A stretch of 64,000 bases of DNA from Myxococcota bacterium. Its GTDB lineage: Bacteria; Myxococcota_A; UBA796. The notes under the pieces are model-generated. The model worked only from the letters and a program-made list of their open reading frames with translations, ran no database searches and was not told the origin of the DNA. The translations under genes were made by a program, and so were the position numbers. Shown here in pieces: positions 1 through 64,000 of this stretch (the first letter of the stretch is position 1; every line of letters begins with the position of its first letter). The stretch spans positions 89,858-153,857 of the forward strand of contig JAQXDW010000024.1 of assembly GCA_029251165.1 (NCBI GenBank), given 5' to 3'.

Positions 1-2
1 CG

Positions 3-485
3 CAGTGGTTTCAGCACGAGTTCATGCACCACCTCTTCCGGACGTGGCCCGAGTACGGCCTCGAAGACAGCGATCACCAGTGGTTCGACCGCACCACCTG
101 GCCCGATGACTTCGAGGGCGTCTATGAGCCGGACTACTACATCGAGGCCGTCGACAAGCGGCTGCTCGCCGCCTCGCCCTCGCTGGCGGAAGGACTGGTG
201 GGACCAGAGTGGGCCGGGCCGGCATCGCTCACCATCGACGCGCTGGTCGGAGACTATGAGCGCCAGCCGGTGCAGAACGGCTGGCACGAGGTGACCGTTA
301 TCGATAACGACGGCCTGCGGTGGACCAACGCCGACGGGGTGAGCTGGAGCCTGGAGATTCGCGACGGCGCGCTCTGGGCGGGCGAAGACTGTCCGTATGG
401 GCCCTCGGAGCTTGCAGTGGCGCTGGAAGACGACGCCATCGCCACGCTGTGGTTTGGCGGTGAGGCGTACATTCGCCTCGACTGA
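3..485 (+). CDS. C-terminal part of unidentified protein (5' truncated by window edge)
   Basis: The frame is open from the left edge (reading QWFQHEF before the first Met at 24), so this is the 3' part of a longer gene. About 160 residues are visible. They are acidic and Trp/Tyr-rich, with WPEYG near the start and a small beta-rich tail (GEDCPYGPSEL, then ATLWFGGEAYIRLD). I see no signal peptide, membrane segment or known motif in the visible part. It ends 54 bases before the stop of a convergent gene. I do not recognise the family. Confidence 0.6.
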   Translation, partial: QWFQHEFMHHLFRTWPEYGLEDSDHQWFDRTTWPDDFEGVYEPDYYIEAVDKRLLAASPSLAEGLVGPEWAGPASLTIDALVGDYERQPVQNGWHEVTVIDNDGLRWTNADGVSWSLEIRDGALWAGEDCPYGPSELAVALEDDAIATLWFGGEAYIRLD

Positions 486-539
486 GGGCGATCGGGATGG
501 CGGTCGTGCAGCGGCGAAAGAAGGGGGGCGTCCGCCCGC

Positions 540-1556
540 TCACCGCTGGGTGAGCATCAGCCGCTCCGTCACCGGCAGCGTCTTCTCCAGCTCCACGATG
601 TCCAGCGGCTGCTCACGGGCCTCGATCTCCTCGCCGCTGCGGTGGCTCCGCACCGCCGTCCACAGGATCCGCATTCCCGCGATCCCGCCCGTCACCGTGA
701 TCACCCCGGCTCCGCCAACCGCCCCGACCACCGCCAGCCCCTGCGCCACAAACAGCGTCGCCAGGAACACCAGCGCGAACACCGCCGTGCTCGCCAGCAT
801 CAGCGCCCCCGAGCCCATCACGATCGCCCGGCTCTGCATGCTCATCGGATGGTCTGACAGGCACACCACCCCGTTCGCGGCATCCACCACGCCCTTGTAC
901 GACTTCCCTCCGTAGCCATAGGTCAGCTCATACAGCGGGTAGAACACCTGCCCTTCGTCCGTCCGCTCGATGCGGTTCTCGCCCTTGACCTCCGAGAACC
1001 GCTTGCGGTCCCGGGCCAGCAGCTCCTGGCCGAACTTCTGCGCCTTCCGCTGGGCCTCCTCCTTCGACATCGTGGTCTTGAGGACCTCTCCCGGGATCTG
1101 GTCGGGATCCATGTACTGCCGCACCCGCATCGCGAACCGGTAGTCGGCGATGGCGTCGTGGTACCAGAGCCCGTAGTGCCCCACGACCGCGCAGGTGTCG
1201 GTCTCGACGATGGATGCCGACAGCCGGGCGGTCACGGTGAACAGGTAGACCGGCACGTAGACCTGCCGGACCGCCTTGACGGTGAACTTGCGCTCGAAGT
1301 CACCGGGAATGCCGAACCGGTTGAGGCAGAACCGCTGCAGCCGCTCGCCGGCCTCCTGCTTCGTGATGTTGACCGGGAAGTACGGCGGCATCCCGCCGAG
1401 GTCGCGGTGCTTCAAGGCGGTGTCGCAGTAGGGACAGGAGACGACCACCGCAGAGGCGTCCGCGGAGATCCCGCCGCCGCAGGAGGGGCAGACGATGTTC
1501 TGCCGACCGCAGGCGGTGCAGGTCCCGTCAGCGTGCTCACCGCATGCGCAGACCAT
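540..1556 (-). CDS. Zinc-ribbon membrane protein, paralogue of upstream gene
   Basis: A 338-residue protein. The N-terminus carries two or three zinc-ribbon-like Cys clusters (CACG, CTACG, CPSCGGG, then CPYC). A middle domain follows with VYVPVYLFTV and FYPLYELTYGYGG motifs. Two adjacent hydrophobic segments lie near residues 255-315, and a charged tail faces the cytosol. I chose the ATG at 1556 because it overlaps the TGA of the upstream gene (TGATG), which implies translational coupling; longer upstream readings run antisense through that gene. The middle domain (YPLY.LTY.Y.G...G) and C-terminal membrane pair also occur in the upstream gene, so the two look like diverged duplicates. Function unknown; a zinc-dependent membrane sensor or scaffold is possible. 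Confidence 0.8.
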   Translation of the reverse strand: MVCACGEHADGTCTACGRQNIVCPSCGGGISADASAVVVSCPYCDTALKHRDLGGMPPYFPVNITKQEAGERLQRFCLNRFGIPGDFERKFTVKAVRQVYVPVYLFTVTARLSASIVETDTCAVVGHYGLWYHDAIADYRFAMRVRQYMDPDQIPGEVLKTTMSKEEAQRKAQKFGQELLARDRKRFSEVKGENRIERTDEGQVFYPLYELTYGYGGKSYKGVVDAANGVVCLSDHPMSMQSRAIVMGSGALMLASTAVFALVFLATLFVAQGLAVVGAVGGAGVITVTGGIAGMRILWTAVRSHRSGEEIEAREQPLDIVELEKTLPVTERLMLTQR

Positions 1557-2536
1557 CACAGCCACCCCTGGCTCTCGCCGATGTTCTCGACGTTCACGCT
1601 CGCCACCAGCCGCCCGGCCGTCGCGATCGCCGCCCAGGAGCACGCCAGGACCGCCGCGCCGATGCCGATGATCACCCCGGCGCCGTCGTCGTCCGTCATC
1701 ATCGGCAGCAGCAGGCAGCCGAGGTAGAACAGCCCGCCGGACGCCCCCACCGCGCCGATCCCAACGAACAACCTCATGATGCGCTGCAGGTAAAACATCG
1801 GCTCCATCGCGCTGAGCACCACCCCGCGACCGCCGCCCACCGCGACCCGGTAGCTGCCGCCCCGGTAGCGGTAGGTCACCGTCCACAGCGGGTAGAGCAG
1901 GAGCAGCCGGCTGGCGATGCTCACCTCGGTGTCGAACTCGGTGATCGCGGTGAGCCCGTCGCCGGCCTTCACGCGCTCACCGATGAGGTCGATGAGGTTG
2001 TCCTCCACGGCGTCGTCGACCTGCTCGCCGGTCATGTCCACGCTGAGCACCGGCAGCGCCGAGTCCTCCCAGACCACGCTGCCGATCGGCACCGGCTCGG
2101 CATCGAGCACCACCCGCCCCAGGCCAGCGAGGCCGAACTCGTGGGCGTGCTTGCGGGCGAGCACCGGGAAGTCTCCGGTGCTGTCGATGGTGCCGTCCTT
2201 CCAGATCTTGACGGTCTGCTTGTTGCGCCGCTCGTTGCGGTAGCCCTTCCACCACCCCGACACGCTCGCACGGCTGACAAACATCGGCACGTAGACCCCG
2301 GAGGACGACTCGATGTCGATGCGCACGTTCTTCATCTGCTTGTCCACGGCCATCCGCTCGATCACCGCCTTGCGGATCGCGGCCTCGTCGATGGAGGGCA
2401 CGATGTGGACGGGGATCCCGGCCAGCTCGGTGGAGGGGTAGAGGGTGCCGCAGTGGTCGCAGATGGTCAGCAGGTTGTCCGGCTGAGCCGGGACGCCAGA
2501 GCCACAATTCCGACAGCGGAGCATCACGAACGACAC
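1556..2536 (-). CDS. Zinc-ribbon membrane protein
   Basis: A 326-residue protein that starts with a treble-clef-like zinc ribbon (CRNCGSG and CDHCGT, Cys pairs about 19 residues apart). A soluble domain of about 200 residues follows, with YVPMFVSRASV and LYPLWTVTYRYRGGSY, and then two membrane segments near residues 240-305. Domain order and the two aromatic strand motifs match the downstream gene, with which it overlaps by one base. An SGNH-hydrolase-like gene ends 30 bases upstream on the same strand, so the three probably form one operon. Family function is unknown to me; the ribbon suggests a metal- or nucleic-acid-binding cytosolic head on a membrane anchor. Confidence 0.8.
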   Translation of the reverse strand: MSFVMLRCRNCGSGVPAQPDNLLTICDHCGTLYPSTELAGIPVHIVPSIDEAAIRKAVIERMAVDKQMKNVRIDIESSSGVYVPMFVSRASVSGWWKGYRNERRNKQTVKIWKDGTIDSTGDFPVLARKHAHEFGLAGLGRVVLDAEPVPIGSVVWEDSALPVLSVDMTGEQVDDAVEDNLIDLIGERVKAGDGLTAITEFDTEVSIASRLLLLYPLWTVTYRYRGGSYRVAVGGGRGVVLSAMEPMFYLQRIMRLFVGIGAVGASGGLFYLGCLLLPMMTDDDGAGVIIGIGAAVLACSWAAIATAGRLVASVNVENIGESQGWL

Positions 2537-2566
2537 AGAACCATCCGAGCAAAGTGTTAGCTCAGC

Positions 2567-3676
2567 CTACTCCGTTGGCTGGGCAAAGTCCGCGAAGTAC
2601 GGCACCAGCAGCTCCGCGATTGCAGCGTGGCCGTTGATGGAGGGGTGGATCGGGTCGACGAACATGGCGTCCTCGCGCTTGTAGTCCGCCGGGCTCGCCT
2701 TCAGGAGCGTGACGACGTGGCTGGGGGCGTCGACCACCGGAACCCCGCGCTGTCGGCCGACCCAGGCCATCACCGCCCGGTAGCCCCGCTGGGATCGGGG
2801 ACCGGCCTGCTCGTACTCCACAAGCTGGCGGAGCAGCGCATCGTCGGTGGCGTTGAAGTCGACCAGGGGGTGCTCGGTGTCTCCGCGCTGGGGCGGGATG
2901 ACCATCACCACCTTCGCCTCGCCCGCCAGATCGATCATCGCGTGGAGGTTCTCGGCGTACTCCTCCATCGAGACCCGGTGGGTGCGGGTCAGCGGCGGAG
3001 CCGGTCGGATGGCCGAGAGGCCGTAGCGCAGCCAAGACAGCAGCTGAAGCGCACGCCCCTGGGAGCGCATCATCTGGCGAATTCCGTCCTGCAGCTGGGC
3101 ATCCGCTCCCCCGAGCGCCGCCATCATGTCGCTGTTCATGTTGTAGATGATCAGCCCGTCCAGCCCGAGACTGAGCGACTGCTGGAGGATGACCATCGAC
3201 TGGTAGGTGGTGTAGGCTGGCACCCCGCCGTTGATCACCTCCACCGCGCGGGGCGGCGGCGTCGCGCCGCCGTTGAGCGCGACCTCCAGCTTCGAAGAGA
3301 ATGTATCGGCGATGACCACCCCAGAGCCGAACACGCTGGAGTCTCCCAGCACCAGGATGCGCTTCTGCCCGACAGGCTTCGGGTCTGTCAGCGCATCGTC
3401 ACGGAACCCCTTCGCGGAGATGACGTCGTCGGAGGTGTCCGCGCTGGGGAGCCCCCACCGCGCCTCCCACTCTCGCAGGATCGGTCCCTGGTTGACCGCG
3501 CCGGGGGTGAGCTGCCAGCCCAGCGCAGCGTCAAAGCCGAGGTGGGCGGGGTAGTCGGTCGGTCGGCGGGCATCTGGCGGCGGGCCGAGGACCCACAGGC
3601 TCCCCTCCGCCAGCAGGAAGACCAGGACCGTTGTCACCAGCGCGTACAGCATGCGTCGCTTCAGGGGAAGAGCCAT
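2567..3676 (-). CDS. SGNH/GDSL-type hydrolase-like membrane-anchored protein
   Basis: A 369-residue protein. Residues about 8-28 form a signal anchor after a basic start (MALPLKRR). The block I motif VLGDSSVFG supplies the likely nucleophile Ser, a Gly/Asn-rich block follows (INGGVPAYTTYQS), and the block V motif DPIHPSINGH supplies the Asp-His pair. These are hallmarks of SGNH/GDSL hydrolases, in particular the membrane-attached AlgJ/DltD-like type acting on acylated sugars or lipids in the periplasm. Substrate unknown. I chose the ATG at 3676, directly before the hydrophobic segment; longer readings overlap the divergent gene. It leads the operon with the two zinc-ribbon genes. Confidence 0.85.
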   Translation of the reverse strand: MALPLKRRMLYALVTTVLVFLLAEGSLWVLGPPPDARRPTDYPAHLGFDAALGWQLTPGAVNQGPILREWEARWGLPSADTSDDVISAKGFRDDALTDPKPVGQKRILVLGDSSVFGSGVVIADTFSSKLEVALNGGATPPPRAVEVINGGVPAYTTYQSMVILQQSLSLGLDGLIIYNMNSDMMAALGGADAQLQDGIRQMMRSQGRALQLLSWLRYGLSAIRPAPPLTRTHRVSMEEYAENLHAMIDLAGEAKVVMVIPPQRGDTEHPLVDFNATDDALLRQLVEYEQAGPRSQRGYRAVMAWVGRQRGVPVVDAPSHVVTLLKASPADYKREDAMFVDPIHPSINGHAAIAELLVPYFADFAQPTE

Positions 3677-3701
3677 CGCCTCTGATGCTACCGTATGACC
3701 T

Positions 3702-4127
3702 ATGGCATGGCACTTTGAGACCCGGGCCGATGACCAGACCATCACGCCCACCACCCTGCTGGCGGTCGACATCGATCCCCGCATGCTGCGACTTCGCCTC
3801 GGCCTCGCCATCCGAACCGGTGGCGATCCGGAGCTGTACAGCGGCGCGGTGATCCGGCGGTTCTTCCTCGTCGAGCACATCCACTGGCCGCCGCTGGTGA
3901 CCTGGCTGGGTGGCGCGACGGCCGCCGCTCTGCTGGCGCGCATCGCAGCGGGCTACACCGGCACCCGGCTGTGGAGCGGCGACTGGACCGGGGAGTGGAC
4001 GGTGGATGCCATCGCGGCGCTGGATGACCTGCATGCAGCCCTCAGCACGCGCGCCGTGCCGCCGACAGCGAGCAGGACGACGCCGGGCATCGCACCGCGC
4101 GCGCCGCTGCCGCCCAGAGACTCATGA
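3702..4127 (+). CDS. Hypothetical protein
   Basis: A 141-residue ORF, divergent from the SGNH gene with a gap of only 25 bases. It starts ATG GCA TGG (MAWHFET) just after a TATGAC hexamer that could act as a -10 box. The central part has a moderately hydrophobic stretch (LVTWLGGATAAALLARIAAG, residues 66-85) and the tail is Pro/Thr/Arg-rich. No known motif. Codon use is GC-rich like its neighbours, so I think it is real, but the function is unknown. Confidence 0.6.
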   Translation: MAWHFETRADDQTITPTTLLAVDIDPRMLRLRLGLAIRTGGDPELYSGAVIRRFFLVEHIHWPPLVTWLGGATAAALLARIAAGYTGTRLWSGDWTGEWTVDAIAALDDLHAALSTRAVPPTASRTTPGIAPRAPLPPRDS

Positions 4128-4136
4128 TTTCAAGGG

Positions 4137-6449
4137 ATGCTCCTCGAGCGTCCTCGCTGGTCGTCCATGTCGATGGGGCAATTATTATGGGCGCTGCGCC
4201 CTGAATGCGTCGGCTCTCCAGCGGGCTGCGCACCCCTCGCAGGGGCCTGTATTGTGGCCTCTCCACTGCGTCACCGGCTCGAAAGTTCGGTAATCACGGT
4301 TCGATTCGTCTGCAGAGCAGCCCGTGGGACCTCTCCAAGTCCCTCCCCTCAAGCAGCCCCAGCCACTATCATCCATTCCATCGCTCTCACCCCAACCAGC
4401 CGCGTCTGGAGTCTCCAGCGCACTGTCTCTCTCACCCTCTCCGGGATGGTCCTCCTCACTGCAGGCTCCATCATCTGGGGCACCTACGTTCGCTCCCGCG
4501 ACACCATCCTCATCAACTCCGAGGAGCTCATCCTGCAGGCGGCTCGCGAGAGCCAGGAGCGTGTCCTCGCCTACCTTGAGCCCGCCGCCCGCACCGTCCG
4601 CCAGCTCAACCGCCTCCACGTCCAGTCCTCTGTCGACCTCGATGACTTCGCTGCAGCGGAGGGCATTCTCTTCGCACTGCAGCACGCTCAGCCCGAGATC
4701 TCGATGCTCGGCTATGGCGCTGAAGACGGCCGCTTCCTGATGGTCGAGCGCACCACCGAGGGCGCGCTCTGGACGAAGGAGGTCTCCCCAGGCACCGGAG
4801 CCATCTGGCGACTGCGCGCCCCGTCCGGTGGGCTGGCCGACGTCACCGCCATCGAGCCCGACCCGACCGATGCCTACGACCCCCGAATCCGGCCCTGGTA
4901 CCAGGGCGCGCGCGCCGCAGAGGGACTCATCTGGACGGACGTCTACGTCTTCTGGAGCCGAAAGGAGCCCGGGATCACCGTGGCGGTCCCGGTCGATGAC
5001 GGCGTCGTCAGCGCCGACGTACGCCTCCGCGAGCTGTCCGGCTTCCTGGAGAGCCTCGACCTCAGCGACCACAGCGTCGCCTTCATCATGGACTATCGCG
5101 GCCGCCTCATCGCGACCTCCGAGGGCGAGGCGCTGCTGACGGATCGCGCGCTCATTGCCGCAGCCGCCTCCGTCACTCCCTCCATCGCCGCGCTGGCCGC
5201 CGCGCCGTCGGTGCAGGCGTTTGTGTCCGGCAGCGATGCCCCCTCCCAGACCGTGCGGTTCTCCGTCGACGACGCTCCCCACATCGGCGGGCTGATCCCG
5301 CTGTCGATCGGCTCGGAGCGAGAGTGGCTCGTCGGCGTGACGGCCCCGGAGTCCGACTTCCTCGGCGCGCTCCACGACGCCAACCGAAGGAACGCCATCA
5401 TCGGCGCGATCCTGATGCTGGCCGCCCTCATCCTCTCCCGCATCCTCGCCCGCTGGATCGCTGGCACCCTACAGGTCCTCGTCATCGAGAGCGCCCGGGT
5501 CCGTGCGCTTCAGCTCGACCGTGGCGATCGGGCCGGGGCGCGGTTTCGAGAGGTCGCCGACGTCATCGATGCCTTCGAGGACATGAAGACCGGCCTGCGC
5601 GCCTTCCAGCGCTACCTGCCGATCAAGCTGGTTCGGGTGCTGCTGGAGGAGCAGATCGAGCCCCGTCTGGGCGGCGTGGAGCGGCAGATCTCGCTGTACT
5701 TCTCCGATGTCGGCGGCTTCACCACCATCTCTGAGCGACTCGGTCCACTCCGAATGGCTGAGCGACTCGGCGACTACCTCGGCATGCTCTCGACCACCAT
5801 CCAGGAGAGCGACGGCACCGTCGTGCAGTTCGTCGGGGATGAGGTCATGGCGATGTGGGGCGCGCCGCTGCCGGTTCCTGACCACGCTGACCGGGTCTGC
5901 GAGGCGGCCTTGACCGTACAGGAGCGCATCCCTGACCTCTGGGAGGTCGACGAGAGCCACCCGCTGATGCACACCCGCATCGGCCTGCACACCGCCACTG
6001 TCGTCGTCGGCCACTTCGGTGCTCGAGACCGCATGTACTACGGGGCCATCGGCGACGGCGTAAACCTCGCCAGCCGACTGGAGAGCGCCAACAAGCAGTA
6101 CGGAACCAAGATCCTCGTCTCCGACGCCACCCGCGCGCTCGTCACCCCGGATGCCTTCGTCTTCCGGCTCATCGATCGGATCATCGCCAAGGGCAAGCGA
6201 GAGCCGACGACCATCTACGAGCTGATCGGACGCCACGGGCAGATCTCCAGCACCGATCGGGCAAAGATTGAACGCTACGAGGCGGCATTCGCCGACTACC
6301 AGGCCCGCCGATTCACTGACGCCGCCGCGCAGCTTGCCGAGCATCCCGATGATCCCCCCGCGGTCATGCTCCGCAAGCGCTGCCAGCACTACAGCGAGCA
6401 CCCGCCAGATGAGGAATGGGACGGGGTGTATGTGATGGTCACCAAGTAG
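4137..6449 (+). CDS. Membrane class III adenylate/guanylate cyclase with dCache sensor
   Basis: The core is clear from about 4390 onward. A membrane segment (GMVLLTAGSIIWGTYV) is followed by an extracytoplasmic double-Cache-type sensor of about 270 residues (contains DPRIRPWYQGA, typical of Cache domains), a second membrane segment (AIIGAILMLAALILSRIL), a short HAMP-like linker and a C-terminal class III cyclase domain. Catalytic features: LYFSDVGGFT and VGDEVMAMWG give the two metal Asp residues, and GDGVNLASRLES gives the transition-state Asn and Arg. The usual purine-binding Lys before GD is Gln (VVQFVGD), as seen in many bacterial CHD proteins. It probably makes cAMP in response to a small periplasmic ligand. 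The first 85 or so residues look non-coding, and the true start may be a GTG or TTG nearer 4260-4440. Confidence 0.88.
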   Translation: MLLERPRWSSMSMGQLLWALRPECVGSPAGCAPLAGACIVASPLRHRLESSVITVRFVCRAARGTSPSPSPQAAPATIIHSIALTPTSRVWSLQRTVSLTLSGMVLLTAGSIIWGTYVRSRDTILINSEELILQAARESQERVLAYLEPAARTVRQLNRLHVQSSVDLDDFAAAEGILFALQHAQPEISMLGYGAEDGRFLMVERTTEGALWTKEVSPGTGAIWRLRAPSGGLADVTAIEPDPTDAYDPRIRPWYQGARAAEGLIWTDVYVFWSRKEPGITVAVPVDDGVVSADVRLRELSGFLESLDLSDHSVAFIMDYRGRLIATSEGEALLTDRALIAAAASVTPSIAALAAAPSVQAFVSGSDAPSQTVRFSVDDAPHIGGLIPLSIGSEREWLVGVTAPESDFLGALHDANRRNAIIGAILMLAALILSRILARWIAGTLQVLVIESARVRALQLDRGDRAGARFREVADVIDAFEDMKTGLRAFQRYLPIKLVRVLLEEQIEPRLGGVERQISLYFSDVGGFTTISERLGPLRMAERLGDYLGMLSTTIQESDGTVVQFVGDEVMAMWGAPLPVPDHADRVCEAALTVQERIPDLWEVDESHPLMHTRIGLHTATVVVGHFGARDRMYYGAIGDGVNLASRLESANKQYGTKILVSDATRALVTPDAFVFRLIDRIIAKGKREPTTIYELIGRHGQISSTDRAKIERYEAAFADYQARRFTDAAAQLAEHPDDPPAVMLRKRCQHYSEHPPDEEWDGVYVMVTK

Positions 6450-6657
6450 GCCCAGAGGCCGCGGCGGTCTCCAGGAAGGCTCTAAGCGCGACCCGCTGGA
6501 CAGCCCGCGCAGCGTCATCACCCCATCAAGCCGGCGCAGGATTGAGGCGAGGCGCAGTGTGCTGAGTGCGGCCCGCACACGCTCCACGTCGGCTCATCGA
6601 GCCATGCGCAGAGACAATCAAGCAGAGAAGCAGCCTGGCGACAAACTACACTGGGGC

Positions 6658-7971
6658 ATGCTCCTTCTCTTCCTCCTCTTCTCCTGCAAGCACCGCAGCG
6701 TCGAGGAGTTGCCAGCAGAATCCGTCCCCCGTCCGGCCCTGTGGGGAGACATCTCGCTGGCTGGTCAGGCCCTGGTCGGACCGGCGGGCTCACAGGCTGG
6801 CGGCAGCGTTGCGGGTGTGGGTGACATCAACGGCGACGGCTACGCAGACGTGCTCATCGGCGCCGATGAGCTCGGGGTCGCCTACCTGCTCTCCGGCACG
6901 CAGTCGCCCGGACCGCTCGTGCCCGTCGCCACCCTCACCGGCCCCACAGGCGCCGGACGCTCGGTGGCTGGTGTCGGAGACATCGACGGCGACGGCTACG
7001 CAGACGTGCTCATCGGCGGGGGCAGCACAGCGGGGGATGCCTGGCTCGCCTACGGACCGCTCACCGGCACCGTCACGCTGCTGGATGGCTGGACCGGCAG
7101 CAGCGGCGACGGCAGCGGCTTCACCGTCGCCGGTCCCGGCGATCTCACTGGAGATGGGCACGGCGATCTCCTCATCGCAGCGCCCCGCTCCAGCCAGGGT
7201 GCCGGCACCATCTGGCTGCTGCCCGCCAATGCTGAGCCCGGCAGCTTCACCGAGGCTGCCGTCGCCACCCTCACCGGTGCAGCACCCCGAGGCTTCGCGG
7301 GCTACGCGATGGACAGCGCCGGGGACGTTGACGGTGACGGCCACCGCGACCTCATCGTTGGCGCGTGGGGAGCGGCTGGATTCACCGGAGAGGCTGCGAT
7401 CGTCCTCGGCCCGATCACCGCAGATGCATCCCTCGCCGACGCCGATCTGCGGCTGGCCGGGGTCACCGCCTGGGACCTCGCCGGGTTCAGCGTCTCCGGC
7501 GCCGGAGACGTCACCGGAGATGGCCGAGATGACGTCATCGTCGGTGCATACGGGGTCGATGGTGCCGACTACTCTGTGGGGGCGGCATACGTGATCGCCG
7601 GGGGAATCTCGCGGGGGCGCACCCTGGATGCAGCGGTCGCGCGGCTGATGGGAGAGACCGGGGGCGACAACACCGGCTGGTCGGTGTCCGGTGCCGGAGA
7701 CGTCAACGACGACGGCGTCCCCGACCTGCTCGTTGGGGCAACCGGACTCGACGCTGGGGTCGGTGAGGGCGGCGGAGGCTGGCTGTTCTACGGCCCGGTC
7801 ACCGGCAGCATGAGCGTCCGCGATGCTGGCGTCCGCATCCTCGGTGAGCACCACAACAGCGGCACCGGACACGCCCTCGATGGTGCCGGTGACATCGACG
7901 GTGACGGCATGGCTGACATCCTCATCGGTGCCCCTGGTGCGGCGTCAGCCTACCTCATCACCCAGCCATAG
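6658..7971 (+). CDS. FG-GAP repeat (integrin alpha-like) lipoprotein
   Basis: A 437-residue predicted lipoprotein. Signal MLLLFLLFSC has a lipobox Cys at residue 10, and I chose the ATG at 6658 for this reason. Seven copies of an FG-GAP/VCBS-type calcium-binding motif follow, for example GVGDINGDGYADVLIG, GPGDLTGDGHGDLLIA, GAGDVNDDGVPDLLVG and GAGDIDGDGMADILIG. Seven copies fit a seven-bladed beta-propeller with a Ca2+ site per blade. It should sit on the outer membrane or cell surface and mediate adhesion or ligand binding. A 208-base gap precedes it with no gene. TACACT, eight bases before the start, could be a -10 box. Confidence 0.85.
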   Translation: MLLLFLLFSCKHRSVEELPAESVPRPALWGDISLAGQALVGPAGSQAGGSVAGVGDINGDGYADVLIGADELGVAYLLSGTQSPGPLVPVATLTGPTGAGRSVAGVGDIDGDGYADVLIGGGSTAGDAWLAYGPLTGTVTLLDGWTGSSGDGSGFTVAGPGDLTGDGHGDLLIAAPRSSQGAGTIWLLPANAEPGSFTEAAVATLTGAAPRGFAGYAMDSAGDVDGDGHRDLIVGAWGAAGFTGEAAIVLGPITADASLADADLRLAGVTAWDLAGFSVSGAGDVTGDGRDDVIVGAYGVDGADYSVGAAYVIAGGISRGRTLDAAVARLMGETGGDNTGWSVSGAGDVNDDGVPDLLVGATGLDAGVGEGGGGWLFYGPVTGSMSVRDAGVRILGEHHNSGTGHALDGAGDIDGDGMADILIGAPGAASAYLITQP

Positions 7972-8017
7972 GAGATCGTGGCTGGAGGGCATCCCGGCTG
8001 CCGGACAGTCGAGGCGC

Positions 8018-8923
8018 TCAGGCCTTGAGATCCGCCCAGTCACGGGGCCGCAGGAAGTCGGTGTGTAGCGCGGCCTCTGGGCTTCCGGGCGCGGGCTGGT
8101 GGTCATAGGCCCACCGCACTCGCGGCGGCATGCTCGCCAGGACCGCCTCGATGCGGCGTCCCGACTGCACTCCGTACTTCGTCCCTCGGTCGTACAGGAG
8201 GTTGAACTCCACGTACCGACCACGACGATACAGCTGCCACTCGCGCTGCGGCGCGCCGTAGTCCATCGGCAGTCGGCGCTGAAGGATCGGCAGATAGGCC
8301 GGGAGGTAGCTGTCGCCCACCCGCTGCACGAAGTCGAAGCAGTCCGAGAACGGCGCGGCGTTCCAGTCATCAAAGAACACCCCGCCGATGCCCCGAGGCT
8401 CGTCGCGGTGGGGGAGGTGAAAGTACTCGTCACACCACTGCTTGCAGCGCGCGTAGTGCACCCCAGTCGCGGCCTTGGCGGTGGCATGCCAGTGGACGGC
8501 GTCCTGCTCAAAGCCATAGTACGGCGTGAGGTCATAGCCACCGCCGAACCACCAGATCGAGCCCACTCCCTCCTTCTGCGCGAGAAAGAACCGGAGGTTG
8601 GCGTGGGAGGTCGGGGCGTAGGGATTCCTGGGATGGACAATGAGCGACAGCGAGACCGCCTCAAATCGCCCCCCGGCCAGCTCCGGCTTGCGCTTCGTGG
8701 CCGCCGGAGGAAGCCGGTCGCCGCGAACGTGGGTGAAATTGACCGCCGCTTGCTCGATGGCGCGCCCGCCAGAGAGAATCCGGGGTCGAGAGATGCCGCC
8801 GTTGGGATACGGCATCGGGTCTTCCTGAAAGGTCGCGTCTGGCTCGACGGACTGGAGTCCGCTGCAGATGCGGCCCTGGAGGGTGGAGAGGTAGTCGAAG
8901 ACAGTCGAGGCATCGGGCGTCAT
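8018..8923 (-). CDS. hemF: Oxygen-dependent coproporphyrinogen III oxidase
   Basis: Converts coproporphyrinogen III to protoporphyrinogen IX by oxidative decarboxylation in cytosolic haem synthesis. From the ATG at 8923 the product has 301 residues, close to the 299 of E. coli HemF, and its start (MTPDASTVFDYLSTLQGRIC) lines up with the family. Diagnostic stretches include AAVNFTHVRG, SLSLIVHPRNPYAPTSHANL, WWFGGGYDLTPYY, GIGGVFFDDW and RGRYVEFNLLYDRGTKYG. All conserved blocks are present, so it should be active. A longer reading to 9013 exists but lacks family support. It is monocistronic, converges with the FG-GAP gene and diverges from the MYXO-CTERM gene. Confidence 0.96.
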   Translation of the reverse strand: MTPDASTVFDYLSTLQGRICSGLQSVEPDATFQEDPMPYPNGGISRPRILSGGRAIEQAAVNFTHVRGDRLPPAATKRKPELAGGRFEAVSLSLIVHPRNPYAPTSHANLRFFLAQKEGVGSIWWFGGGYDLTPYYGFEQDAVHWHATAKAATGVHYARCKQWCDEYFHLPHRDEPRGIGGVFFDDWNAAPFSDCFDFVQRVGDSYLPAYLPILQRRLPMDYGAPQREWQLYRRGRYVEFNLLYDRGTKYGVQSGRRIEAVLASMPPRVRWAYDHQPAPGSPEAALHTDFLRPRDWADLKA

Positions 8924-9074
8924 GGACGTGATGTATGCCGAAGACTCCGCCCGATCCATCGGCAGCCTGACGCAGTCACAGCGAATGTCGTGGCCAGACA
9001 GCGGGAGACGCACCGCCCACGAGCAGCACCCGCCTTCCTCCAGCAGCCAGCATCATTCCGGGTAGATTCCCCAC

Positions 9075-10274
9075 ATGCTGGCACTGCTTACCCTCACGAC
9101 CGCTTCCGCCCAAGACTTCATCGTTCGCTACAGCGAGCCGGTCATCGGGGAGATGTCAGGCGTCTGGGCCCGAGCGCTTCCCCGAGCGGACGGCTGGAAG
9201 ATCTCCGTGGGCACCCAGAACGACGTCTGGTTCACCGACCTGACCTCCTCCGGAAGCTTCGGCGACTGGGAGATCGATCGGGATCGCAAGATCAACGTCA
9301 CCAACCACGGAAGCCTCCAGGACAGCTCCGTGCGTCGGTGCCCAGATGGCTCCTACCAGGTCGTCGGCTCGGCCTCGGTCAGCAGCCCCAACGACAGCGC
9401 CTACGTCTTCCGGATCAACGACGACGAGGACTTCTCGCTGCGGGGGGGCGGCCCGATCGAGAAGTCCGCGAGCGAGCGGCTGCACAACGACATGGCCTCC
9501 CTCTGCTCTCCCCTCGCCGAGGGGGCGGCGTTTGTTCAGCTGGGCAGCGACAACCAGAGTGACTTCCAGAGCACCTTCTTCCACATCGACAGCACCGGCA
9601 GCGTGACCGGGAGCACCGATCTGTTCAAGGGACCAAACACCGAGGGCGCTGGAATCCTGACGGATCCAGAGAGCGGTCAGATCATCGTGCTGGACTTCAA
9701 CCACCAGCACCAGACCCGCATCTCGATCATGGACGAGCGCTTCGCAGAGGTGGACTTCTTCAACGTCGACCTGCTGGAGAGCAACTTCCGCCCCTTCTGG
9801 CCGCAGGGGTTCATCAAGGTCGGCGACCACTACCTCGTCGCCACGATGGGCGTGGATGAGTCGGTGTACGGAATGGTCGACACCGGCGAGATCTTCCTGG
9901 TGGTGTTCGATGCAGACTGGAGCGTCGTCGAGCGCACACAGATCACGCGCTTCCGGCCCGACAGCAGCGAGGGCGCCATGCGCCCCTGGATTGCACGGCG
10001 GGGTGCGCAGGCGCTGGTGACGTTTGACAAGGAGGTCAAGCACGGGGTGATCGAGGTCGAGCTGAACCTGGAGGCGTTCGGCGTCGACAGCAGCGCGGAC
10101 ACTGGCTTCGACTACGAGTACCCCGACAGCGACGACGACACAGACAGCAGCAGCGGATCGGACACCGGCAGCACGAGCGGTGATGCCAGCTGCGGGGGCT
10201 GCGCGACGGGGAGCGGCGCTGGGCTCCTCGCGGTGCTGCTGCCGCTGCTCGGGGTGGTGCGGCGGCGCGCCTGA
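9075..10274 (+). CDS. Secreted protein with MYXO-CTERM-type sorting tail
   Basis: A 399-residue exported protein. A short signal (MLALLTLTTASAQ) precedes a roughly 320-residue domain that looks like a beta-propeller (repeated strands with VVGSAS, VLDFNHQHQTRI, YLVATMGV) but has no named motif. The tail has an acidic Asp/Ser/Thr spacer, a Cys-containing CGGC, a hydrophobic segment (GLLAVLLPLLGVV) and Arg-Arg-Arg-Ala at the end. This tripartite order is that of MYXO-CTERM sorting signals found in Myxococcota, which are thought to be processed and surface-anchored at the Cys. TAGATT lies six bases before the ATG and may be a -10 box for a leaderless or short-leader mRNA. Confidence 0.8.
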   Translation: MLALLTLTTASAQDFIVRYSEPVIGEMSGVWARALPRADGWKISVGTQNDVWFTDLTSSGSFGDWEIDRDRKINVTNHGSLQDSSVRRCPDGSYQVVGSASVSSPNDSAYVFRINDDEDFSLRGGGPIEKSASERLHNDMASLCSPLAEGAAFVQLGSDNQSDFQSTFFHIDSTGSVTGSTDLFKGPNTEGAGILTDPESGQIIVLDFNHQHQTRISIMDERFAEVDFFNVDLLESNFRPFWPQGFIKVGDHYLVATMGVDESVYGMVDTGEIFLVVFDADWSVVERTQITRFRPDSSEGAMRPWIARRGAQALVTFDKEVKHGVIEVELNLEAFGVDSSADTGFDYEYPDSDDDTDSSSGSDTGSTSGDASCGGCATGSGAGLLAVLLPLLGVVRRRA

Positions 10275-10331
10275 GGACGGCGATCCTTGGTGCTCCTGGG
10301 CGCTCTCGCAGCGCACCGCCCCCGCTGAGGG

Positions 10332-11345
10332 TCACACCGACGGCTTCTCGGCCACGATCCGCCAGTTCAGGTCCGCGATCTTCGCCTTCTCAGCATCGGT
10401 CCACGCCTGACCGCCCCGCTGCAGCAGCTCCAGAGACTCCTCGACCCAGGGCGGCAGGATGCGCGCGGCCTCCAGGAGGCGAATCACCCGCCGCCCCGCC
10501 AGGATCAGGTCGCGCTTCTGCTCACAGAGCGGCCAGGCCGGACTCTGAGAGGGTGCAGAGGAGATGATCGAGAACCCAGCCCGCTCCAGCGCCGCGCAGA
10601 CGTCCGCCGGGTACATCGACTGGGTGGCTGCCAGCGTCGGAAGGAACAGCCGGTGCAGCGCGACATGCGCGTCGTTGCTCCAGTCAAAGTGCGGGGAGAG
10701 CAGGTACTCCGAGCAGGAATACCGGGCGCCCGGCTTGAGGACCCGGAACATCTCCGCAGCATGCGCGTCCAGCTCGGCCTTCTTGAAGAACGGCCAGACC
10801 GCCTGAAAGGAGAAGCACCCCTCGAAGGTCTCGGAGGGGTAGTCGAGCGGCTCGTGGTGGTTGCCGACCTGGAAGTGGAGCCGATCGCTCATCTGACACT
10901 GCGCCGCCCAGTCTCGGGCGTTGCCCACCTGGTCGGGATCGATGTTGTAGCCGGAGACCTGGCCGCCGGTCAGCGTGGCAAAGTAGTGGGAGATCCGCCC
11001 CCGCCCGCAGCCCATGTCCAGCAGGTGGCTCTCGGCCGGCCTCGACAGGTTCAGCCCCTCCAGCACAGCCTGCTCGCAGAGCAGCTGGTTTCCATACAGC
11101 CCCTGAGTCTCATCGAGCTGAGGTGGGATGTAGAGCTTCTCAATGTCGAAGATCGAGAGCATGTTGTTGAGAACCTTGTAGTAGGCCGCGACGGCCTTCG
11201 TCTCGTCCTCGGTCTCGGTCTCCTCGCCGGCCTGCATCCGCTGAAAGAAGCGGTATGCATCGATGCAGCCCTGCTTGTCTTCCTCCGACAGCGCAGCGAG
11301 GCGCCTCACCCCGTCCAGGGCGGTCTTGGCTCTGTACAGCTTCAT
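10332..11345 (-). CDS. SAM-dependent methyltransferase, sterol C24-methyltransferase (Erg6/SMT)-like
   Basis: A 337-residue soluble protein. The class I SAM-binding motif I is LLDMGCGRGRISHYFATLTG (residues about 108-127), followed by VSGYNIDPDQVGNARDWA. This matches the SMT/Erg6 pattern, where motif I is followed by a Gly-x-Asn-Asn-x-x-Gln-x-x-x-Ala loop. The acidic QAVWPF loop and VLKPGARYSCSEYLL are motif IV/post-IV elements. A helical N-terminus of about 100 residues (with YYKVLNNMLSIFDIEKLYIPP) also resembles SMT-type enzymes. The substrate could be a sterol, hopanoid or other lipid; a tocopherol- or MPBQ-type methyltransferase is the alternative. It lies 147 bases downstream of the GH1 gene on the same strand. 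Confidence 0.75.
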   Translation of the reverse strand: MKLYRAKTALDGVRRLAALSEEDKQGCIDAYRFFQRMQAGEETETEDETKAVAAYYKVLNNMLSIFDIEKLYIPPQLDETQGLYGNQLLCEQAVLEGLNLSRPAESHLLDMGCGRGRISHYFATLTGGQVSGYNIDPDQVGNARDWAAQCQMSDRLHFQVGNHHEPLDYPSETFEGCFSFQAVWPFFKKAELDAHAAEMFRVLKPGARYSCSEYLLSPHFDWSNDAHVALHRLFLPTLAATQSMYPADVCAALERAGFSIISSAPSQSPAWPLCEQKRDLILAGRRVIRLLEAARILPPWVEESLELLQRGGQAWTDAEKAKIADLNWRIVAEKPSV

Positions 11346-11492
11346 CGTGCGCTCTCCTCACGCCAACTCTACACGCTACCGGACGCAGGGCCGACACGCA
11401 CGCTGAGGAGCATGGTCCGCTGCGACATCGACAGGGGATGCCGGCCGACGACACGTGCGGGCCGAAGGGGGCCACGCCGCGAGGCGTGCGCC

Positions 11493-12950
11493 CTACAGCG
11501 CCCCGCCTGCTGCGAGCTCTTGGAGACGCCCCAGGACCGGACGAGGCTCGCGGGCCTTGGTGTCCTTGTCGAGCGCGTTGAGGCCGAACCGAAGGTCGAA
11601 GCCATGGTTCCACTCGTAGTTATCCACCCACGACCAGTACAGGTAGCCGCGCACATCGGCCCCCCGCGCCATCGCCTCAGACAGCGCCGTGAGGTGCCCC
11701 TCCAAGACCTCGACCCCCTGCTCCTCGACGTACGGCGTGCCGTTCTCGGTGATGATAATCGGGAGCTCGTACGACGCCGCGATGTCCACAACAGCCCCCA
11801 GCCCCTCAGGATACGGATCCCAGGAGAACTCAGGGTAGAAGTCAAACACCGGAATGTCGGGGAGAAGCTGAACCCAGGAGCGTACGACGACCTGGTTGTA
11901 GTAATTCACCCCAAGCCAGTCCAGCCGGCTCGCCAGCTCCGGGCGGTTTGTGTCGAAGACACCGTCGAGGTCCTCGTCCCAGTCGCCCGTGGTCAAGGCC
12001 TCCAGGAACAGCCGGTGGTAGAGGTGGTCCATGTGCACCGCAGCCGCAGCGTCTTCCTCGCTGTCGGTCTCCGGGGTGATCGCGACCATGTTCAGCACGA
12101 TGCCGATCGCTGCGGCGTCGCCGTCACCGTCGGCGTCGATGGTGTCGTTGGCGACCACCGCGTCGTACATCACCGCGTGGCCCTCGATCTGGTTGCGCAG
12201 GGTCGCGACGACCTGAGATGAGGCCATCAGCAGCCCCGGCGGCGCGCTGCGATCCTCACCCGGCAGCAGGTAGCCAGACAGGGTCGTGGCGAACGGCTCG
12301 TTGAGGGTCGCCCACTGATCGACCTCGCCACCAAACTCCATGGCCGCAAAGCCCGAGTACAGTGCAATCAGCGGCAGGATTCGCTCCCCATCCACCCACC
12401 CGCTGGCGGTGCAGCCCTCCGGATCGTTGTGGCATGCCACCCCGTCGTGGACCCACAGCGGGAGCGTGTAGTGGTTGAGCGTGACCAGCGGCGTGATGTT
12501 GTTGACCTCCAGGGCCGCGAACATCTCGTGGTAGCGAGCGACTGCTCCCGCGTCTGCGTAGTCCGCCAGCTCTGCGACCGTCGTGGCTGCGGCTGCGGCA
12601 CCATCAGGGAACAGCCGGGACCACTCCAGCGACATCCGGTAGCTGTTCAGCCCCGCAGCAGCCATCGCCGCGGCATCGTCCTCGAACAGCTCCCACATTC
12701 CCGGCCCGTTGCCGACCGACTCGCCAGAGACGAACAGGGTGTCGTCTGCGATGATCTGATCGGTGGTGACCCACTGGTACCAGTCGCTGGCGGTGTCGTC
12801 GCACGTCGCGGCGTCCCAGGTCGGGCAGCCCATGTCCACCTGAAAGCCTGCCGTAGCACTCCCCCAGAGAAAGGAGTCCGGAAAGGGGGTCGTGGCAGAG
12901 TCGTCGCCGCGATCGGTACAGGCACTGAGGAGGGGCAGAAGAATCAGCAT
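11493..12950 (-). CDS. Glycoside hydrolase family 1 lipoprotein
   Basis: A 485-residue predicted lipoprotein (MLILLPLLSAC, Cys at 11) with a full GH1 (beta/alpha)8 barrel. WGSATAGFQVD is the typical N-terminal strand; SYRMSLEWSRLFP, TLNHYTLPLWV, TLNEPFA (acid/base Glu), LDWLGVNYY, IITENGT (nucleophile Glu) and YLYWSWVDNYEWNHGF follow in family order. It is expected to hydrolyse beta-glucosides, beta-galactosides or similar sugars outside the cytoplasm. Family members are usually about 450 residues and cytosolic in bacteria, so the lipoprotein signal is the unusual part. Some extra acidic loops (TPETDSEEDAA, DGDGDAAA) could bind Ca2+. Confidence 0.92.
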   Translation of the reverse strand: MLILLPLLSACTDRGDDSATTPFPDSFLWGSATAGFQVDMGCPTWDAATCDDTASDWYQWVTTDQIIADDTLFVSGESVGNGPGMWELFEDDAAAMAAAGLNSYRMSLEWSRLFPDGAAAAATTVAELADYADAGAVARYHEMFAALEVNNITPLVTLNHYTLPLWVHDGVACHNDPEGCTASGWVDGERILPLIALYSGFAAMEFGGEVDQWATLNEPFATTLSGYLLPGEDRSAPPGLLMASSQVVATLRNQIEGHAVMYDAVVANDTIDADGDGDAAAIGIVLNMVAITPETDSEEDAAAAVHMDHLYHRLFLEALTTGDWDEDLDGVFDTNRPELASRLDWLGVNYYNQVVVRSWVQLLPDIPVFDFYPEFSWDPYPEGLGAVVDIAASYELPIIITENGTPYVEEQGVEVLEGHLTALSEAMARGADVRGYLYWSWVDNYEWNHGFDLRFGLNALDKDTKAREPRPVLGRLQELAAGGAL

Positions 12951-13155
12951 GCCGATTTTTTAGGCCAGTTTCACGGCAATGACCAGCAACAAACGTGTAG
13001 ACGCGTGCGATTTGCAGCGCCGCGGGCTGGAGAACCTGAGGTGCTCATCGGGTTCTTGTCGTGGCAGGCTTCGGTGAACACGCTGCCCACCTCAGACGAT
13101 GCAACCCAGGCAGCCACCGCGCCTCAGCCGGGGAAGAGATCATCGAGCCGGGGGA

Positions 13156-13518
13156 TCAATCCACCAACCCGACCAGCTGCGCCTCATCGCACTCCCACCA
13201 CTCCGGATCCATCACCGGCATGCCCTTTACATCGTGGTAGGCGCGGATCTTGATGTGATCGCCTTCCTTGATCGCGGCGAATGAGGTGTCATAGCCCTCA
13301 CAGTTGAAGCCATCCTCGAACAGAATCGCGAACTGCACCGACTGGCGGGTAGTCTCTTCACCACTCCGAGGAAAGCCCTTGTTAAAGGTTCCAATCCGCT
13401 TCACAACCCCTTCGTGATGGATCGGCATGAGCCGGGTGAGGATTCCCCGAGCCTGCCACCCCAGCAGCGGCCCTCCGATGAACACCGCAGCAATCGCTGC
13501 CTTGACCTTCCAGGACAT
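13156..13518 (-). CDS. Small exported or membrane-anchored hypothetical protein
   Basis: A 120-residue protein from the ATG at 13518. MSWKVKAAIAAVFIGGPLLG is a signal anchor or uncleaved signal; a basic linker and a compact domain follow (QSVQFAILFEDGFNCEGYDT, DHIKIRAYHDVKGMPV, EWWECDEAQLVGL). The last part resembles an OB- or SH3-like small barrel. Two Cys residues could pair in the periplasm. It is divergent from the PAP2 gene with a 54-base gap. No family recognised. Confidence 0.7.
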   Translation of the reverse strand: MSWKVKAAIAAVFIGGPLLGWQARGILTRLMPIHHEGVVKRIGTFNKGFPRSGEETTRQSVQFAILFEDGFNCEGYDTSFAAIKEGDHIKIRAYHDVKGMPVMDPEWWECDEAQLVGLVD

Positions 13519-13572
13519 CCACCCTCCACTGCGCGCATCGTACGCTGCCGCCGTCGTGCCATATTGCAGGCG

Positions 13573-14124
13573 ATGTTCCCACGCTTGCTCGCTGTCGCTG
13601 CGCTCATCGCCGCTGCGCACCTCCTCGATGCCCCTGCCCTCTCCACACGAACCGACGGCCTGAGCAGCAGCGACGGCCACCGGGCGCTTCGGGTGGCGGG
13701 CTTCCTGCCGGTGTGGATGGCCATCGGAACTGCGCTGGCCCTTCACACCCGACGGCGGGCCATTGGGGTCGGGCTCACGCTGTCTGCAGGACTCGCCGGA
13801 CTGCTCGCAGAGATCGGCAAGCTCCTCATCCGGCGAGGACGTCCTGGTGAGGTCGCCGGCTACACCTTCCACCGCCTGCCTGATGACCTCAGCACCGCAG
13901 GACTCGGGATGCCCTCCAGCCATGCTGCGGTCGCCTTCGGCGGGGCCTTTCTCCTGGCCCGACTCTACCCCCGCGTGGCCCCGGTGGTGGTGCTGTGGGC
14001 GGTGGGCTGTGGACTGACCCGGGTGCTGGACGGGGCCCACTTTCTCAGCGATGTGGTCGCAGCGGCAGGACTTGCCTGGCTGGTCTCGCGTGCGGTCGCG
14101 GCACGCCTCATGGTGAGCAAATGA
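13573..14124 (+). CDS. PAP2-family (phosphatidic acid phosphatase-like) membrane phosphatase
   Basis: A 183-residue integral membrane protein with about five hydrophobic segments. The three PAP2 phosphatase signatures are in order: KLLIRRGRP (motif 1, residues about 87-95), GMPSSHAAVAFG (motif 2, catalytic His) and TRVLDGAHFLSDVVAA (motif 3, Arg, His, Asp). Motif 3 has Thr in place of the usual Ser. It should dephosphorylate a lipid phosphate or polyprenyl (undecaprenyl) pyrophosphate on the periplasmic side. I chose the ATG at 13573; longer readings run antisense through the divergent gene. Confidence 0.9.
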   Translation: MFPRLLAVAALIAAAHLLDAPALSTRTDGLSSSDGHRALRVAGFLPVWMAIGTALALHTRRRAIGVGLTLSAGLAGLLAEIGKLLIRRGRPGEVAGYTFHRLPDDLSTAGLGMPSSHAAVAFGGAFLLARLYPRVAPVVVLWAVGCGLTRVLDGAHFLSDVVAAAGLAWLVSRAVAARLMVSK

Positions 14125-14164
14125 AACCAAAACACAACGATATACCTTAACTATTCCGACCAAC

Positions 14165-14192
14165 GCTCCAGAGTCCGGAGCCGTCCTGGAGC
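14165..14192. terminator. Possible intergenic hairpin between convergent genes
   Basis: GCTCCAG (14165-14171) can pair with CTGGAGC (14186-14192) across a 14-base loop. It lies between the convergent PAP2 and oxidoreductase genes. No U-tract follows on either strand, so a bidirectional terminator role is tentative. Confidence 0.3.
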
Positions 14193-14231
14193 CCGACATG
14201 CTGACCAGAAGGGGCGGTCTGCGCCGGCTCC

Positions 14232-15242
14232 CTACAGCCTCACGACCACCTTCCCGAAGTGCTGTCCAGACGCCATGTGCTCCAGCGCCGCGCGAGTCGC
14301 CCCCAGCTCAAACGTCGTGTCCACCACAGGCCGCAGTCCGCCAGCGGAGATCGCCCGGTTCATGGCCTCAAACCCGTCTCGGTTCCCCACAAACACCCCC
14401 TGAACCCGCACCTGCCGCATCAGAATCGACTCCAGCCGAACCTGACTCAGCCCACCAGACAGCACCCCAATCAGCCCGATCGTGCCGCCGGGCCGCACCG
14501 CTCGGAGCGACTGCGCCAGGGTGTCTGCGCCGCCGACCTCCACCACCAGGTCGACCCCGCGCTTCCCCGTCAGTCCCCGCGCCACATCCCCCCACCGGGG
14601 CTCGGTGCGGTAGTTGATCCCGTGGTCCGCTCCCAGTGCTGCGACCCGCTCCAGCTTCTCGTCGGAGCTCGACGTCATGATGACCTGAGCACCGTGGAGC
14701 TTCGCCAGGGCCAGCGCAGACAGGGCCACCCCGCCGGTCCCCTGGATCAGCACCACGTCTCCAGCCTTGATTCCGCCGAGGGTGACCAGGGCGCTCCAGG
14801 CTGTCAGCATCGCGCAGGGCAGGCAGGCGGCCTCGGCATCCGTGAGGTGTCCTGGCGGAACCACCACCGAGTGTGCCGGCACCACGACAACCTCCGCGAG
14901 CATGCCATCCAGCGGACCGCCTCGGGTCTGTCGGGTCACGCCAGGAGGCGGCGCGCCGCTCAGCCAGCCCTCAGCAAACAGCGGGCAGACCCGTTCTCCC
15001 ATCGCCACCCGCGTCACCCCCTCGCCCACCGCAACCACCACGCCCACGCCGTCGCTGGCAGGGATCAGCGGGAGGGGCTGTCGGGGATTGTACTGACCGC
15101 GAACCATCAGCAGGTCGCGGTAATTCAGGCTCACGGCCCGCACCCCGATGGCGACCTCACCCGGACCCGGAGTGGGTCGGGGGCGCTCCACAACGTGGAG
15201 GTTCTCGATGCCAAATTGTCCGCTCAGCTCGACGACGTTCAT
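14232..15242 (-). CDS. Zinc-independent MDR-family alcohol dehydrogenase/quinone oxidoreductase
   Basis: A 336-residue cytosolic NAD(P)H-dependent oxidoreductase of the medium-chain dehydrogenase family. The GroES-like N-terminal half contains VSLNYRDLLMVRGQY and ASDGVGVVVAVGEGV; the Rossmann half contains VLIQGTGGVALSALALAKLHGAQVIMT, with GTGGVA as the dinucleotide loop. The structural-zinc Cys cluster is absent, so it is not a classic zinc alcohol dehydrogenase. I chose the ATG at 15242 (MNVVELSGQFGIENLHVVE), which gives the usual family start; upstream codons to 15404 look non-coding. Substrate unknown. Confidence 0.9.
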   Translation of the reverse strand: MNVVELSGQFGIENLHVVERPRPTPGPGEVAIGVRAVSLNYRDLLMVRGQYNPRQPLPLIPASDGVGVVVAVGEGVTRVAMGERVCPLFAEGWLSGAPPPGVTRQTRGGPLDGMLAEVVVVPAHSVVVPPGHLTDAEAACLPCAMLTAWSALVTLGGIKAGDVVLIQGTGGVALSALALAKLHGAQVIMTSSSDEKLERVAALGADHGINYRTEPRWGDVARGLTGKRGVDLVVEVGGADTLAQSLRAVRPGGTIGLIGVLSGGLSQVRLESILMRQVRVQGVFVGNRDGFEAMNRAISAGGLRPVVDTTFELGATRAALEHMASGQHFGKVVVRL

Positions 15243-15676
15243 GGAGTGCTCCGAAAAATCCTTGCAGGTGGTGTCTTGAGGGGTGGTGTCGACCATTGCC
15301 GACACGACGTCTGGATCCCAGGAGAATTTACCGCCTGCGGCAGCTGCCGCGCAGTCAGCCGGCACATCCGCCTCGTCAGACCGACGCGCCACCCGCTCAG
15401 CCATCCAGCTCGCTTCCCGCGCAGGACACCAGGCACAGGATGCCGGGCGGGTACCCTCCGCAGTGGTCCGCCACCGCGCAACGCCCCTGCCGGCCCTCTA
15501 ATCGGTGTGAGCTTCGAGTCGATCGAGGCAGTCTCGACCGTAGACCCAGGCCCTATACAGGGTCCGCATGGCACCGGATATCAGACCCAAGCCCTTGGTT
15601 TAACGCACTGAGATCCCCCGCCGTGCATTGCTCCACTCACTGCATGCGCGATACACTGCGCGCCCCTGGAGGTCTC
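15243..15676. other. 434-base intergenic region between divergent genes
   Basis: It lies between the oxidoreductase (minus) and the lipoprotein operon (plus). I see no convincing ORF or RNA gene. It holds a probable promoter for the plus-strand operon at its right end. Confidence 0.6.
15628..15657 (+). promoter_or_regulatory. Candidate sigma-70-like promoter of the lipoprotein operon
   Basis: TTGCTC (15628-15633) and TACACT (15652-15657) are separated by 18 bases. They lie upstream of a GGAGG ribosome binding site (15668-15672) and the ATG at 15677. The -35 match is weak. Confidence 0.4.
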
Positions 15677-16738
15677 ATGAAAAAGATGATGCGCACCACG
15701 CTTGCCGTTGGTGGTTTGTTTGCCCTGGCATGTGGCGGCGCCAGCGAAGAAGAAGTTCTCATCATCGAGCCCCCCCCGCCCCCAGTGCTCCCGTCCACTG
15801 GAGCGGCTCCGACCCTCGAGGCGGGCGACATCCCCTACGAGTTCCCCCAGATGTCCGGACAGGGCCGCGACGGTCAGTTCGCCCTGGTTCCCTCGCGGGA
15901 ATTCCTCGACCGGGCGATCGCCGATGATGGTCAGGGAACCTTCATCTACTACGGCGCGACCCTCGTCACCTCTGCCTCGCCAGAGTCCACGATCAAGAGC
16001 CTCGCCGGCACCACCTTCACGATGCCCAACTCCCTGATCATCCCCATCCGCAGCGGGCAGAAGGCCAAGAAGGGCGACATCCTGCTTGGACACTGGGAGT
16101 CCGGCTCTGGACTCCAGCGAGCAATCGTGGTCGGCGGAACCGAGACAGAGCCGGTGGTTCGCTACCTGGACATGGACTACGACAACCCCTCCGGCTGGGG
16201 TCAGAAAGAAGACACCTGGAAGGCCGATCGGTTCAGCGTGCTCAGCGAGCCCTGGCAGATCGGAACCACCACCGCCTGCGGGGCAAGCAACGACCGCAAG
16301 CACGGCATCCTCACGGCATCCTCTGGCAACCGGGTCCTCGTCTCTGGCTTCGCCGGATCGATCTCCGCGTACAGTCGCGAAGAGTGCATCTCGCTCCCTC
16401 CCAGCCCGACCGTCGCCGCAGGAGACACCGTGTGGGTTCCAGTGATTGGCACCTACACCGAGGCGACAGTCAGCCGAGTCGATGCAGAGATCGGCCGGGT
16501 GTTCGTCACCTATGAGTGGGGCGGACAGGAGAAAGAGGGTGCCTTCGGCGTGACGGACGTCACCCCCAACTTCACCCAGTCGGCGGGCACCATCGTCGAG
16601 GTACCGCCCAGCGCCCCCGGCGAGAGCGCCCATCCCAGCGCCGGCCGCAACCGGCGCATCCCGAAGGGCGCCAAGGCCACCGGCCCTCGCAGCAAGGGCG
16701 GCAAGGGCGGCGGAAAGAGCAGCGGTGGTGGCCGCTAA
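15677..16738 (+). CDS. Lipoprotein of unknown function with Gly/Lys-rich tail
   Basis: A 353-residue lipoprotein (MKKMMRTTLAVGGLFALAC, Cys at 19) with a good GGAGG box. A Pro-rich linker (EPPPPPVLP) leads to a body with probable SH3/Tudor-like beta elements: KKGDILLGHWESGSGLQRAIVV and GDTVWVPVIGTYTEATVSRV both read like small barrels that bind charged ligands. The last 45 residues are highly basic and Gly-rich (KGAKATGPRSKGGKGGGKSS), which suits contact with phospholipid, polysaccharide or nucleic acid. It is coupled to the next gene (TAATG). No named family. Confidence 0.82.
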   Translation: MKKMMRTTLAVGGLFALACGGASEEEVLIIEPPPPPVLPSTGAAPTLEAGDIPYEFPQMSGQGRDGQFALVPSREFLDRAIADDGQGTFIYYGATLVTSASPESTIKSLAGTTFTMPNSLIIPIRSGQKAKKGDILLGHWESGSGLQRAIVVGGTETEPVVRYLDMDYDNPSGWGQKEDTWKADRFSVLSEPWQIGTTTACGASNDRKHGILTASSGNRVLVSGFAGSISAYSREECISLPPSPTVAAGDTVWVPVIGTYTEATVSRVDAEIGRVFVTYEWGGQEKEGAFGVTDVTPNFTQSAGTIVEVPPSAPGESAHPSAGRNRRIPKGAKATGPRSKGGKGGGKSSGGGR

Positions 16739-17322
16739 TGGCCGACCGTTCGACGACTCGGAAGAGGCAGAAGCGCGAGAAGAAGCGCCTCAAAGACAAG
16801 CGCCGGGGAGACGAGGCTCGCAAGAAGCGCCGCGCCTCGCTGGTCAAGAGTCCGCAGAAGCTGATCGGACTGCCCCTGTCTGACTGCTTCATCTCCGAGC
16901 ACTGGCACGAGCAGGGTCCGACCATCGTCGGTGCCATCAGCCGCAGCCACCCCAACGGCCGCATCACCGCGGCGCTGTTCACCATCGATCTCGCGGTGAA
17001 GGGCGTGACTGGCGCAGAGCTGGTACGCGACATCGAGGTCGATCAGCTCCCCGCGCTGCTGTCCCGACGGGGCGGTGAGTCCGCAGTGGTGGAGTGCGCA
17101 CCAGCGCTGGTTGCCCGCGCGGTCGCGGACGGCCTGGCGCTGGGGGAGTCCAACGGCCACCCTCCGGTTCGGGCCTACTCCGAGGCCTCGGTCCTGCTGG
17201 AGGGCCTCGACCCGGCGGACTGCCCCCACGAGATGCTGACCGGTCCAGCCGATGCGGCGGCGTCCCCGGGGCCGAAGAAGCCCGGACTCTTCGCAGGGCT
17301 CAAGAAGCGCCTCGGACTCTAA
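16738..17322 (+). CDS. Hypothetical cytosolic protein, basic N-terminus
   Basis: A 194-residue protein whose ATG overlaps the stop of the lipoprotein gene (TAATG). The first 40 residues are a Lys/Arg helix (KRQKREKKRLKDKRR). A domain follows with LPLSDCFISEHWHEQGPTIV, NGRITAALFTIDLAVKGV and ECAPALVARAVADGLALG. This pattern recalls a widespread uncharacterised family with a flVDlxCLGVKd motif, often paired with SEC-C zinc fingers; here the Cys of that motif is Val. The end is basic again (GLFAGLKKRLGL). Function unknown. Confidence 0.75.
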   Translation: MADRSTTRKRQKREKKRLKDKRRGDEARKKRRASLVKSPQKLIGLPLSDCFISEHWHEQGPTIVGAISRSHPNGRITAALFTIDLAVKGVTGAELVRDIEVDQLPALLSRRGGESAVVECAPALVARAVADGLALGESNGHPPVRAYSEASVLLEGLDPADCPHEMLTGPADAAASPGPKKPGLFAGLKKRLGL

Positions 17323-17349
17323 GCAGCCCGAGGCGGGCTCGACCAGGTC

Positions 17350-17595
17350 TCAGCGACCCTTGGTCTTGGTGCCCTTCTTGATCTTGCGCCCGCGTGCAGG
17401 AGCCTCGGCAGCCTCATCAGCAGCAGGAGCCTCGGCAGCCTCATCAGCGGCGAGGTCATCTGCGGCAGCGGCCTCATCTGCGGCAGCGGCCTCATCAGCG
17501 GCAGGGGCCTCGGCAGCCGGCTCCTCGCTGCCGCCGCTGCACGCCAGCGCAAAAGCCACACTTACCGCACCCAGAATCAACGTTCTCTTGTTCAT
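17350..17595 (-). CDS. Small Ala/Asp/Glu-repeat lipoprotein
   Basis: An 81-residue lipoprotein: MNKRTLILGAVSVAFALAC (lipobox Cys at 19), then about 45 residues of imperfect EAPAADEAA-type repeats and a strongly basic end (RGRKIKKGTKTKGR). The acidic middle and basic end suggest an extended tether between the membrane and the peptidoglycan or another surface polymer. A GGAG box precedes the start. It is co-directional with the HEAT-repeat gene upstream (34-base gap) and may be its operon partner. Confidence 0.75.
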   Translation of the reverse strand: MNKRTLILGAVSVAFALACSGGSEEPAAEAPAADEAAAADEAAAADDLAADEAAEAPAADEAAEAPARGRKIKKGTKTKGR

Positions 17596-17629
17596 TGCTT
17601 AATCTCCACAGGGTTGTGCGCCGACCTTA

Positions 17630-18940
17630 TCACCGGCTGCTCTCTCTCAGGAATTCGGCAGACAGCGCCCGTGCGCGGCTGACATCCACGAGTCCCCCCT
17701 GAGACAACAGGTGGAGCGCGGTGAGGCCTGCGGAGACGCCTCCCCCGTCCGTCCGGCGCTGCCGCATGGTCGCGACCACCGCATCACCGATCAAGCCGTC
17801 GGCGTGTGTGAGCAGCTCCAGGAGTCCGCCGACGTCACCGCGCCTCAGGTATCGCTCCGACATCCCAGCGGCCGCACCATGCCGGACATGGCGATCGGGG
17901 GTGGCCAGCAGCGCCGCAGCCTCATGCGCGGTGCCATGGCTCAGCAGGTGCCACCCCCAGGCCATCGCGGCAGTCCGCCGAAGCCGCACGCCGCCAGTAG
18001 CCATAACTTCTGGAAGGCCAGCCCCGTCGAGGGACTCCCCAGCGCGCGCGAGCCCGAGCAGCGCAGCGACCGCCTCATGCTGAACCATCGGTGCAGCGTC
18101 GGTCAGCGCAGCTCCCAGCGCCGAGACACTCTCGGAGAGTCCGGCGCCCGTTCGGGCCAGGGCGGCAAAGGTCTGGGCGGCCTGGTGCCGGATGTCGGAC
18201 ACCGGATCGGAGAGGCAGGCCCGGATCGGCGCATGGTCCACCTGCAATGGGTCGCCGTCCTCACAGGCGGAGGCCAGTGCCAGCAGGGCACCCAGTCGAT
18301 GCGCCGGGCGCGCGGAGGCCAGGACGGCGACGAGCCGCGCGGGCTGAAGGCGCGACAGCAGCCACGCGGCGTGCTGACCCACATCCGGTGCAGGATCTTC
18401 CAGGAGTCCATCGAGGATTCCGATCAGCACCGCCCCATCGAGCCCCTCCCCTACCGCAGAGACGGCGGCTTCGCAGGCCCCAGACCGGACCTCAGGACGT
18501 GCATCCACCAGCAGCCCGGCGGCGCGACGATCCCCCGCCAGCAGCCAGCCTCGGATCAGCAGCCCGGCAGCTCCGCGCGAGCGCACCACGTCGCCCCCCA
18601 GCGCAGCCTCCAGCATCACCAAGATCTCCGAGGTGTCCGGACCACCGAGGGCACCTCGCAGGCACTCCGTGGCGATCAGCGCCAGCCGGACGTCTCCCAG
18701 CGCAGCGACCAGTCCAGCCGCGGCGTCCCCCGGCGCACCGCCAGTCCGACTCCAGATCCCCAGCACCGCAACCGCCCCCTCGCGGACCGTGCGGTCTCCG
18801 TCGGACAGCGCCTGCCCCAGCGCCCCAAGCGCAGCGGTGAGATCCGTGGTCGCTTCTGCGGCCTCCAGCAGCGCTGCGATCGCCTCCTGGCGAGTCGCAA
18901 TCGTTCGGCTGCCCAGGGCAGCAGCAAGGTGAGCAATCAA
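17630..18940 (-). CDS. HEAT-repeat protein
   Basis: A 436-residue all-helical cytosolic protein built of about a dozen HEAT/PBS-like repeats, for example DGDRTVREGAVAVLGIW, DPVSDIRHQAAQTFAALA, DAAPMVQHEAVAALLGLA and TPDRHVRHGAAAGMSERYL. No catalytic motif. Such solenoids are protein-interaction scaffolds. The start is TTG at 18940, supported by a GGAGG box four bases upstream. It is divergent from the Pup-like/PafA-like pair and shares a 105-base promoter region with it, so a functional link is possible but not shown. Confidence 0.85.
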   Translation of the reverse strand: MIAHLAAALGSRTIATRQEAIAALLEAAEATTDLTAALGALGQALSDGDRTVREGAVAVLGIWSRTGGAPGDAAAGLVAALGDVRLALIATECLRGALGGPDTSEILVMLEAALGGDVVRSRGAAGLLIRGWLLAGDRRAAGLLVDARPEVRSGACEAAVSAVGEGLDGAVLIGILDGLLEDPAPDVGQHAAWLLSRLQPARLVAVLASARPAHRLGALLALASACEDGDPLQVDHAPIRACLSDPVSDIRHQAAQTFAALARTGAGLSESVSALGAALTDAAPMVQHEAVAALLGLARAGESLDGAGLPEVMATGGVRLRRTAAMAWGWHLLSHGTAHEAAALLATPDRHVRHGAAAGMSERYLRRGDVGGLLELLTHADGLIGDAVVATMRQRRTDGGGVSAGLTALHLLSQGGLVDVSRARALSAEFLRESSR

Positions 18941-19034
18941 CAGACCTCCAGATCATCGGACATTGCGGCGAGGATACCAGTCGCAACCGACGCTGGACTG
19001 TGGCAACCTGATCCATGCCCATCTGACCACCGTT

Positions 19035-19040
19035 AGGAGA
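19035..19040 (+). promoter_or_regulatory. Ribosome binding site of the Pup-like ORF
   Basis: AGGAGA lies five bases before the ATG at 19046. It is one of the better Shine-Dalgarno matches in the window, and it is the main reason to accept the 48-codon ORF as translated. Confidence 0.7.
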
Positions 19041-19045
19041 CTCGA

Positions 19046-19192
19046 ATGGCCGTCCCCCAGCCCCGTCAGCAGCCCACCAGCAGCCCCGAACGTCAGCGAC
19101 TTCGTGAGATAGCCCGTCGGGTTCGTCAGGATGCTCAGCGCCAGCCTGAGCAGTACCTCAAGGACTCTGAGGTGCCCCACGGCGGGGAGTGA
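19046..19192 (+). CDS. Pup/UBact-like small protein modifier ending in Gly-Gly-Glu
   Basis: A 48-residue ORF just upstream of, and overlapping, a PafA/Dop-family gene. Seen: ATG with an AGGAGA box five bases upstream; a Pro/Gln/Ser-rich, probably disordered N-terminus (residues 1-15); a charged helix-forming middle (RQRLREIARRVRQDAQ, residues 16-31); and a C-terminus HGGE followed by TGA. Known: Pup (60-64 residues) and UBact are small, largely disordered modifiers encoded next to their ligase; they end in Gly-Gly-Gln/Glu or Gly-Glu, and the C-terminal Glu side chain is joined to target Lys. Inference: this is the modifier of the adjacent ligase. Ending in Glu, it would need no deamidation by Dop. 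It is shorter than Pup and I cannot show homology beyond the tail and context. Confidence 0.75.
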   Translation: MAVPQPRQQPTSSPERQRLREIARRVRQDAQRQPEQYLKDSEVPHGGE

Positions 19193-20870
19193 CCTCAGCA
19201 CGCCCGGCATCCTCCAGCGCTTGATCGGGGCAGAGACCGAGTACGCCATCCACTTCGCACCGTACGGCGACGGAGCACGCCTCACCGATCCAGTGCTGTA
19301 CACCGCACTCCGGGATCGGCTGATGGAGCTGGTGACGACCAGCGAGGGGCGGGGGGCGTTTGCTCGGATGCGACAGAAGCGCTTCCTGGAGAACGGCGGG
19401 GCGATCGACTACGAGTCTGGTGACCCGTCACAGCTCACCGGGCTGATCGAGGCGTCGACCCCCGAGTGCCGTGGGCCGGGCCAGCTGCTGCTGTACCAGC
19501 GCGCACAGGAGCGGCTGCTGTCTGCGGCGCTCAGCACGCTGCGGCTGCCCGGCACCCTGTCGCTGCGAAAGAACTGCCGAGATGCTGCCGGCAACATCTA
19601 CGGCGCTCAGGAGAGCTACTCCGTCCCGGTCGCCAGGGGCTGGCGGCTGGCGGCACTGCGCGTGGGGCTGGTGGGGGTGGGGCTGGTGCTGCTGCCCTGC
19701 GCGGTCGTGTGTCAGCTGCTGATCTACGCCATGCTCGTCGTGCTCATCCTCGCGCTCGTCATGCTCCTGCCCGCCGAGATCATCCGAGGCACGATCCGGG
19801 GGCAGGACACAGAGGAGCTGTTCACCTGGCTGGAGCCGGCCCTGCGTCCGCTGAACATCCTGGAGACCTGGATCCGCCGAGGCTGCCTTGTGCTGCCTGG
19901 CAGCATGTTCATCCTCTTGATGCGCGCCCTCGCCTTCCACCCTCACCGCACCGCTGCCGTCGGGTTTCTCGCCAGCCGACAGGTGTTCAGCGGTGCCGGC
20001 ACCTTGCGACACGACGGGCACCTGGCGCTCTCCGAGAAGGCCAGCGCAGTGCAGCGGGTGTTTCCGCTTCGGATGTGGGGCAAGCAGCGCTACATCTTCG
20101 ATCCGGCCAACCTCCACAAGGATCTCCTCGGCCCCAGCTTCGGAGAGAGCCGGCGGCTCCTGCGGCTGCTGCGTCCGGTGTGGCGGCTACAGGTCGGGAT
20201 GTCCGACGCCAACATGTGCCAGGTCGCCGAGTACCTCAAGATCGGCACCACCGTCCTGGTGTTCGATGCTGCGGAGGCCGGCGCACTCCAGGACGCCCCC
20301 CGGCTCGTCCAGCCCGCAGATGCCGCCCGAACCATCGCTGCAGAGGGGCTGTCTGCGGAGGTCGCCCTGCGCGGAGGCGGGCGCATCACCGCCCTGGCGC
20401 TGCAGCGGTGGTACCAGGAGCGCATCGCGTCATGGCTCGCGGCATCCAGCACGGTTCCGATGGAGGCCCACGATGTTGTCCGGCGCTGGGACGACGTGCT
20501 CACCCGCCTGGAAGACGATCCTGCCTCTCTGGTCGGCGAGGTGGACTGGATCACCAAGCAGGCGCTGCTGGAGGAAGCCGGGGCAGACCTCTCCGAGGCG
20601 GCCCGCAAGGTCATCGACCTGCGCTACCATGAACTCGGCAGCGGCTACTTCGCCTGGCTCGATGAGGCCGGACTCACCGTTCGCATGCTCTCGGACGCCG
20701 ACATCGACGCCGCAGTTCGCGCCGCTCCAGACGACACCCCAGCCACGCAGCGTGGCCGACTCATCCGAGAGTCTGGTCCCGAGCTGAAGGTGGACTGGGA
20801 GGAGGCCAGCCTTGGCCGGACGGTCATCTCGTTCGCCGAGCACACCCGCCGTCGTCGCACGGACGACTGA
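19131..20870 (+). CDS. PafA/Dop-family (Pup ligase-like) protein with membrane insertion
   Basis: A glutamine-synthetase-fold amidoligase related to the Pup ligase PafA and depupylase Dop. Family blocks in order: LIGAETEYAI (ATP/Mg Glu pair), LENGGAIDYE, STPEC, KNCRDAAGNIYGAQESY (PafA: KNNTDSAGNSYGCHENY), FLASRQVFSGAG, RLQVGMSDANMCQVAEYLKIGT, DWITKQ, IDLRYHELGSGYF, DDTPATQRGRLI and a C-terminal VDW...RTV block. Between QESY and FLASRQ, where PafA has about 24 residues, it has about 115. That segment includes two adjacent membrane segments (about 174-216) and a third hydrophobic stretch (about 252-270). It probably ligates the upstream GGE peptide to proteins at the membrane. The start is uncertain: the ATG at 19131 overlaps the modifier ORF by 62 bases without a good ribosome site; a TTG at 19221, just before the ETE motif, is an alternative. 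The closest match by eye is PafA rather than Dop. Confidence 0.88.
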   Translation: MLSASLSSTSRTLRCPTAGSDLSTPGILQRLIGAETEYAIHFAPYGDGARLTDPVLYTALRDRLMELVTTSEGRGAFARMRQKRFLENGGAIDYESGDPSQLTGLIEASTPECRGPGQLLLYQRAQERLLSAALSTLRLPGTLSLRKNCRDAAGNIYGAQESYSVPVARGWRLAALRVGLVGVGLVLLPCAVVCQLLIYAMLVVLILALVMLLPAEIIRGTIRGQDTEELFTWLEPALRPLNILETWIRRGCLVLPGSMFILLMRALAFHPHRTAAVGFLASRQVFSGAGTLRHDGHLALSEKASAVQRVFPLRMWGKQRYIFDPANLHKDLLGPSFGESRRLLRLLRPVWRLQVGMSDANMCQVAEYLKIGTTVLVFDAAEAGALQDAPRLVQPADAARTIAAEGLSAEVALRGGGRITALALQRWYQERIASWLAASSTVPMEAHDVVRRWDDVLTRLEDDPASLVGEVDWITKQALLEEAGADLSEAARKVIDLRYHELGSGYFAWLDEAGLTVRMLSDADIDAAVRAAPDDTPATQRGRLIRESGPELKVDWEEASLGRTVISFAEHTRRRRTDD

Positions 20871-20893
20871 CCCCCGGCTTGGAGCCACGGAGA

Positions 20894-20914
20894 GCCTGCG
20901 CGTCACCGGCAGGC
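20894..20914. terminator. Possible hairpin between convergent genes
   Basis: GCCTGC (20894-20899) pairs with GCAGGC (20909-20914) over a nine-base loop, 24 bases after the PafA-like stop. No U-tract, so tentative. Confidence 0.3.
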
Positions 20915-20938
20915 GCGTCATGCCAGCCGGATCATGGC

Positions 20939-23500
20939 TTACTCGACGGTGACGGCGGGAAGCGGCGCCGTCCAGCCGTCGCCGTCGACGTCGACGCGGA
21001 TCGCCGCGGCCATCGCCCAAGGGAGGTTGCTGTAGACGATGCTGCTGGTGCTGTCAGACTCTGCCACCAGCACGATCACCGCGTCGGCCTCCAGGTCCAG
21101 CGCCAGGGTGGTGCGCAGTCGCTCGGGGTACTCGCCGGTCACCGGGATCTCTTCGCCGCGCTCACCGTCGATGTAGACCACCAGTCGATCCACCGGCACC
21201 CAGCTCGACGTCCACACCGCGACCTCCAGCTCGACCGCTCCGGTGAGGGTCTGACCCGGTGCCCACTGCCCGCCGGCGGTGACCTCCAGGTAGGGACCGG
21301 TGGAGACGACGGTGGCCTGCGCGGCCATCGCCGCCGTGAGTACAGCATCCGTTACGGTCGCGCCATCGGTGTACAGGAATGTAACGCTCTCTCCGACACC
21401 GCCGCGATAGCCGTGGCTGTCGCTGACCCCGACCGGCGTGGGGGTCAGCCCACGGGCGGTCATGTCGAGATAGGCAGCGAACGCCTCGTCGTGCTCGCTG
21501 TCGTTGATGACCTCCATCGCGTCGAAGTCTGCCGACCAGTAGTCGGCGTCCTGAACGACGCCCCGGCTGTAGCCGGCAGCCGAGAGCATCCCAGAGTCAA
21601 ACGGGTGGTTGAGCTGGATGACCCCATCGCCGACCTGCGCGCGGATGGCCTCGAACAGCTCAGGGGTCTGCTGGACCTGCTGCCACCACCGCAGGGCGCC
21701 GTTGTTTGGCTCACCGATGACCGCGCTGAGGGGGTAGACATTGAGGTGACCACGCAGGACCGGGCTGACCTCGTCCGCGACGATGCTGGAGAGCCAGTCC
21801 TCTATTCCCAGCGCCGAGAGGAGCGGGCGGTAGTCAGAGACGTGATCGTGGTCGGTCCCGAAGTGAACATCGACGCCCGCGCCGGCATGGGTGAGCAGCC
21901 GGTGACTCATCGGAATGTTTGCATCTCCGGAGGGCGCAGCGTGGCTGTGCGGATCGATGATAGCCACCGTGGGAGAGTACGACTCGTCGAGAGTTAGCGT
22001 TATATCAACAGCTTTTCCACTGCCTATGGAAAACGACTCGATGTAGGGCTCGAACCGCAGACCGCGGTGTGCGGTCAGGGTGTAGTCACCCGGCTCCAGC
22101 GGGAGGCTCAGGGGGCCTGCGGCGAGCCACCCCTCAGCCATCAGCCCCGAGGGCCGACCTGGGACAATTCGGCTGTCTGAGGAGACGGAATCACCCGAGG
22201 CAAAGGCGATCTGGACCGTCGCGGGCCGTCCGTCTGCTGCCTGCACCGTGAGCAAGCCCGGCGCGGTGAGGCTCAGGGCTGTGTCGTCGGTGGCCGGAAG
22301 AATCTCCGAGATGCCATAGCCCTCCGCGAACGGAATCGGCGCAGCCCCCGCCGACATGCTCAGCAGGGCCTCCTCTCGGAGCGCCTCCGTCGCGTAGGAA
22401 GAGTACCAGCCAGCGCCCTCGGCGATGTCGAGGTGCTTGCCCTCTCCTCGACCCGTGGCGACCGCATCGTAGCTCCCGAGCGGAGCCTGGAGCGACCACG
22501 CGCCGTCGGCATCGGTGCGGGTGAGGAGAACCGGAGCGCCGCTGTCGTCGAGGATGTGAACCCGAGCGCCGGCGACCGGCTGTGCGCCATCGGTGACGCG
22601 CCCGGCGAGGGTCTGGGTGCTCTGTCCGCTGCGGGCATACCAGGCATCCGTGAGCTCGGAGAGGTCCTGGGCGACACCGATGGTGCGCCGCCAGGTCACC
22701 GTGTCGCCCTCGCTGAGGGCCTGGGAGCCCTGGGACGCCGTCACGATCGGGCCGAGGGCAGAGAGGAGCTGCTGGGCAGCGCTGGTGACGAACGCCTCGT
22801 CCTCAGGGAAGATCGCCATGGCGACCTCGCCGCGTCGACCGATCAGGGCCGGCCAGTCGCCTTCTCCCTCCAGCCCCTCTCCAGCGCCCCAGGGGATCGC
22901 GGCATCCGTGGACAGGAGCAGAAGATCTCCCTGCTCGATGACAGTCTCGGAGTCCTGCCAGGTCAGGGTGGTCTCCATGAGCAGCAGCGGACTGTCAGGC
23001 TCCAGGGTGTAGCGGGTGGAGATCCAGACCCCCAGCTCCGGAACCAGTGCATCGCTCTCCAGGCTGCCGGTGAGCAGCTGCATCGGTGCGCCCGGTCCCT
23101 CCGCGACCACCACCGCCGGGCCACCGCTGATGCCGTCACTGACCACTGTGACGCTCTCCGCCTTCATCAGACGCCCCAGGCCGACCATCACCCCGAGCTC
23201 ATCGATCACGTCCCGTCCCGGGACTCCCTCGGGACGAATCGCATCCGCATCGATGATGCCGCCGCCGTAGTCGATGTAGTAGCTCCCGGGACGGGTGCCC
23301 TGGATGACGAACTGTGCGCGGCTGTTGTAGAGCTTGATGTCGCCGGCCTGTCCCTCCGCAGCGATGCCGCCAAACAGGGCCGCTTCGTCCGTGATGACCC
23401 CGGCGCGAGACTCTCCGTCACTCAGCGAAGAGACGAGGTCGACGGGATCGGCCTCGACGGGGACAGGATCGGGCTTGCAGGCGAGGAGAAGAAGCAGCAT
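20939..23500 (-). CDS. CehA/McbA-like PHP-type metallohydrolase lipoprotein
   Basis: An 853-residue predicted lipoprotein; the ATG at 23500 gives MLLLLLAC with the Cys at residue 8. The N-terminal 300 residues are beta-rich. A carboxypeptidase-regulatory-like (Ig-like) domain follows (LAGRVTDGAQPVAGARVHI), then a second beta domain, then a PHP-type metal-dependent hydrolase at about 540-770 with IIDPHSHAAPSGD (HxH), VHFGTDHDH, VIQLNHPF and VGVSDSHGY, all metal ligands of the CehA/McbA group. The C-terminal beta domain contains VVYIDGERGEEIPV. Known relatives hydrolyse phosphate, phosphonate or carbamate esters. Here it would act in the periplasm or at the cell surface on an unknown ester. It converges with the PafA-like gene. 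Confidence 0.88.
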   Translation of the reverse strand: MLLLLLACKPDPVPVEADPVDLVSSLSDGESRAGVITDEAALFGGIAAEGQAGDIKLYNSRAQFVIQGTRPGSYYIDYGGGIIDADAIRPEGVPGRDVIDELGVMVGLGRLMKAESVTVVSDGISGGPAVVVAEGPGAPMQLLTGSLESDALVPELGVWISTRYTLEPDSPLLLMETTLTWQDSETVIEQGDLLLLSTDAAIPWGAGEGLEGEGDWPALIGRRGEVAMAIFPEDEAFVTSAAQQLLSALGPIVTASQGSQALSEGDTVTWRRTIGVAQDLSELTDAWYARSGQSTQTLAGRVTDGAQPVAGARVHILDDSGAPVLLTRTDADGAWSLQAPLGSYDAVATGRGEGKHLDIAEGAGWYSSYATEALREEALLSMSAGAAPIPFAEGYGISEILPATDDTALSLTAPGLLTVQAADGRPATVQIAFASGDSVSSDSRIVPGRPSGLMAEGWLAAGPLSLPLEPGDYTLTAHRGLRFEPYIESFSIGSGKAVDITLTLDESYSPTVAIIDPHSHAAPSGDANIPMSHRLLTHAGAGVDVHFGTDHDHVSDYRPLLSALGIEDWLSSIVADEVSPVLRGHLNVYPLSAVIGEPNNGALRWWQQVQQTPELFEAIRAQVGDGVIQLNHPFDSGMLSAAGYSRGVVQDADYWSADFDAMEVINDSEHDEAFAAYLDMTARGLTPTPVGVSDSHGYRGGVGESVTFLYTDGATVTDAVLTAAMAAQATVVSTGPYLEVTAGGQWAPGQTLTGAVELEVAVWTSSWVPVDRLVVYIDGERGEEIPVTGEYPERLRTTLALDLEADAVIVLVAESDSTSSIVYSNLPWAMAAAIRVDVDGDGWTAPLPAVTVE

Positions 23501-24277
23501 CCCGGCAGGGTAGCAGGACGGGGCGTAGACAGCACTCTCCGTATCCCCGCGATCCCCTGCGCGCAGCCTGGAGGGCAGGTCGCTCTCGACCGTGTCGCAC
23601 CGGTCAGCGAGCGGTTGATTCGTGGCACCGTGGAGGTTGCTGCTGGCGCTGGGAGCAGGTGCGGCGCGGTAAGGCTTCAGGCTCCTTGAGGCGGCGAAGA
23701 CCATCGCTCAGGGCTTGTCTTCCCATCACGGTTAACGAACCCGGACATGGGCGCATCAATGACCGCCCCACAGCACCCATGAATCGGATGATGAAAACAT
23801 AACAAATGTTACACGTTAACTATTGAGCAAAAATTCCATCCGCAGCCTTGTCATCGCCAGACCGCACGCAACCATAACGCGTAACATCACGCAAAGGTGC
23901 GGGGCGCGACTCGCTGCCGCGTCCTGCGCTATCGCGGGTGCTGTAGAGGACCACGTCGACGACCGCACCAGACATCGAGAGGCCCTCGCTGCCGTCGACC
24001 GTATCAGCCGTCACACGCTTCATCTTGACCCGGACCACCTGACCCCGAGCCGCTCCGGGCCCCTGCATCCGCGATGGGGCCATCCGCGCTCGGCGCACTG
24101 TCGGAATCGGGGGGAGGCTGCGCGCATCGCTCAGATCGATGGGGATTCCGCTGGAGACCGTGCAGCCTTCGCTGCCACCGGCGTTGGTGAGGTTAGACCC
24201 GTCTCGATCACATGAGGCCGTGTTGACGATCCTGATCGTCCGATGGGCTAAGCTCAGTCCTCTCTCGGAGGTTTGAG
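23501..24277. other. 777-base region without a convincing gene
   Basis: It contains an AT-rich patch (about 23780-23835) with the inverted repeat TAACA-AA-TGTTA (23800-23811), and a weak minus-strand ORF described separately. Either could mark a regulatory site or gene decay. Confidence 0.5.
23820..24254 (-). pseudogene. Doubtful ORF, possible gene remnant
   Basis: An open minus-strand reading frame with some protein-like stretches (SNLTNAGGSEGCTVSSGIPI, VTADTVDGSEGLSMSGAVVD) but no start codon that avoids overlap with the plus-strand gene at 24278, no ribosome site and no recognised family. It could be a decayed gene or chance. The plus strand here also has a weak ORF that looks less protein-like. 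Confidence 0.2.
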
Positions 24278-24610
24278 ATGGAGCAGCCTGAAGAACAGCA
24301 AGCACCTGGGATGATGATGCCCGCCATCTGGGTCGTCCTGGCGGTCCTCGGCAGTGTTGCAGCATGCGTAGGGGTCGGACTCTCTGCATCAGACTCCGAG
24401 ACAATGGGCGTCTACGCGACGAAGATCGCAGCGTTCCCGCTGGGCTTCCTGCTGTCTGCGGCGCTGGGCGGGCTGATCATTCACTTCGCAGTGAAGCGGG
24501 CCACCACCTTGCTGCGCGTGGTCGCTCCGATGGGCTGCGGCTGCCTCGGCGGGCTGGTCACCCTGGCTGGAGCCTTCTTCTTCTTCATGGCGATCTTCCC
24601 CGCGCTGTGA
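24278..24610 (+). CDS. Small integral membrane protein
   Basis: A 110-residue protein with three predicted membrane segments (PAIWVVLAVLGSVAACVGVG, FPLGFLLSAALGGLIIHFAV, GCLGGLVTLAGAFFFFMAIF) and a Cys/Gly-rich turn (MGCGCLGG). A GGAGG box lies before the ATG, and TAAGCT further upstream could be a -10 box. The next gene starts four bases after its stop region, so the two form an operon. Function unknown. Confidence 0.75.
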   Translation: MEQPEEQQAPGMMMPAIWVVLAVLGSVAACVGVGLSASDSETMGVYATKIAAFPLGFLLSAALGGLIIHFAVKRATTLLRVVAPMGCGCLGGLVTLAGAFFFFMAIFPAL

Positions 24611-24613
24611 TCG

Positions 24614-25114
24614 GTGAGCCCTGACGTGCCAGTCATCCGCGACGCGGTGCCCGCCGATGCCGCTGCAATCGCAGAGATCTACACCGAGTCGATCGTTCAG
24701 GGCGACGCCACCATGGACGAGACGCCGTGGACCCCCGCGCAGGTCACCGGGATGATGGCCGCGCACAGCGCGCGAGAGGGCTTCATCGTGCTCGAGCACG
24801 GCGGGGAGGTCCTGGGCTGGGGGGTGTACAAGCGCTACAGCCCCCGAACGGGCTACCGCTTTGCCGGCGAGACCGCGACCTACCTGCGGCGAGACAAGAC
24901 CGGAGCAGGGCATGGCTCGCGGCTCAAGCGGGCGCTGATTGAGCGGTGCCGGGCAAGCGGCTACCGACACCTCGTGGCGCGTGTGTTCGCAGACAACGCC
25001 GCCAGCGTCGCCTACAACCAGCGCCTCGGCTACACGGTCGTCGGCACGCAGCGGCAGATCGGCTTCCGCAGCGGACGCTGGGTGGACGTCACCATCCTCC
25101 AGCTCATCCTCTGA
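24614..25114 (+). CDS. GNAT N-acetyltransferase, phosphinothricin acetyltransferase-like
   Basis: A 166-residue cytosolic GNAT enzyme with a GTG start. It begins VIRDAVPADAAAIAEIYTESI, the typical PAT/MddA opening, keeps the acetyl-CoA loop (RRDKTGAGHGSRLKRALIE, the Q/R-x-x-G-x-G/A site) and ends with NAASVAYNQRLGYTVVGTQRQIGFRSGRWVDVTILQ, typical of amino-acid N-acyltransferases that act on L-methionine sulfoximine or phosphinothricin. Substrate specificity is not certain. It is translated from the same transcript as the small membrane protein. Confidence 0.9.
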   Translation: MSPDVPVIRDAVPADAAAIAEIYTESIVQGDATMDETPWTPAQVTGMMAAHSAREGFIVLEHGGEVLGWGVYKRYSPRTGYRFAGETATYLRRDKTGAGHGSRLKRALIERCRASGYRHLVARVFADNAASVAYNQRLGYTVVGTQRQIGFRSGRWVDVTILQLIL

Positions 25115-25222
25115 CACCCGACAGCCGCACCACTGACTGCGCCGGATCTCACTGGGGAAGTCGCCATCGGTGCGGTCTCAGCAGGTGTCGTGATACAACG
25201 CCTGCTCAATCCGAGGATCACG

Positions 25223-25942
25223 ATGCTCTTCTTTCTGGCCCTGACCGCATGCGACGACAACACCGCCGAGACGCCGGAGGAGAAGCCTCCCGCTGAGGAG
25301 ATCACGCCCGCGCCGCCCGAGCCGCCCACGCCGCCAGTCGTCACCCCGGATGAGCCCCCTGCGGAGCCGATCCCCGAGGCGCTGGTCCCTCCGGCCAGCC
25401 ACCCCGCATCTCCCGACAGCTACACGATCACCTGGGAGACCACCAAGGGCGCGTTCGACACCACCTGCACCCGCTCCTGGGCCCCCAACGGCGCGGACCG
25501 CCTCTACCACCTCGTGCAGTCTGGCTTCTACGAGGACGTCGCCTACTTCCGCGTGATCGACGGCTTCATGGCGCAGTTCGGTCTGCACGGAACCCCCGCA
25601 GTGACCAAGCAGTGGAAGGAGGCGAGCATCGACGACGATCCGGCCGGGCAGTCCAACAAGCTGGGCTACCTCACCTTCGCCACCGCCGGCCCCAACACCC
25701 GCACCACCCAGCTGTTCATCAACTTCGGCGACAACGCCCGGCTCGATGAGAGCGGCTTCACCCCGGTCTGCAAGGTCGACGGCAAGGGCATGGACACCGT
25801 GAATGCGCTGTACAAGGGCTACGGCGAGGGGGCTCCCCGGGGCCGTGGTCCCAGCCAGGGCCTGATCCACAAGCGCGGCAACGAGTACCTCCGCGAGGCA
25901 TTCCCGGAGCTGGACTACATCAAGACGGCCACGATCAAGTAG
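25223..25942 (+). CDS. Cyclophilin-type peptidyl-prolyl isomerase lipoprotein
   Basis: A 239-residue lipoprotein: MLFFLALTAC (Cys at 10), a long Pro/Glu linker (residues about 12-60), then a cyclophilin domain. Core motifs: FYEDVAYFRVIDGFMAQFG (catalytic Arg in FRV), NKLGYLTFATAGPNTRTTQLFINFGDN and SGFTPVCKV, as in bacterial PpiA/PpiB. It should speed proline isomerisation during folding of surface proteins. I chose the ATG at 25223 because GAGGA precedes it by five bases; a GTG at 25190 would add a basic n-region (IQRLLNPR) and is the alternative. Confidence 0.9.
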   Translation: MLFFLALTACDDNTAETPEEKPPAEEITPAPPEPPTPPVVTPDEPPAEPIPEALVPPASHPASPDSYTITWETTKGAFDTTCTRSWAPNGADRLYHLVQSGFYEDVAYFRVIDGFMAQFGLHGTPAVTKQWKEASIDDDPAGQSNKLGYLTFATAGPNTRTTQLFINFGDNARLDESGFTPVCKVDGKGMDTVNALYKGYGEGAPRGRGPSQGLIHKRGNEYLREAFPELDYIKTATIK

Positions 25943-25981
25943 CCGAGGCCGACCGGCTCGCTCCGTGCGGGACCGCGAGGG

Positions 25982-26824
25982 CTACCAGGTCGCCGGCGTG
26001 GCTGTGAACTGAACCGCTGCAGAGACGGCCTTTCGACCGTCCTCCAGCGTGATGTCTGCCACCCCGTCCTGGTTGGCGAAGTCTCGGATGAAGTCGATCA
26101 GCTCGTCGCGGGTCATGTCGAGGTAGTCGGCGGAGTCGTAGTCCTCTCCGGTGGGAATGATCGACTCGATGACATCATCGACGAACGCATCCGCCGGGAC
26201 CGCGCCGCCGAGGATGCCGCTGGTGCTGCCATCCTCCAGGGTGCCGGTCATCACGACCAGCTCCAGGGGGATGAGGACCGGATCCTCTCCGGAGATGAGC
26301 GAGAACGGAAGCTCCGCGAGGCCTGCGGACACCGTGAACTCAGTCTGGGTGTCGAAGACGCCAGCGAACCGGCTGTTGGGCTGACCGTCGTCGCCATAGG
26401 ACAGCGGATCGACCGAGACCGCGCCGCTCTTGTCGGACAGCCCGAGCAGCACGTCGTAGCGCAGCTCGACTCCGACCTGCTCGGCGTCGGTGAGCAGCAC
26501 GATGTTGCCCTTCTTCAGATCGCTGACGATGCTCTTGTTGATCTCACCTGGCGCCAGCGGCTCGCCGGTGATGCCCGCGGCGAGGTTGAGCACGCTGGGC
26601 AGCTTGTTGTCCGCCTCGCCGTCGCCGTCGATGTCCTGACCGACCGTGGCGTCGGTGATGATCGAGAAGGTCTCCACCCGGTAGCTGCCAGCGGTGTAGG
26701 TGCTGGCGCTCTCCTCGGGGAGGGTCTCTGTGGCGGTGTCGTCGGCAGCGCCGGCGGTGGCAGTGTCGGATTCCTTGTCACCGCAGGCGAGCAGCAGGGG
26801 CAAGATGATGAGTGCAGGGCGCAT
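25982..26824 (-). CDS. Lipoprotein of unknown function
   Basis: A 280-residue lipoprotein (MRPALIILPLLLAC, Cys at 14) with a Thr/Asp/Glu linker. The body contains ATVGQDIDGDGEADNKLPSV, a calcium-binding-like DxDGDGxxD loop, and mostly beta structure with an acidic helical end (DYLDMTRDELIDFIRDFANQ). GAGGAGA precedes the ATG, and TATGTT further upstream could be a -10 box. No family recognised. It converges with the cyclophilin gene. Confidence 0.75.
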   Translation of the reverse strand: MRPALIILPLLLACGDKESDTATAGAADDTATETLPEESASTYTAGSYRVETFSIITDATVGQDIDGDGEADNKLPSVLNLAAGITGEPLAPGEINKSIVSDLKKGNIVLLTDAEQVGVELRYDVLLGLSDKSGAVSVDPLSYGDDGQPNSRFAGVFDTQTEFTVSAGLAELPFSLISGEDPVLIPLELVVMTGTLEDGSTSGILGGAVPADAFVDDVIESIIPTGEDYDSADYLDMTRDELIDFIRDFANQDGVADITLEDGRKAVSAAVQFTATPATW

Positions 26825-27052
26825 GGTGGTCTCCTCTGAGGGGACAACATACCGCCGGACGGAGGGATTCCGCTGCGCGCCGTGCTTCGCGCGTGCAGTA
26901 CCATGCCGCGATGCGCTCGCTGCCCCCGCCTCCGCTGGACCTCCCTTCCCACGACACCACCGCGGCGATCCCTGCCGGAGTCACCGCGCAGCCACATCCG
27001 CTGGCGGCCTCTGGCGCTCCTGCCTCCGCGCTTTCGCGCTGAGCTCTCCCCT

Positions 27053-27859
27053 GTGCTTCTCCTCCTCCTCGCCTGCCACACCGTTCCCCATGACGCCCGG
27101 CACACCGACTGCGCCACCTGCCATGCCCCGCAGGTCGCCGCGTGGTCCGAGAGTCGACACGCGGTCGCCTACAGCAACCCCATCTTCCAGCACAGCTGGG
27201 CAGAGACTCAGGATCCATGGTGCCTGACCTGCCACCTGCCCGACGACGGCGTGACCTGTGGGACCTGCCATGGCCTGAAGAAGCAGACCTGTGCAGACTG
27301 CCATGAATTCGACCTGCCTCAAGCACTGGGCGGGGCAGCGTCGGGCACGCTGGGACAGAGCACCGTCTCAGAGTGGCGCGCCTCTGGTGCTGCGGCAGCG
27401 GGAACCGGCTGCATCGACTGTCACCCCCCGCACCATCCTGCCGGTGGACACGACCGGGGGCGGGTGCGCGCAGCGGTGGATGCTGCCGTGGTGGCCCGAG
27501 GCGACACGGTCGAGGCAGCGATCTCTGTCGACGGCATCGGCCATGCCTTCCCGACCGGCGATCCGTTCCGGCGGCTCCAGCTCTCGGTCTGTGCAGACCT
27601 CACCTGCACCCAGCCGCTCGCCCGGGTCGAGCTGGAGCGCCGCCTGGAGCGCACCGACGACGGCAGCTGGATGCTCGACCGCGACACCCGGATTCCACCG
27701 CCCGCCGACGGACTCCGTGCCGCGCGATCGTTCACGCTGCATGCCCCCGGAGCGGTCGCCTGGGAGCTGGTGATGCACCTCACCGATCCACAGCACGCAG
27801 CGGAGCTGGGCCCTCGTGCTGGGTATATTGTCGCCACTGGACCCGTGGAGCGCCCATGA
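27053..27859 (+). CDS. Multihaem cytochrome c-like lipoprotein (five CxxCH)
   Basis: Five haem c attachment motifs lie in the first 125 residues: CATCH, CLTCH, CGTCH, CADCH and CIDCH, with a spacing and WSESRHAVAYSNPIFQHSW context like cytochrome c554/NrfB-type multihaem folds. The rest is a beta domain with an additional HPAGGHD His cluster (RVRAAVDAAVVARGD, HAFPTGDPFRRLQLSV), as in exported multihaem proteins that use distal His ligands. I chose the GTG at 27053 because it gives a lipoprotein signal (VLLLLLAC); the frame stays open upstream to 26882. It would carry electrons in the periplasm or at the surface. It overlaps the next gene by four bases (ATGA). Confidence 0.82.
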   Translation: MLLLLLACHTVPHDARHTDCATCHAPQVAAWSESRHAVAYSNPIFQHSWAETQDPWCLTCHLPDDGVTCGTCHGLKKQTCADCHEFDLPQALGGAASGTLGQSTVSEWRASGAAAAGTGCIDCHPPHHPAGGHDRGRVRAAVDAAVVARGDTVEAAISVDGIGHAFPTGDPFRRLQLSVCADLTCTQPLARVELERRLERTDDGSWMLDRDTRIPPPADGLRAARSFTLHAPGAVAWELVMHLTDPQHAAELGPRAGYIVATGPVERP

Positions 27860-30051
27860 CCCTTCGCCCCCTCCTGCCGATCGGCATCCTGCTCGCGCTG
27901 GCCTGCGGAGGCGGAGGCGGCGACGTCACGTCAGAAGCACCGCAGGCGATCCCCCCGCAGGCGACCCCGCCCCTCGAGGGCTACGCCTACCTCCCCGGAC
28001 CCGACGGCGGCGCCTCAGGTGCCCGATTCAGCCAGCTTGCACCCGGCGCAGCGGTCTTCGTCGGCGTCGACGATGCCAACCTCCGCGATGCCGATGAGGC
28101 GGTCCTTGAGACCCTGCGGCTCGGCAGCACCGTGACCATCATCGCGATCGACAGCGCGCCGGTCGAGGTCGTCGACCGCATGAACGTCTGGTACCAGGTG
28201 CGGCTGGCAGACGGAACCGAGGGGCGGCTGTTCGGGGGCCTCTTGACCCCGTTCGGCGGCCGTGAATTCCTGGAGGAGGTCAGCGGCGAGCGGGGCTGGG
28301 CGGTGACCTTTGCCCCAGACGGTCGACCCCGACTGCGCACCGACAAGGCCCCCGGCTCCGACGAGGCGATCACCCTCGATCTCAACCCCAGCGACCGGTT
28401 CGTCGGCGGTCAGATGACGGTCAGCACCCGAAGCTGGGGAGACCTCGAGGTGCGGTTTGACGTGATGCAGTGCCGACTCGACGGCGGAGCCGCCCCGGAG
28501 TGCAGCACGGCCACCGCCCGGATCGGTGCAGACAGCTCATCTCTGGAGCAGCTCACCCCGCCGGACCCCTGGCAGTACGCCGAGCCATGGAGCGAGCCGA
28601 GCTGTGAGGGCGGCACGAGCCTGGCCGTCTCTCTGCGCGAGACCACCGGTCCGGTCGTGCAGCGCATGGAGGTCCCGATGTACATCCGGGGACCAGACAC
28701 CGAGGTCCGCTGCTTCGACATCGGCGCGGTCAGCAGCGGCAGCCACCAGGGCAAGACCGTCACCTCTTGTGTGCAGATCTACCACGAGAAGAGCGGCGAG
28801 GTCACCGCAGCCTCCGCCCGATACCTCCGCGACGACGAAGGATGGATCGAGCTGCCCTGCGCATCGGACATGAACGAGGGGGCTGCGATCCAGGCCCAGC
28901 TGGTGCGGGACCGCGTCCGGGTCACCGTCGATGCCAGCATCAGCGGCATTGACGGCATCGACCACACCGCTGCGCTGCACCTCAGCGACCACACCTTCCC
29001 CTACGATCACCACGCCCCAGGCACAGACCGCGCGACCCTCACCCCGGTCTTTAAAGACCCAGCGCTCGGGCAGGTCTACGCCAGCACGGACGCCCTGGTG
29101 GTTCCCCTCCCCGACGACACCGAGCTGCGCTACCGCTGGGAGCCGACGCTGAGCTGGTCTGGGGATGCCCCAGCGGTCGAGTACCGCGTGCAGACGATGG
29201 GCTGTGATGGCATCGCAGAGCGCCTGATCAACATCGAGCCCGAGGTGAGTGCAGCGGATCTGGAGACCGTCACGACCCTCACCGATGGCACCCCGGTCGG
29301 CCGCCTTCGCTCCCTCGCGCACCCGACAAGCACCCGACTCCTCAGCGAATTTGAGGCGCTGAAGTCCATCCCGAGCTCCGGCGACTTCGACCCGAGCATC
29401 AGCCGCGAGGCGCTGCTGGCGAAGGATCCCTGGCTGTTCATCGAGGCCCCCTGGGGACAGCACGTCCTGCTGTCTCGCGCCGACCTGACTCCCCCGGCGT
29501 GGTGCGAGCCGATCCTCTACGCCTACGCCGATCCGCCAGCCGAGATCCACATCGCGCCCCGGGCACCGCTGTCGTTTTTTAAGACCATCCCGCACGCCCC
29601 TGATGGCTGGCAGGGCATCGCGCAGCCCGACGGCAGCGTGATTGTGGACGGTCGGCGCTGGCCGGAGCTGTTCTGGGAGGGCCGCAGCGGGTGGTTCGCG
29701 CTGCCGGCGGACGGGGTCGTGGTCGCGGAGGCGGACCTCGCGGCGTACCTGACCACAGCGCTGCACGCCCAGGGCCTCCAGGACCACGAGGTGGACGACT
29801 TCCTCGATGCCTGGCTGCCCGACCTTGAGGGCCAGGGGCCGGTGTGGATCGGCTTCCACTCCCCCGACGCCATCGCGCAGCACGGTCCGCTGGACATCAC
29901 GCCCCCGCCCGACACCCTCATCCGGGTGCTGATGGACGCCACCCCGACCGATGCGCCCCCAGACTGGGACGGATCCCTTCCCGACTTCGCCCCCGTCCCA
30001 CAGCGCACGGGCGTCGTCGTCGTCGAGTGGGGCGGAATGACCCGCGAGTAG
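27856..30051 (+). CDS. Large lipoprotein with SH3-like and C-terminal FWEG domains
   Basis: A 731-residue lipoprotein (MTLRPLLPIGILLALAC, Cys at 17), coupled to the cytochrome gene. Residues about 60-130 look like a bacterial SH3 domain (STVTIIAIDSAPVEVVDRMNVWYQVRLADGTEGRLF). A long beta-rich middle follows with paired Cys residues. The last 200 residues contain GWQGIAQPDGSVIVDGRRWPELFWEG, then DHEVDDFLDAWLP and LIRVLMDATP. I have seen that order (LFWEG, D-FxxxWLP, PDTxIRVxM) in other bacterial surface proteins of unknown function. It may organise envelope complexes with the multihaem protein. Confidence 0.82.
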   Translation: MTLRPLLPIGILLALACGGGGGDVTSEAPQAIPPQATPPLEGYAYLPGPDGGASGARFSQLAPGAAVFVGVDDANLRDADEAVLETLRLGSTVTIIAIDSAPVEVVDRMNVWYQVRLADGTEGRLFGGLLTPFGGREFLEEVSGERGWAVTFAPDGRPRLRTDKAPGSDEAITLDLNPSDRFVGGQMTVSTRSWGDLEVRFDVMQCRLDGGAAPECSTATARIGADSSSLEQLTPPDPWQYAEPWSEPSCEGGTSLAVSLRETTGPVVQRMEVPMYIRGPDTEVRCFDIGAVSSGSHQGKTVTSCVQIYHEKSGEVTAASARYLRDDEGWIELPCASDMNEGAAIQAQLVRDRVRVTVDASISGIDGIDHTAALHLSDHTFPYDHHAPGTDRATLTPVFKDPALGQVYASTDALVVPLPDDTELRYRWEPTLSWSGDAPAVEYRVQTMGCDGIAERLINIEPEVSAADLETVTTLTDGTPVGRLRSLAHPTSTRLLSEFEALKSIPSSGDFDPSISREALLAKDPWLFIEAPWGQHVLLSRADLTPPAWCEPILYAYADPPAEIHIAPRAPLSFFKTIPHAPDGWQGIAQPDGSVIVDGRRWPELFWEGRSGWFALPADGVVVAEADLAAYLTTALHAQGLQDHEVDDFLDAWLPDLEGQGPVWIGFHSPDAIAQHGPLDITPPPDTLIRVLMDATPTDAPPDWDGSLPDFAPVPQRTGVVVVEWGGMTRE

Positions 30052-30054
30052 CCC

Positions 30055-30882
30055 TCAGTAGACGCCCGTCCACTCCGCCGGTGCGTACTGGAAGAGCTCC
30101 CCCAGCGCGATGGTCGTCTGGGCGCCGTAGAACACGCTGGTGACGTTTGCTGCATACCAGGGCGTGACCCAGGAGCCGGAGGCGTCCGCTCGGGCGATGG
30201 TGTTGCCGGCGGTGTAGAAGCCCCAGGACCACGACGGCAGGGTGGTCATCGGGCAGGACCCCTTCCAGGTCAGCGAGCCATCGCTGGTGGAGGGCGAGAC
30301 GGTGAACGCGTAGTCGACGGTGCCGTCTGAGGCCCCCTGGTACGTCATGCCGACATCCCCCAGCGCGGCGCTGCCGTAGGAGAGCAGGTAGAGGTCCGCC
30401 GCGCAGCTGAAGCCCTCGCCGGCCCAGCCATCCGGGCTGGCGACCAGCTCAATGGAGGCATTCGCGGAGAGGATCGCCCCCTGCCCGGTCTGCGTCTGGA
30501 GCGAGGCACCGAAGCCGAAGTACATCGGGTAGTTGTAGCCGGGGAACGGGGTGAAGGCGGTCGCCATGCTGACGGTGTACGGACCGCCGCAGTCGCCCTC
30601 GCCGTAGCACTCGTCGTCCGCGCAGTCGGTCAGGCCGTCGCGGTCGTTGTCCATCCCGTCGGTGCAGTCCTCCAGACAGAAGTCGAGGCACTCGTCGTCC
30701 TCGCAGTCGGTCAGGCCGTCGCGGTCGTTGTCCACCCCGTCGATGCAGTCTGTCTCGGAGTCGACCGCTGTGTCGGTGTCAGACACCTCCAGGCAGAGCC
30801 CGTCGTCGCCCATCACGAAGCCGTCCGGACACGCCGCCTTGTCGCCACAGGCGATGAGGAGCAGGGCGAGCAGGCGAGACAT
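30055..30882 (-). CDS. Lipoprotein with CxDGxDND-type repeats
   Basis: A 275-residue lipoprotein (MSRLLALLLIAC, Cys at 12) with a good GGGAGG box. After a Cys-rich start (ACPDGFVMGDDGLC) it has two near-identical repeats, CIDGVDNDRDGLTDCEDDEC and CTDGMDNDRDGLTDCADDEC, of the acidic Ca2+-loop type common in Myxococcota surface proteins. The C-terminal 160 residues are a Tyr/Trp/Ser-rich beta domain (NYPMYFGFGASLQT, SLTWKGSCPM, WSWGFYTAGN). Ligand unknown. It lies three bases from the convergent large lipoprotein and downstream of the phosphatase on the same strand. Confidence 0.8.
   Translation of the reverse strand: MSRLLALLLIACGDKAACPDGFVMGDDGLCLEVSDTDTAVDSETDCIDGVDNDRDGLTDCEDDECLDFCLEDCTDGMDNDRDGLTDCADDECYGEGDCGGPYTVSMATAFTPFPGYNYPMYFGFGASLQTQTGQGAILSANASIELVASPDGWAGEGFSCAADLYLLSYGSAALGDVGMTYQGASDGTVDYAFTVSPSTSDGSLTWKGSCPMTTLPSWSWGFYTAGNTIARADASGSWVTPWYAANVTSVFYGAQTTIALGELFQYAPAEWTGVY
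30607..30750. repeat. 63-base direct repeat inside the lipoprotein gene
   Basis: Two copies (30607-30669 and 30688-30750, period 81) differ at only a few bases and encode the two DGxDNDRDGLTDC motifs. The high DNA identity suggests recent duplication or gene conversion. Confidence 0.8.
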
Positions 30883-30901
30883 GAGACCTCCCGCAGACAC
30901 T

Positions 30902-30933
30902 GTACTCCTCATGCCACGTACTCCTCATGCCAC
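30902..30933. repeat. Perfect 16-base tandem repeat upstream of a lipoprotein gene
   Basis: GTACTCCTCATGCCAC occurs twice head to tail (30902-30917, 30918-30933), between the phosphatase stop and the next lipoprotein start. On the minus strand each copy contains ATGAGGAGTAC, and the last copy forms TACAGT (30898-30903), a possible -10 box for the lipoprotein gene. Confidence 0.85.
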
Positions 30934-30935
30934 GC

Positions 30936-31481
30936 TCACTGCCCGCTGGACGCCATCGCCGCGGCGAAGTGGTGCAGCACCGCTTCCTGGTCGCTCGTCT
31001 CGATGGAGCCCGGTCGGAGGCTGCGGACGTGCGCGATGGCATCCTCCGGGGTCATGCCATCCCAGATGAACCACGACGCGAGGAAGGTGCCGGTGCGCCC
31101 CATGCCCGCAAGGCAGTGGACCCCGACGCCCTCGCCACGCGCCATCGCAGGCCCGATGGTGGTGACGAAGTGGTGGAGCTGGTGGAGCTGGGGGGCGGTC
31201 ATGTCGGGGACCGGGATGTGCACCACCACGAGATCAGCCTCCGCCGCGAGGACGGGATCGGTGCCGGACTCGGTGAGCGAGATGAGCAGCGAGACGCCTT
31301 CTTCGCTGGCCCAGGACAGCTCTGCCTGAGACGGCTGCGGCATGCCGGCGAGCTGCTCGTCAATGACCCAGGAGAAGCCCGAGAAGCCCGAGAAGCCGGA
31401 GTAGTCGTAGGGACTGGTCATGGCACCGCCAGTGTCGTAGGGCATGGGGGCGCAGCCGATGAGAGCGGAGAGAAGAATCAT
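30936..31481 (-). CDS. DUSP23/VHZ-like dual-specificity phosphatase lipoprotein
   Basis: A 181-residue protein with lipoprotein signal MILLSALIGC (Cys at 10) and a Ser/Gly/Phe linker with GFS-GFS-GF repeats. The phosphatase domain matches atypical dual-specificity phosphatases of the DUSP23 type: VSLLISLTES, VVHIPVPDMTAP (general-acid Asp about 93), VGVHCLAGMGRTGT (catalytic Cys about 123, Arg about 129) and RSLRPGSIETSDQEAV, the last nearly as in the animal enzyme. All catalytic residues are kept, so it should hydrolyse phosphate esters, but outside the cytoplasm. Substrate unknown. TACAGT nine bases before the ATG could be a -10 box. Confidence 0.88.
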   Translation of the reverse strand: MILLSALIGCAPMPYDTGGAMTSPYDYSGFSGFSGFSWVIDEQLAGMPQPSQAELSWASEEGVSLLISLTESGTDPVLAAEADLVVVHIPVPDMTAPQLHQLHHFVTTIGPAMARGEGVGVHCLAGMGRTGTFLASWFIWDGMTPEDAIAHVRSLRPGSIETSDQEAVLHHFAAAMASSGQ

Positions 31482-31501
31482 CACAGCGTTACTGTATCCC
31501 G

Positions 31502-32416
31502 ATGAACCCCTACCCTTCACCCTCACAGCGCGACGAGCAGGTCCGCCAGACCGCCGCAGCCATCGGCGGCGAGGTCGTTCCGTACGGCGAGAGCGTGGAG
31601 GGGCGGCCGCTGCTGGCGATACGCAAGCCCGGCGACGGCCCGGCGGTGCTGGTGTGCGCCAACATCCACGGCATCGAGTACATCTCCGCCCAGGTCGCCC
31701 TGCGCTTCGCCCGGATCGCAGACCTTCCAGCCGAGGTCTGGATCGCGCCGTGCCTCAACCCCGACGGCTACGCCGCGACCTGGGCGGCAGAAGGAGCGGG
31801 GCGGCTGGGCGCGCTGCGCAAGAACGCCAACGGCGTGGATCTCAACCGCAACTTTCCGATGCCCTGGGGCGCGAAGCCGTCGTGGATTCCCGGAGCCGGC
31901 TCGACCCATCCCGACGACGCGACCTGGCGCGGTCCCGCTCCCGCCAGCGAGCCAGAGGTGTCCGCCCTGATCGCGCTGATGAACCGGATCACGCCCTGGG
32001 CTGGGGTGAACCTGCACAGCTTCATGGGCACCCTCATCCCGCCCCGGGTGCTCCACCTCGCCGATCACCGCGCCTACGCCCGGCTCGCCAGGGCGGTGCG
32101 TGCGGAGCAGACTCACGCCCGCTACCGGCGGCTGTGCTTCCCACCACTCGACGTCTTCACCGGAGAGCAGGAAGACTTTCAGCACCACATTCTCTGCACC
32201 TGGGCGGTGTGCATGGAGACCTTCACCCTGCCCGCCAGTCTCTGGCAGCGCCGTCGACGAAAGGGGCTGTTCTGGCGCTTCAACCCCATCGACCCAGCCC
32301 CCTGGATCACCAGCGATGCTGCCGGTGTCACCGCCTTCCTCGCTGCCGCCCTGCGGCTGGATCGGCCGAAGCGTCGTCCGGGCGCTCAGCCAAGGCTCCT
32401 GCCGGGGGTACAATAG
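31502..32416 (+). CDS. M14-family zinc carboxypeptidase
   Basis: A 304-residue protein without signal peptide. Zinc site: HxxE at H56/E59 (ANIHGIEY) and H172 (GVNLHSFMG). Substrate carboxylate and side-chain contacts: NANGVDLNRNFP. Catalytic Glu: about E239 (CMETFTLP). This is the M14 metallocarboxypeptidase set, closest in style to the small bacterial MpaA (murein peptide amidase) group that cleaves gamma-D-Glu-diaminopimelate links in recycled muropeptides. The cytosolic location fits MpaA. Divergent from the phosphatase (20-base gap) and directly upstream of the AGPS gene, probably one transcript. Confidence 0.88.
   Translation: MNPYPSPSQRDEQVRQTAAAIGGEVVPYGESVEGRPLLAIRKPGDGPAVLVCANIHGIEYISAQVALRFARIADLPAEVWIAPCLNPDGYAATWAAEGAGRLGALRKNANGVDLNRNFPMPWGAKPSWIPGAGSTHPDDATWRGPAPASEPEVSALIALMNRITPWAGVNLHSFMGTLIPPRVLHLADHRAYARLARAVRAEQTHARYRRLCFPPLDVFTGEQEDFQHHILCTWAVCMETFTLPASLWQRRRRKGLFWRFNPIDPAPWITSDAAGVTAFLAAALRLDRPKRRPGAQPRLLPGVQ
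32409..32414 (+). promoter_or_regulatory. Possible -10 box for AGPS-like gene
   Basis: TACAAT lies at the end of the carboxypeptidase gene, 20 bases before the preferred AGPS start. No convincing -35 box was found, so it may be a chance match. Confidence 0.3.
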
Positions 32417-32434
32417 GCTCAAACCGAGGTGCAT

Positions 32435-34108
32435 GTGGATTACAGTCGCGAGAAGCTCAAGTGGAACGGCTGGGGATGGCTTGCGCAGGACTTCGATCTG
32501 CATGGTCGGGAAGAGGGCCTCTGGGCGTTCCTCCAGTCACAGCTCGGCATCGACGACCTCCCCAACACCCCGGCAGTCGCGATGGAGGACATGCCCCTCC
32601 CCGAGAACCGCCTCAGCAGATCGCAGATCGCAGAGCTGCGCGGACTGCTGACGGAAGATCGGGTGTGTGTGGACCGCTACGAGCGGCTGTTTCACGCCTT
32701 CGGGAAGAGCTACCACGACCTCATCCGGCTGCGACGGGGAGACCTCGACGAGGTCCCTGATGGCGTGGTCTACCCAGAGTCGTCCGATGAGCTGGCGGCC
32801 CTCACTCAGTTCGCCACCACCCACCACCTCGCGCTGATTCCCTACGGCGGCGGCAGCAGCGTGGTCGGCGGCATCGAGGCACGGGCCGGCGGGCGCGCTG
32901 GGGTGCTGACGGTGGACCTCACCCGGATGAACCGGGTGCTCGACATCGACGAAGAGTCCCTGCTCGCGACGGCAGAGGCGGGCATCTACGGTCCGCAGCT
33001 GGAGGAGCACCTCCAGAAGCACGGCTACACGCTGGGGCACTACCCGCAGTCGTTCCAGTTCTCGACCCTCGGCGGCTGGATCGCTGCCCGAGGAGCCGGG
33101 CAGCAGTCCAACCGCTACGGCTCGGCGGCGAAGTTCTTTGCTGGGGCCACTGTGGTCACGCCCTGCGGCACCCTGCACAGCATCACCACCCCCAACTCCG
33201 CTGCGGGGCCGGATCTGCGGCACCTCATCGCCGGCTCTGAGGGGGTCTTCGGGTTCATCACCGAGGCCACCGTCCGGCTCCACCCCCTGCCGACCGCCCG
33301 AGACTACCGGGGCTTCTTGTTCTCCGAGTTCAAGGCCGGTGCCGACGTGATCCGACAGATCATGCAGGAGCACGTCGACGTCGCCATGCTGCGGCTGTCG
33401 GATGCCGACGAGACGTGGTTCCTCAGCCAGTTCAAGTCCATCGGAAAGCCCGCGAGCTGGGCATCGAAGGCCACGAGCGCGGCCCTCGATCTTGTGGGCG
33501 TCGGTGAGAAGCCGTGCGTGCTGCTGGTGGGCCTCGAGGGCACAACCACCTCGACCTCCGCCAGCCGGGTCGCGATCGCACGGATTGCGATGGGAGCCGG
33601 CGGGATTCCGATCGGCGCCAAGCCCGGAAAGGGATGGTACGGGACACGCTTCGACATGCCATACCTGCGAGACGCCCTCCTGGAGCGCGGGGTTGGCGTG
33701 GACACGCTGGAGACCTCGACGACGTGGTCGAATGTTCAGCACCTACACCAGGTGGTTCGCAAGCAGATCGCGACCTCGATCCGGAGGCACACCCGCGTCG
33801 GAAATGGCGAGCCGATCGTGATGGCGCACATCTCGCACAGCTATACAGACGGGGCGAGTCTGTACTTCACGTTCATCTTCCCGATGTCGCTTCAGGCTCC
33901 AGTGGAGCAGTGGAGGGCGATCAAGCGCGAGGTCTCGGACGCGATCTTAGAGAACGGGGGAACGATCAGTCACCACCATGGGGTCGGGACGGACCACCGG
34001 GACTGGATGACCGGAGAGAAGGGCGAGCTGGGAATTGCGATGCTCAAGGCGGTGCGGGACAGCGTGGACCCACACGGCCTGATGAACCCCGGCAAGCTGC
34101 TTCCGTAG
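32435..34108 (+). CDS. agps: Alkyldihydroxyacetonephosphate synthase-like FAD enzyme (ether-lipid synthesis)
   Basis: About 557 residues, cytosolic. It swaps the acyl chain of acyl-DHAP for a fatty alcohol, the key step to ether lipids and plasmalogens. Signatures: KWNGWGW at the N-terminus; an FAD-binding PCMH domain (LIPYGGGSSVVGGIE; SFQFSTLGGWIAARGAGQQSNRYG; AGSEGVFGFITEATVRLHPLP); and the AGPS catalytic end AHISHSYTDGASLYFTF, NGGTISHHHGVGTDH (active-site His run) and DPHGLMNPGKLLP. All fit AGPS better than D-lactate or glycolate oxidases. I prefer the GTG at 32435, with GAGG five bases upstream; a GTG at 32429 is possible. Ether lipids are known developmental signals in Myxococcus. Confidence 0.93.
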   Translation: MDYSREKLKWNGWGWLAQDFDLHGREEGLWAFLQSQLGIDDLPNTPAVAMEDMPLPENRLSRSQIAELRGLLTEDRVCVDRYERLFHAFGKSYHDLIRLRRGDLDEVPDGVVYPESSDELAALTQFATTHHLALIPYGGGSSVVGGIEARAGGRAGVLTVDLTRMNRVLDIDEESLLATAEAGIYGPQLEEHLQKHGYTLGHYPQSFQFSTLGGWIAARGAGQQSNRYGSAAKFFAGATVVTPCGTLHSITTPNSAAGPDLRHLIAGSEGVFGFITEATVRLHPLPTARDYRGFLFSEFKAGADVIRQIMQEHVDVAMLRLSDADETWFLSQFKSIGKPASWASKATSAALDLVGVGEKPCVLLVGLEGTTTSTSASRVAIARIAMGAGGIPIGAKPGKGWYGTRFDMPYLRDALLERGVGVDTLETSTTWSNVQHLHQVVRKQIATSIRRHTRVGNGEPIVMAHISHSYTDGASLYFTFIFPMSLQAPVEQWRAIKREVSDAILENGGTISHHHGVGTDHRDWMTGEKGELGIAMLKAVRDSVDPHGLMNPGKLLP

Positions 34109-34132
34109 GCACAGGACTCCGACGCGCGCGGG

Positions 34133-35866
34133 CTACTCGACCTCGACCAGCGGGCTGCCCACACGGGGCGGCTTCTCTGCGGCGTCTGTCCCGGCCACCA
34201 TCTCCAGCTCTCCGATCAGCACATCCGGTGCGGTCAGCGTCACCGGGAGGCCAAACATCGGCCCCTGGACCCCCCGCCGCGGAGGCGGAGAGAGGAAGGT
34301 CGCGGTGGTCTGCCCGCTCGCAGCAATCACGTCGCGCAGCAGCTCGAGGCCGCCGCCGGCGAAATTCAGCCCCCGCACGATCTCCTCGCGGCCATCCTGG
34401 TACACCCGCACCACCTCCAGCGGGGCCGGCAGTCCGCCCCCATCGTCGCCGCCAAATGAGAACATGGAGCCGACGTCTTCTCCAGACAGCGCGGGATCCG
34501 AGAGCCTGCGGACCACGAGGTAGTGGTCGTTGTCGTATGCCCCGGTCAGCTTCATCGCTTGTCGGTGAAGCTTGCGGGCAGGAGTCTCGCTCTTGACCGA
34601 GACGACCGTGTGCGATGCCATGCCCCGAACCAGCGCGCCGGGAAATCCGCGCCCGTGGCCGTTGCTCGCCGGCACCGAGGACGATGGCGTCCGGGCGGCG
34701 TAGTGGCTCCGCACGATGCCATCCACCACCAGCTCCACGCGCTGAGCCGGCTCTCCCTCCCAGTCGTAGCGGAAGCCCGACGGCAGCGTCAGATCGGCGG
34801 CGGGATCGTCATAGACCGAGAAGCCAACCGGGAGCATGCGGCGTCGGAGCCCGAGCGTTCCGCTTCCGGTGGAGCCGAGGCTGATCACCCGAGAGCCGCG
34901 TGGCGGGGTCTCGGGCGGGGGGGTGCCCTCCAAGGCGGGCAGCATGAGGTGGCGGAACAGGTCGACCGCTGCCCCATCGGCGAACACCACCGGGCCGATG
35001 TACTCCGAGGTTGCTACGGGCAGGTCTCGCCACGCCTCCAGCCGCTGGGTGAGCGCATAAACCTCGGCGGCCATGGCGTCGGCGTCAGGGAGGTCGTCGA
35101 GGCTGCGGACCAGCCAGGAGACCTCATCGACCATGGTCGCCCCATCAGCAGAACGGGCACGGGCGACCACCCGGATGCTGATCTCTGCGGTCGGCTCGAT
35201 GACCCGAGTGCCGAGGCTGTCGAGCATGATGCGCCGTCCAACCTCCGCAGCGCCGTAGACCGTCGAGGAGTCAACCTCAGGGTGGTCAAGGAAGATCGCC
35301 GACAGATCGCGGACCTGAGAGCGCAGCTCTGCGCCATCGACCGGCTCCGCGAAGCCACCGTCGACCTGCTGGGCTGGACCGGGAGCGAAGTCGGGGGTCT
35401 CGTCGACGGTGATGCGGCGGCGGGCGAGCGCCTCCTTGCGGGAGAGGTTCTCGACGGCAGCCTTGTAGGCATTGTCGGTGACCAGCCAGGCATCGTGCTG
35501 AATGGCGAGGGCGACGTCGTCGCGGACGAGCCGGCGCTGGGTGAACCCATCGCTCTCGCCGAGCGCAGAGAAATTGGCGCTGTCGAGCTGCGCATCTCCG
35601 ACCCGCACCCCGACCCCGAGCTGACGAGAGGGCCGGGAGGACTCCGACAGCAGCCCGCCGAGCTGGGCAATGACCGACGTGTTGTGGACGTCGTAGACGA
35701 GGTAGCTGATGAAGTAGGGCTCAGCGGCATCTTCGAGGCGGAGCGTGGACATGTTGGCGTCCAGCTCGGCGGCGAGGGCCTCGACGAGGATGTCCTCCGC
35801 GTGTGCTGTCGACGCAGAGAGAACCGCGAGAAGCAAGCCACCCGCTCGTACCCAGGAGCGGCTCAT
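34133..35866 (-). CDS. Exported TldE/PmbA-like protein, lacks metal site
   Basis: A 577-residue protein with a cleavable signal (MSRSWVRAGGLLLAVLSASTAHAED, ending AHA-E). The fold is that of the TldD/PmbA family: an N-terminal alpha/beta half, then a C-terminal half with VIEPTAEISIRVVARA, DGIVRSHYAARTPSS, NGHGRGFPGALVRGM and GREEIVRGLNFAGGG. Where TldD has HExxxH this protein reads AVDLFRHLMLP, so it is the non-catalytic TldE-like partner. Its start overlaps the end of the TldD-like gene by four bases (ATGA). Export of both partners is unusual, because E. coli TldD/TldE are cytosolic. Confidence 0.85.
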   Translation of the reverse strand: MSRSWVRAGGLLLAVLSASTAHAEDILVEALAAELDANMSTLRLEDAAEPYFISYLVYDVHNTSVIAQLGGLLSESSRPSRQLGVGVRVGDAQLDSANFSALGESDGFTQRRLVRDDVALAIQHDAWLVTDNAYKAAVENLSRKEALARRRITVDETPDFAPGPAQQVDGGFAEPVDGAELRSQVRDLSAIFLDHPEVDSSTVYGAAEVGRRIMLDSLGTRVIEPTAEISIRVVARARSADGATMVDEVSWLVRSLDDLPDADAMAAEVYALTQRLEAWRDLPVATSEYIGPVVFADGAAVDLFRHLMLPALEGTPPPETPPRGSRVISLGSTGSGTLGLRRRMLPVGFSVYDDPAADLTLPSGFRYDWEGEPAQRVELVVDGIVRSHYAARTPSSSVPASNGHGRGFPGALVRGMASHTVVSVKSETPARKLHRQAMKLTGAYDNDHYLVVRRLSDPALSGEDVGSMFSFGGDDGGGLPAPLEVVRVYQDGREEIVRGLNFAGGGLELLRDVIAASGQTTATFLSPPPRRGVQGPMFGLPVTLTAPDVLIGELEMVAGTDAAEKPPRVGSPLVEVE

Positions 35867-37593
35867 GAGTCACCTCCGAGAGCCGGCTTGGGCCTCAGCG
35901 GCGGCCGAGCGCTGCCGCTCTCCTTCTTCTGAACCTCGAGCTGCCGAAGGAGCAGGCTGGGGGAGACGGCGGAGTTGGGGACGCTGCCGCTCTCGGCACC
36001 GCAGAAGCCATTGAACACCGCCGGCTCGCTGCCAGCAGCGAGAACACTGGAGAGGGCAACCAGCGGCGTTCCGACGAGGTCCACGCCGCGAATCAGCTCG
36101 TCGGGGCGGCCGTCGGCGTAGACCTTCCAGGCATACGTCGCCCGGACGTTGAAGGCATTGGGGGTCACCCGACCGGTCATGGTGAAGCCGCCGCCGATCT
36201 CGTCGACGATGAGTCCCCACTCTCGATCCTGTCGGCGCAGCTCTGCGGCCATCATCCGGCGGAGCGCAGCCTCAGACTTCGGATCGGTGGTGGTGACGAT
36301 GGTGTTCGCCATCCGGGCAACTGGCTGACGCCAGGTCTGGGCACGTCCGTGGCCGTTGGTGGCTGAGAACCCGGCGATCGGAGAGCGGCTCATCAAGAAC
36401 CCGCGAAAGATGCCGTCCTCAACAAGCACCGCAGGCTGGGCGGGCGACCCCTCCTGGTCGTAGGCATAGTGGCCGTTGAGGTCCTCTCCTGCGAGGGTCG
36501 CGATGGTGGGGTCGTCGATGATCGAGATGCTCTCTGGGAGGAGCTGCTCACCGACCTTGTCTCGGAAGGTGTGCCCCTCATCCTGGTCTTTCTGCCGGTG
36601 CCCCTCGACCCGATGGCCGAGCACCTCGTGCACGAACACGCCAGCCGCCTTGCCGCGCAGCAGGACCGGCCCGGTGTAGGGCTCGCCGCCGTCTGAGTCT
36701 CGCAGCGCGACCGTGTCGGCGGCGATCTCATCGGCCCAGGCGGTCAGCGTCTCGAGATCCGGGAGGGCCGCGGGGTCATGGACATCCTTCCAGCGGTACA
36801 GACGCACGGTCTGACCGTCCTCAGTCTTGCTCCAGGCGCTCATCGAGATCCGCATCCACTGGCGAGGCTGTCGCAGCCGGGTGCCCTCGGAGTTGAGGAT
36901 GTACTGGGTCTCTGCGACCGCATCGAGAGAGACGGAGGAGCCATGAATCTCAGCCGGCGCATCCAGACGCGCAGACACCGCGACAAGGGCCGGCTCCCAG
37001 GTGGAGAGGTCGACGGAGAGGCTCGCTCGGGGAGCGATGTCCTCTACAGCGGGCATCGGCGAGAAGTCTGGAGACGGATCCTCGTCGTCGACGGTGACCT
37101 GCTGGTTGGTCTGGACCCGAAGCCAGGACTCCTGCGCGTCGGTGATCTCCTTGCCAGTGGCCTCCCAGATGGCGGCCTGGATGGCCCGCGGAGAAGCGTC
37201 GATCGGCAGCGACTGGCCAGTGTGGAGGTTCATGTTCAGCCTGGACTCTCCCCGGATCGGGTGGCTGGAGTCGCGCGCATAGGAGCCGACCCGAGCGGAG
37301 ACGTCGAGGGTGCGGGTGTGGCGCTCGCTGGAGAAGGCGATCGCACCATACCGAGCGGCGAGGCTCCATCGCTCCAGCTCAGAGACCCGATAGCTCAGAA
37401 AGTAGGGGGCATCCTCGGCCCCCTCCCAGGCGTCCATCGTGCGCCCCAGCTCCGCCTCGAGGGAGACAAGCAGCGGATCCGGATCCGCAGCAGCGGCAGC
37501 AAGGGTGAGCGCAAGCAGGAGCAAGAGACCTCCGAGGGTTACCGCCAAGATAGCAAGACAACGCTGTGCGAACATCTCGCGGGTCAGAACCAT
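35863..37593 (-). CDS. tldD: Exported TldD-like metalloprotease
   Basis: A 576-residue protein of the TldD/U62 family. N-terminal signal or anchor: VLTREMFAQRCLAILAVTLGGLLLLLALTLAAAAA. The zinc site HEVLGH (residues 322-327) is followed by RVEGHRQ, and the C-terminal FCGAESGSVPNSAV supplies the conserved Cys of TldD. Other TldD blocks: GFLMSRSPIAGF, NGHGRAQTW, IVDEIGGGFT. TldD forms a heterodimer with TldE and digests unfolded or modified peptides through a narrow channel; here the pair would work in the periplasm. The start is ATG 37593 or 37575. The divergent gene begins at 37606, leaving almost no promoter space. Confidence 0.9.
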   Translation of the reverse strand: MVLTREMFAQRCLAILAVTLGGLLLLLALTLAAAAADPDPLLVSLEAELGRTMDAWEGAEDAPYFLSYRVSELERWSLAARYGAIAFSSERHTRTLDVSARVGSYARDSSHPIRGESRLNMNLHTGQSLPIDASPRAIQAAIWEATGKEITDAQESWLRVQTNQQVTVDDEDPSPDFSPMPAVEDIAPRASLSVDLSTWEPALVAVSARLDAPAEIHGSSVSLDAVAETQYILNSEGTRLRQPRQWMRISMSAWSKTEDGQTVRLYRWKDVHDPAALPDLETLTAWADEIAADTVALRDSDGGEPYTGPVLLRGKAAGVFVHEVLGHRVEGHRQKDQDEGHTFRDKVGEQLLPESISIIDDPTIATLAGEDLNGHYAYDQEGSPAQPAVLVEDGIFRGFLMSRSPIAGFSATNGHGRAQTWRQPVARMANTIVTTTDPKSEAALRRMMAAELRRQDREWGLIVDEIGGGFTMTGRVTPNAFNVRATYAWKVYADGRPDELIRGVDLVGTPLVALSSVLAAGSEPAVFNGFCGAESGSVPNSAVSPSLLLRQLEVQKKESGSARPPLRPKPALGGDS

Positions 37594-37605
37594 CAGGAGT
37601 CGACC

Positions 37606-38289
37606 ATGAGCTACTACAAGCAGATCGACGGCGTGGACTACGATCGGGCACTCATCGTGGCCGCACAAGAGGCGGTCTCCGGGCGCGGTGACGGACGCAT
37701 CTCGAGGGCGGACGCAGAGAAGCTGCTGCCTTTTGTCGTCGACGGCGGCAAGATCACCGCCACGGAGCAGGCAACCATCATCTACCTGCGCGACAACTTC
37801 ACCTGGACGGACAAGGCGAGTGCATGGTTCCAGGACGCGATCACCGGCTGGGAGGCCGGCGACCGCTCGCTCAACGCGAAGACCGCCGCCAGCGCACCCG
37901 CCGCCAGCGAGAAGGAGCGGGTCGTGATCGCGCGCATCGGCAGCGCCTTCAAGACGTCCTCGTTCTTCCCTGCCGACGCCGCCGCGGCGGCCCAGGACGG
38001 CGCGGTCATCATCCTCTCCAAGGCTCCCGGCTCCTCGGAGCTGAGCACGATCTGGGCGCGCACCGATCCGCACAAGACCGCCGACCTCTCTGAGGCCGTC
38101 GAGATCGCGCTGTGTACTGGTGCCGCAGACATCGTGCGGGCCAACCTCTGGCGGTTCTCCCCGATCCTGGGATCCCACCAGGGGATGATCTCCTGGGACA
38201 ACTTCTTCACCAACGTCGCGGCAGACACCATCGTCGCCGTGCTCAAGGCGCTGAACCTTGAGGTGATCGAGGCCGACACCCTGCTCTGA
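37606..38289 (+). CDS. Hypothetical protein with GKGDGRIS-type helical repeat
   Basis: A 227-residue cytosolic protein with an AGGAG box six bases before the ATG. Residues 1-90 (MSYYKQIDGVDYDRALIVAA, SGRGDGRISRADAEKLLPFV, YLRDNFTWTDKASAWF) resemble a helical, EF-hand-like module often found as a stand-alone or C-terminal domain in bacteria. The C-terminal 120 residues (ERVVIARIGSAFKTSSFFPA, VEIALCTGAADIVRANLWRF) are unfamiliar. It diverges from TldD with only 12 bases between starts. Confidence 0.7.
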   Translation: MSYYKQIDGVDYDRALIVAAQEAVSGRGDGRISRADAEKLLPFVVDGGKITATEQATIIYLRDNFTWTDKASAWFQDAITGWEAGDRSLNAKTAASAPAASEKERVVIARIGSAFKTSSFFPADAAAAAQDGAVIILSKAPGSSELSTIWARTDPHKTADLSEAVEIALCTGAADIVRANLWRFSPILGSHQGMISWDNFFTNVAADTIVAVLKALNLEVIEADTLL

Positions 38290-38349
38290 GGCGGCCAGCG
38301 GCGCGCCGGGGAGTGTTACCCAGTCCCCGACCCGAACCCCGGATGCGCC

Positions 38350-39345
38350 ATGCCCACCAACCGCCAGATCCGCCTCCTCCGACGCCCGCAGGGCGCCCTG
38401 ACCCCCGACATCTTTGAGATGTCCGCAGGCGAGGTGCCCGCGCCCGGTCCCGGTGAGGTGCTCTGCCGGGTCCGCTACATCTCCCTGGACGCCTCCAACC
38501 GCGCCTGGCTCGACCCACGGCCGACCTACAAGCCGCCGGTCGCGGTGGGCGGCGTGATGGAGGGCATCACGGTCTCTGAGGTGGTGGAATCCAACGTCGA
38601 GGGTCTGGAGGTCGGCGACCTCGTCGAGAGCTTCAGCGGCTGGCAGGACTACGCGGCTCACCCCGGCACCATGGTGCGCAAGATTCCTGCCGGTGCGCCG
38701 GCAGAGCATGCCATCAGCGTGCTCGGGATCACGGGGCTGACCGCCTACTTTGGCCTCCTCGACATCGGTAAGATTGTGCCGGGCGAGCGGGTGCTGATCT
38801 CGGCGGCGGCAGGCGCAGTGGGCTCGATCGCCGGACAGATCGCCAAGCTGAAGGGCTGCACGGTCATCGGCAGCGCCGGCACGGACGAGAAGTGTCGCTG
38901 GCTGACCGAGGAGCTGGGGTTTGACGGGGCGATCAACTACAAGACGGCGGACCTCGGCGCGGCGCTGGGGCAGCACTTCCCCAAGGGGATCGACGTCTAC
39001 TTCGACAACGTCGGCGGGCCGATGCTCCAGCAGGCGCTGCTGCGGATGCGGATGCGGGGCCGGGTGGTCTGCTGCGGCGCGATCTCCAGCTACGACGGAC
39101 AGGGCGGCGCAGGCATGCGCGGCATCCCCGAGCTGCTCGTGGTCAAGCGGCTGCGCATGGAGGGCTTCATCGTCATGGACTACTTCTCCCGCCGGGCCGA
39201 GGCCGAGGCGGCGCTGATGGGCTGGCTGGCAGACGGCAGCATCACCAACCGGGTCGACATCATCGACGGCCTGGAGCATGCGCCAGAGGCCCTCATCGGC
39301 CTGCTGACCGGCACCAACATCGGCAAGCGCCTGGTGCAGCTGTGA
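38350..39345 (+). CDS. NADP-dependent MDR oxidoreductase (PTGR/leukotriene B4 dehydrogenase-like)
   Basis: A 331-residue cytosolic enzyme. GroES-like half with YISLDASNRAWLDPRPTYKPPV (typical PTGR1/CurA opening: MDPxMRGW-like), then the Rossmann half with VLISAAAGAVGSIAGQIAKLKGCTVIGSAGTDEKC (AxxGxxG loop), GIDVYFDNVGGPMLQQAL and RVVCCGAISSY. These are hallmarks of NADPH-dependent 2-alkenal/15-oxoprostaglandin reductases, which reduce the double bond of reactive enones. The stop overlaps the start of the next gene (GTGA), so it leads a three-gene operon. Confidence 0.92.
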   Translation: MPTNRQIRLLRRPQGALTPDIFEMSAGEVPAPGPGEVLCRVRYISLDASNRAWLDPRPTYKPPVAVGGVMEGITVSEVVESNVEGLEVGDLVESFSGWQDYAAHPGTMVRKIPAGAPAEHAISVLGITGLTAYFGLLDIGKIVPGERVLISAAAGAVGSIAGQIAKLKGCTVIGSAGTDEKCRWLTEELGFDGAINYKTADLGAALGQHFPKGIDVYFDNVGGPMLQQALLRMRMRGRVVCCGAISSYDGQGGAGMRGIPELLVVKRLRMEGFIVMDYFSRRAEAEAALMGWLADGSITNRVDIIDGLEHAPEALIGLLTGTNIGKRLVQL

Positions 39346-41612
39346 TCGTCCCCCGGCACCTCGTCGGCTATGTCGACACCGTCGCCTCTCCCGCAGCAGA
39401 GCCCGGCCTCCTCGGCTCGGTGACCCTCTCCCCAGACAGCCCCGTCGAGGCCCGCGCCCACACCACCCTCACCCTCCGCTACACCGTCGGCCAGCACGGC
39501 CTCGACGACCGTGGTGCGTTCAAGATCCTGATGCGCTTCCCGATGGACGGCGGGGTGTGGCAGCTCACAGACCCGGCCGCAGACAACTTCGTCTCGGTCA
39601 CCTCCACCGGCGGCTGCCAGTTCCAGGGGCTGTTCGAGTCGTTTGGCGATGCCCGGCCATGGTTCAAGGTGCTGCGGGTGCGGGTGGTCGGCGGCTGCCT
39701 GCGGCGCGGCGAGGTGGTGACCGTCACCCTCGGAGACACCTCCGGCGGCAGCGCCGGACTGCGCATGCAGACCTTCTGCGAGGACGCCCTGGAGCTGCGG
39801 TTTCTGGTCGATGTCTGCGCCACAGGCCACTTCGTCGAGCTGCCCCAGCGCCTGTCGTTCCCGGTGGTTCCAGGCCCTGCTCACCGCCACTGCGCGGTCC
39901 TGCCGACGCGGTGGGCGGTCGGCGAGCCGTTCTGGCTCGGGGTCAAGGCGGAGGATGCCTGGGGCAACCCGACCGATCAGGCCGGCGTGGTCCGTCTCTC
40001 TGCGAGCCTGCCCGTGGAGGGGCTGCCTGAGACCCTCGATCTCAGCGGCCAGCGCGCCGTCACCCTCACCGGGCTGATCGTCCGCCAGCCGGGCACCCTG
40101 CGGATCACTGTGACCACAGCGGATGATCAGGCCAGCTCCAACCCGCTCATCCTCTCGGCAGACGCGGCCCGAAGCTACTGGGGCGACCTGCACGGCCAGA
40201 GCGGCGAGACCGTCGGCATCAACTCCGCCCGGCGCTACCTGGAGTTCGCCCGAGACCTCGCGTTCCTCGACATCACCAGCCACCAGGGCAACGCCTTTCA
40301 GATCAACGCCGGCTTCTGGCAGCACCTCAACGAGCTGACCGCAGCGCTCAATGCTCCCGGTCGGTTCCTCGCGATCCCCGGCTACGAGTGGTCGGGCAAC
40401 ACGGCGGTCGGCGGCGACCGCAACATCTACTTCCGCCACGAGCACCGCCCGGTCCGCCGCTCCAGCCATGCCCTGCTGACCGACCGCAGCGACATCGACA
40501 CCGACTGCACCGACGCCGGCATGCTGTTCGAGGCGCTGCAGGGCGAGGCGGTGTTCGCCTATGCCCATGTCGGCGGGCGCTACGCCGATCTCACCGTAGC
40601 CCACGACGGTCGCATCGAGCGCAGCGTGGAGATCCACTCCGCCTGGGGCACCTTCACCTGGCTGCTGCACGATGCCTTGTCGCTGGGACACCGGGTCGGG
40701 GTGGTCGCCAACTCAGACGGACACAAGGGCCGCCCCGGTGCCAGCTACCCCGGCGCGGCCACGTTCGGCGCCTACGGCGGGCTGACCTGCTTCCGCATGG
40801 CGGACCTGACCCGAGACGCGCTGTTCGACTGCATCCAGCGCCGTCGCCACTACGGCACCACCGGCACCCGCATCGACGTGGACCAGCAGCTCACCTTCGC
40901 CACCCCTGCCCGGCGCTTCCACGATGATCCCGCGCTGGTCGACACCGACAGCGCGCGCGTGCACGCGGCCACCATGGGCGACATCGTGCAGACTGAGGAC
41001 GCATCGGTGCAGCTGACGGTCTCGGTGAAGACCACCTCCCCGATCGAGCGCATCGAGGTCCGGGTGGGTGCACAGACCCACGCCACCCTGCGCCCCTACC
41101 GCGCCGTCGGCAGCCGCATCCGAGTCATCTGGCAGGGCGCGAAGTACCGGGGGCGGGGACGCTCGGTGCGCTGGGACGGCGACCTGAGCCTCTCCGGCGC
41201 GACCATCGCACGCATCGAGCGCATCAACGCCTGGAACCCAGACCACGCCTTCTCCTCCGACGCCACCACCGCCCGCTGGCAGGCGATCACCACCGGCAAC
41301 TTCGGCGGGCTCGACCTCTGGCTCACCGAGACCGCGGGCGCGACCCTCACCCTGACCACCCCGTTCGGCACCGTCACCCTGCCCACCGCAGACATCGGCA
41401 TCGAGGACACACGCCTGGACTACGGCGGCCTGGACCGGGCCATCCGGCTGTACCGGCTCCCCGAAGACAACGACGTGCAGACCTTCGAGCACACCCTCTC
41501 CGTGCCCGTCGCGGAGGCCGGCGACACGCCGATCTGGCTGATCGTCACCACCGAGGACGGCCACCAGGCCTTCACCAGCCCCACCTACGTCTTCCGGAGC
41601 CACAATGACTGA
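39342..41612 (+). CDS. DUF3604-domain PHP-like protein
   Basis: A 756-residue protein starting at GTG 39342, overlapping the previous stop. The N-terminal 270 residues are two beta-sandwich regions. The DUF3604 core begins with YWGDLHGQSGETVGIN and SARRYLEFARDLAFLDITSHQGN, continues with AIPGYEWSG, VFAYAHVGG, EIHSAWGTF and VVANSDGHKGRPGASYPG, the expected metal-binding His/Asp sites of this PHP-related family, and ends with IERIEVRVG. No signal peptide. The exact reaction of DUF3604 proteins is not established to my knowledge. Context with a reductase and an esterase suggests catabolism of an unusual ester or aldehyde. Confidence 0.9.
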   Translation: MIVPRHLVGYVDTVASPAAEPGLLGSVTLSPDSPVEARAHTTLTLRYTVGQHGLDDRGAFKILMRFPMDGGVWQLTDPAADNFVSVTSTGGCQFQGLFESFGDARPWFKVLRVRVVGGCLRRGEVVTVTLGDTSGGSAGLRMQTFCEDALELRFLVDVCATGHFVELPQRLSFPVVPGPAHRHCAVLPTRWAVGEPFWLGVKAEDAWGNPTDQAGVVRLSASLPVEGLPETLDLSGQRAVTLTGLIVRQPGTLRITVTTADDQASSNPLILSADAARSYWGDLHGQSGETVGINSARRYLEFARDLAFLDITSHQGNAFQINAGFWQHLNELTAALNAPGRFLAIPGYEWSGNTAVGGDRNIYFRHEHRPVRRSSHALLTDRSDIDTDCTDAGMLFEALQGEAVFAYAHVGGRYADLTVAHDGRIERSVEIHSAWGTFTWLLHDALSLGHRVGVVANSDGHKGRPGASYPGAATFGAYGGLTCFRMADLTRDALFDCIQRRRHYGTTGTRIDVDQQLTFATPARRFHDDPALVDTDSARVHAATMGDIVQTEDASVQLTVSVKTTSPIERIEVRVGAQTHATLRPYRAVGSRIRVIWQGAKYRGRGRSVRWDGDLSLSGATIARIERINAWNPDHAFSSDATTARWQAITTGNFGGLDLWLTETAGATLTLTTPFGTVTLPTADIGIEDTRLDYGGLDRAIRLYRLPEDNDVQTFEHTLSVPVAEAGDTPIWLIVTTEDGHQAFTSPTYVFRSHND

Positions 41613-43035
41613 GCATGCCCAGTGGGTGACCATGAACGACGGCGTCCGCCTCGACGTCTCGGTGCACCGCCCGGACGGCCCTGCGCCGAGCGGGGGCTTT
41701 CCGGCAGTCCTGCTCATCCACGGACACGGCGAGAACGGCAGCAAGGCGATGACCGCCGAGCGGGCGCGGCGGCTGGTGAGCCAGGGCTACCTGGCGGTGT
41801 GCTACTCGGTGCGCGGCCAGGGCGGCAGCGAGGGGCTGTCGTTTCACCTCGGGGCCCGAGAGATCTACGACCTCCAGGACATGATCGACTGGGCACTGGC
41901 GCTGGAGTCGGTCGGGAAGCTCGCGGTCTGCGGCAGCAGCCAGGGCGGCTGGCATTCCTGGATGGCGGCAATCCACCACCCCGGCGTGACCTGCGTGGTC
42001 CCCGAGAACATCTTCGTGGACTACGCCGACTTCGCGGTGCCCGAGGGTGCACTCTCGACGTGGTTCTTCACCCGAACCATGCGCCGACGGGTGATGAGCG
42101 CCGGCCTACAGGACATGGCCCGACAGTGGGCGACTGAGGGAGAGTGGGCGCGCATCCGGACCTGGACCGCGCCGTCCTCCCCGCGACACTTTGTCGGACG
42201 GATTCGCTGCCCGGTGCTGGTCATCCACGGCTGGCACGACGTCGGAATGCCTGCGAACAACCTGCTGTCCATGATGGAGGCCCTGACCGTTCCGTGGATG
42301 CTGTACCTGGGCGGAGGCGGGCACGACGGGCAGGACGCGGAGAACGCAGCGACATTCCGTCAGCAGCTCGTCGACCGCTGGCTGGCGCACTGGCTGAAGG
42401 GCGAAGACACCGGACTGCTGGATCAGCCCCGCATCCACTACGCCCGCCGGCCCGCCTGGGACCACCTCGCGACGGATCGGCTGGTCGGAGAGCAGGCGGA
42501 CGTTCGCTACCTCTGCGTCGATGGCTCCCTCACCGCTGAGGCCCCGACGGCTGCCACCGCCAACACCAACCTCAACAACCTCACCCGAGATCCCACCTAC
42601 GATCTGTCCCGGGCGATCCACACCGACATGGCCGGCGTGCTCGATGCCTGGCCGCGAGAGGAGCAGGGCTTCACCGGTCCGGTGTCTGAGACCGCCAGCG
42701 AGCTGCTCGGCATCCCCCGGCTCGTCCTCCACACCCTCCCCGCCACCCCGCACTACCAGATCCATGCCGAGCTGCTCGACGTCGCACCAGACGGCACCAC
42801 GACCCTCATCAGTCGGGGGCATGCCGCCAGCCGAGCGGCGACCGCTGGGCGACACCTGCGGCTGGAGATCGCGCTGCGGGCCATCGCCTATCGGCTGCCC
42901 GCCGGTCACCGGCTGAGGGTCGTCCTCACCAACACCAACCCCGCCTACGTGGTGCCGCTGTGTCGGCCATGGCGGGCGCGGATCTACCACGAGGTCGGAC
43001 GGGCATCTCGGATCATTCTGCCGCTCGCAGGCTGA
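41605..43035 (+). CDS. CocE/NonD-family alpha/beta hydrolase (X-Pro dipeptidyl-peptidase S15-like)
   Basis: A 476-residue cytosolic enzyme starting eight bases before the stop of the DUF3604 gene. Catalytic triad: Ser in VCGSSQGGWHSW, Asp in VIHGWHDVGMPANN, His in YLGGGGHDGQD. The N-terminal lid and oxyanion region (AVLLIHGHGENG, SVRGQGGSEG) and the C-terminal jelly-roll domain (LRLEIALRAIAYRLPAGHRLRV) match the CocE/NonD and S15 families, which cut esters or X-Pro peptides. It is probably the hydrolase of a three-step pathway with the two upstream genes. Confidence 0.92.
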   Translation: MTEHAQWVTMNDGVRLDVSVHRPDGPAPSGGFPAVLLIHGHGENGSKAMTAERARRLVSQGYLAVCYSVRGQGGSEGLSFHLGAREIYDLQDMIDWALALESVGKLAVCGSSQGGWHSWMAAIHHPGVTCVVPENIFVDYADFAVPEGALSTWFFTRTMRRRVMSAGLQDMARQWATEGEWARIRTWTAPSSPRHFVGRIRCPVLVIHGWHDVGMPANNLLSMMEALTVPWMLYLGGGGHDGQDAENAATFRQQLVDRWLAHWLKGEDTGLLDQPRIHYARRPAWDHLATDRLVGEQADVRYLCVDGSLTAEAPTAATANTNLNNLTRDPTYDLSRAIHTDMAGVLDAWPREEQGFTGPVSETASELLGIPRLVLHTLPATPHYQIHAELLDVAPDGTTTLISRGHAASRAATAGRHLRLEIALRAIAYRLPAGHRLRVVLTNTNPAYVVPLCRPWRARIYHEVGRASRIILPLAG

Positions 43036-43100
43036 CGCCGCCAGAGCGCAGTCCTCATGGAGCGCGCATCACCTGGACGGCGACCGGAACACTCCTTGCT

Positions 43101-44267
43101 ATGACGAGGCCCATGTCCATCTCCACACTCATCCGACACGCCCACAGCCAGGGGGCCAGCGACCTGCACCTCGAAGCCGGGATGCCGCCAGCGGTCCGAA
43201 TTCGCGGCAAGCTCCGGATTCGCGGCGAGGCATGGAGCGCCAGCCAGACCCTCGCCGCCGCCCGCCAGCTGGCCAGCGATGCCGACTGGGAGCGGTTCTA
43301 TGATCGCCGGAGTGTCGATCTGTCGCGGCGCATCGGCGGGGTCCGCTGTCGGATCAACATCTTCCAGACGAGCCGGGGAACCGGGCTTGCGATTCGCCTG
43401 TTCGCGTCGTTCACCGCCACCATCGACACCCTCAACCTCCACCCGTCCCTCAAGTCTCTCGTCGATCGTCCCCACGGCCTCGTCCTGATCTGCGGACCGA
43501 CCGGCTCGGGGAAGTCGACCACCATCGCCGCGCTCATCTCCGAGATCAACGCCCGAGAGGCCCGGCACATCCTCACCATCGAGCAGCCCATCGAGTACGA
43601 GCTGCGCCCCCGCCTCTCCTACATCCGACAGCGCGAGGTCGGTCGAGACACGCCGAGCTTCGCGCAGGCGCTCGTCGATGCGCTGCGAGAGGATCCCGAC
43701 GTGCTGGTCGTCGGAGAGGTCCGCCAGCCCGAGACGATGCGGCTGACCCTCGCCGCCGCAGAGACCGGCCACCTCGTGCTGACCTCGGTCCACTCCTCCA
43801 CCGCCTCCGAGGCGCTCTCTCGGATCATCTCGGCGTTTCCCTCCGAGATCCAGGGCTCCGTCTCGGCCCAGCTCGCCGAGTGCCTCGCGGCGGTGGTCTG
43901 TCAGCGGCTGGCGTGGTCCCCCGCCGCGAACATGGTGGCTCCAGAGTGTGAGATCATGGTAGCAAACACCGCGATCAAGGCGTGTATCCGACAAGGACAG
44001 CTCCATCGAATTCCGGCGATCATTGAGACGGGCCGGGCAGATGGAATGTGGAGCCGGGAGCAGTATCGACGGTGGCTGGAGAGCAAGACCGACTGGCGGC
44101 GACCGCCGAAGCCCAAGCAGGGCGCACCAGAAGAGGCCCCCGCCCCCGCAGCAGCTCGGCCCGCAGCCCCGAGGCGACCGCCGCCGCCAAGGCGTCCGAG
44201 TCCAGCGAGTGAGGGCGTGATTGTGCTGGATGGGATCGACGAGAACCCCGACGACATCCTCTTCTGA
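43101..44267 (+). CDS. PilT/PilU-like type IV pilus ATPase
   Basis: A 388-residue cytosolic secretion ATPase (GspE/PilT family). N-terminal domain: TLIRHAHSQGASDLHLEAGM. Walker A: LICGPTGSGKSTTIAAL. Asp box: HILTIEQPIEYE. Walker B: EDPDVLVVGEVRQPETM (PilT usually has GEMRD). His box: AAETGHLVLTSVHSSTASEAL. Then CLAAVVCQRL, as in PilT. It lacks the N1 domain of PilB. The last 70 residues are a Pro/Ala/Arg-rich linker with an acidic end (GVIVLDGIDENPDDILF), unusual for PilT. No pilus genes are adjacent. ATG 43113 is an alternative start. Confidence 0.9.
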   Translation: MTRPMSISTLIRHAHSQGASDLHLEAGMPPAVRIRGKLRIRGEAWSASQTLAAARQLASDADWERFYDRRSVDLSRRIGGVRCRINIFQTSRGTGLAIRLFASFTATIDTLNLHPSLKSLVDRPHGLVLICGPTGSGKSTTIAALISEINAREARHILTIEQPIEYELRPRLSYIRQREVGRDTPSFAQALVDALREDPDVLVVGEVRQPETMRLTLAAAETGHLVLTSVHSSTASEALSRIISAFPSEIQGSVSAQLAECLAAVVCQRLAWSPAANMVAPECEIMVANTAIKACIRQGQLHRIPAIIETGRADGMWSREQYRRWLESKTDWRRPPKPKQGAPEEAPAPAAARPAAPRRPPPPRRPSPASEGVIVLDGIDENPDDILF

Positions 44268-44336
44268 AGAAGCCCATGGGAAGTGGTCCGATCTGCGGAT
44301 ACGGTGACCGGCAGAGACCGCTCCCGGGAGAAGCCG

Positions 44337-45185
44337 ATGCTCTTGATCCTCCTGACCGCCTGTGATGTGAAGAACACGTCCAGCGACGACACCCTGATCG
44401 GCACCAACGACACCAACGACACCGCCCCCGTCAAGGTCATCGAGCCGCCGCCCTACTCCGGCGGCACCTGCCCGAGCCTGGAGCAGGGCTGGAACAGCGG
44501 CTTCGTCACCGGAGAGTATGAGCGCGAGTTCCGGCTGGAGCTGCCGGAGAACCCCAACGGCGCGCCGGTCATCTTCCTGTGGCACTGGCTGGGCGGCAAC
44601 GCCGATCAGATCGTCGAGTGGGCGGGCTTCGACGGCTTTCCCGACTCCGAGGGGGTGATCCTCATCGCGCCGGAGACCCGCGGCCTGCAGTTTGAGTGGG
44701 ACACCTTCGACGGCGCGGACACCCCGGACCTGCTGATGTTCGACGACCTGCTCTCCTGCCTCTCGCAGCAGTACGGCGTCGACATGAACCGCATCTATGC
44801 CTCGGGGATGTCCGCTGGCGGGCTGTGGACCGTGACCCTGACCAACCACCGCGCGCAGTGGCTCGCCGCGAGCGCGCCGCTGTCGGGTGGGGCCACCAGC
44901 GCCGACTGGGCTCCCGAGGAAGCGATCCCGATGCTGCTGACCTGGGGCGGTCCGACGGACCTGTACGGGTCTTTTTCCTTCGACGATGCCCAGTACGATC
45001 TGATCGATCAGACCGACTCCGCCGGACAGTTCACGGTCAAGTGCGAGCACGACGACGGACACATCCTGCCGCCCGGCGGCGTGGACTACGTCTGGGAGTT
45101 CTTCGAGGCCCACCCCAAAGACATCGATGCCGAGCCCTGGGCGGATGCACTGCCCGACACGCTGCCGGAGTGGTGCCGCTACTGA
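44337..45185 (+). CDS. PHB depolymerase/feruloyl-esterase-like lipoprotein
   Basis: A 282-residue lipoprotein (MLLILLTAC, Cys at 9; GGGAG box six bases before the ATG) with an Asn/Asp/Thr linker. It has an alpha/beta-hydrolase domain: VIFLWHWLGGNADQ (oxyanion loop), YASGMSAGGLWT (nucleophile Ser), LLTWGGPTDLYG (Asp) and CEHDDGHILPPGG (His). These match LpqC/poly-3-hydroxybutyrate depolymerase-type esterases (CE1-like), which also include feruloyl and acetyl xylan esterases. Expected to act on extracellular polyesters or plant polymers. An upstream in-frame start at 44283 would add a charged stretch but has no ribosome site. Confidence 0.88.
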   Translation: MLLILLTACDVKNTSSDDTLIGTNDTNDTAPVKVIEPPPYSGGTCPSLEQGWNSGFVTGEYEREFRLELPENPNGAPVIFLWHWLGGNADQIVEWAGFDGFPDSEGVILIAPETRGLQFEWDTFDGADTPDLLMFDDLLSCLSQQYGVDMNRIYASGMSAGGLWTVTLTNHRAQWLAASAPLSGGATSADWAPEEAIPMLLTWGGPTDLYGSFSFDDAQYDLIDQTDSAGQFTVKCEHDDGHILPPGGVDYVWEFFEAHPKDIDAEPWADALPDTLPEWCRY

Positions 45186-45186
45186 G

Positions 45187-46683
45187 TCAGCCGCAGCCGT
45201 CGACATCGCAGAGAAACGAGGCCGCGCTGCCGAAGTCGGTGTAGGTCTCGTGCAGGTCTGCACGGTAGACGTCATCGGGCAGGTTGTCGTCGGCAGAGCC
45301 GGACACGCCGAGATCGCAGCCGTCGACGGAGAGCGTGCCGCCGTACGCGATGAGGTCCAGCCAGAGCCCGCCGCCGTCCTCGTCTGCGCGGTTGGCGGTG
45401 AGTCCGGCGGGGCCCTTCCCGGTGCTCGTGCAGGTGACCGATGCCCAGTCAGACAGCGAGAGCCCGCCGCCCCAGGTGGCAGTGTTGGCGGTGATGAGGG
45501 TGTCGGTGAGGGTCAGCGCCGTGCGATCGAAGCCCCGCAGGGCCACGCCGCCGCCGCGTAGCGCGCTGTTGTGGGAGATCACGGAGTCCGAGATGAGGGT
45601 GTCTCCGGTGGTGTTGGCGATCCCGCCGCCGTCTTCGTCTGCGTGGTTGTCGGTGATGACCGCACCGGTGATCGTCATCGCGCAGTGGTCGATGAACACC
45701 CCGCCGCCCATGCCTGCGGTGTTGCCGGTGATGTGAACGTCTCGGAGGGTGACGGTGCTCTCGGTCTGGCAGCGCGCGCCGCCGCCAACCGACACGCTGT
45801 AGCGGGCGTCATAGCGTCCCGAGCCGTTGGTGAGGGTGAGCCCGCTGACCGCCGAGAGCACCGGCTCCAGCGGCCAGGACAGGACCGGCGCCGTGCCCCC
45901 GGCGTCGAGGATGTTGTCTGACGGTGAGGCACCCAGGCCGACGATGTTGACGTCCGCGAGGACATCAACGACGACATACCAGGTCCCGCCGCAGAGGCTC
46001 ACCGTGCCCTCATCGCGAAGCTCGACGAGCACCGGCGCGTCGAGCGTGCCCTTGGCAAAGCGGGCGGTGAGGTCGTCGCTGCTGGCCCCGTCTGTCCAGC
46101 CGATCGTGCCGTCCTCCAGGGTGGCGGCATCGCAGTCGTTGTCGAGGCCATCGCAGACTTCTGGGTAGCCAGGGTTCACCCGGCTCTCCGTGTCGTCACA
46201 GTCGCCGCTGCGGTCGCCGTGGTCGTCGGGGGGCGCGCAGGCGTAGACGGCCTCTCCGACGCCGTAGCCGTCGCCGTCGTCGTCTCGATAGAAGTCGCTG
46301 CTCACCCCGGGGGGATCGACGACACCGTCACAGTCGTTGTCGATGCCATCACAGATCTCCTCAGCAGATGGGCTGACCGTCGGCGCGCTGTCGTTGCAGT
46401 CATCGCCGGACGCGACATAGTCCGCCGGGGCAGTGCAGCCGGAGACGCTGATGTCGGGGTCTCCGTGTCCGTCGCCGTCGAGATCCCGGTAGCGCAGCAC
46501 GTCGAGGTCATCGACCGCACCGTCGCAGTCGTTGTCGATGCTGTCGCAGACCTCCTGAGCGCCAGGGTGCACCGTCGCGTCCGCGTCGTCACAGTCCGCA
46601 GGCGAGGCATACCCATCGCCGTCGCGGTCCTCCAGAGGAGCCCCCGGTGCCTGACAGCCCACAAGCACCGCCCATGCCCACAT
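45187..46683 (-). CDS. Lipoprotein with three MopE-type metal-binding motifs and a right-handed beta-helix
   Basis: A 498-residue lipoprotein (MWAWAVLVGC). Residues about 15-190 hold three repeats with DxDGDGxxxxxxDCDDxxxxxxPGxxExCDxxDNDCDG, the putative metal-binding motif seen in MopE-like proteins. Residues about 195-490 form a parallel beta-helix with GGGVFIDHCAMTITGAVITD, DEDGGGIANTT, SALRGGGVALRG and TWGGGLSLSD repeats, as in polymorphic outer membrane proteins and polysaccharide lyase-like folds. Likely a surface Ca2+- or metal-binding protein or glycan-binding/cleaving enzyme. The stop lies one base from the convergent esterase stop. Confidence 0.85.
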   Translation of the reverse strand: MWAWAVLVGCQAPGAPLEDRDGDGYASPADCDDADATVHPGAQEVCDSIDNDCDGAVDDLDVLRYRDLDGDGHGDPDISVSGCTAPADYVASGDDCNDSAPTVSPSAEEICDGIDNDCDGVVDPPGVSSDFYRDDDGDGYGVGEAVYACAPPDDHGDRSGDCDDTESRVNPGYPEVCDGLDNDCDAATLEDGTIGWTDGASSDDLTARFAKGTLDAPVLVELRDEGTVSLCGGTWYVVVDVLADVNIVGLGASPSDNILDAGGTAPVLSWPLEPVLSAVSGLTLTNGSGRYDARYSVSVGGGARCQTESTVTLRDVHITGNTAGMGGGVFIDHCAMTITGAVITDNHADEDGGGIANTTGDTLISDSVISHNSALRGGGVALRGFDRTALTLTDTLITANTATWGGGLSLSDWASVTCTSTGKGPAGLTANRADEDGGGLWLDLIAYGGTLSVDGCDLGVSGSADDNLPDDVYRADLHETYTDFGSAASFLCDVDGCG

Positions 46684-46736
46684 CACAGCCTCGCTCGCAC
46701 GGGTTCTCCCAGCACACAGCGCCCCTCACCCGGCGA

Positions 46737-47390
46737 CTACCGGCCGAAGTTCTGGGTCCAGTAGTGGGTGTACTCTCCGTTGCCCTTGTAGTAGCCGACC
46801 CCGGTGAGGGTGGCGTCGGGGTTCATGAGGTTGGCGCAGTGGCCATCAGAGCCCAGCCAGCCATCGACCACGTCGCGCGCAGAGGCGTAGCCAGCAGCGA
46901 TGTTCTCTCCGACCGCAGCGCCGGCAAAGTTCGTGCTGTCGATGCGCGCCCACGGATCCTCTCCGAGATCACCGCCGGGGCTCTCGTGAGAGAAGCTGTT
47001 GGTGTCGGACATCCACAGGGAGTGGTAGCGGCCCGCGCACTGAAGGTGCGGATCCATCGCGATGGGATCCGCTGCCTCGAAGCTTCCCTGTGAGCCACAG
47101 TCAGTCGGTGTCGCGCGGGCCTCGTTGATCAGCTCGACGACCTTCTCTTCCTTGGTCGTCCATCCCGCTGCCCAGCCTGTGAGATCCGGGTGGCAGTCCT
47201 CTTCCCAGATCGGATCCGCCTCGGTGTCGTCGGTGTCGTCGGTGTCGTCGGGGCTCGTCTCGTCCAGATCGCCGGTATCGCCGGCGCCAGTGTCGCTCTC
47301 CAGCGGCGGACGCTGATCGGGCGGAATCGGTCCAGCGGTGTCGATGTCGGCACAGCCAGTCAAGAGGAAGAGGACGGTGATCGAGCGCAT
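46737..47390 (-). CDS. CAP/SCP (PR-1-like) domain lipoprotein
   Basis: A 217-residue lipoprotein (MRSITVLFLLTGC, Cys at 13) with a linker of Asp-Asp-Thr repeats. CAP domain at about 75-217: EEKVVELINEARATPTDCGS (helix alpha1), HLQCAGRYHSLWMSDTNSFSHESPGG (His and HExP-like site), GENIAAGYASARDVVDGWLGSDGHCANLMNPDATLTGVGYY (core of bacterial CAP proteins) and YTHYWTQNFGR. Both His residues of the CAP cavity are present. Roles of bacterial CAP proteins include binding lipids, sterols or cell-wall material; the exact one is unknown. Confidence 0.9.
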   Translation of the reverse strand: MRSITVLFLLTGCADIDTAGPIPPDQRPPLESDTGAGDTGDLDETSPDDTDDTDDTEADPIWEEDCHPDLTGWAAGWTTKEEKVVELINEARATPTDCGSQGSFEAADPIAMDPHLQCAGRYHSLWMSDTNSFSHESPGGDLGEDPWARIDSTNFAGAAVGENIAAGYASARDVVDGWLGSDGHCANLMNPDATLTGVGYYKGNGEYTHYWTQNFGR

Positions 47391-47468
47391 GGGTTCGATT
47401 TAGCCTCTACCAAGACCAGCAACCTGCTGTTTTGCCTGTTCTTCACCGAAGCCCTGTAGCATTGCCCC

Positions 47469-48311
47469 ATGCTGTCTCTATTGCTCACCCTCGGCTGCGA
47501 GCCATCGTCGCCCTCCCCAGCGGCTCCTCCTGCGGCAGCCACAGCGCCGGCGGCAGCCACAGCACCGGCGGCAGCCACAGCGTCGGCGAACAGCGCGAGG
47601 GCGTCCGCAGTCCACGAAGCAGGGCTGCCCGAGCCCCTCCGACCGGAATCGTTCACCGAGCTGACTGCGGAGGAGCAGCGGTACATCGAGGGCAACTGGA
47701 AGCTGCTCTCGACGCAGCGGGATGTGCGCCTCAGGCCCGCAGAGACCCTCGCGAGGATGGCCATCAAGCCCGGCATGAGCATAGTCGATCTGGGTGCAGG
47801 GACCGGCTACTTCGCCTTTCGGTTCTCCGAGCTGGTCGGGCCGGAGGGCCACGTGTACGCCACCGACATTGCCTCCGGTGCGCTGAAGTACATGGCCGCG
47901 ATCATCGCGCGGGAGGCCAGCGGCGGTCGGGACTATCGCAACATCTCCCTGGTGGAGAATCCGCTGGACGGCACCGGAGTGGCGGCGGGCTCGGCAGATG
48001 TGGTGTTTGTCTGCTCGATCCACATCTTCTCTCACCTCGACATGCTCTACTTGTCCGAGGAGGAGCGGACCAGCGGGGATCCGGTCGCGCTGATGGCGGC
48101 GGGACGGGCGGGGATGATCCAGAGCATCTTCGAGACGCTCAAGCCTGGCGGGCGGTTCGTCTACATGGAGGGCCGGCCCGGCAGCCACGCAGGTCTCGAT
48201 CTCGACCTCGATGCGGTCAGCACCCTGCTGGTCGGGTTTGGCTTCACCGAGGCAGCCCGTCATGCTCACCTGAAGAAGATGGACATGCTGGTGATGGAGA
48301 AGCCGCTATAA
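47469..48311 (+). CDS. SAM methyltransferase domain protein with lipoprotein-like N-terminus
   Basis: A 280-residue protein that starts MLSLLLTLGC, a possible lipobox, followed by an Ala/Pro/Thr linker (AATAPAAAT repeats) and a class I methyltransferase domain: SIVDLGAGTGYFAFRFSELVG (motif I), VYATDIASGALKYM (acidic loop), LKPGGRFVYME (motif post-IV). The core resembles UbiE/Erg6-type enzymes. A methyltransferase exported as a lipoprotein is odd because SAM is cytosolic. Either the protein is retained in the cytosol, or the start is downstream, or the domain has a binding role. It is 6 bases upstream of the MFS gene, probably co-transcribed. Confidence 0.82.
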   Translation: MLSLLLTLGCEPSSPSPAAPPAAATAPAAATAPAAATASANSARASAVHEAGLPEPLRPESFTELTAEEQRYIEGNWKLLSTQRDVRLRPAETLARMAIKPGMSIVDLGAGTGYFAFRFSELVGPEGHVYATDIASGALKYMAAIIAREASGGRDYRNISLVENPLDGTGVAAGSADVVFVCSIHIFSHLDMLYLSEEERTSGDPVALMAAGRAGMIQSIFETLKPGGRFVYMEGRPGSHAGLDLDLDAVSTLLVGFGFTEAARHAHLKKMDMLVMEKPL

Positions 48312-48317
48312 GACGAC

Positions 48318-49556
48318 GTGGCACTCTCTTATGTACAGCTCCTCCGACAGAACCCTTCATTCAGGCGAGTCTGGATGGGGCAGGTGGTCAGCTTCTTCGG
48401 GGACTGGTTCAAGACCATTGCGCTGTACACCGCCGTACAGGAGCTGACCGACTCCGCCCAGGCCCTGGCAGCGGTCCTGGTGTTCAACCTCCTGCCGATC
48501 TTCTTGATGACCCCGATCGCCGGCCCGCTGGCCGATCGCATCGACCGACGGAAGCTGATGATCGGCACCGACATTGCCCGGGCAATCGGCGCGCTCCTGC
48601 TCATCGGTGCCCACCAGCTCGGCAGCCTTGCGCTGATCTTCGCGGTGCAATTCGTCATGGTCTGCTTCTCTGGCATCTTCATCCCCGCGCGCTCAGCGGT
48701 CATCCCGCAGATCACCGAGGGCGAGGAGCTGCCGGTGGCGATGGCGCTGTCCGGCGGGACCTGGTCGGTGATGCTGGCGCTGGGTGCAGCGGCTGGGGGT
48801 GTGGTCACCGCGATGGTCGGTGTGGACTGGGCGCTGCTGCTCGACGGTGCCACCTACCTGCTGTCGGGAATCATCCTGCTCGGCCTGCCCCCGCAGCCGC
48901 CCTCGGAGTCACCGTCGGATCGCGCATCGGCGGGCTTCTGGCACGGGCTCCGCTACCTCCGAGCCCGGCCCTACCTGAGCTGGGTGCTCTCGCTCAAGCC
49001 CATGGTCGGCCTGGCGACCGCAGCAGTGGCGATGATTCCGCTGTTTGGTGGTGGGCTGTTTCCGGCGAGCGTGGGGCCGATGTTCATCGGGCTGCTGTAC
49101 GCCGCGCGGGGAACCGGGGCGCTGTTTGGCGCAATGGGCGTGCTGCGGCTGACCGGCGACGACCCGGCAGTGCTGCGCCGCTGGATCCCGCTGGGCTTCC
49201 TGGTCTCCGCGCTGGCCTATGTGGGGCTGGCGAGGGTGGACAGCTTCGCGGGGGCGGCGCTGATGTACCTGGTGGGCACCATCGGCACCGGAATGGTCTG
49301 GGTGTTCGCAGGAATCCTGGGGCAGATCGCCTCTGACCGGGAGTACCGTGGGCGGGTGTTCTCGCTGGAGTTCGGGATCATGACGCTGATCTCCAGCGTG
49401 GCGAGCCTCATCGCAGGAGGGCTGGTGGACTACACCGGCCTGAGTGCCCAAGAAGTCGTCGGTGGCCTGGGCGGGGTCCTGGTCCTTCCGGCGGTGCTGT
49501 GGTGGGTGGCGATGGCCGCACTGAAGCCCTCCGGAGACGGAAAGATCCCGCTCTAA
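48318..49556 (+). CDS. MFS transporter, EntS-like
   Basis: A 412-residue inner-membrane protein with 10-12 membrane segments and a GTG start. It opens with LLRQNPSFRRVWMGQVVSFFGDWF, the usual start of the enterobactin exporter/macrolide-efflux MFS group, and keeps the loop-2 motif GPLADRIDRRKLMIGTD and FIPARSAVIPQI. Expected to export a small hydrophobic compound by proton antiport. Substrate unknown. It follows the methyltransferase gene closely. Confidence 0.88.
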   Translation: MALSYVQLLRQNPSFRRVWMGQVVSFFGDWFKTIALYTAVQELTDSAQALAAVLVFNLLPIFLMTPIAGPLADRIDRRKLMIGTDIARAIGALLLIGAHQLGSLALIFAVQFVMVCFSGIFIPARSAVIPQITEGEELPVAMALSGGTWSVMLALGAAAGGVVTAMVGVDWALLLDGATYLLSGIILLGLPPQPPSESPSDRASAGFWHGLRYLRARPYLSWVLSLKPMVGLATAAVAMIPLFGGGLFPASVGPMFIGLLYAARGTGALFGAMGVLRLTGDDPAVLRRWIPLGFLVSALAYVGLARVDSFAGAALMYLVGTIGTGMVWVFAGILGQIASDREYRGRVFSLEFGIMTLISSVASLIAGGLVDYTGLSAQEVVGGLGGVLVLPAVLWWVAMAALKPSGDGKIPL

Positions 49557-49878
49557 CCCTGAGCCAACGCCGGGCATCTCTGCAGCGAACAGACCCGACT
49601 CCAGGCCACACCCACCGTCGCGTCAGGCATGAACCCGCAGCATCAACACGGCCCACCAGCCGCCGGTCCATGGCCTTGCCCCGCATCAGCAGAACCGGGA
49701 AGACGACACAACCGGTGATCCAACACCGCCGCCGGAACGTACACAGAGCAGTCCCTCTCCTGGAGCAGTCAGCGCAATGGTCATGGCGATCCGTCCGGTT
49801 TCAGCCTGCAACAACCGTCCCGCGTGCTTGAGCACCAGGCAGACGGTCCGACGGCGACCCGTGTTAGCCTTCTCAAGA
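49557..49878. other. 322-base region upstream of the ECF sigma gene
   Basis: No credible ORF. It contains TGATCC at 49716-49721, the -35 core known for ECF11 (RpoE/ChrR) promoters, but no good -10 match 18 bases on (TACACA), so it is only a hint of autoregulation. Confidence 0.4.
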
Positions 49879-50424
49879 ATGAACCAGCACGCACAATGGG
49901 TTGAGGCCGTCGCACTGCGTCAAGATCGGCATGCCTTCATCAGCCTGTTTGAGCACTTCGCCCCCCGCCTGAAGGGCTTCCTGATCTCTGGCGGTGCGGA
50001 GCTGGAGCAGGTCGACGAGATCGTCCAAGAGGTGATGCTGGTCGTCTGGCGTCGGGCCGGGAGCTATCGCTCGGATCGGGCTGCGGTCAGCACGTGGATC
50101 TTCACGATCGCCCGAAACCGACGGATCGATCGCATCCGACGGACCCGCCGTCCTGCGCTCGATCCAGCGGACACCATCCTCCAGCCCACGCAGGCCCCAG
50201 CCCCCGACGATGCCTCTGCGCAGCAACGACGGGCCGAGCAGCTCCGCTCAGCCCTGGAGTCCCTCCCCGTCGAGCAGGCGACGGTGATTCGCCGGGCGTG
50301 GCTGGAGGGAATTCCGCAGGCCCAGGTCGCCGCAGAGCTTGGGCTTCCCATCGGTACCGTAAAGTCGAGGCTCCGGTTGGCCATGAGCCGGCTCCGTGCG
50401 GTACTGGAAGGATCAAGCCAATGA
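49879..50424 (+). CDS. rpoE: ECF RNA polymerase sigma factor (RpoE/ECF11-like)
   Basis: A 181-residue extracytoplasmic-function sigma factor. Sigma2: HAFISLFEHFAPRLKGFLIS with DEIVQEVMLVVWRRAGSY and VSTWIFTIARNRRIDRIRR (core RNA polymerase and -10 contacts). Sigma4: LPVEQATVIRRAWLEGIPQA and QVAAELGLPIGTVKSRLRLAMSRLR (helix-turn-helix for the -35). The next gene encodes a ChrR-type zinc anti-sigma and overlaps by four bases. This pairing is typical of ECF11 systems that respond to singlet oxygen and other photo-oxidative stress. The ATG at 49879 fits the family start; longer readings do not. Confidence 0.93.
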   Translation: MNQHAQWVEAVALRQDRHAFISLFEHFAPRLKGFLISGGAELEQVDEIVQEVMLVVWRRAGSYRSDRAAVSTWIFTIARNRRIDRIRRTRRPALDPADTILQPTQAPAPDDASAQQRRAEQLRSALESLPVEQATVIRRAWLEGIPQAQVAAELGLPIGTVKSRLRLAMSRLRAVLEGSSQ

Positions 50425-51080
50425 CACCCCGACACCACATTCCCGACGATCTGCTGGTCGGCTATGCCGCCGGAACCGTCAGCGAGGCCGTGTCTTTGCT
50501 GGTCGCCAGCCACCTCGCCCTCTGTCCCGACTGCCGCAGCCGCTGCGCGCGCCTGGAGTCAATCGGCGGCGCAGTCCTGGAGTCGGTCACGCCGACCGCT
50601 GTCTCCCCCGATGCGCTCAGCACGATGCTGGCCATGCTCGACACCCCCGCACCTCCACCCCCGCCGCGTCCGGTCCTCCCCGCAGCCTTCGCTGACCTCA
50701 ACCTCCCCGGTCCGCTGCGGGACTACGTGGCACGCTCCGGCCAGACAGACTGGGACACGCTGATCCCCGGGACGCTCCATCAGGTCACCCTGCCGGTCTC
50801 CATCAACGACACCCCGGTTCGACTGACCCGCATGCGCGGCGGCTTCAAGGTCCCCCAGCACACCCACACCGGCCGCGAGCTGAACCTCGTGCTGACCGGC
50901 GGCTTCCATGATCGCGGCGAGGGCTTCGGCCCCGGCGACATCTCTGATCGGAGCGCCGACGTCACCCACGCGCTGCACATCGATCCCGGCGAGCCGTGTG
51001 TGCTGCTGGCGGTCAACACCCACCCGCTGGTCCCGGTGGGGGTCCTCGCCAACATCGCGAAGTGGCTGGTCGGCTTCTGA
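50421..51080 (+). CDS. chrR: ChrR-family zinc-binding anti-sigma factor
   Basis: A 219-residue cytosolic anti-sigma. The N-terminal anti-sigma domain carries H6, H31, C35 and C38 (HLALCPDCR), the same positions I know for the zinc ligands of Rhodobacter ChrR. The C-terminal cupin has QHTHTGRELNLVLTGGF (His147, His149, Glu153) and a further His near 183 for a second metal. The domain is linked by a Pro-rich stretch (PAPPPPPRPVLP). It should hold the sigma factor inactive until singlet oxygen or a peroxide alters the metal site. It starts within the sigma stop (ATGA). Confidence 0.93.
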   Translation: MTPRHHIPDDLLVGYAAGTVSEAVSLLVASHLALCPDCRSRCARLESIGGAVLESVTPTAVSPDALSTMLAMLDTPAPPPPPRPVLPAAFADLNLPGPLRDYVARSGQTDWDTLIPGTLHQVTLPVSINDTPVRLTRMRGGFKVPQHTHTGRELNLVLTGGFHDRGEGFGPGDISDRSADVTHALHIDPGEPCVLLAVNTHPLVPVGVLANIAKWLVGF

Positions 51081-51097
51081 GTCGCTCCCAGAGCGGA

Positions 51098-52507
51098 CTA
51101 CAGCGGCAGGAACAGAAAGTTCGGCCCAAACCAGCTGGCCGCGCCGGTGCTGACGTTGGTCGGGTACTGCACGACGGAGCCGTTGGCGTGGCGGCCTTCT
51201 CCCCAGGTCAGCCCCTCGGCGGTCGAGACCTCGGCGTTGTGCAGGTAGCGGTCGGCAGAGCCAGTGTAGACCTGAGAGCCGATGATGTACTCCCCTGGCG
51301 GAAGATCGACGGGATCGATACCGACAAAGCGCCAGCCACCCCAGATCGAGGTCGGGCCGGAGGCATTGGAGGGGACGCTGGCCCGTGCGATCAGCGCCTC
51401 CGTCTGTGCATCCCACACGGCGACCGTTGAGTCACTCGACAGCCCATCCCAGCCATAGTCCAGGGTGCCCAGATCGGTCAGGACGATCCACTCGTCGTTG
51501 GTGAAGGTGTAGCCGACGATGAAGTCGCCGGTGTAGTTGCTGTAGGAGGCGCCGGTGAAGGAAAAGGCCGGCTGGGGAGTCGCTGGCGGGGCCGACGCAC
51601 CCAGCAGGGCACCCGCCAGACGCTCACCGAGGGTGCGCATCCCAGAGCCGTCGAAGTGGATGTAGTCCATGTTCTGCGGCAGGTCCTCCGTCTCCACGGC
51701 CAGCACGGTCTCGCTCTCGGCGGCCACATCGGCCTGGGCCGCGCGCACGACCCCGCGGTACGGACAGTCGATGCAGTCGATGATGCCCATGGCGAACGGC
51801 ATCTCAGCAGCCGAGACGTCCTCTCGGACCCGCTCGATGAGGTGGCGAAGGTTATCAGCATAGGCCAGGGCATAGGCTTGATTGTAGGCGTCGGACTCGC
51901 CCTGCATCCAGATCATCCCGGCGATCTCGTAGTCGTCTTCCATCGCGGCGAGCCCATCGCGGACGGTGGACAGCCAGCCGCTATAGCAGTCTCCCATGCT
52001 CGGATCGGACGCGTCTGCTCCTGGATTCCAGCAGACCGCGAGATCGGTGCCGCCGATGGCGTACTTGATCAGGGCGATGGTCTCGTCCGGGCGCGCGTCG
52101 GCCATCGAACGCCCAAAGGTCACCTCGGGGCCAAAGTACTCCGTGCCGTAGTAGATCGTCCCATAGGAGCTGGGCGCCAGCGCGCTCCACTGCGGACGCC
52201 CCGACCAGTAGATCGACACGTCGTCCTGAGAGACCTGCAGGCTGGGCGGAAGGCCGGTGACATAGGCATAGCCGTCCATGTTGGACTGACCGCCGAGCAG
52301 GTAGATCTGGACCCGTGGAGGCGGCGGCGGCTCGCCGGTGTCCTCCGGCGAGCCGGTCTCACCGGGTGGATCGGTGTCGTCGGTGTCTTCAGGAACGGTG
52401 TCGATGGTGGGACCGGTATCGCCCGCGGGGCAGTCGCAATCGGAGCCCACGGACACAGCGTCAAGGGGTTGGTTGCAGGCCGTCAGGAGCAGGGGAACAA
52501 GTGTCAT
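51098..52507 (-). CDS. SASA-type carbohydrate esterase lipoprotein
   Basis: A 469-residue lipoprotein (MTLVPLLLTAC, Cys at 11; GGAGG four bases before the ATG) with a Thr/Asp/Gly/Pro linker. SASA/CE6-like esterase domain at about 65-320: YLLGGQSNMDGYAYVTG (nucleophile Ser), GPEVTFGRSMADA, IALIKYAIGGTDL, GMIWMQGESDAYNQ, YIHFDGSGMRTLGERLA (His). The C-terminal 140 residues are a beta-sandwich (FIVGYTFTNDEWIVLTDLGT, GWRFVGIDPVDLPPGEYIIG), resembling DUF4082-type domains. It probably removes acetyl groups from extracellular polysaccharides such as xylan or sialic acid-like sugars. Confidence 0.9.
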   Translation of the reverse strand: MTLVPLLLTACNQPLDAVSVGSDCDCPAGDTGPTIDTVPEDTDDTDPPGETGSPEDTGEPPPPPRVQIYLLGGQSNMDGYAYVTGLPPSLQVSQDDVSIYWSGRPQWSALAPSSYGTIYYGTEYFGPEVTFGRSMADARPDETIALIKYAIGGTDLAVCWNPGADASDPSMGDCYSGWLSTVRDGLAAMEDDYEIAGMIWMQGESDAYNQAYALAYADNLRHLIERVREDVSAAEMPFAMGIIDCIDCPYRGVVRAAQADVAAESETVLAVETEDLPQNMDYIHFDGSGMRTLGERLAGALLGASAPPATPQPAFSFTGASYSNYTGDFIVGYTFTNDEWIVLTDLGTLDYGWDGLSSDSTVAVWDAQTEALIARASVPSNASGPTSIWGGWRFVGIDPVDLPPGEYIIGSQVYTGSADRYLHNAEVSTAEGLTWGEGRHANGSVVQYPTNVSTGAASWFGPNFLFLPL

Positions 52508-52833
52508 CATGCCTCCACTATCGCACCGAACCGTGAGTCCGAACGACAGCATGTAGCCAAACGAAGCGCCAGACAGCCGCGGGATGACTTCTGTCCGTAC
52601 ATGCCGCCGCCCTCCACTTCACGATCAGAGATGCGCTGGCTTCTCACAGGAGCGGCTCGTATCCTTAGAGCCTCGTATCCTTAGAACACTGTGGAATTCG
52701 AGTCCGACCACAGCCCCTCGACGCAGTGCGCCCATGACGCCGAGACCCACGGGAGACAGATATTTCACCGTGGCCAGTTGGGGTACCGGCCCGAGCGGTC
52801 TATATCTTCCGAAGATTACGCAGAGGAGAAGGC
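52508..52833. other. 326-base divergent intergenic region
   Basis: It separates the SASA esterase (minus) from the BRCT-LRR gene (plus). No credible ORF. It holds a 16-base tandem repeat (52656-52687), described separately, which may be an operator for the BRCT-LRR gene. Confidence 0.6.
52656..52687. repeat. 16-base tandem repeat in divergent promoter region
   Basis: CTCGTATCCTTAGAGC (52656-52671) is followed at once by CTCGTATCCTTAGAAC (52672-52687), one mismatch. It lies 146 bases before the start of the BRCT-LRR gene and could be a pair of operator half-sites or a slippage duplication. Confidence 0.85.
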
Positions 52834-55800
52834 ATGAAAGCGCTGATGAAGCTGGTCACGAGCATCGATGATGTGTCTACATTACTGCACAACTGCACCG
52901 CGCGTGATGTCGAGATTAAGCACCGACGTCACGGCGAGATCCTACGGCGCAATTCCGACGGCAGCATCAAGACGTACTATGTCTTCAACCACGGGGGCTA
53001 CGGCAGCAGCCACACCCTCAACCCCGGCTCGACCCTGCACAAGACCTGGAAGATGGTGGGCGGGGATGCTGAGGTTCCCAACCACAAGCAGCTCACCGGG
53101 ACGCGGATCTGCTTTGTCGGCCGCACCTGGGACCGCGATCTGGCGGAGCAGAAGGCGCTGGTCGTCAAGCGCGGCGGGACCGTGGTCAAGGCACCGGCCG
53201 CGAACGTCGATGTGGTGGTCTGTGGCAACGATGCGGACTCCGCGACGGTCGCCCGCGCCAAGACAAACCCGCGCACTCTGGTGGTCTCCGAGGACGTCTT
53301 TCAGGCTGTCCTGCCCAAGCCGCGCACCACGACCACGCAGCGCAAGGCGACCCCCCGCCTCTCCGGCGACACCCGAGCGCTGTTCTCCCTCCTCTCGACG
53401 CGCACGCTGGAGGCGGTCGAGCAGGGGCTCGTCTTGCTCAGCGCCCTCAGCAGCAACGAGGTCTACGCCGAGCTGCTCTCGACCGTACAGGTCGATGCCG
53501 CCGGTGAGCTGCTCCGTGGAAAGCGCTTCAACGGCACCGCCAATGCCCAGCCCTACCTCGACCACGCGCTGTTAGCAGCGCTCTCCCAGAGCCCCGCAGA
53601 CAGCGTCGGTGCTGAGCTGCGGGCGCGGATCACCGGGCTGACCCTGGAGGACGTTCGGACCACGCCCATCCTCCGCAGCTTCACCGCGCTGGAGCGGCTG
53701 GAGATCACGGTCGCCTCCGACGTCACCCTCACTGACCTGAACGCGCTTGGTCCCCTCCCCAGCCTCAAGACCCTCTCGATCAAGACGAGCTCCGACTGGA
53801 ATCACCCGCAGGCCCTGCTGACGTCGATCGACGGACTCCAGGCCCCGGCGCTGGAGACGATCACCCTCAGCAAGGGTCAGCTCACCAACATCACGGCGCT
53901 GGCTGGGTCTCCGGCGCTGAAGAAGGTCTCTCTCAACGGCTGCAGCAACCTCACCACCATCGCACCGCTGGCGGGGGCGGTCGGGCTGGTCCAGATCAAC
54001 CTCAGCGGCTGCCGCGGGCTGACCAGCCTCAAGGGCCTGGAGAACGCTGCCGGGCTTGAGCACTGCAACCTCAAGAGCATGAACGTCCTGAACATCGACG
54101 CCCTGGCCGGCAAGCCCGCGCTGCAGCTCGTCCAGCTGACGCAGACCGAGATCAACAGCACCGCGCCGCTGGCGAGCGCCAGGTCGTGGAAGACCGACGG
54201 TCGCCGAGCGAACATCGACCTGCACAACAGCGGCGATCTCAGCGGCCTGGTCGGACTCTCTCAGGAGATCACCTATCTGAACATCACGGTCAGCGGCACT
54301 GCCCGCGAGACCGATCTCCGCTCGCTGCCGAAGCTGCCCAGCATCGAGAGGCTGACGCTGACCCACAGCACCTTGGTCGCGCTGGATGGGCTGGAGAACC
54401 TCTCCGGTATGCTCGCCCTCAAGATCCAGCGCGCGCCGCTGGAGGTGCTGGCCATCCCCGCGCTGCCGGCCCTTGAGACCGTCGAGATCTCACACTGTGG
54501 AGCACTGCGCGATCTGCGTCCCCTGAAGACCCTCAGCGGCACCTGCATCACCTTTGAGCGCTGCCAGGCCCTAGAAGACACCGACGGTCTCCAGGGCATG
54601 GACGGCGTGGGGCTGATGGGGTGCAACAACGTCACCTCGCTCCAGGGCCTCTCCGGACGCCCCAGGCTGCTGAGCGGGGTGAACTACCGGGGCAGCAGCC
54701 GCAGCTACACCCTTGCACGGCGCGGCATCGCCTGGGAGGTGCTCGGCAGCAGCGACGACTACCTCCGCGAGGTGCTGAGCCTGAGCGGCAACCAGCACCT
54801 GACCAGCCTCGCATCGCTGGGCAGCACACCATGGCCCGCGGTCGAGTCCCTGTCCCTTGAGGGCACCAGCGCGCTGGTCTCGCTGGAGGGCATCGAGGCC
54901 CTGACCGGGCTTCAGCACCTCAACCTGACCAACAACCCGCACCTCCTCTCGCTCGACTTCAGCCGACTGAGCACACGCACCGAGCCCCTCGTCGTCGCGT
55001 TCACCGCCCCGGTCTCGGGTCTCCCGGCCAAGCTGCTGGCCAGCCTGGCGGTCATCCCCAAGCTGTGCCTGCACCTGTCGGTCAGCGAACAGTTCAGCAC
55101 CCTGGCGGGGCTGGAGGTGCTGCAGAACCTCATCAGCCTGCAGATCTCTTCCGGCTCTGGCCGCCGCCCCAAGTCGGCGCTGTCCACAGCAGCGCTCAAG
55201 CCCCTGCTGTCGATGCCGGCCCTGAAGGCGCTGAAGCTGCCGGAGCAGAGCCTGCCGGCGCGGTGCGGTCCCATCGCCAAGGGCACCACCCAGACCACCT
55301 CGATCACCAACTTCAAGAAGGCACTCGCCAAGGCTCTCGGGGTCCCGTTCAGTCTGCCCGACAGCAAGAAGAAGTCGGCTCCCAAGGGGCTGCGGTCGAT
55401 GGTCAGCAAGGTCAAGAAGCTGCTCCTGAAGTCCGACGTCGGCAGCATCGATCAGGGCATCGCTCTGGCGACCGGACTCAACGAGCCGGCGCTGTGGGAT
55501 GCCCTGCTGGCCGACCTCAACCCCAAGAACGCCCTGGTCAGCGGCGATGACAAGTCGAACATGGTCGGCATGGGTCGGATCTTCTGCAAGCGCCCGCTCA
55601 AGGATGCGACCTGGATGCGCTGGGTCGTCCTGCGGCTGCTGGCCAGCGCCCCGCCCAAAAGCGAGGCCGCGACGCTCCGCGAGCAGATCACCGTCATCGA
55701 GCTGTTCGACCGAGAGGGCGGCTCAGGGTGGAGTAACCGCATGAGCTATCCGCCGATGCCGTCCCTGAAGGGCTTCACCGGCCTGCGCAAGCTGCGCGTG

Positions 55801-57204
55801 CTGGGTGCGCTGCAGGTGACCGACCTGTCCTGGCTGGAGGGCTGCAAGCTCGAGAGCCTGGTGCTGACCGGCCTGCCTGAGCTGACCTCGATCCAGGGCC
55901 TGCAGACCGCCACCGCCCTGAAGACCCTGATGCTGGGTGCTCCCCAGCTGACCGACATCGCGCCCCTCCGCGACACCACGACCCTGCAGCATGTGGGGCT
56001 CTCCTCGCAGCAGCTCAAGAGCCTGGCGCCGCTCGGCAGCAGCACCAACCTGCGCACCCTGATGCTCAAGGGCTGCGTCCGGCTGACCACGCTGCACGGC
56101 GTGGAGGCTGCTGCCGCGCTGGAGAGCCTCTCCATTCTGGAGTGTCCGGCGCTGACAGACCTCGCTGCCCTGGGAGACAAGCCGATGCTCTGTCACGCGC
56201 CCAAGGATCCGATCTCCATGGGCTACACTCGCAGCTCCACCCTCAACAGCGCCGTGGGAGACATCCGCACCAGCCCAGGGATACTGGAGCTGAAGGGTGC
56301 AGGGTTCATCACGGACGTGGGCTTCCTCGCAGGCCTGGAGAGCATCCACACCCTGCGGCTGCGGCCCGGCAGCGACGTGGATCTCTCTCCGCTGAGCGGC
56401 CTGCCTGGGCTGACGACCCTCGACCTCAGCCTCAAGCAGTCCGGCATCTCTCTGCAGGGACTGGAGAACATCGATAGCCTCGTGATGGATGCCGATCACG
56501 CACCCGTCGCCGTCTCAGCGCTGCCGAAGCTGAGCCGACTGTCGCTCGAGGGCACGCTCAGCGCGTGGAAGCCGTGCTGGCCGGAGCTGCCGAGCCTGAC
56601 CAACCTGAACGTCGATCAGCCGGCGCTGACCTCGCTGGCCTGGCTCAACGCTCCAGCGCTGTGCAACGTCACGATCGACAAGGCTCAGCTTAAGAATACG
56701 CACGGCATCGGCCACGCGGCGAGCCTGAAGCTGCCGTCTCCCTCCTGGCAGCAGGAGGAGCCCTCAGAGGTGCTGCATGCGCTGGATGGGCTGGAGAACA
56801 ATCCGCACCTCAAGCGCCTGAACGTGCAGGAGGTCGCCAAGACCTGCGACCTCACCCCCCTGTCCACCCTGCCAAACCTCATCGCATTGACTGCCGGGTC
56901 CAACCCCGTGATCACATCGCTGAAGACCACCGACACCGTGACCTGGCTGTCCCTGAAGAAGTACGGAGCAGAGCAGGGTGCGCCCCGGTCGCTGGCCTTC
57001 CTCAAGGGGTGGAGTGCCCTGCGCATCCTCGTGCTGGTCCACACCGGTCGGCTGGAGGATCTCGAGACTCTCATCAGCCTGCCATCGCTGCAGAAGATCC
57101 AGCTGCGGGGCTCAGCGACCAGCCGTGAATGCTGGCCCGATGCGCTCCAGGAGAAGCTGGACTACCTCGCTGCAGAGTCGGCAGAAGAGTATCGGCAGCC
57201 ATAG
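52834..57204 (+). CDS. BRCT-domain plus leucine-rich-repeat protein, internally duplicated
   Basis: A 1456-residue protein with a strong AGGAGAAGG box before the ATG and no signal peptide. Residues about 1-80 are unfamiliar. Residues about 86-160 are a BRCT domain (LTGTRICFVGRTWDRD, KRGGTVVKAPAANVDVVVCG, TLVVSEDVFQAVL). A helical unit (about 176-265) precedes LRR block 1 (about 266-800); a second helical unit (about 851-952) precedes LRR block 2 (about 953-1440). The repeats read like ALGPLPSLKTLSIK, ITALAGSPALKKVSLNGCSN, SIQGLQTATALKTLMLG. The helical units resemble each other (VEQGLVLLSAL...LAALSQSPADS versus IDQGIALATGL...LLASAPPKSEAA), so the second half is probably an old duplication of the first. 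BRCT binds phosphopeptides or DNA ends; LRR arrays bind proteins. A scaffold or immunity-like sensor is possible; function unknown. Confidence 0.88.
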   Translation: MKALMKLVTSIDDVSTLLHNCTARDVEIKHRRHGEILRRNSDGSIKTYYVFNHGGYGSSHTLNPGSTLHKTWKMVGGDAEVPNHKQLTGTRICFVGRTWDRDLAEQKALVVKRGGTVVKAPAANVDVVVCGNDADSATVARAKTNPRTLVVSEDVFQAVLPKPRTTTTQRKATPRLSGDTRALFSLLSTRTLEAVEQGLVLLSALSSNEVYAELLSTVQVDAAGELLRGKRFNGTANAQPYLDHALLAALSQSPADSVGAELRARITGLTLEDVRTTPILRSFTALERLEITVASDVTLTDLNALGPLPSLKTLSIKTSSDWNHPQALLTSIDGLQAPALETITLSKGQLTNITALAGSPALKKVSLNGCSNLTTIAPLAGAVGLVQINLSGCRGLTSLKGLENAAGLEHCNLKSMNVLNIDALAGKPALQLVQLTQTEINSTAPLASARSWKTDGRRANIDLHNSGDLSGLVGLSQEITYLNITVSGTARETDLRSLPKLPSIERLTLTHSTLVALDGLENLSGMLALKIQRAPLEVLAIPALPALETVEISHCGALRDLRPLKTLSGTCITFERCQALEDTDGLQGMDGVGLMGCNNVTSLQGLSGRPRLLSGVNYRGSSRSYTLARRGIAWEVLGSSDDYLREVLSLSGNQHLTSLASLGSTPWPAVESLSLEGTSALVSLEGIEALTGLQHLNLTNNPHLLSLDFSRLSTRTEPLVVAFTAPVSGLPAKLLASLAVIPKLCLHLSVSEQFSTLAGLEVLQNLISLQISSGSGRRPKSALSTAALKPLLSMPALKALKLPEQSLPARCGPIAKGTTQTTSITNFKKALAKALGVPFSLPDSKKKSAPKGLRSMVSKVKKLLLKSDVGSIDQGIALATGLNEPALWDALLADLNPKNALVSGDDKSNMVGMGRIFCKRPLKDATWMRWVVLRLLASAPPKSEAATLREQITVIELFDREGGSGWSNRMSYPPMPSLKGFTGLRKLRVLGALQVTDLSWLEGCKLESLVLTGLPELTSIQGLQTATALKTLMLGAPQLTDIAPLRDTTTLQHVGLSSQQLKSLAPLGSSTNLRTLMLKGCVRLTTLHGVEAAAALESLSILECPALTDLAALGDKPMLCHAPKDPISMGYTRSSTLNSAVGDIRTSPGILELKGAGFITDVGFLAGLESIHTLRLRPGSDVDLSPLSGLPGLTTLDLSLKQSGISLQGLENIDSLVMDADHAPVAVSALPKLSRLSLEGTLSAWKPCWPELPSLTNLNVDQPALTSLAWLNAPALCNVTIDKAQLKNTHGIGHAASLKLPSPSWQQEEPSEVLHALDGLENNPHLKRLNVQEVAKTCDLTPLSTLPNLIALTAGSNPVITSLKTTDTVTWLSLKKYGAEQGAPRSLAFLKGWSALRILVLVHTGRLEDLETLISLPSLQKIQLRGSATSRECWPDALQEKLDYLAAESAEEYRQP

Positions 57205-57270
57205 CCCTGCCGAGGAAGAGCCCCACGGCATCGGCAGTCCGTCGGTGCCTGCGCGCCACAGGGCCAGAGC

Positions 57271-57292
57271 TGAGCCCATGGCGGCGGGCTCA
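57271..57292. terminator. Hairpin between convergent genes
   Basis: TGAGCCC (57271-57277) and GGGCTCA (57286-57292) form a perfect seven-pair stem with an eight-base loop, between the convergent BRCT-LRR and LamG genes. It is the best terminator-like hairpin in the window, though without a U-tract. Confidence 0.4.
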
Positions 57293-57309
57293 CGCCCCGA
57301 GGACGCGGC

Positions 57310-58404
57310 TCAGGGGCAGCCCCGGCTGGAGGTGCTGCGGTAGGCCGTCGTGGTCCCGTGGTTCACATGTGGTCCAGAGTCGAGGATGCTGCTCCCGGAG
57401 CCCTCGTCGAGGTGCAGCAGCAGCTCGGTGTCGGCGTCGCTTGCCAGGGGGTAGGCGGGCGTGAAGTTGCCGCTGAACTTCGCCTGAAGGCTCACATGGA
57501 GCTCGTCGAGGAAGGCATTGTCCATGGCAAGCTCGAGGCCCTCAGTAGTCGAGAGCTGGAGGCCATAAGGGCTCGACTCACCCGCAACATAAGCGCCGTT
57601 CTGGTACATCCGAAAGAAGCCGCTGTCGAACACGAGGGCGATGTGCTGCCAGCCGTCGCCGTGGATCTGAACCCCAGTGTCCCAGGACGTCCAGTCGACG
57701 TTGTAGATGTCGTACTTGTAGGTGACCTGGAAGCCGCTGTCGTAGTCGAGCTCGAGTCCGTAGTAGTTGTTGCGACCGTAGGTGAGGATGCTCCCCTCGT
57801 CGGCGTCCTGGAGGTTGATCCACAGCTCCAGCGTCCAGGGGGCATTCAAGGACACGGTCCCGCTGGTCGGTGCAGAGAGCGTGTGACCCACCACAAACTG
57901 GAGGGCACCTCCGCAGGCATCCACGGTGACGGCGCTGCTGGTGGCAGTGTCGCTGCCCGTGTCGACGGTGCAGGTCCAGGCATCGTCGGCGAGGGTATAC
58001 AGCGAGGAGACGTCTCCGCTGTCGAGGTCCGCGCGCGCGCTCCCGTTCTGAGACCAGGTGACCGTGTGGCCCTCGGCCACAGCCAGGGCGCCATCGTAGA
58101 GGCACAGGAGGTCATCTGCAGCGGTCGGACTACTGGGGGAGACCGAGGCCGTGCCTCCCTCGGTCTCGCTTTCTCCGGTGTCTTCACCGTCTCCGGTGTC
58201 CTCACCGTCTCCGGTGTCTTCACCGTCTTCAGTGTCTTCACCATCCCCAGCGTCTTCAGTGTCTTCGGTGTCGCGGTCCTGGGTGTCATCGCGCTCTTCC
58301 TCGTCGTCTCCGGAGGGGAAGCATGCCGAGACCCCGATGAGGGCAACGAGCGCGAGGGTCATCGAGCGGGGTCGCCACGAGCAGTAGAGGGGGCGGATGG
58401 ACAT
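57310..58404 (-). CDS. LamG/concanavalin-like domain lipoprotein
   Basis: A 364-residue lipoprotein. Signal SIRPLYCSWRPRSMTLALVA ends with the lipobox IGVSAC (Cys at 28). The start at 58404 has a GGAG box six bases upstream; ATG 58362 is an alternative. A 50-residue acidic linker of GDGEDTGD repeats follows. The domain at about 170-350 has LNAPWTLELWINLQDADEGS, GDGWQHIALVFDSGFFRMYQNGAYVAG and FLDELHVS, the LamG jelly-roll signature. Such domains bind glycans or form surface adhesins. It stands alone, 212 bases downstream of the next minus-strand gene. Confidence 0.88.
   Translation of the reverse strand: MSIRPLYCSWRPRSMTLALVALIGVSACFPSGDDEEERDDTQDRDTEDTEDAGDGEDTEDGEDTGDGEDTGDGEDTGESETEGGTASVSPSSPTAADDLLCLYDGALAVAEGHTVTWSQNGSARADLDSGDVSSLYTLADDAWTCTVDTGSDTATSSAVTVDACGGALQFVVGHTLSAPTSGTVSLNAPWTLELWINLQDADEGSILTYGRNNYYGLELDYDSGFQVTYKYDIYNVDWTSWDTGVQIHGDGWQHIALVFDSGFFRMYQNGAYVAGESSPYGLQLSTTEGLELAMDNAFLDELHVSLQAKFSGNFTPAYPLASDADTELLLHLDEGSGSSILDSGPHVNHGTTTAYRSTSSRGCP
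58171..58270. repeat. Tandem short repeats encoding an Asp/Glu/Thr linker
   Basis: About five imperfect copies of an 18-base unit (TCTCCGGTGTCTTCACCG and variants, shifting to TTCAGTGTC) encode the GDGEDTGD linker of the LamG lipoprotein. Prone to length variation by slippage. Confidence 0.7.
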
Positions 58405-58616
58405 CGCGAGCTCCCGAGGTGAGGGGTCGCCAGAACGCTATCCGATCTACCGACCACTGCGCGCAGCTCGACACCCACCCGCCGCTTCGACACGATGTTC
58501 CCAGGGCCATCGGCGGGGCGTGATGAGGTGATCGCGCACAGCAGGGGGGCCGCGGTCAGCACCGACCGACCGCCTCCTGTCGTGAGCAGCCCACGTCCTC
58601 CCAGAGCGGCATGCGC

Positions 58617-59528
58617 TCAGCGCCGAGGCAGGTCGAGCTGCCTCGTGAAGACGTCCAGCTCATCTGCGGCGCTCTGCGGGAGATAGAGCTCGAACAGCGC
58701 AAGCTCCATGCTGGAGCTCATGTAGCGGTTTACCCAGGCAAAGGTGCGCACGAGCCCCCCGTCACTTCCGGGGCGGTCCACCCAGGCGATCATGCCGCGT
58801 TCCTCAAGGCTGCGGTGCTGAAGGCTGCCGGTGGCGGCAGCGCCGAGGTGCTCGGTGAGCGTGGTGCTGAGGAGCGCCGGCACGTCCGTCCCCTCTTCGA
58901 GGTCCATGACCTTGGGACCGATCCGAAGCATCCGACCTGGCTGTGCGCTCTGGAGGATGAGCCATTTCTGGTCGCCGACCAGCTCGAACGTCTGCTTTGC
59001 CTCCGCGAGGTCGGCCGGCAGCAGCAGCGGCCCCGGCAGCCAGATGTCTTCCCAGCCCTTGAAGCCTGGCGCGACCAGCTGCTTGACGCCATCGGATGCG
59101 ACCTGCCCGCGCTCGATGACGATTCGTCGTTCCTCGCGATACAGCGAGGCCCAGCCGCCGTGCACGTAGTCGACCAGCTCGCCCTGCGGGAGCACAAGGG
59201 TGCCGGAGAACCAGTCTGCAACAACGCGCGCATCGGTGATCCCTTCTAGGACCTCATCCGCGGAGAGCGTCTTGCTGCCGAGGCACTCCTCGGTACCCAA
59301 GAACCAGAGCTGATCGTCGTCAATGCTCCAGGCTGTCACGTAGCCAGCCCAGCATGCCGTGGTCCGAGACCAGTCCTTCTCTCCGCGACGCTTGACCCCG
59401 TACGGCACCCCGCTGAGCGGCTCCGAGCGCAGCGGATGAGACTCTCCGTTGATGAACAGGGTGTTGGCGACCTGAGCAGTGGCGCTGGCGGTCGGTGTGG
59501 CGAGCAGGAAGAGAACCAGGGACAGCAT
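58617..59528 (-). CDS. Secreted hypothetical protein
   Basis: A 303-residue protein with a cleavable signal (MLSLVLFLLATPTASATA). The body is a mixed alpha/beta domain with FINGESHPLRSEPLSGVPYG near the start, then LVLPQGELVDYVHGGWASLY, DVPALLSTTLTEHLGAAATG and MELALFELYLPQ. One possible disulfide pair (ACWAG...EECLG). No family recognised. It is upstream of the LamG gene on the same strand. Confidence 0.75.
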   Translation of the reverse strand: MLSLVLFLLATPTASATAQVANTLFINGESHPLRSEPLSGVPYGVKRRGEKDWSRTTACWAGYVTAWSIDDDQLWFLGTEECLGSKTLSADEVLEGITDARVVADWFSGTLVLPQGELVDYVHGGWASLYREERRIVIERGQVASDGVKQLVAPGFKGWEDIWLPGPLLLPADLAEAKQTFELVGDQKWLILQSAQPGRMLRIGPKVMDLEEGTDVPALLSTTLTEHLGAAATGSLQHRSLEERGMIAWVDRPGSDGGLVRTFAWVNRYMSSSMELALFELYLPQSAADELDVFTRQLDLPRR

Positions 59529-59651
59529 GTTCGACGACTCCGCCACCAATATAGACCACGCAGTGCGCCGGCAGCACAGACCGCGATTCCAGCCGTGAGG
59601 CAGCCACCAGTCCGCCGAGACTACATCGAGAACCTACGCCTTGCCCCGGCC

Positions 59652-59852
59652 ATGAAGAACGCCATCCGCCGCCGCTCCATGTTGATGGCGAAGAGCAGGA
59701 AGCCAAGGAACGATGAAGAGCACACTCGGTTTGCACAGAGCCAATTGGGCTTTGAGTACCTGTCCGTCCACGACGACGGTATGGCAGAGCTTGAGCTGAT
59801 TGGGACCGATGGGTCCGTGCTCTACCGTGAAGCGCTGGTGAAGAAAGATTGA
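59652..59852 (+). CDS. Small basic protein, uncertain
   Basis: A 66-residue ORF: a basic start (KNAIRRRSMLMAKSRKPRND) followed by HTRFAQSQLGFEYLSVHDDG and ELELIGTDGSVLYREALVKKD, which looks like a small beta-hairpin domain. The frame is open further upstream to 59436, but that part is antisense to the hypothetical gene. Composition is plausible for a real gene, but there is no ribosome site that settles the start. No family recognised. Confidence 0.35.
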   Translation: MKNAIRRRSMLMAKSRKPRNDEEHTRFAQSQLGFEYLSVHDDGMAELELIGTDGSVLYREALVKKD

Positions 59853-59895
59853 GTTGGTTTGAGAACGCATTGCGGCGGTGGGGGCAGTCCTTTTC

Positions 59896-60048
59896 ATGCT
59901 GACGGTCTCGCTCTTACTGGCCGCCTGCTCTTCACTCTCCGCTGCAGCTGAGGCCCAAACCGTGGCGTCTGGCCTCGATCTTCTGGAGGTGCTCGAAGCC
60001 CCCTCCTGGGGCGACTCGGACACCGCCACTGGATGCTTTGGTGCTTAA
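59896..60048 (+). CDS. Very small lipoprotein-like ORF
   Basis: Fifty codons. MLTVSLLLAAC (lipobox Cys at 11) is followed by SSLSAAAEAQ, LDLLEVLEAPSWG and a tail SDTATGCFGA that resembles the Asp/Thr linkers of other lipoproteins here. It may be a real small lipoprotein or the truncated start of a larger one. No ribosome box stands out. Confidence 0.45.
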   Translation: MLTVSLLLAACSSLSAAAEAQTVASGLDLLEVLEAPSWGDSDTATGCFGA

Positions 60049-60060
60049 ACCGTAGATCCG

Positions 60061-60092
60061 TTGAAACCCCGTCACAACATATTTGATATAAT
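60061..60092 (+). promoter_or_regulatory. Candidate promoter in AT-rich patch
   Basis: A perfect TATAAT (60087-60092) lies 20 bases after TTGAAA (60061-60066). The spacing is long for sigma-70. It is about 270 bases upstream of the PD-(D/E)XK-like gene. Confidence 0.35.
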
Positions 60093-60295
60093 CGCAATTG
60101 ATACCATTAACGCGGCGAGTAGGAGTACGACGCTATAGGACTGCTCTGTTTGCGCTCTCTGCGCCTTTTCCTGACGCCGCACCCCATCCAAAACAATGAG
60201 AGCACTCCACTTCGCAGCCGAATCAAAAACCAGATGGTAGGATCAAAACTTAAAGGAAGGAGGACCTAATTCAGCTAGGCAGGAGAATTCTCGTT

Positions 60296-60358
60296 ATGGA
60301 AACGGGAAAAATGATTAACGATTCGTTATTAAAATCTATAACTAAGATACTGAGGTAA
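60296..60358 (+). CDS. Possible 20-codon leader peptide
   Basis: ATG at 60296, stop TAA at 60356, two bases before the ATG of the next gene. An AGGAG lies ten bases upstream. The peptide (METGKMIND, then SLLKSITKILR) has low-GC codons like its neighbour. It could be a leader peptide or a chance ORF. Confidence 0.25.
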   Translation: METGKMINDSLLKSITKILR

Positions 60359-60360
60359 AA

Positions 60361-60813
60361 ATGGATCACGATAAATTCCAGGGGTTGATCAAGAAGCTCT
60401 ACTCGACAGTCAGTGAGTTAGAAGACATGTTTCCAGGTCGCCACTTTACTCCCGACGGCCATATGGTAGGGAGTATCGGTGAATGCCTTGTGGCAGACGC
60501 TTATGGTTTAAAGCTCAAAACAGCATCAAACAAAGGCTTTGATGCTGTGACCAGAGATGGAAAGGAAGTAGAGATTAAGGCCACGCAGTCAAAGTCAGTA
60601 GCCTTCCGTAGCGAACCGGGACATGCAATTGTTATTAAAATCCTTCCAGATGGAAGATTTGAAGAGGTATATAACGGTCCAGGCGACTTGATATGGAAGC
60701 AGTTCGCTGGTAAAAATGTTCCGAGCAATGGTCAATTTCAAATTTCACTAAACAAATTAAAAGAACTAAACCAACAGGTAAGCGACTCTATCCGCGTTCC
60801 AAGAATCGCTTAA
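60361..60813 (+). CDS. DUF6998-like PD-(D/E)XK nuclease-type protein
   Basis: A 150-residue cytosolic protein with a GAGG box six bases before the ATG. Its core, GHMVGSIGECLVADAYGLKL, then KGFDAVTRDGKEVEIKATQSK, has the Glu...Asp...Glu-x-Lys arrangement of the PD-(D/E)XK fold, as in the DUF6998 family. Relatives are small solitary proteins of mobile or defence-rich regions; the fold suggests a restriction-type nuclease, but the activity has not been shown to my knowledge. Codon use is markedly AT-richer than in the rest of the window, so it was probably acquired by transfer. Confidence 0.8.
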   Translation: MDHDKFQGLIKKLYSTVSELEDMFPGRHFTPDGHMVGSIGECLVADAYGLKLKTASNKGFDAVTRDGKEVEIKATQSKSVAFRSEPGHAIVIKILPDGRFEEVYNGPGDLIWKQFAGKNVPSNGQFQISLNKLKELNQQVSDSIRVPRIA

Positions 60814-61493
60814 CAAGGCAGTGAATACGGCGTCGTGTCGCTCTAAATCGATTGAAGCACGTTAATCTAAGACATAGAGAAGAATATCAATTTAGATAGA
60901 GGACTGTTTGAGAGAGAGGGTGAAATCCTATCTTATATCCGTGCTCGCACGTGGGTAATGAAGAACAAGCAGCGTTTTCAGCTCCGTGCCCCATCTGAAT
61001 GCGTGGTTGCAAATTTTCCGAGCAGGAAAATGGACCTCTGTTCGCGCTTCTCAAGCCGGTCTAATGCTGTCCTCATACCATCCTGAAAGCAGCGCTATCG
61101 CTGACTCTGACTGAGGTTGTCGCGCCGCTCATTGCCATGTTCTCACCCCTCCAATCCTTCCAGTCCGATGGATTCAAGGGGCAAAGAAGTCCGCTGGTGA
61201 GCCTGAAAGCGGCCCTGCCTCGGGACGGAGCAAACACGATCACGTTCGCCGCCCTCCCCATTCGCATCAGCTCTCGCTGAGCGTTTACCGGATCGGTCAC
61301 CTGGTCAACCAGCCAGCCCGAGCCCCACGTCCAGTCCAACCAACACCGACACCCAGCGATTCCGCAGGGCGTAGCCGATGCTGAGGAGTGCATCGGACCG
61401 GGCCTGGAGGGGAAAAAGCCACTTGAACGACTTACCCGCTACAAGGATCCTACAGTGTCTGTCTACGCGCAGCGATCTGCGGTAGAACAGGGC
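60814..61493. other. 680-base region without a convincing gene
   Basis: The left part (to about 60960) is AT-rich and contains several stops in all frames. A 42-codon ORF at 60958-61086 (MKNKQRFQLRAPSECVV...) and a minus-strand ORF (61073-61393) have no recognisable features. It could be a decayed mobile or defence locus flanking the transferred gene. Confidence 0.45.
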
Positions 61494-64000
61494 ATGTCGG
61501 ATCCCCTGCTTCTCAGCACTGCCCTCTCTGCAACTACCAAATACCTGGAGCTTCAGCAGGCGCTGAGCGGGAACCTGGAGGTCGATCCGCTGCAGGAGTC
61601 CGATGAGATCGATCCGCTCGCGATCGATCCGCTGACCATCACCACAGACATGCCCTTTGGGGGGCCTCCGCTGGATCCGCTCACCCCAGATGACCTCGGA
61701 CCCGACGGTATCAACCCCGAGCTGACGGTGCTCGACAAGCCCCTTCGCAAGCAGCTCAACCCGCTGCAGTGCGACCGGCTCACAGGGGCGCTGACCACCT
61801 TCATCGACGAGGGCATCGAGTCGGGCAAGAAGGACCTCAAGAAGTGGACGAAGCGCGCCAGTCCAGACGATGTGGGCGGCCTGCTGTCAGACCAGACCAT
61901 CCAGAAGCCGCTGGACAAGATGCTCAAGAAGACCGTCGGAAAGCCGGGCTTTGACAAGGTGAAGATCATTCTCACCGAGGCCACTGAGGATCAGGCCACC
62001 AGTGTGGTTTCGTCGGGTGTCGTGTCGTCGGGTGTGGTGGAGGGAGCCGGCGTCTATGCCGATCCGAGCAAGACGTACGAGGTCTGCACCAACCCCGACG
62101 CCTGGATTCGAGAAGACGGCAACCACAGCCACGCCACGGAAGAGTGTGTCCCGAAGAATGTGCTGTGTGAGGTGCTGAACAAGGACGGCAATTACTACCA
62201 GGTCTGCTACCAGGTGGGCGGCCAGGAGCGCACGGTCTGGACCTCGAAGACCAACTTCGGCGGTGCCCTGAAGGGCGAAGACAAGGCGTCGATTCTGGAG
62301 GGTGCCCGGGACCGGGCCGATGCAAAGTCCGGCTTCTTCTGCACCCCGAAGGGCGCGACGCTCTACGACGGCGAGTTCAGCACCATCGACACGCTTCCCC
62401 CGGGTGCGCTGGGGCGTATTGTCGGCATCGTTCGCCCCAAAGGAACCAAGACCGACTACGCGCAGGTGGAGGTCGTCAAGGGTGGCCAGACCCTCACAGG
62501 CACCGTCAAGCTCGATGACCTCACCGGTCGCGGGCCCCTGAGCGCGTCGGACTATGAGGCTCTGAAGCAGCAGCGCATGGACATGCTCGCCGGAGAGAGC
62601 GGGGAGCACAGCCTCGACGAGATCAAGGAATCCACCACCGGCGGTGACTTCGGCGACGAAGAGATCATCGACTACCGCAACCGCCGCAGAGAGGGGCTCG
62701 ACACCCAGTCCACGTCCGGCCAGCTCCACACCACCGATGTCAGCGTGGAGGATGCCTTCGCCCCCTACCAGGCACCGCTGAAGCCCCACAGCGGCGAGGT
62801 CAGCGGCGAGGTCTACCGTCAGGTCCACGAGGTGGCCAACCGCTCGGCTTTTGCCGAACCCGGCGAGGATCCCGGCAAGGTGGCGATGGATGCTGCCCGA
62901 CTGGCTGCCCTCCAGCAGATGCTGCTCAACCAGTACGGCGCCACCTGGCTCATCGACTCCTACACCGAGCAGGCCGATGCCTACTGGCGTCCGCGCACCA
63001 TCAAGTACGCCGACGGCGATGAGCAGAAGGGCATCCTCGGCCTGTTCGCCAAGAAGAACATCGAGTGGAAGACGCTCAAGAAGAAGGAGCGAAAGCAGAA
63101 GATGCAGGAGTGGGGGATCACGAAGTTCTTCCATCGACTCTTCAAGTGGAAGCTCAACGACGGCGTGCGGCTCGATGAGATCGAGTGGATGATTGCCTCC
63201 ACAAAGGAACTGACCGACTTCGCCACCGAGCAGCGAAAGTCCATCTCCCTCAGCTCCGTCGTGCCCCGTGACCTGCCCCAGCCTCCGGAGCCGATGGACC
63301 CGGCCGGGCTGACCGGACTCGACGACCTCGTCGCACAGATCAATCCCCACAACGCGATGGTGGGCAACGCCATGCTCAATGTCACGCCTGAGAGCAAGAA
63401 GCGCCTGTTCTCAAGGCGCGACAAGGTCATAGGGCGGGCCGTCTCTGCGGTCGCCGCCACCTATACCCAGCACTACTCCGAGGGCGGCAAGACCGAGCAG
63501 CTCGTCAAGGAGCTGGGGCTCTCGGTGGACTGGGCGGACACCTGGGAGAGCCAGACCTCCGATGGGGGCGGACCGGCCGGCTACCTCACCGTCACCGGCA
63601 TGCCGGGCCTGCTGGAGCTGGAGGTTCCGGTCTACGACAGCCTCGACGGCACCGATGAGCTCGGCAAGGTCCACTTCGGTGATCGGCTGGCGTGGACGGG
63701 CGCCACTGAGAAGCGGGGCTCAGAGGCATGGGTGGAGATCACCTGGCGCGACGGAAGCGTCGGCTGGGTGCAAGCCCGCTACACCAACGGCGGACAGGTC
63801 AGCCAGGAGATCATCGACCGGGAGGCGGCGGTGCTCGCCCGGCAGCAGCGGGTCAGCGACGGTGTGCTCGACATCGACTCCCAGTCTGAGAGCAAGCAGC
63901 CCTTTGCCACCGCACCCGCCGGCCTGAAGGTGCGCGGCTACCATGTGCTGCGCCAGCCCCTCAGCGGCAGCCCGGTCTACACCGATGTCTTCGAGCGGGG
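61494..64000 (+). CDS. Large protein with SH3-like domains, 3' end beyond window
   Basis: A frame open from ATG 61494 to the right edge (at least 835 residues). There is no signal peptide. The N-terminal 120 residues are rich in DPL repeats (LEVDPLQESDEIDPLAIDPL). A coiled or helical segment follows (about 95-165), then an SH3-like module (about 185-260: YEVCTNPDAWIREDGNH, KDGNYYQVCYQVGGQERTVW), a second one (about 275-345: CTPKGATLYDGEFSTIDTLP, GRIVGIVRPKGTKTDYAQVE), a long helical middle (SAFAEPGEDPGKVAMDAARL, KWKLNDGVRLDEIEWMIAST) and a third SH3-like module (about 690-770: VYDSLDGTDELGKVHFGDR, RDGSVGWVQARYTNGGQ). The pattern recalls effectors or cargo of contractile injection systems and peptidoglycan-associated proteins, but I do not recognise the family. 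The start lacks a clear ribosome site. Confidence 0.75.
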   Translation, partial: MSDPLLLSTALSATTKYLELQQALSGNLEVDPLQESDEIDPLAIDPLTITTDMPFGGPPLDPLTPDDLGPDGINPELTVLDKPLRKQLNPLQCDRLTGALTTFIDEGIESGKKDLKKWTKRASPDDVGGLLSDQTIQKPLDKMLKKTVGKPGFDKVKIILTEATEDQATSVVSSGVVSSGVVEGAGVYADPSKTYEVCTNPDAWIREDGNHSHATEECVPKNVLCEVLNKDGNYYQVCYQVGGQERTVWTSKTNFGGALKGEDKASILEGARDRADAKSGFFCTPKGATLYDGEFSTIDTLPPGALGRIVGIVRPKGTKTDYAQVEVVKGGQTLTGTVKLDDLTGRGPLSASDYEALKQQRMDMLAGESGEHSLDEIKESTTGGDFGDEEIIDYRNRRREGLDTQSTSGQLHTTDVSVEDAFAPYQAPLKPHSGEVSGEVYRQVHEVANRSAFAEPGEDPGKVAMDAARLAALQQMLLNQYGATWLIDSYTEQADAYWRPRTIKYADGDEQKGILGLFAKKNIEWKTLKKKERKQKMQEWGITKFFHRLFKWKLNDGVRLDEIEWMIASTKELTDFATEQRKSISLSSVVPRDLPQPPEPMDPAGLTGLDDLVAQINPHNAMVGNAMLNVTPESKKRLFSRRDKVIGRAVSAVAATYTQHYSEGGKTEQLVKELGLSVDWADTWESQTSDGGGPAGYLTVTGMPGLLELEVPVYDSLDGTDELGKVHFGDRLAWTGATEKRGSEAWVEITWRDGSVGWVQARYTNGGQVSQEIIDREAAVLARQQRVSDGVLDIDSQSESKQPFATAPAGLKVRGYHVLRQPLSGSPVYTDVFER

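What the first reader, a model, noticed from the sequence alone, without database searches (positions are those of the whole stretch)
19046..19192. A 48-residue Gly-Gly-Glu-ending ORF that looks like a new Pup/UBact-type modifier
Seen: ATG with an AGGAGA box five bases upstream, a disordered Pro/Gln-rich start, a charged helix and a C-terminal HGGE. It overlaps the start region of a PafA/Dop-family gene. Known: Pup and UBact are short, poorly conserved modifiers encoded next to their ligase and ending in Gly-Gly-Gln/Glu or Gly-Glu. It is well below the length cutoffs of many gene callers, so it is easily missed. Inference: it is the substrate of the adjacent ligase. A Glu terminus would make a Dop-type deamidase unnecessary, so one ligase could suffice.
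Basis: partly seen in the sequence, partly recalled or inferred. Interest (0 to 1): 0.95.

Follow-up and report, generated by a model that had tools for sequence, protein, structure and literature searches.

The report
Membrane-bound Pup-like tagging gene pair
Some bacteria of the phylum Myxococcota carry a two-gene set, a roughly 50-residue peptide ending in Gly-Gly-Glu and one Pup-ligase-family enzyme with a long hydrophobic insert, in genomes where no 20S proteasome was found; the enzyme is predicted to sit in the membrane and likely attaches the peptide to other proteins as a tag that would serve something other than proteasomal destruction.

Summary
The 48-residue ORF at 19046-19192 is real and is a gene. 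An ORF with a related C-terminus (consensus YLRETxVPxGGE) stops 15-53 nt before the first shared codon of the same ligase subfamily in 14 of 15 distinct loci with upstream sequence; the 15th genome has it on another contig. Of 377 Myxococcota genomes 13 have it, all among the 14 with this ligase. All 44 database homologues end in GGE. The ligase is a diverged PF03136 enzyme with a hydrophobic insert and an invariant Glu where PafA/Dop have the active-site Asp. Those 14 genomes each show one PF03136 gene, and no 20S pair, Mpa-type OB domain or Pfam Pup. It most likely works like pupylation by a single membrane-anchored ligase, without proteasome or depupylase. It is not wholly new: one homologue is Plesiocystis PPSIR1_01919, and a 2008 paper predicted Pup plus a four-TM ligase in Plesiocystis without proteasome linkage. 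My library searches turned up no experiment on it. Conjugation, targets and topology remain inferred.

The parts
19035..19040 (+). Shine-Dalgarno-like AGGAGA, 5 nt before the ATG
   Evidence: sequence; similar purine-rich stretches are visible by eye before several, not all, of the homologues
19046..19192 (+). 48-aa Pup-like modifier gene, C-terminus SEVPHGGE; predicted helices at residues 14-32 and 34-40, loose tail 41-48
   Evidence: model pLDDT 75.1, pTM 0.40
19221..20870 (+). single Pup-ligase-family (PF03136) enzyme, 549 aa counted from TTG 19221; longest ORF starts at ATG 19131; true start unsettled (usual start position 19209 is ATC here)
19227..19241 (+). GxExE motif (G3, E5, E7) of core strand 1
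   Evidence: invariant in the 29 rows of clades A, B, PafA and Dop compared (one row with a misplaced start left out); in the 113-row alignment G 107, E 108, E 107, the rest gaps but for one R; motif named in PMC2588565
19413..19415 (+). E65, Glu at the place of the active-site Asp (D64 of C. glutamicum PafA)
   Evidence: Glu in 113 of 113 aligned relatives and in 21 of 21 clade-A/B rows, Asp in 9 of 9 PafA/Dop rows; aligned with the Asp of 4b0t
19662..19796 (+). long hydrophobic helix, residues 148-192, almost without charge in the family, Pro159 in 88%
   Evidence: family hydropathy over 113 sequences; hydropathy peaks; helix 140-193 in the model
19872..19925 (+). second hydrophobic stretch, residues 218-234, followed by positions rich in Arg/Lys in the family (235, 240, 243, 244)
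   Evidence: family hydropathy; helix 204-237 in the model

Best explanation
The ORF encodes a Pup-like modifier, and the adjacent Pup-ligase-family enzyme, which is predicted to be anchored in the membrane, likely phosphorylates the peptide's C-terminal Glu with ATP and joins it to lysines of nearby proteins, likely as a regulatory mark rather than a proteasome tag. Shown: peptide and ligase form a conserved two-gene module; every homologue found ends in GGE, so no deamidation step is needed; the ligase has the PafA/Dop fold and its GxExE motif and carries a hydrophobic insert that PafA and Dop lack; no second PafA/Dop-type enzyme, 20S pair or Mpa-type ATPase domain was found in the genomes that carry the pair. 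Inferred: that the reaction is ligation, that the targets are membrane-associated proteins, that the mark is not degradative, and that without a Dop it is either stable or removed by an unknown or the same enzyme.
Against: No conjugate has been shown. The best structural matches are Dop, not PafA, and a column test was undecided (clade A: 4 PafA-like, 4 Dop-like, 75 neither), so sequence alone does not say ligase. The invariant Glu for Asp in the active site could change the chemistry. Sequence homology of the peptide to Pup is not shown. Membrane topology is not settled: the model draws one 54-residue helix, longer than one membrane pass needs. The peptide model is weak (pTM 0.40). The carrier genomes are drafts, 67-97% complete by estimate, so a single absence means little; fourteen agreeing absences mean more. 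The single PF00227 hit of G285, which has a stop inside, was not identified.
Confidence: 0.75

Rival explanations
1. The enzyme is Dop-like and removes or hydrolyses rather than ligates; the peptide would be its substrate made by something else, or one enzyme does both directions.
Against: No other PF03136 gene was found in 14 of 14 carrier genomes, so nothing known would make the conjugate; the alignment shows in clade A no counterpart of the long insert of the Dop rows before strand 2, and the Dop-loop there is said to be present in all Dop and absent in all PafA (PMC8599861, passages).
Confidence: 0.1
2. The membrane ligase couples the peptide to an amino group of a membrane lipid, as Atg8/LC3 is coupled to phosphatidylethanolamine, rather than to proteins.
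For: Hydrophobic insert in every member and no proteasome partner found in the same genomes.
Against: No direct evidence; the studied relatives use protein lysine (PMC3511204, passages). The Atg8 parallel is recalled, from no call.
Confidence: 0.06
3. The peptide is a natural-product (RiPP) precursor whose C-terminal Glu is amidated by a dedicated amide ligase.
For: Short peptide next to an ATP-dependent amide-ligase fold.
Against: No third gene (protease, exporter, tailoring enzyme) is widely conserved next to the pair; the conserved half is predicted as helix plus tail, as in bound Pup.
Confidence: 0.05
4. The ORF is a chance reading frame.
For: It is only 48 codons.
Against: 14 of 15 loci, none among the other 5873 stops, 13 of 14 against 0 of 363 genomes.
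Confidence: 0.005

Closest known systems
Plesiocystis/Rhodopirellula-type Pup plus four-TM Pup ligase predicted by Iyer, Burroughs and Aravind 2008 (PMC2588565)
   Same: Short modifier with terminal G[EQ] next to a Pup ligase with a TM insert after core strand 4, no proteasome genes nearby. The Plesiocystis peptide PPSIR1_01919 is a member of the window's peptide family.
   Different: That paper links the pair to a membrane-protein gene; here no third gene is shared by more than 4 of 16 loci. Planctomycete members could not be tested here.
Canonical Pup-proteasome system (Pup, PafA, Dop, Mpa/ARC, 20S), also present in other Myxococcota
   Same: Short modifier with GGE/GGQ end, enzyme of the same fold and Pfam family.
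   Different: Two enzymes without hydrophobic insert, 20S subunits and ATPase in the same genomes; Pup is recognised by Pfam; active-site Asp and HPEY motif.
Proteasome-free pupylation of some actinobacteria such as Corynebacterium
   Same: Pupylation genes without 20S subunit genes; C. glutamicum Pup ends in Glu (PMC3511204, passages).
   Different: Those genomes keep the ATPase, and C. glutamicum keeps dop (same passages); the window's type shows neither.
Clade B membrane enzyme
   Same: PF03136 with hydrophobic insert and Glu at the Asp position.
   Different: A gatC-like gene follows in 5 of 7 loci, no modifier ORF was found next to it, and 9 of 12 such genomes have three PF03136 genes.

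Membership tests
Pup (PF05639) | match to the Pfam Pup model above its cut-off | tested here: not met
   0 of 14 carrier genomes, 8 of 8 control genomes; 0 of 14 peptides
Pup (PF05639) | sequence homology to Pup | tested here: inconclusive
   hhalign of 39 peptides against 8 Myxococcota Pups: probability 1.1%, E 0.049, 25 columns, Tyr37 falling on the Phe of NAEEF
Pup-like modifier (by function) | short peptide ending in Gly-Gly-Glu/Gln encoded next to a PafA-family gene | tested here: met
   14 of 15 loci; 44 of 44 end GGE
Pup-like modifier (by function) | covalent conjugation to lysine | not testable with these tools
   needs biochemistry or mass spectrometry
Pup_ligase superfamily (PF03136) | Pfam match and PafA/Dop fold | tested here: met
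PafA equivalog (TIGR03686) | score above the curated cut-off 551.3 | tested here: not met
   142.3 bits; the Myxococcota PafA control, given as a 418-aa piece, also fell just short at 530.8
Dop equivalog (TIGR03688) | score above the curated cut-off 492.3 | tested here: not met
   140.8 bits; Myxococcota Dop control 566.5
PafA/Dop | active-site Asp (D64 PafA, D94 Dop) | tested here: not met
   Glu in 113 of 113, aligned to the Asp of 4b0t
Plesiocystis-type membrane Pup ligase (Iyer 2008) | hydrophobic (TM) insert after the strand-4 motif, modifier gene next door, no proteasome | tested here: met
Plesiocystis-type membrane Pup ligase (Iyer 2008) | four separate TM segments | tested here: inconclusive
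   two hydrophobic blocks, number of passes not settled
Plesiocystis-type membrane Pup ligase (Iyer 2008) | linked membrane-protein gene | tested here: not met
   no third family shared by more than 4 of 16 loci (some loci are short); G296 alone has a membrane-protein-like ORF before the ligase
UBact | membership in the UBact modifier family | not tested
   no UBact sequence was at hand; only two library papers name it
Pup-proteasome system | 20S alpha/beta and Mpa/ARC in the genome | tested here: not met

The most novel reading that the evidence does not exclude
The pair is a complete one-enzyme, membrane-built tagging system that lies outside the PafA/Dop duplication: Pup-like tagging began, or survives in its simple form, as a membrane signal, and the proteasome, the unfoldase and the depupylase were added later in another branch.
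Probability: 0.25. Interest if true: 0.9.

Novelty: new variant of a known kind. Interest (0 to 1): 0.62.

Why it matters
If conjugation is confirmed, this is ubiquitin-like protein tagging in bacteria cut down to two genes, tied to the membrane and without any degradation partner that I could find. It would make the open question of what a Pup-like tag does without a proteasome directly testable, and it offers a relative outside the PafA/Dop pair for asking which came first, ligase or hydrolase. No Pfam or NCBIfam model matched the 14 peptides scanned, so where such genes are annotated at all they are called hypothetical.

Tried and rejected
Chance ORF: rejected by the stop-codon control and co-occurrence. 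Modifier-ligase fusion by frameshift: the frame of the peptide stop relative to the ligase differs between loci (distances), so no single programmed shift fits. PafA-versus-Dop by diagnostic columns: undecided for clade A, and for clade B too (10 PafA-like, 8 Dop-like, 68 neither). Selection by dN/dS on G116/G240: my alignment was off by one codon at its N-terminal end and the sample tiny, not used. Homology peptide-Pup by profile: not shown. A third conserved gene: the widest families were shared by 4 of 16 loci (kinase-like by eye, at differing places) and 3 of 16 (a divergent gene upstream in G116, G240, G285). The genome-contig scan gave 3 relatives. Planctomycete members: no centre genome was available for a search. 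PDB matches outside the glutamine-synthetase fold are weak and were not followed.

Literature: searches. For this type they showed the 2008 paper (parts 1 and 2 of 3 read) and PMC2837639, whose passages suggest that Plesiocystis and Rhodopirellula got pupylation by lateral transfer. PMC7947786, PMC8599861 and PMC3511204 were seen as passages; term searches inside PMC12288473 and PMC7203096 returned nothing; the rest as listings. Subscription papers and preprints are mostly not held, so this is no proof that nothing else is in print.

Full report
Observation. The ORF 19046-19192 exists as described: 48 residues ending HGGE, AGGAGA five bases before the ATG. The next gene on the same strand is a PF03136 Pup-ligase-family protein (E 1.5e-68), far below the NCBIfam PafA and Dop cut-offs (142.3 and 140.8 bits against 551.3 and 492.3). 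Only the longest reading of the ligase ORF overlaps the peptide; relatives place the first shared codon at 19221, 28 nt past the peptide's stop. The pair lies between two ORFs on the other strand, a HEAT-repeat protein (17630-18940) and a protein with a carboxypeptidase-regulatory-like domain (20939-23704).

Conservation. I gathered relatives of the ligase from genome contigs (L002, L003, L004) and from 377 Myxococcota genomes, of which 102 had any match. Fourteen hold a clade-A ligase by the gap in E-values between 2.6e-59 and 1.2e-47, a cut made after seeing the list; the tree agrees with it for the rows included. L003 and genome G070 are the same contig by length and match position. That leaves 15 distinct loci with upstream sequence; a sixteenth (G256) is cut off at the contig end. 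In 14 of these 15 a short ORF ending GGE stops just before the ligase, 15-53 nt between its stop codon and the first shared ligase codon. In the fifteenth (G296) the ORF before the ligase is a different, membrane-protein-like one and the peptide gene lies on another contig, MSAAQDKKIIPLKPLIEPTPAEKALAEIKADARKDAEKYLRETVVPEGGE. Across all stops in the 15 loci, both strands, 14 of 5887 are preceded by GGE codons, and these 14 are the peptides.

Co-occurrence. A profile of 39 peptides (A3) finds the peptide in 13 of 377 genomes, all among the 14 with the ligase (Fisher p 3.5e-23). Eleven of the 13 were in the profile, so their recovery is expected; the absence elsewhere (at most 18 candidates scored per genome) and the two others, G070 and G296, are the test, and G070 has close relatives in the profile. 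A database search with the 14-row profile A1 gave 44 proteins including the window's own; all 44 end GGE, none GGQ; the profile itself ends GGE. 37 of 44 share Y-x5-VP-x-GGE, and the other 7 form one subgroup ending WRAPGGGE. The canonical Pups of eight other Myxococcota genomes end in GGE (6) or GGQ (2). None of the 14 peptides of A1 matched Pup in Pfam, and no family matched more than one member in Pfam or NCBIfam.

Genome context. Each of the 14 carrier genomes shows one PF03136 gene; the extra matches in G059 lie in one ORF, and in G282 one gene is split over two contigs with an exact 127-base end overlap. None has a Pfam Pup or a proteasomal-ATPase OB domain PF16450 (in three genomes 150 of 172-200 candidates scored); eight control genomes have both. 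For the proteasome fold PF00227, six of 14 have none and eight have one; seven of those eight were scanned and are HslV; the eight controls have three hits each, and in the one control scanned (G087) two of them are 20S beta and alpha. No third gene is shared by more than 4 of 16 loci beside the pair. The nearest described proteasome-free case, some actinobacteria, keeps the ATPase, and C. glutamicum keeps dop (PMC3511204, passages).

Evolution. In a tree of 29 proteins PafA and Dop are sisters (100/100), clade B is solid (100/99) and clade A is 91/71, or 100/99 without the distant L004. The root is a midpoint for drawing only, so 'outside the PafA/Dop pair' is shown but 'ancestral' is not. 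Peptide and ligase distances correlate (r 0.78, n 14, G282 left out; 0.70 without L004; 0.63 without L004 and G240), without correction for shared ancestry.

Known or new. Iyer, Burroughs and Aravind (2008, PMC2588565, parts 1-2 of 3 read) reported Pup in Plesiocystis and Rhodopirellula, ligases with four TM segments after strand 4, no proteasome linkage, and proposed that membrane-associated proteins are modified. The Plesiocystis peptide PPSIR1_01919 is in the window's family, on a contig whose length equals that of G247:C200; Plesiocystis is in the phylum Myxococcota. So the window is a member of that predicted type, found here in further lineages, with features not stated in the text read: one enzyme and no ATPase or 20S found genome-wide, constant GGE, Asp to Glu, no conserved third gene. 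PMC7947786 (passages) also notes single PafA/Dop homologues in Planctomycetes. I call it a new variant of a known kind.

Verdict. The peptide is almost certainly the partner of this ligase. That it is conjugated is likely; that the targets are membrane proteins and the mark is non-degradative is a reasoned guess from anatomy and from what the genomes lack.

Noticed in passing
L063-L069 (G188, G302, G141, G196, G339, G343, G074): A second membrane-insert PF03136 clade (B). No GGE/GGQ-ending ORF was found upstream in the eight clade-B loci with a mapped start and upstream sequence, nor a modifier by profile in these seven. A gatC-like ORF follows in five of the seven (NCBIfam named gatC in the two scanned and gatA in one). 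Nine of 12 such genomes have three PF03136 genes, by score PafA and Dop as well; it may be a membrane enzyme acting on the canonical Pup.
   Followed up: partly
window 19209-19223 and L052, L053, L058: 6 of 15 clade-A ligase genes have no ATG/GTG at the usual start position (ATC in the window), and in 3 (G059, G293, G285) no ATG, GTG or TTG precedes the GxExE motif in frame, hinting at an unusual start codon or coupled re-initiation.
   Followed up: partly
L090 (G296:C343) and L057: In G296 the peptide gene is not beside its ligase, and a membrane-protein-like ORF sits before the ligase instead.
   Followed up: partly
window 17630-18940 (-), 20939-23704 (-), 24614-25114 (+), 25190-25942 (+), 14232-15404 (-), 11493-12950 (-): Neighbours by Pfam: HEAT-repeat protein, carboxypeptidase-regulatory-like domain protein, GNAT acetyltransferase, cyclophilin-type isomerase, zinc-type dehydrogenase, family 1 glycosyl hydrolase; two more scanned ORFs had no match.
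   Followed up: no
L004 and P0155, P0157-P0159, P0162-P0164: A diverged peptide subgroup (7 of 44) ending AAAWVDRWRAPGGGE or close to it, paired in L004 with the most distant clade-A ligase: peptide and ligase seem to have changed together.
   Followed up: no
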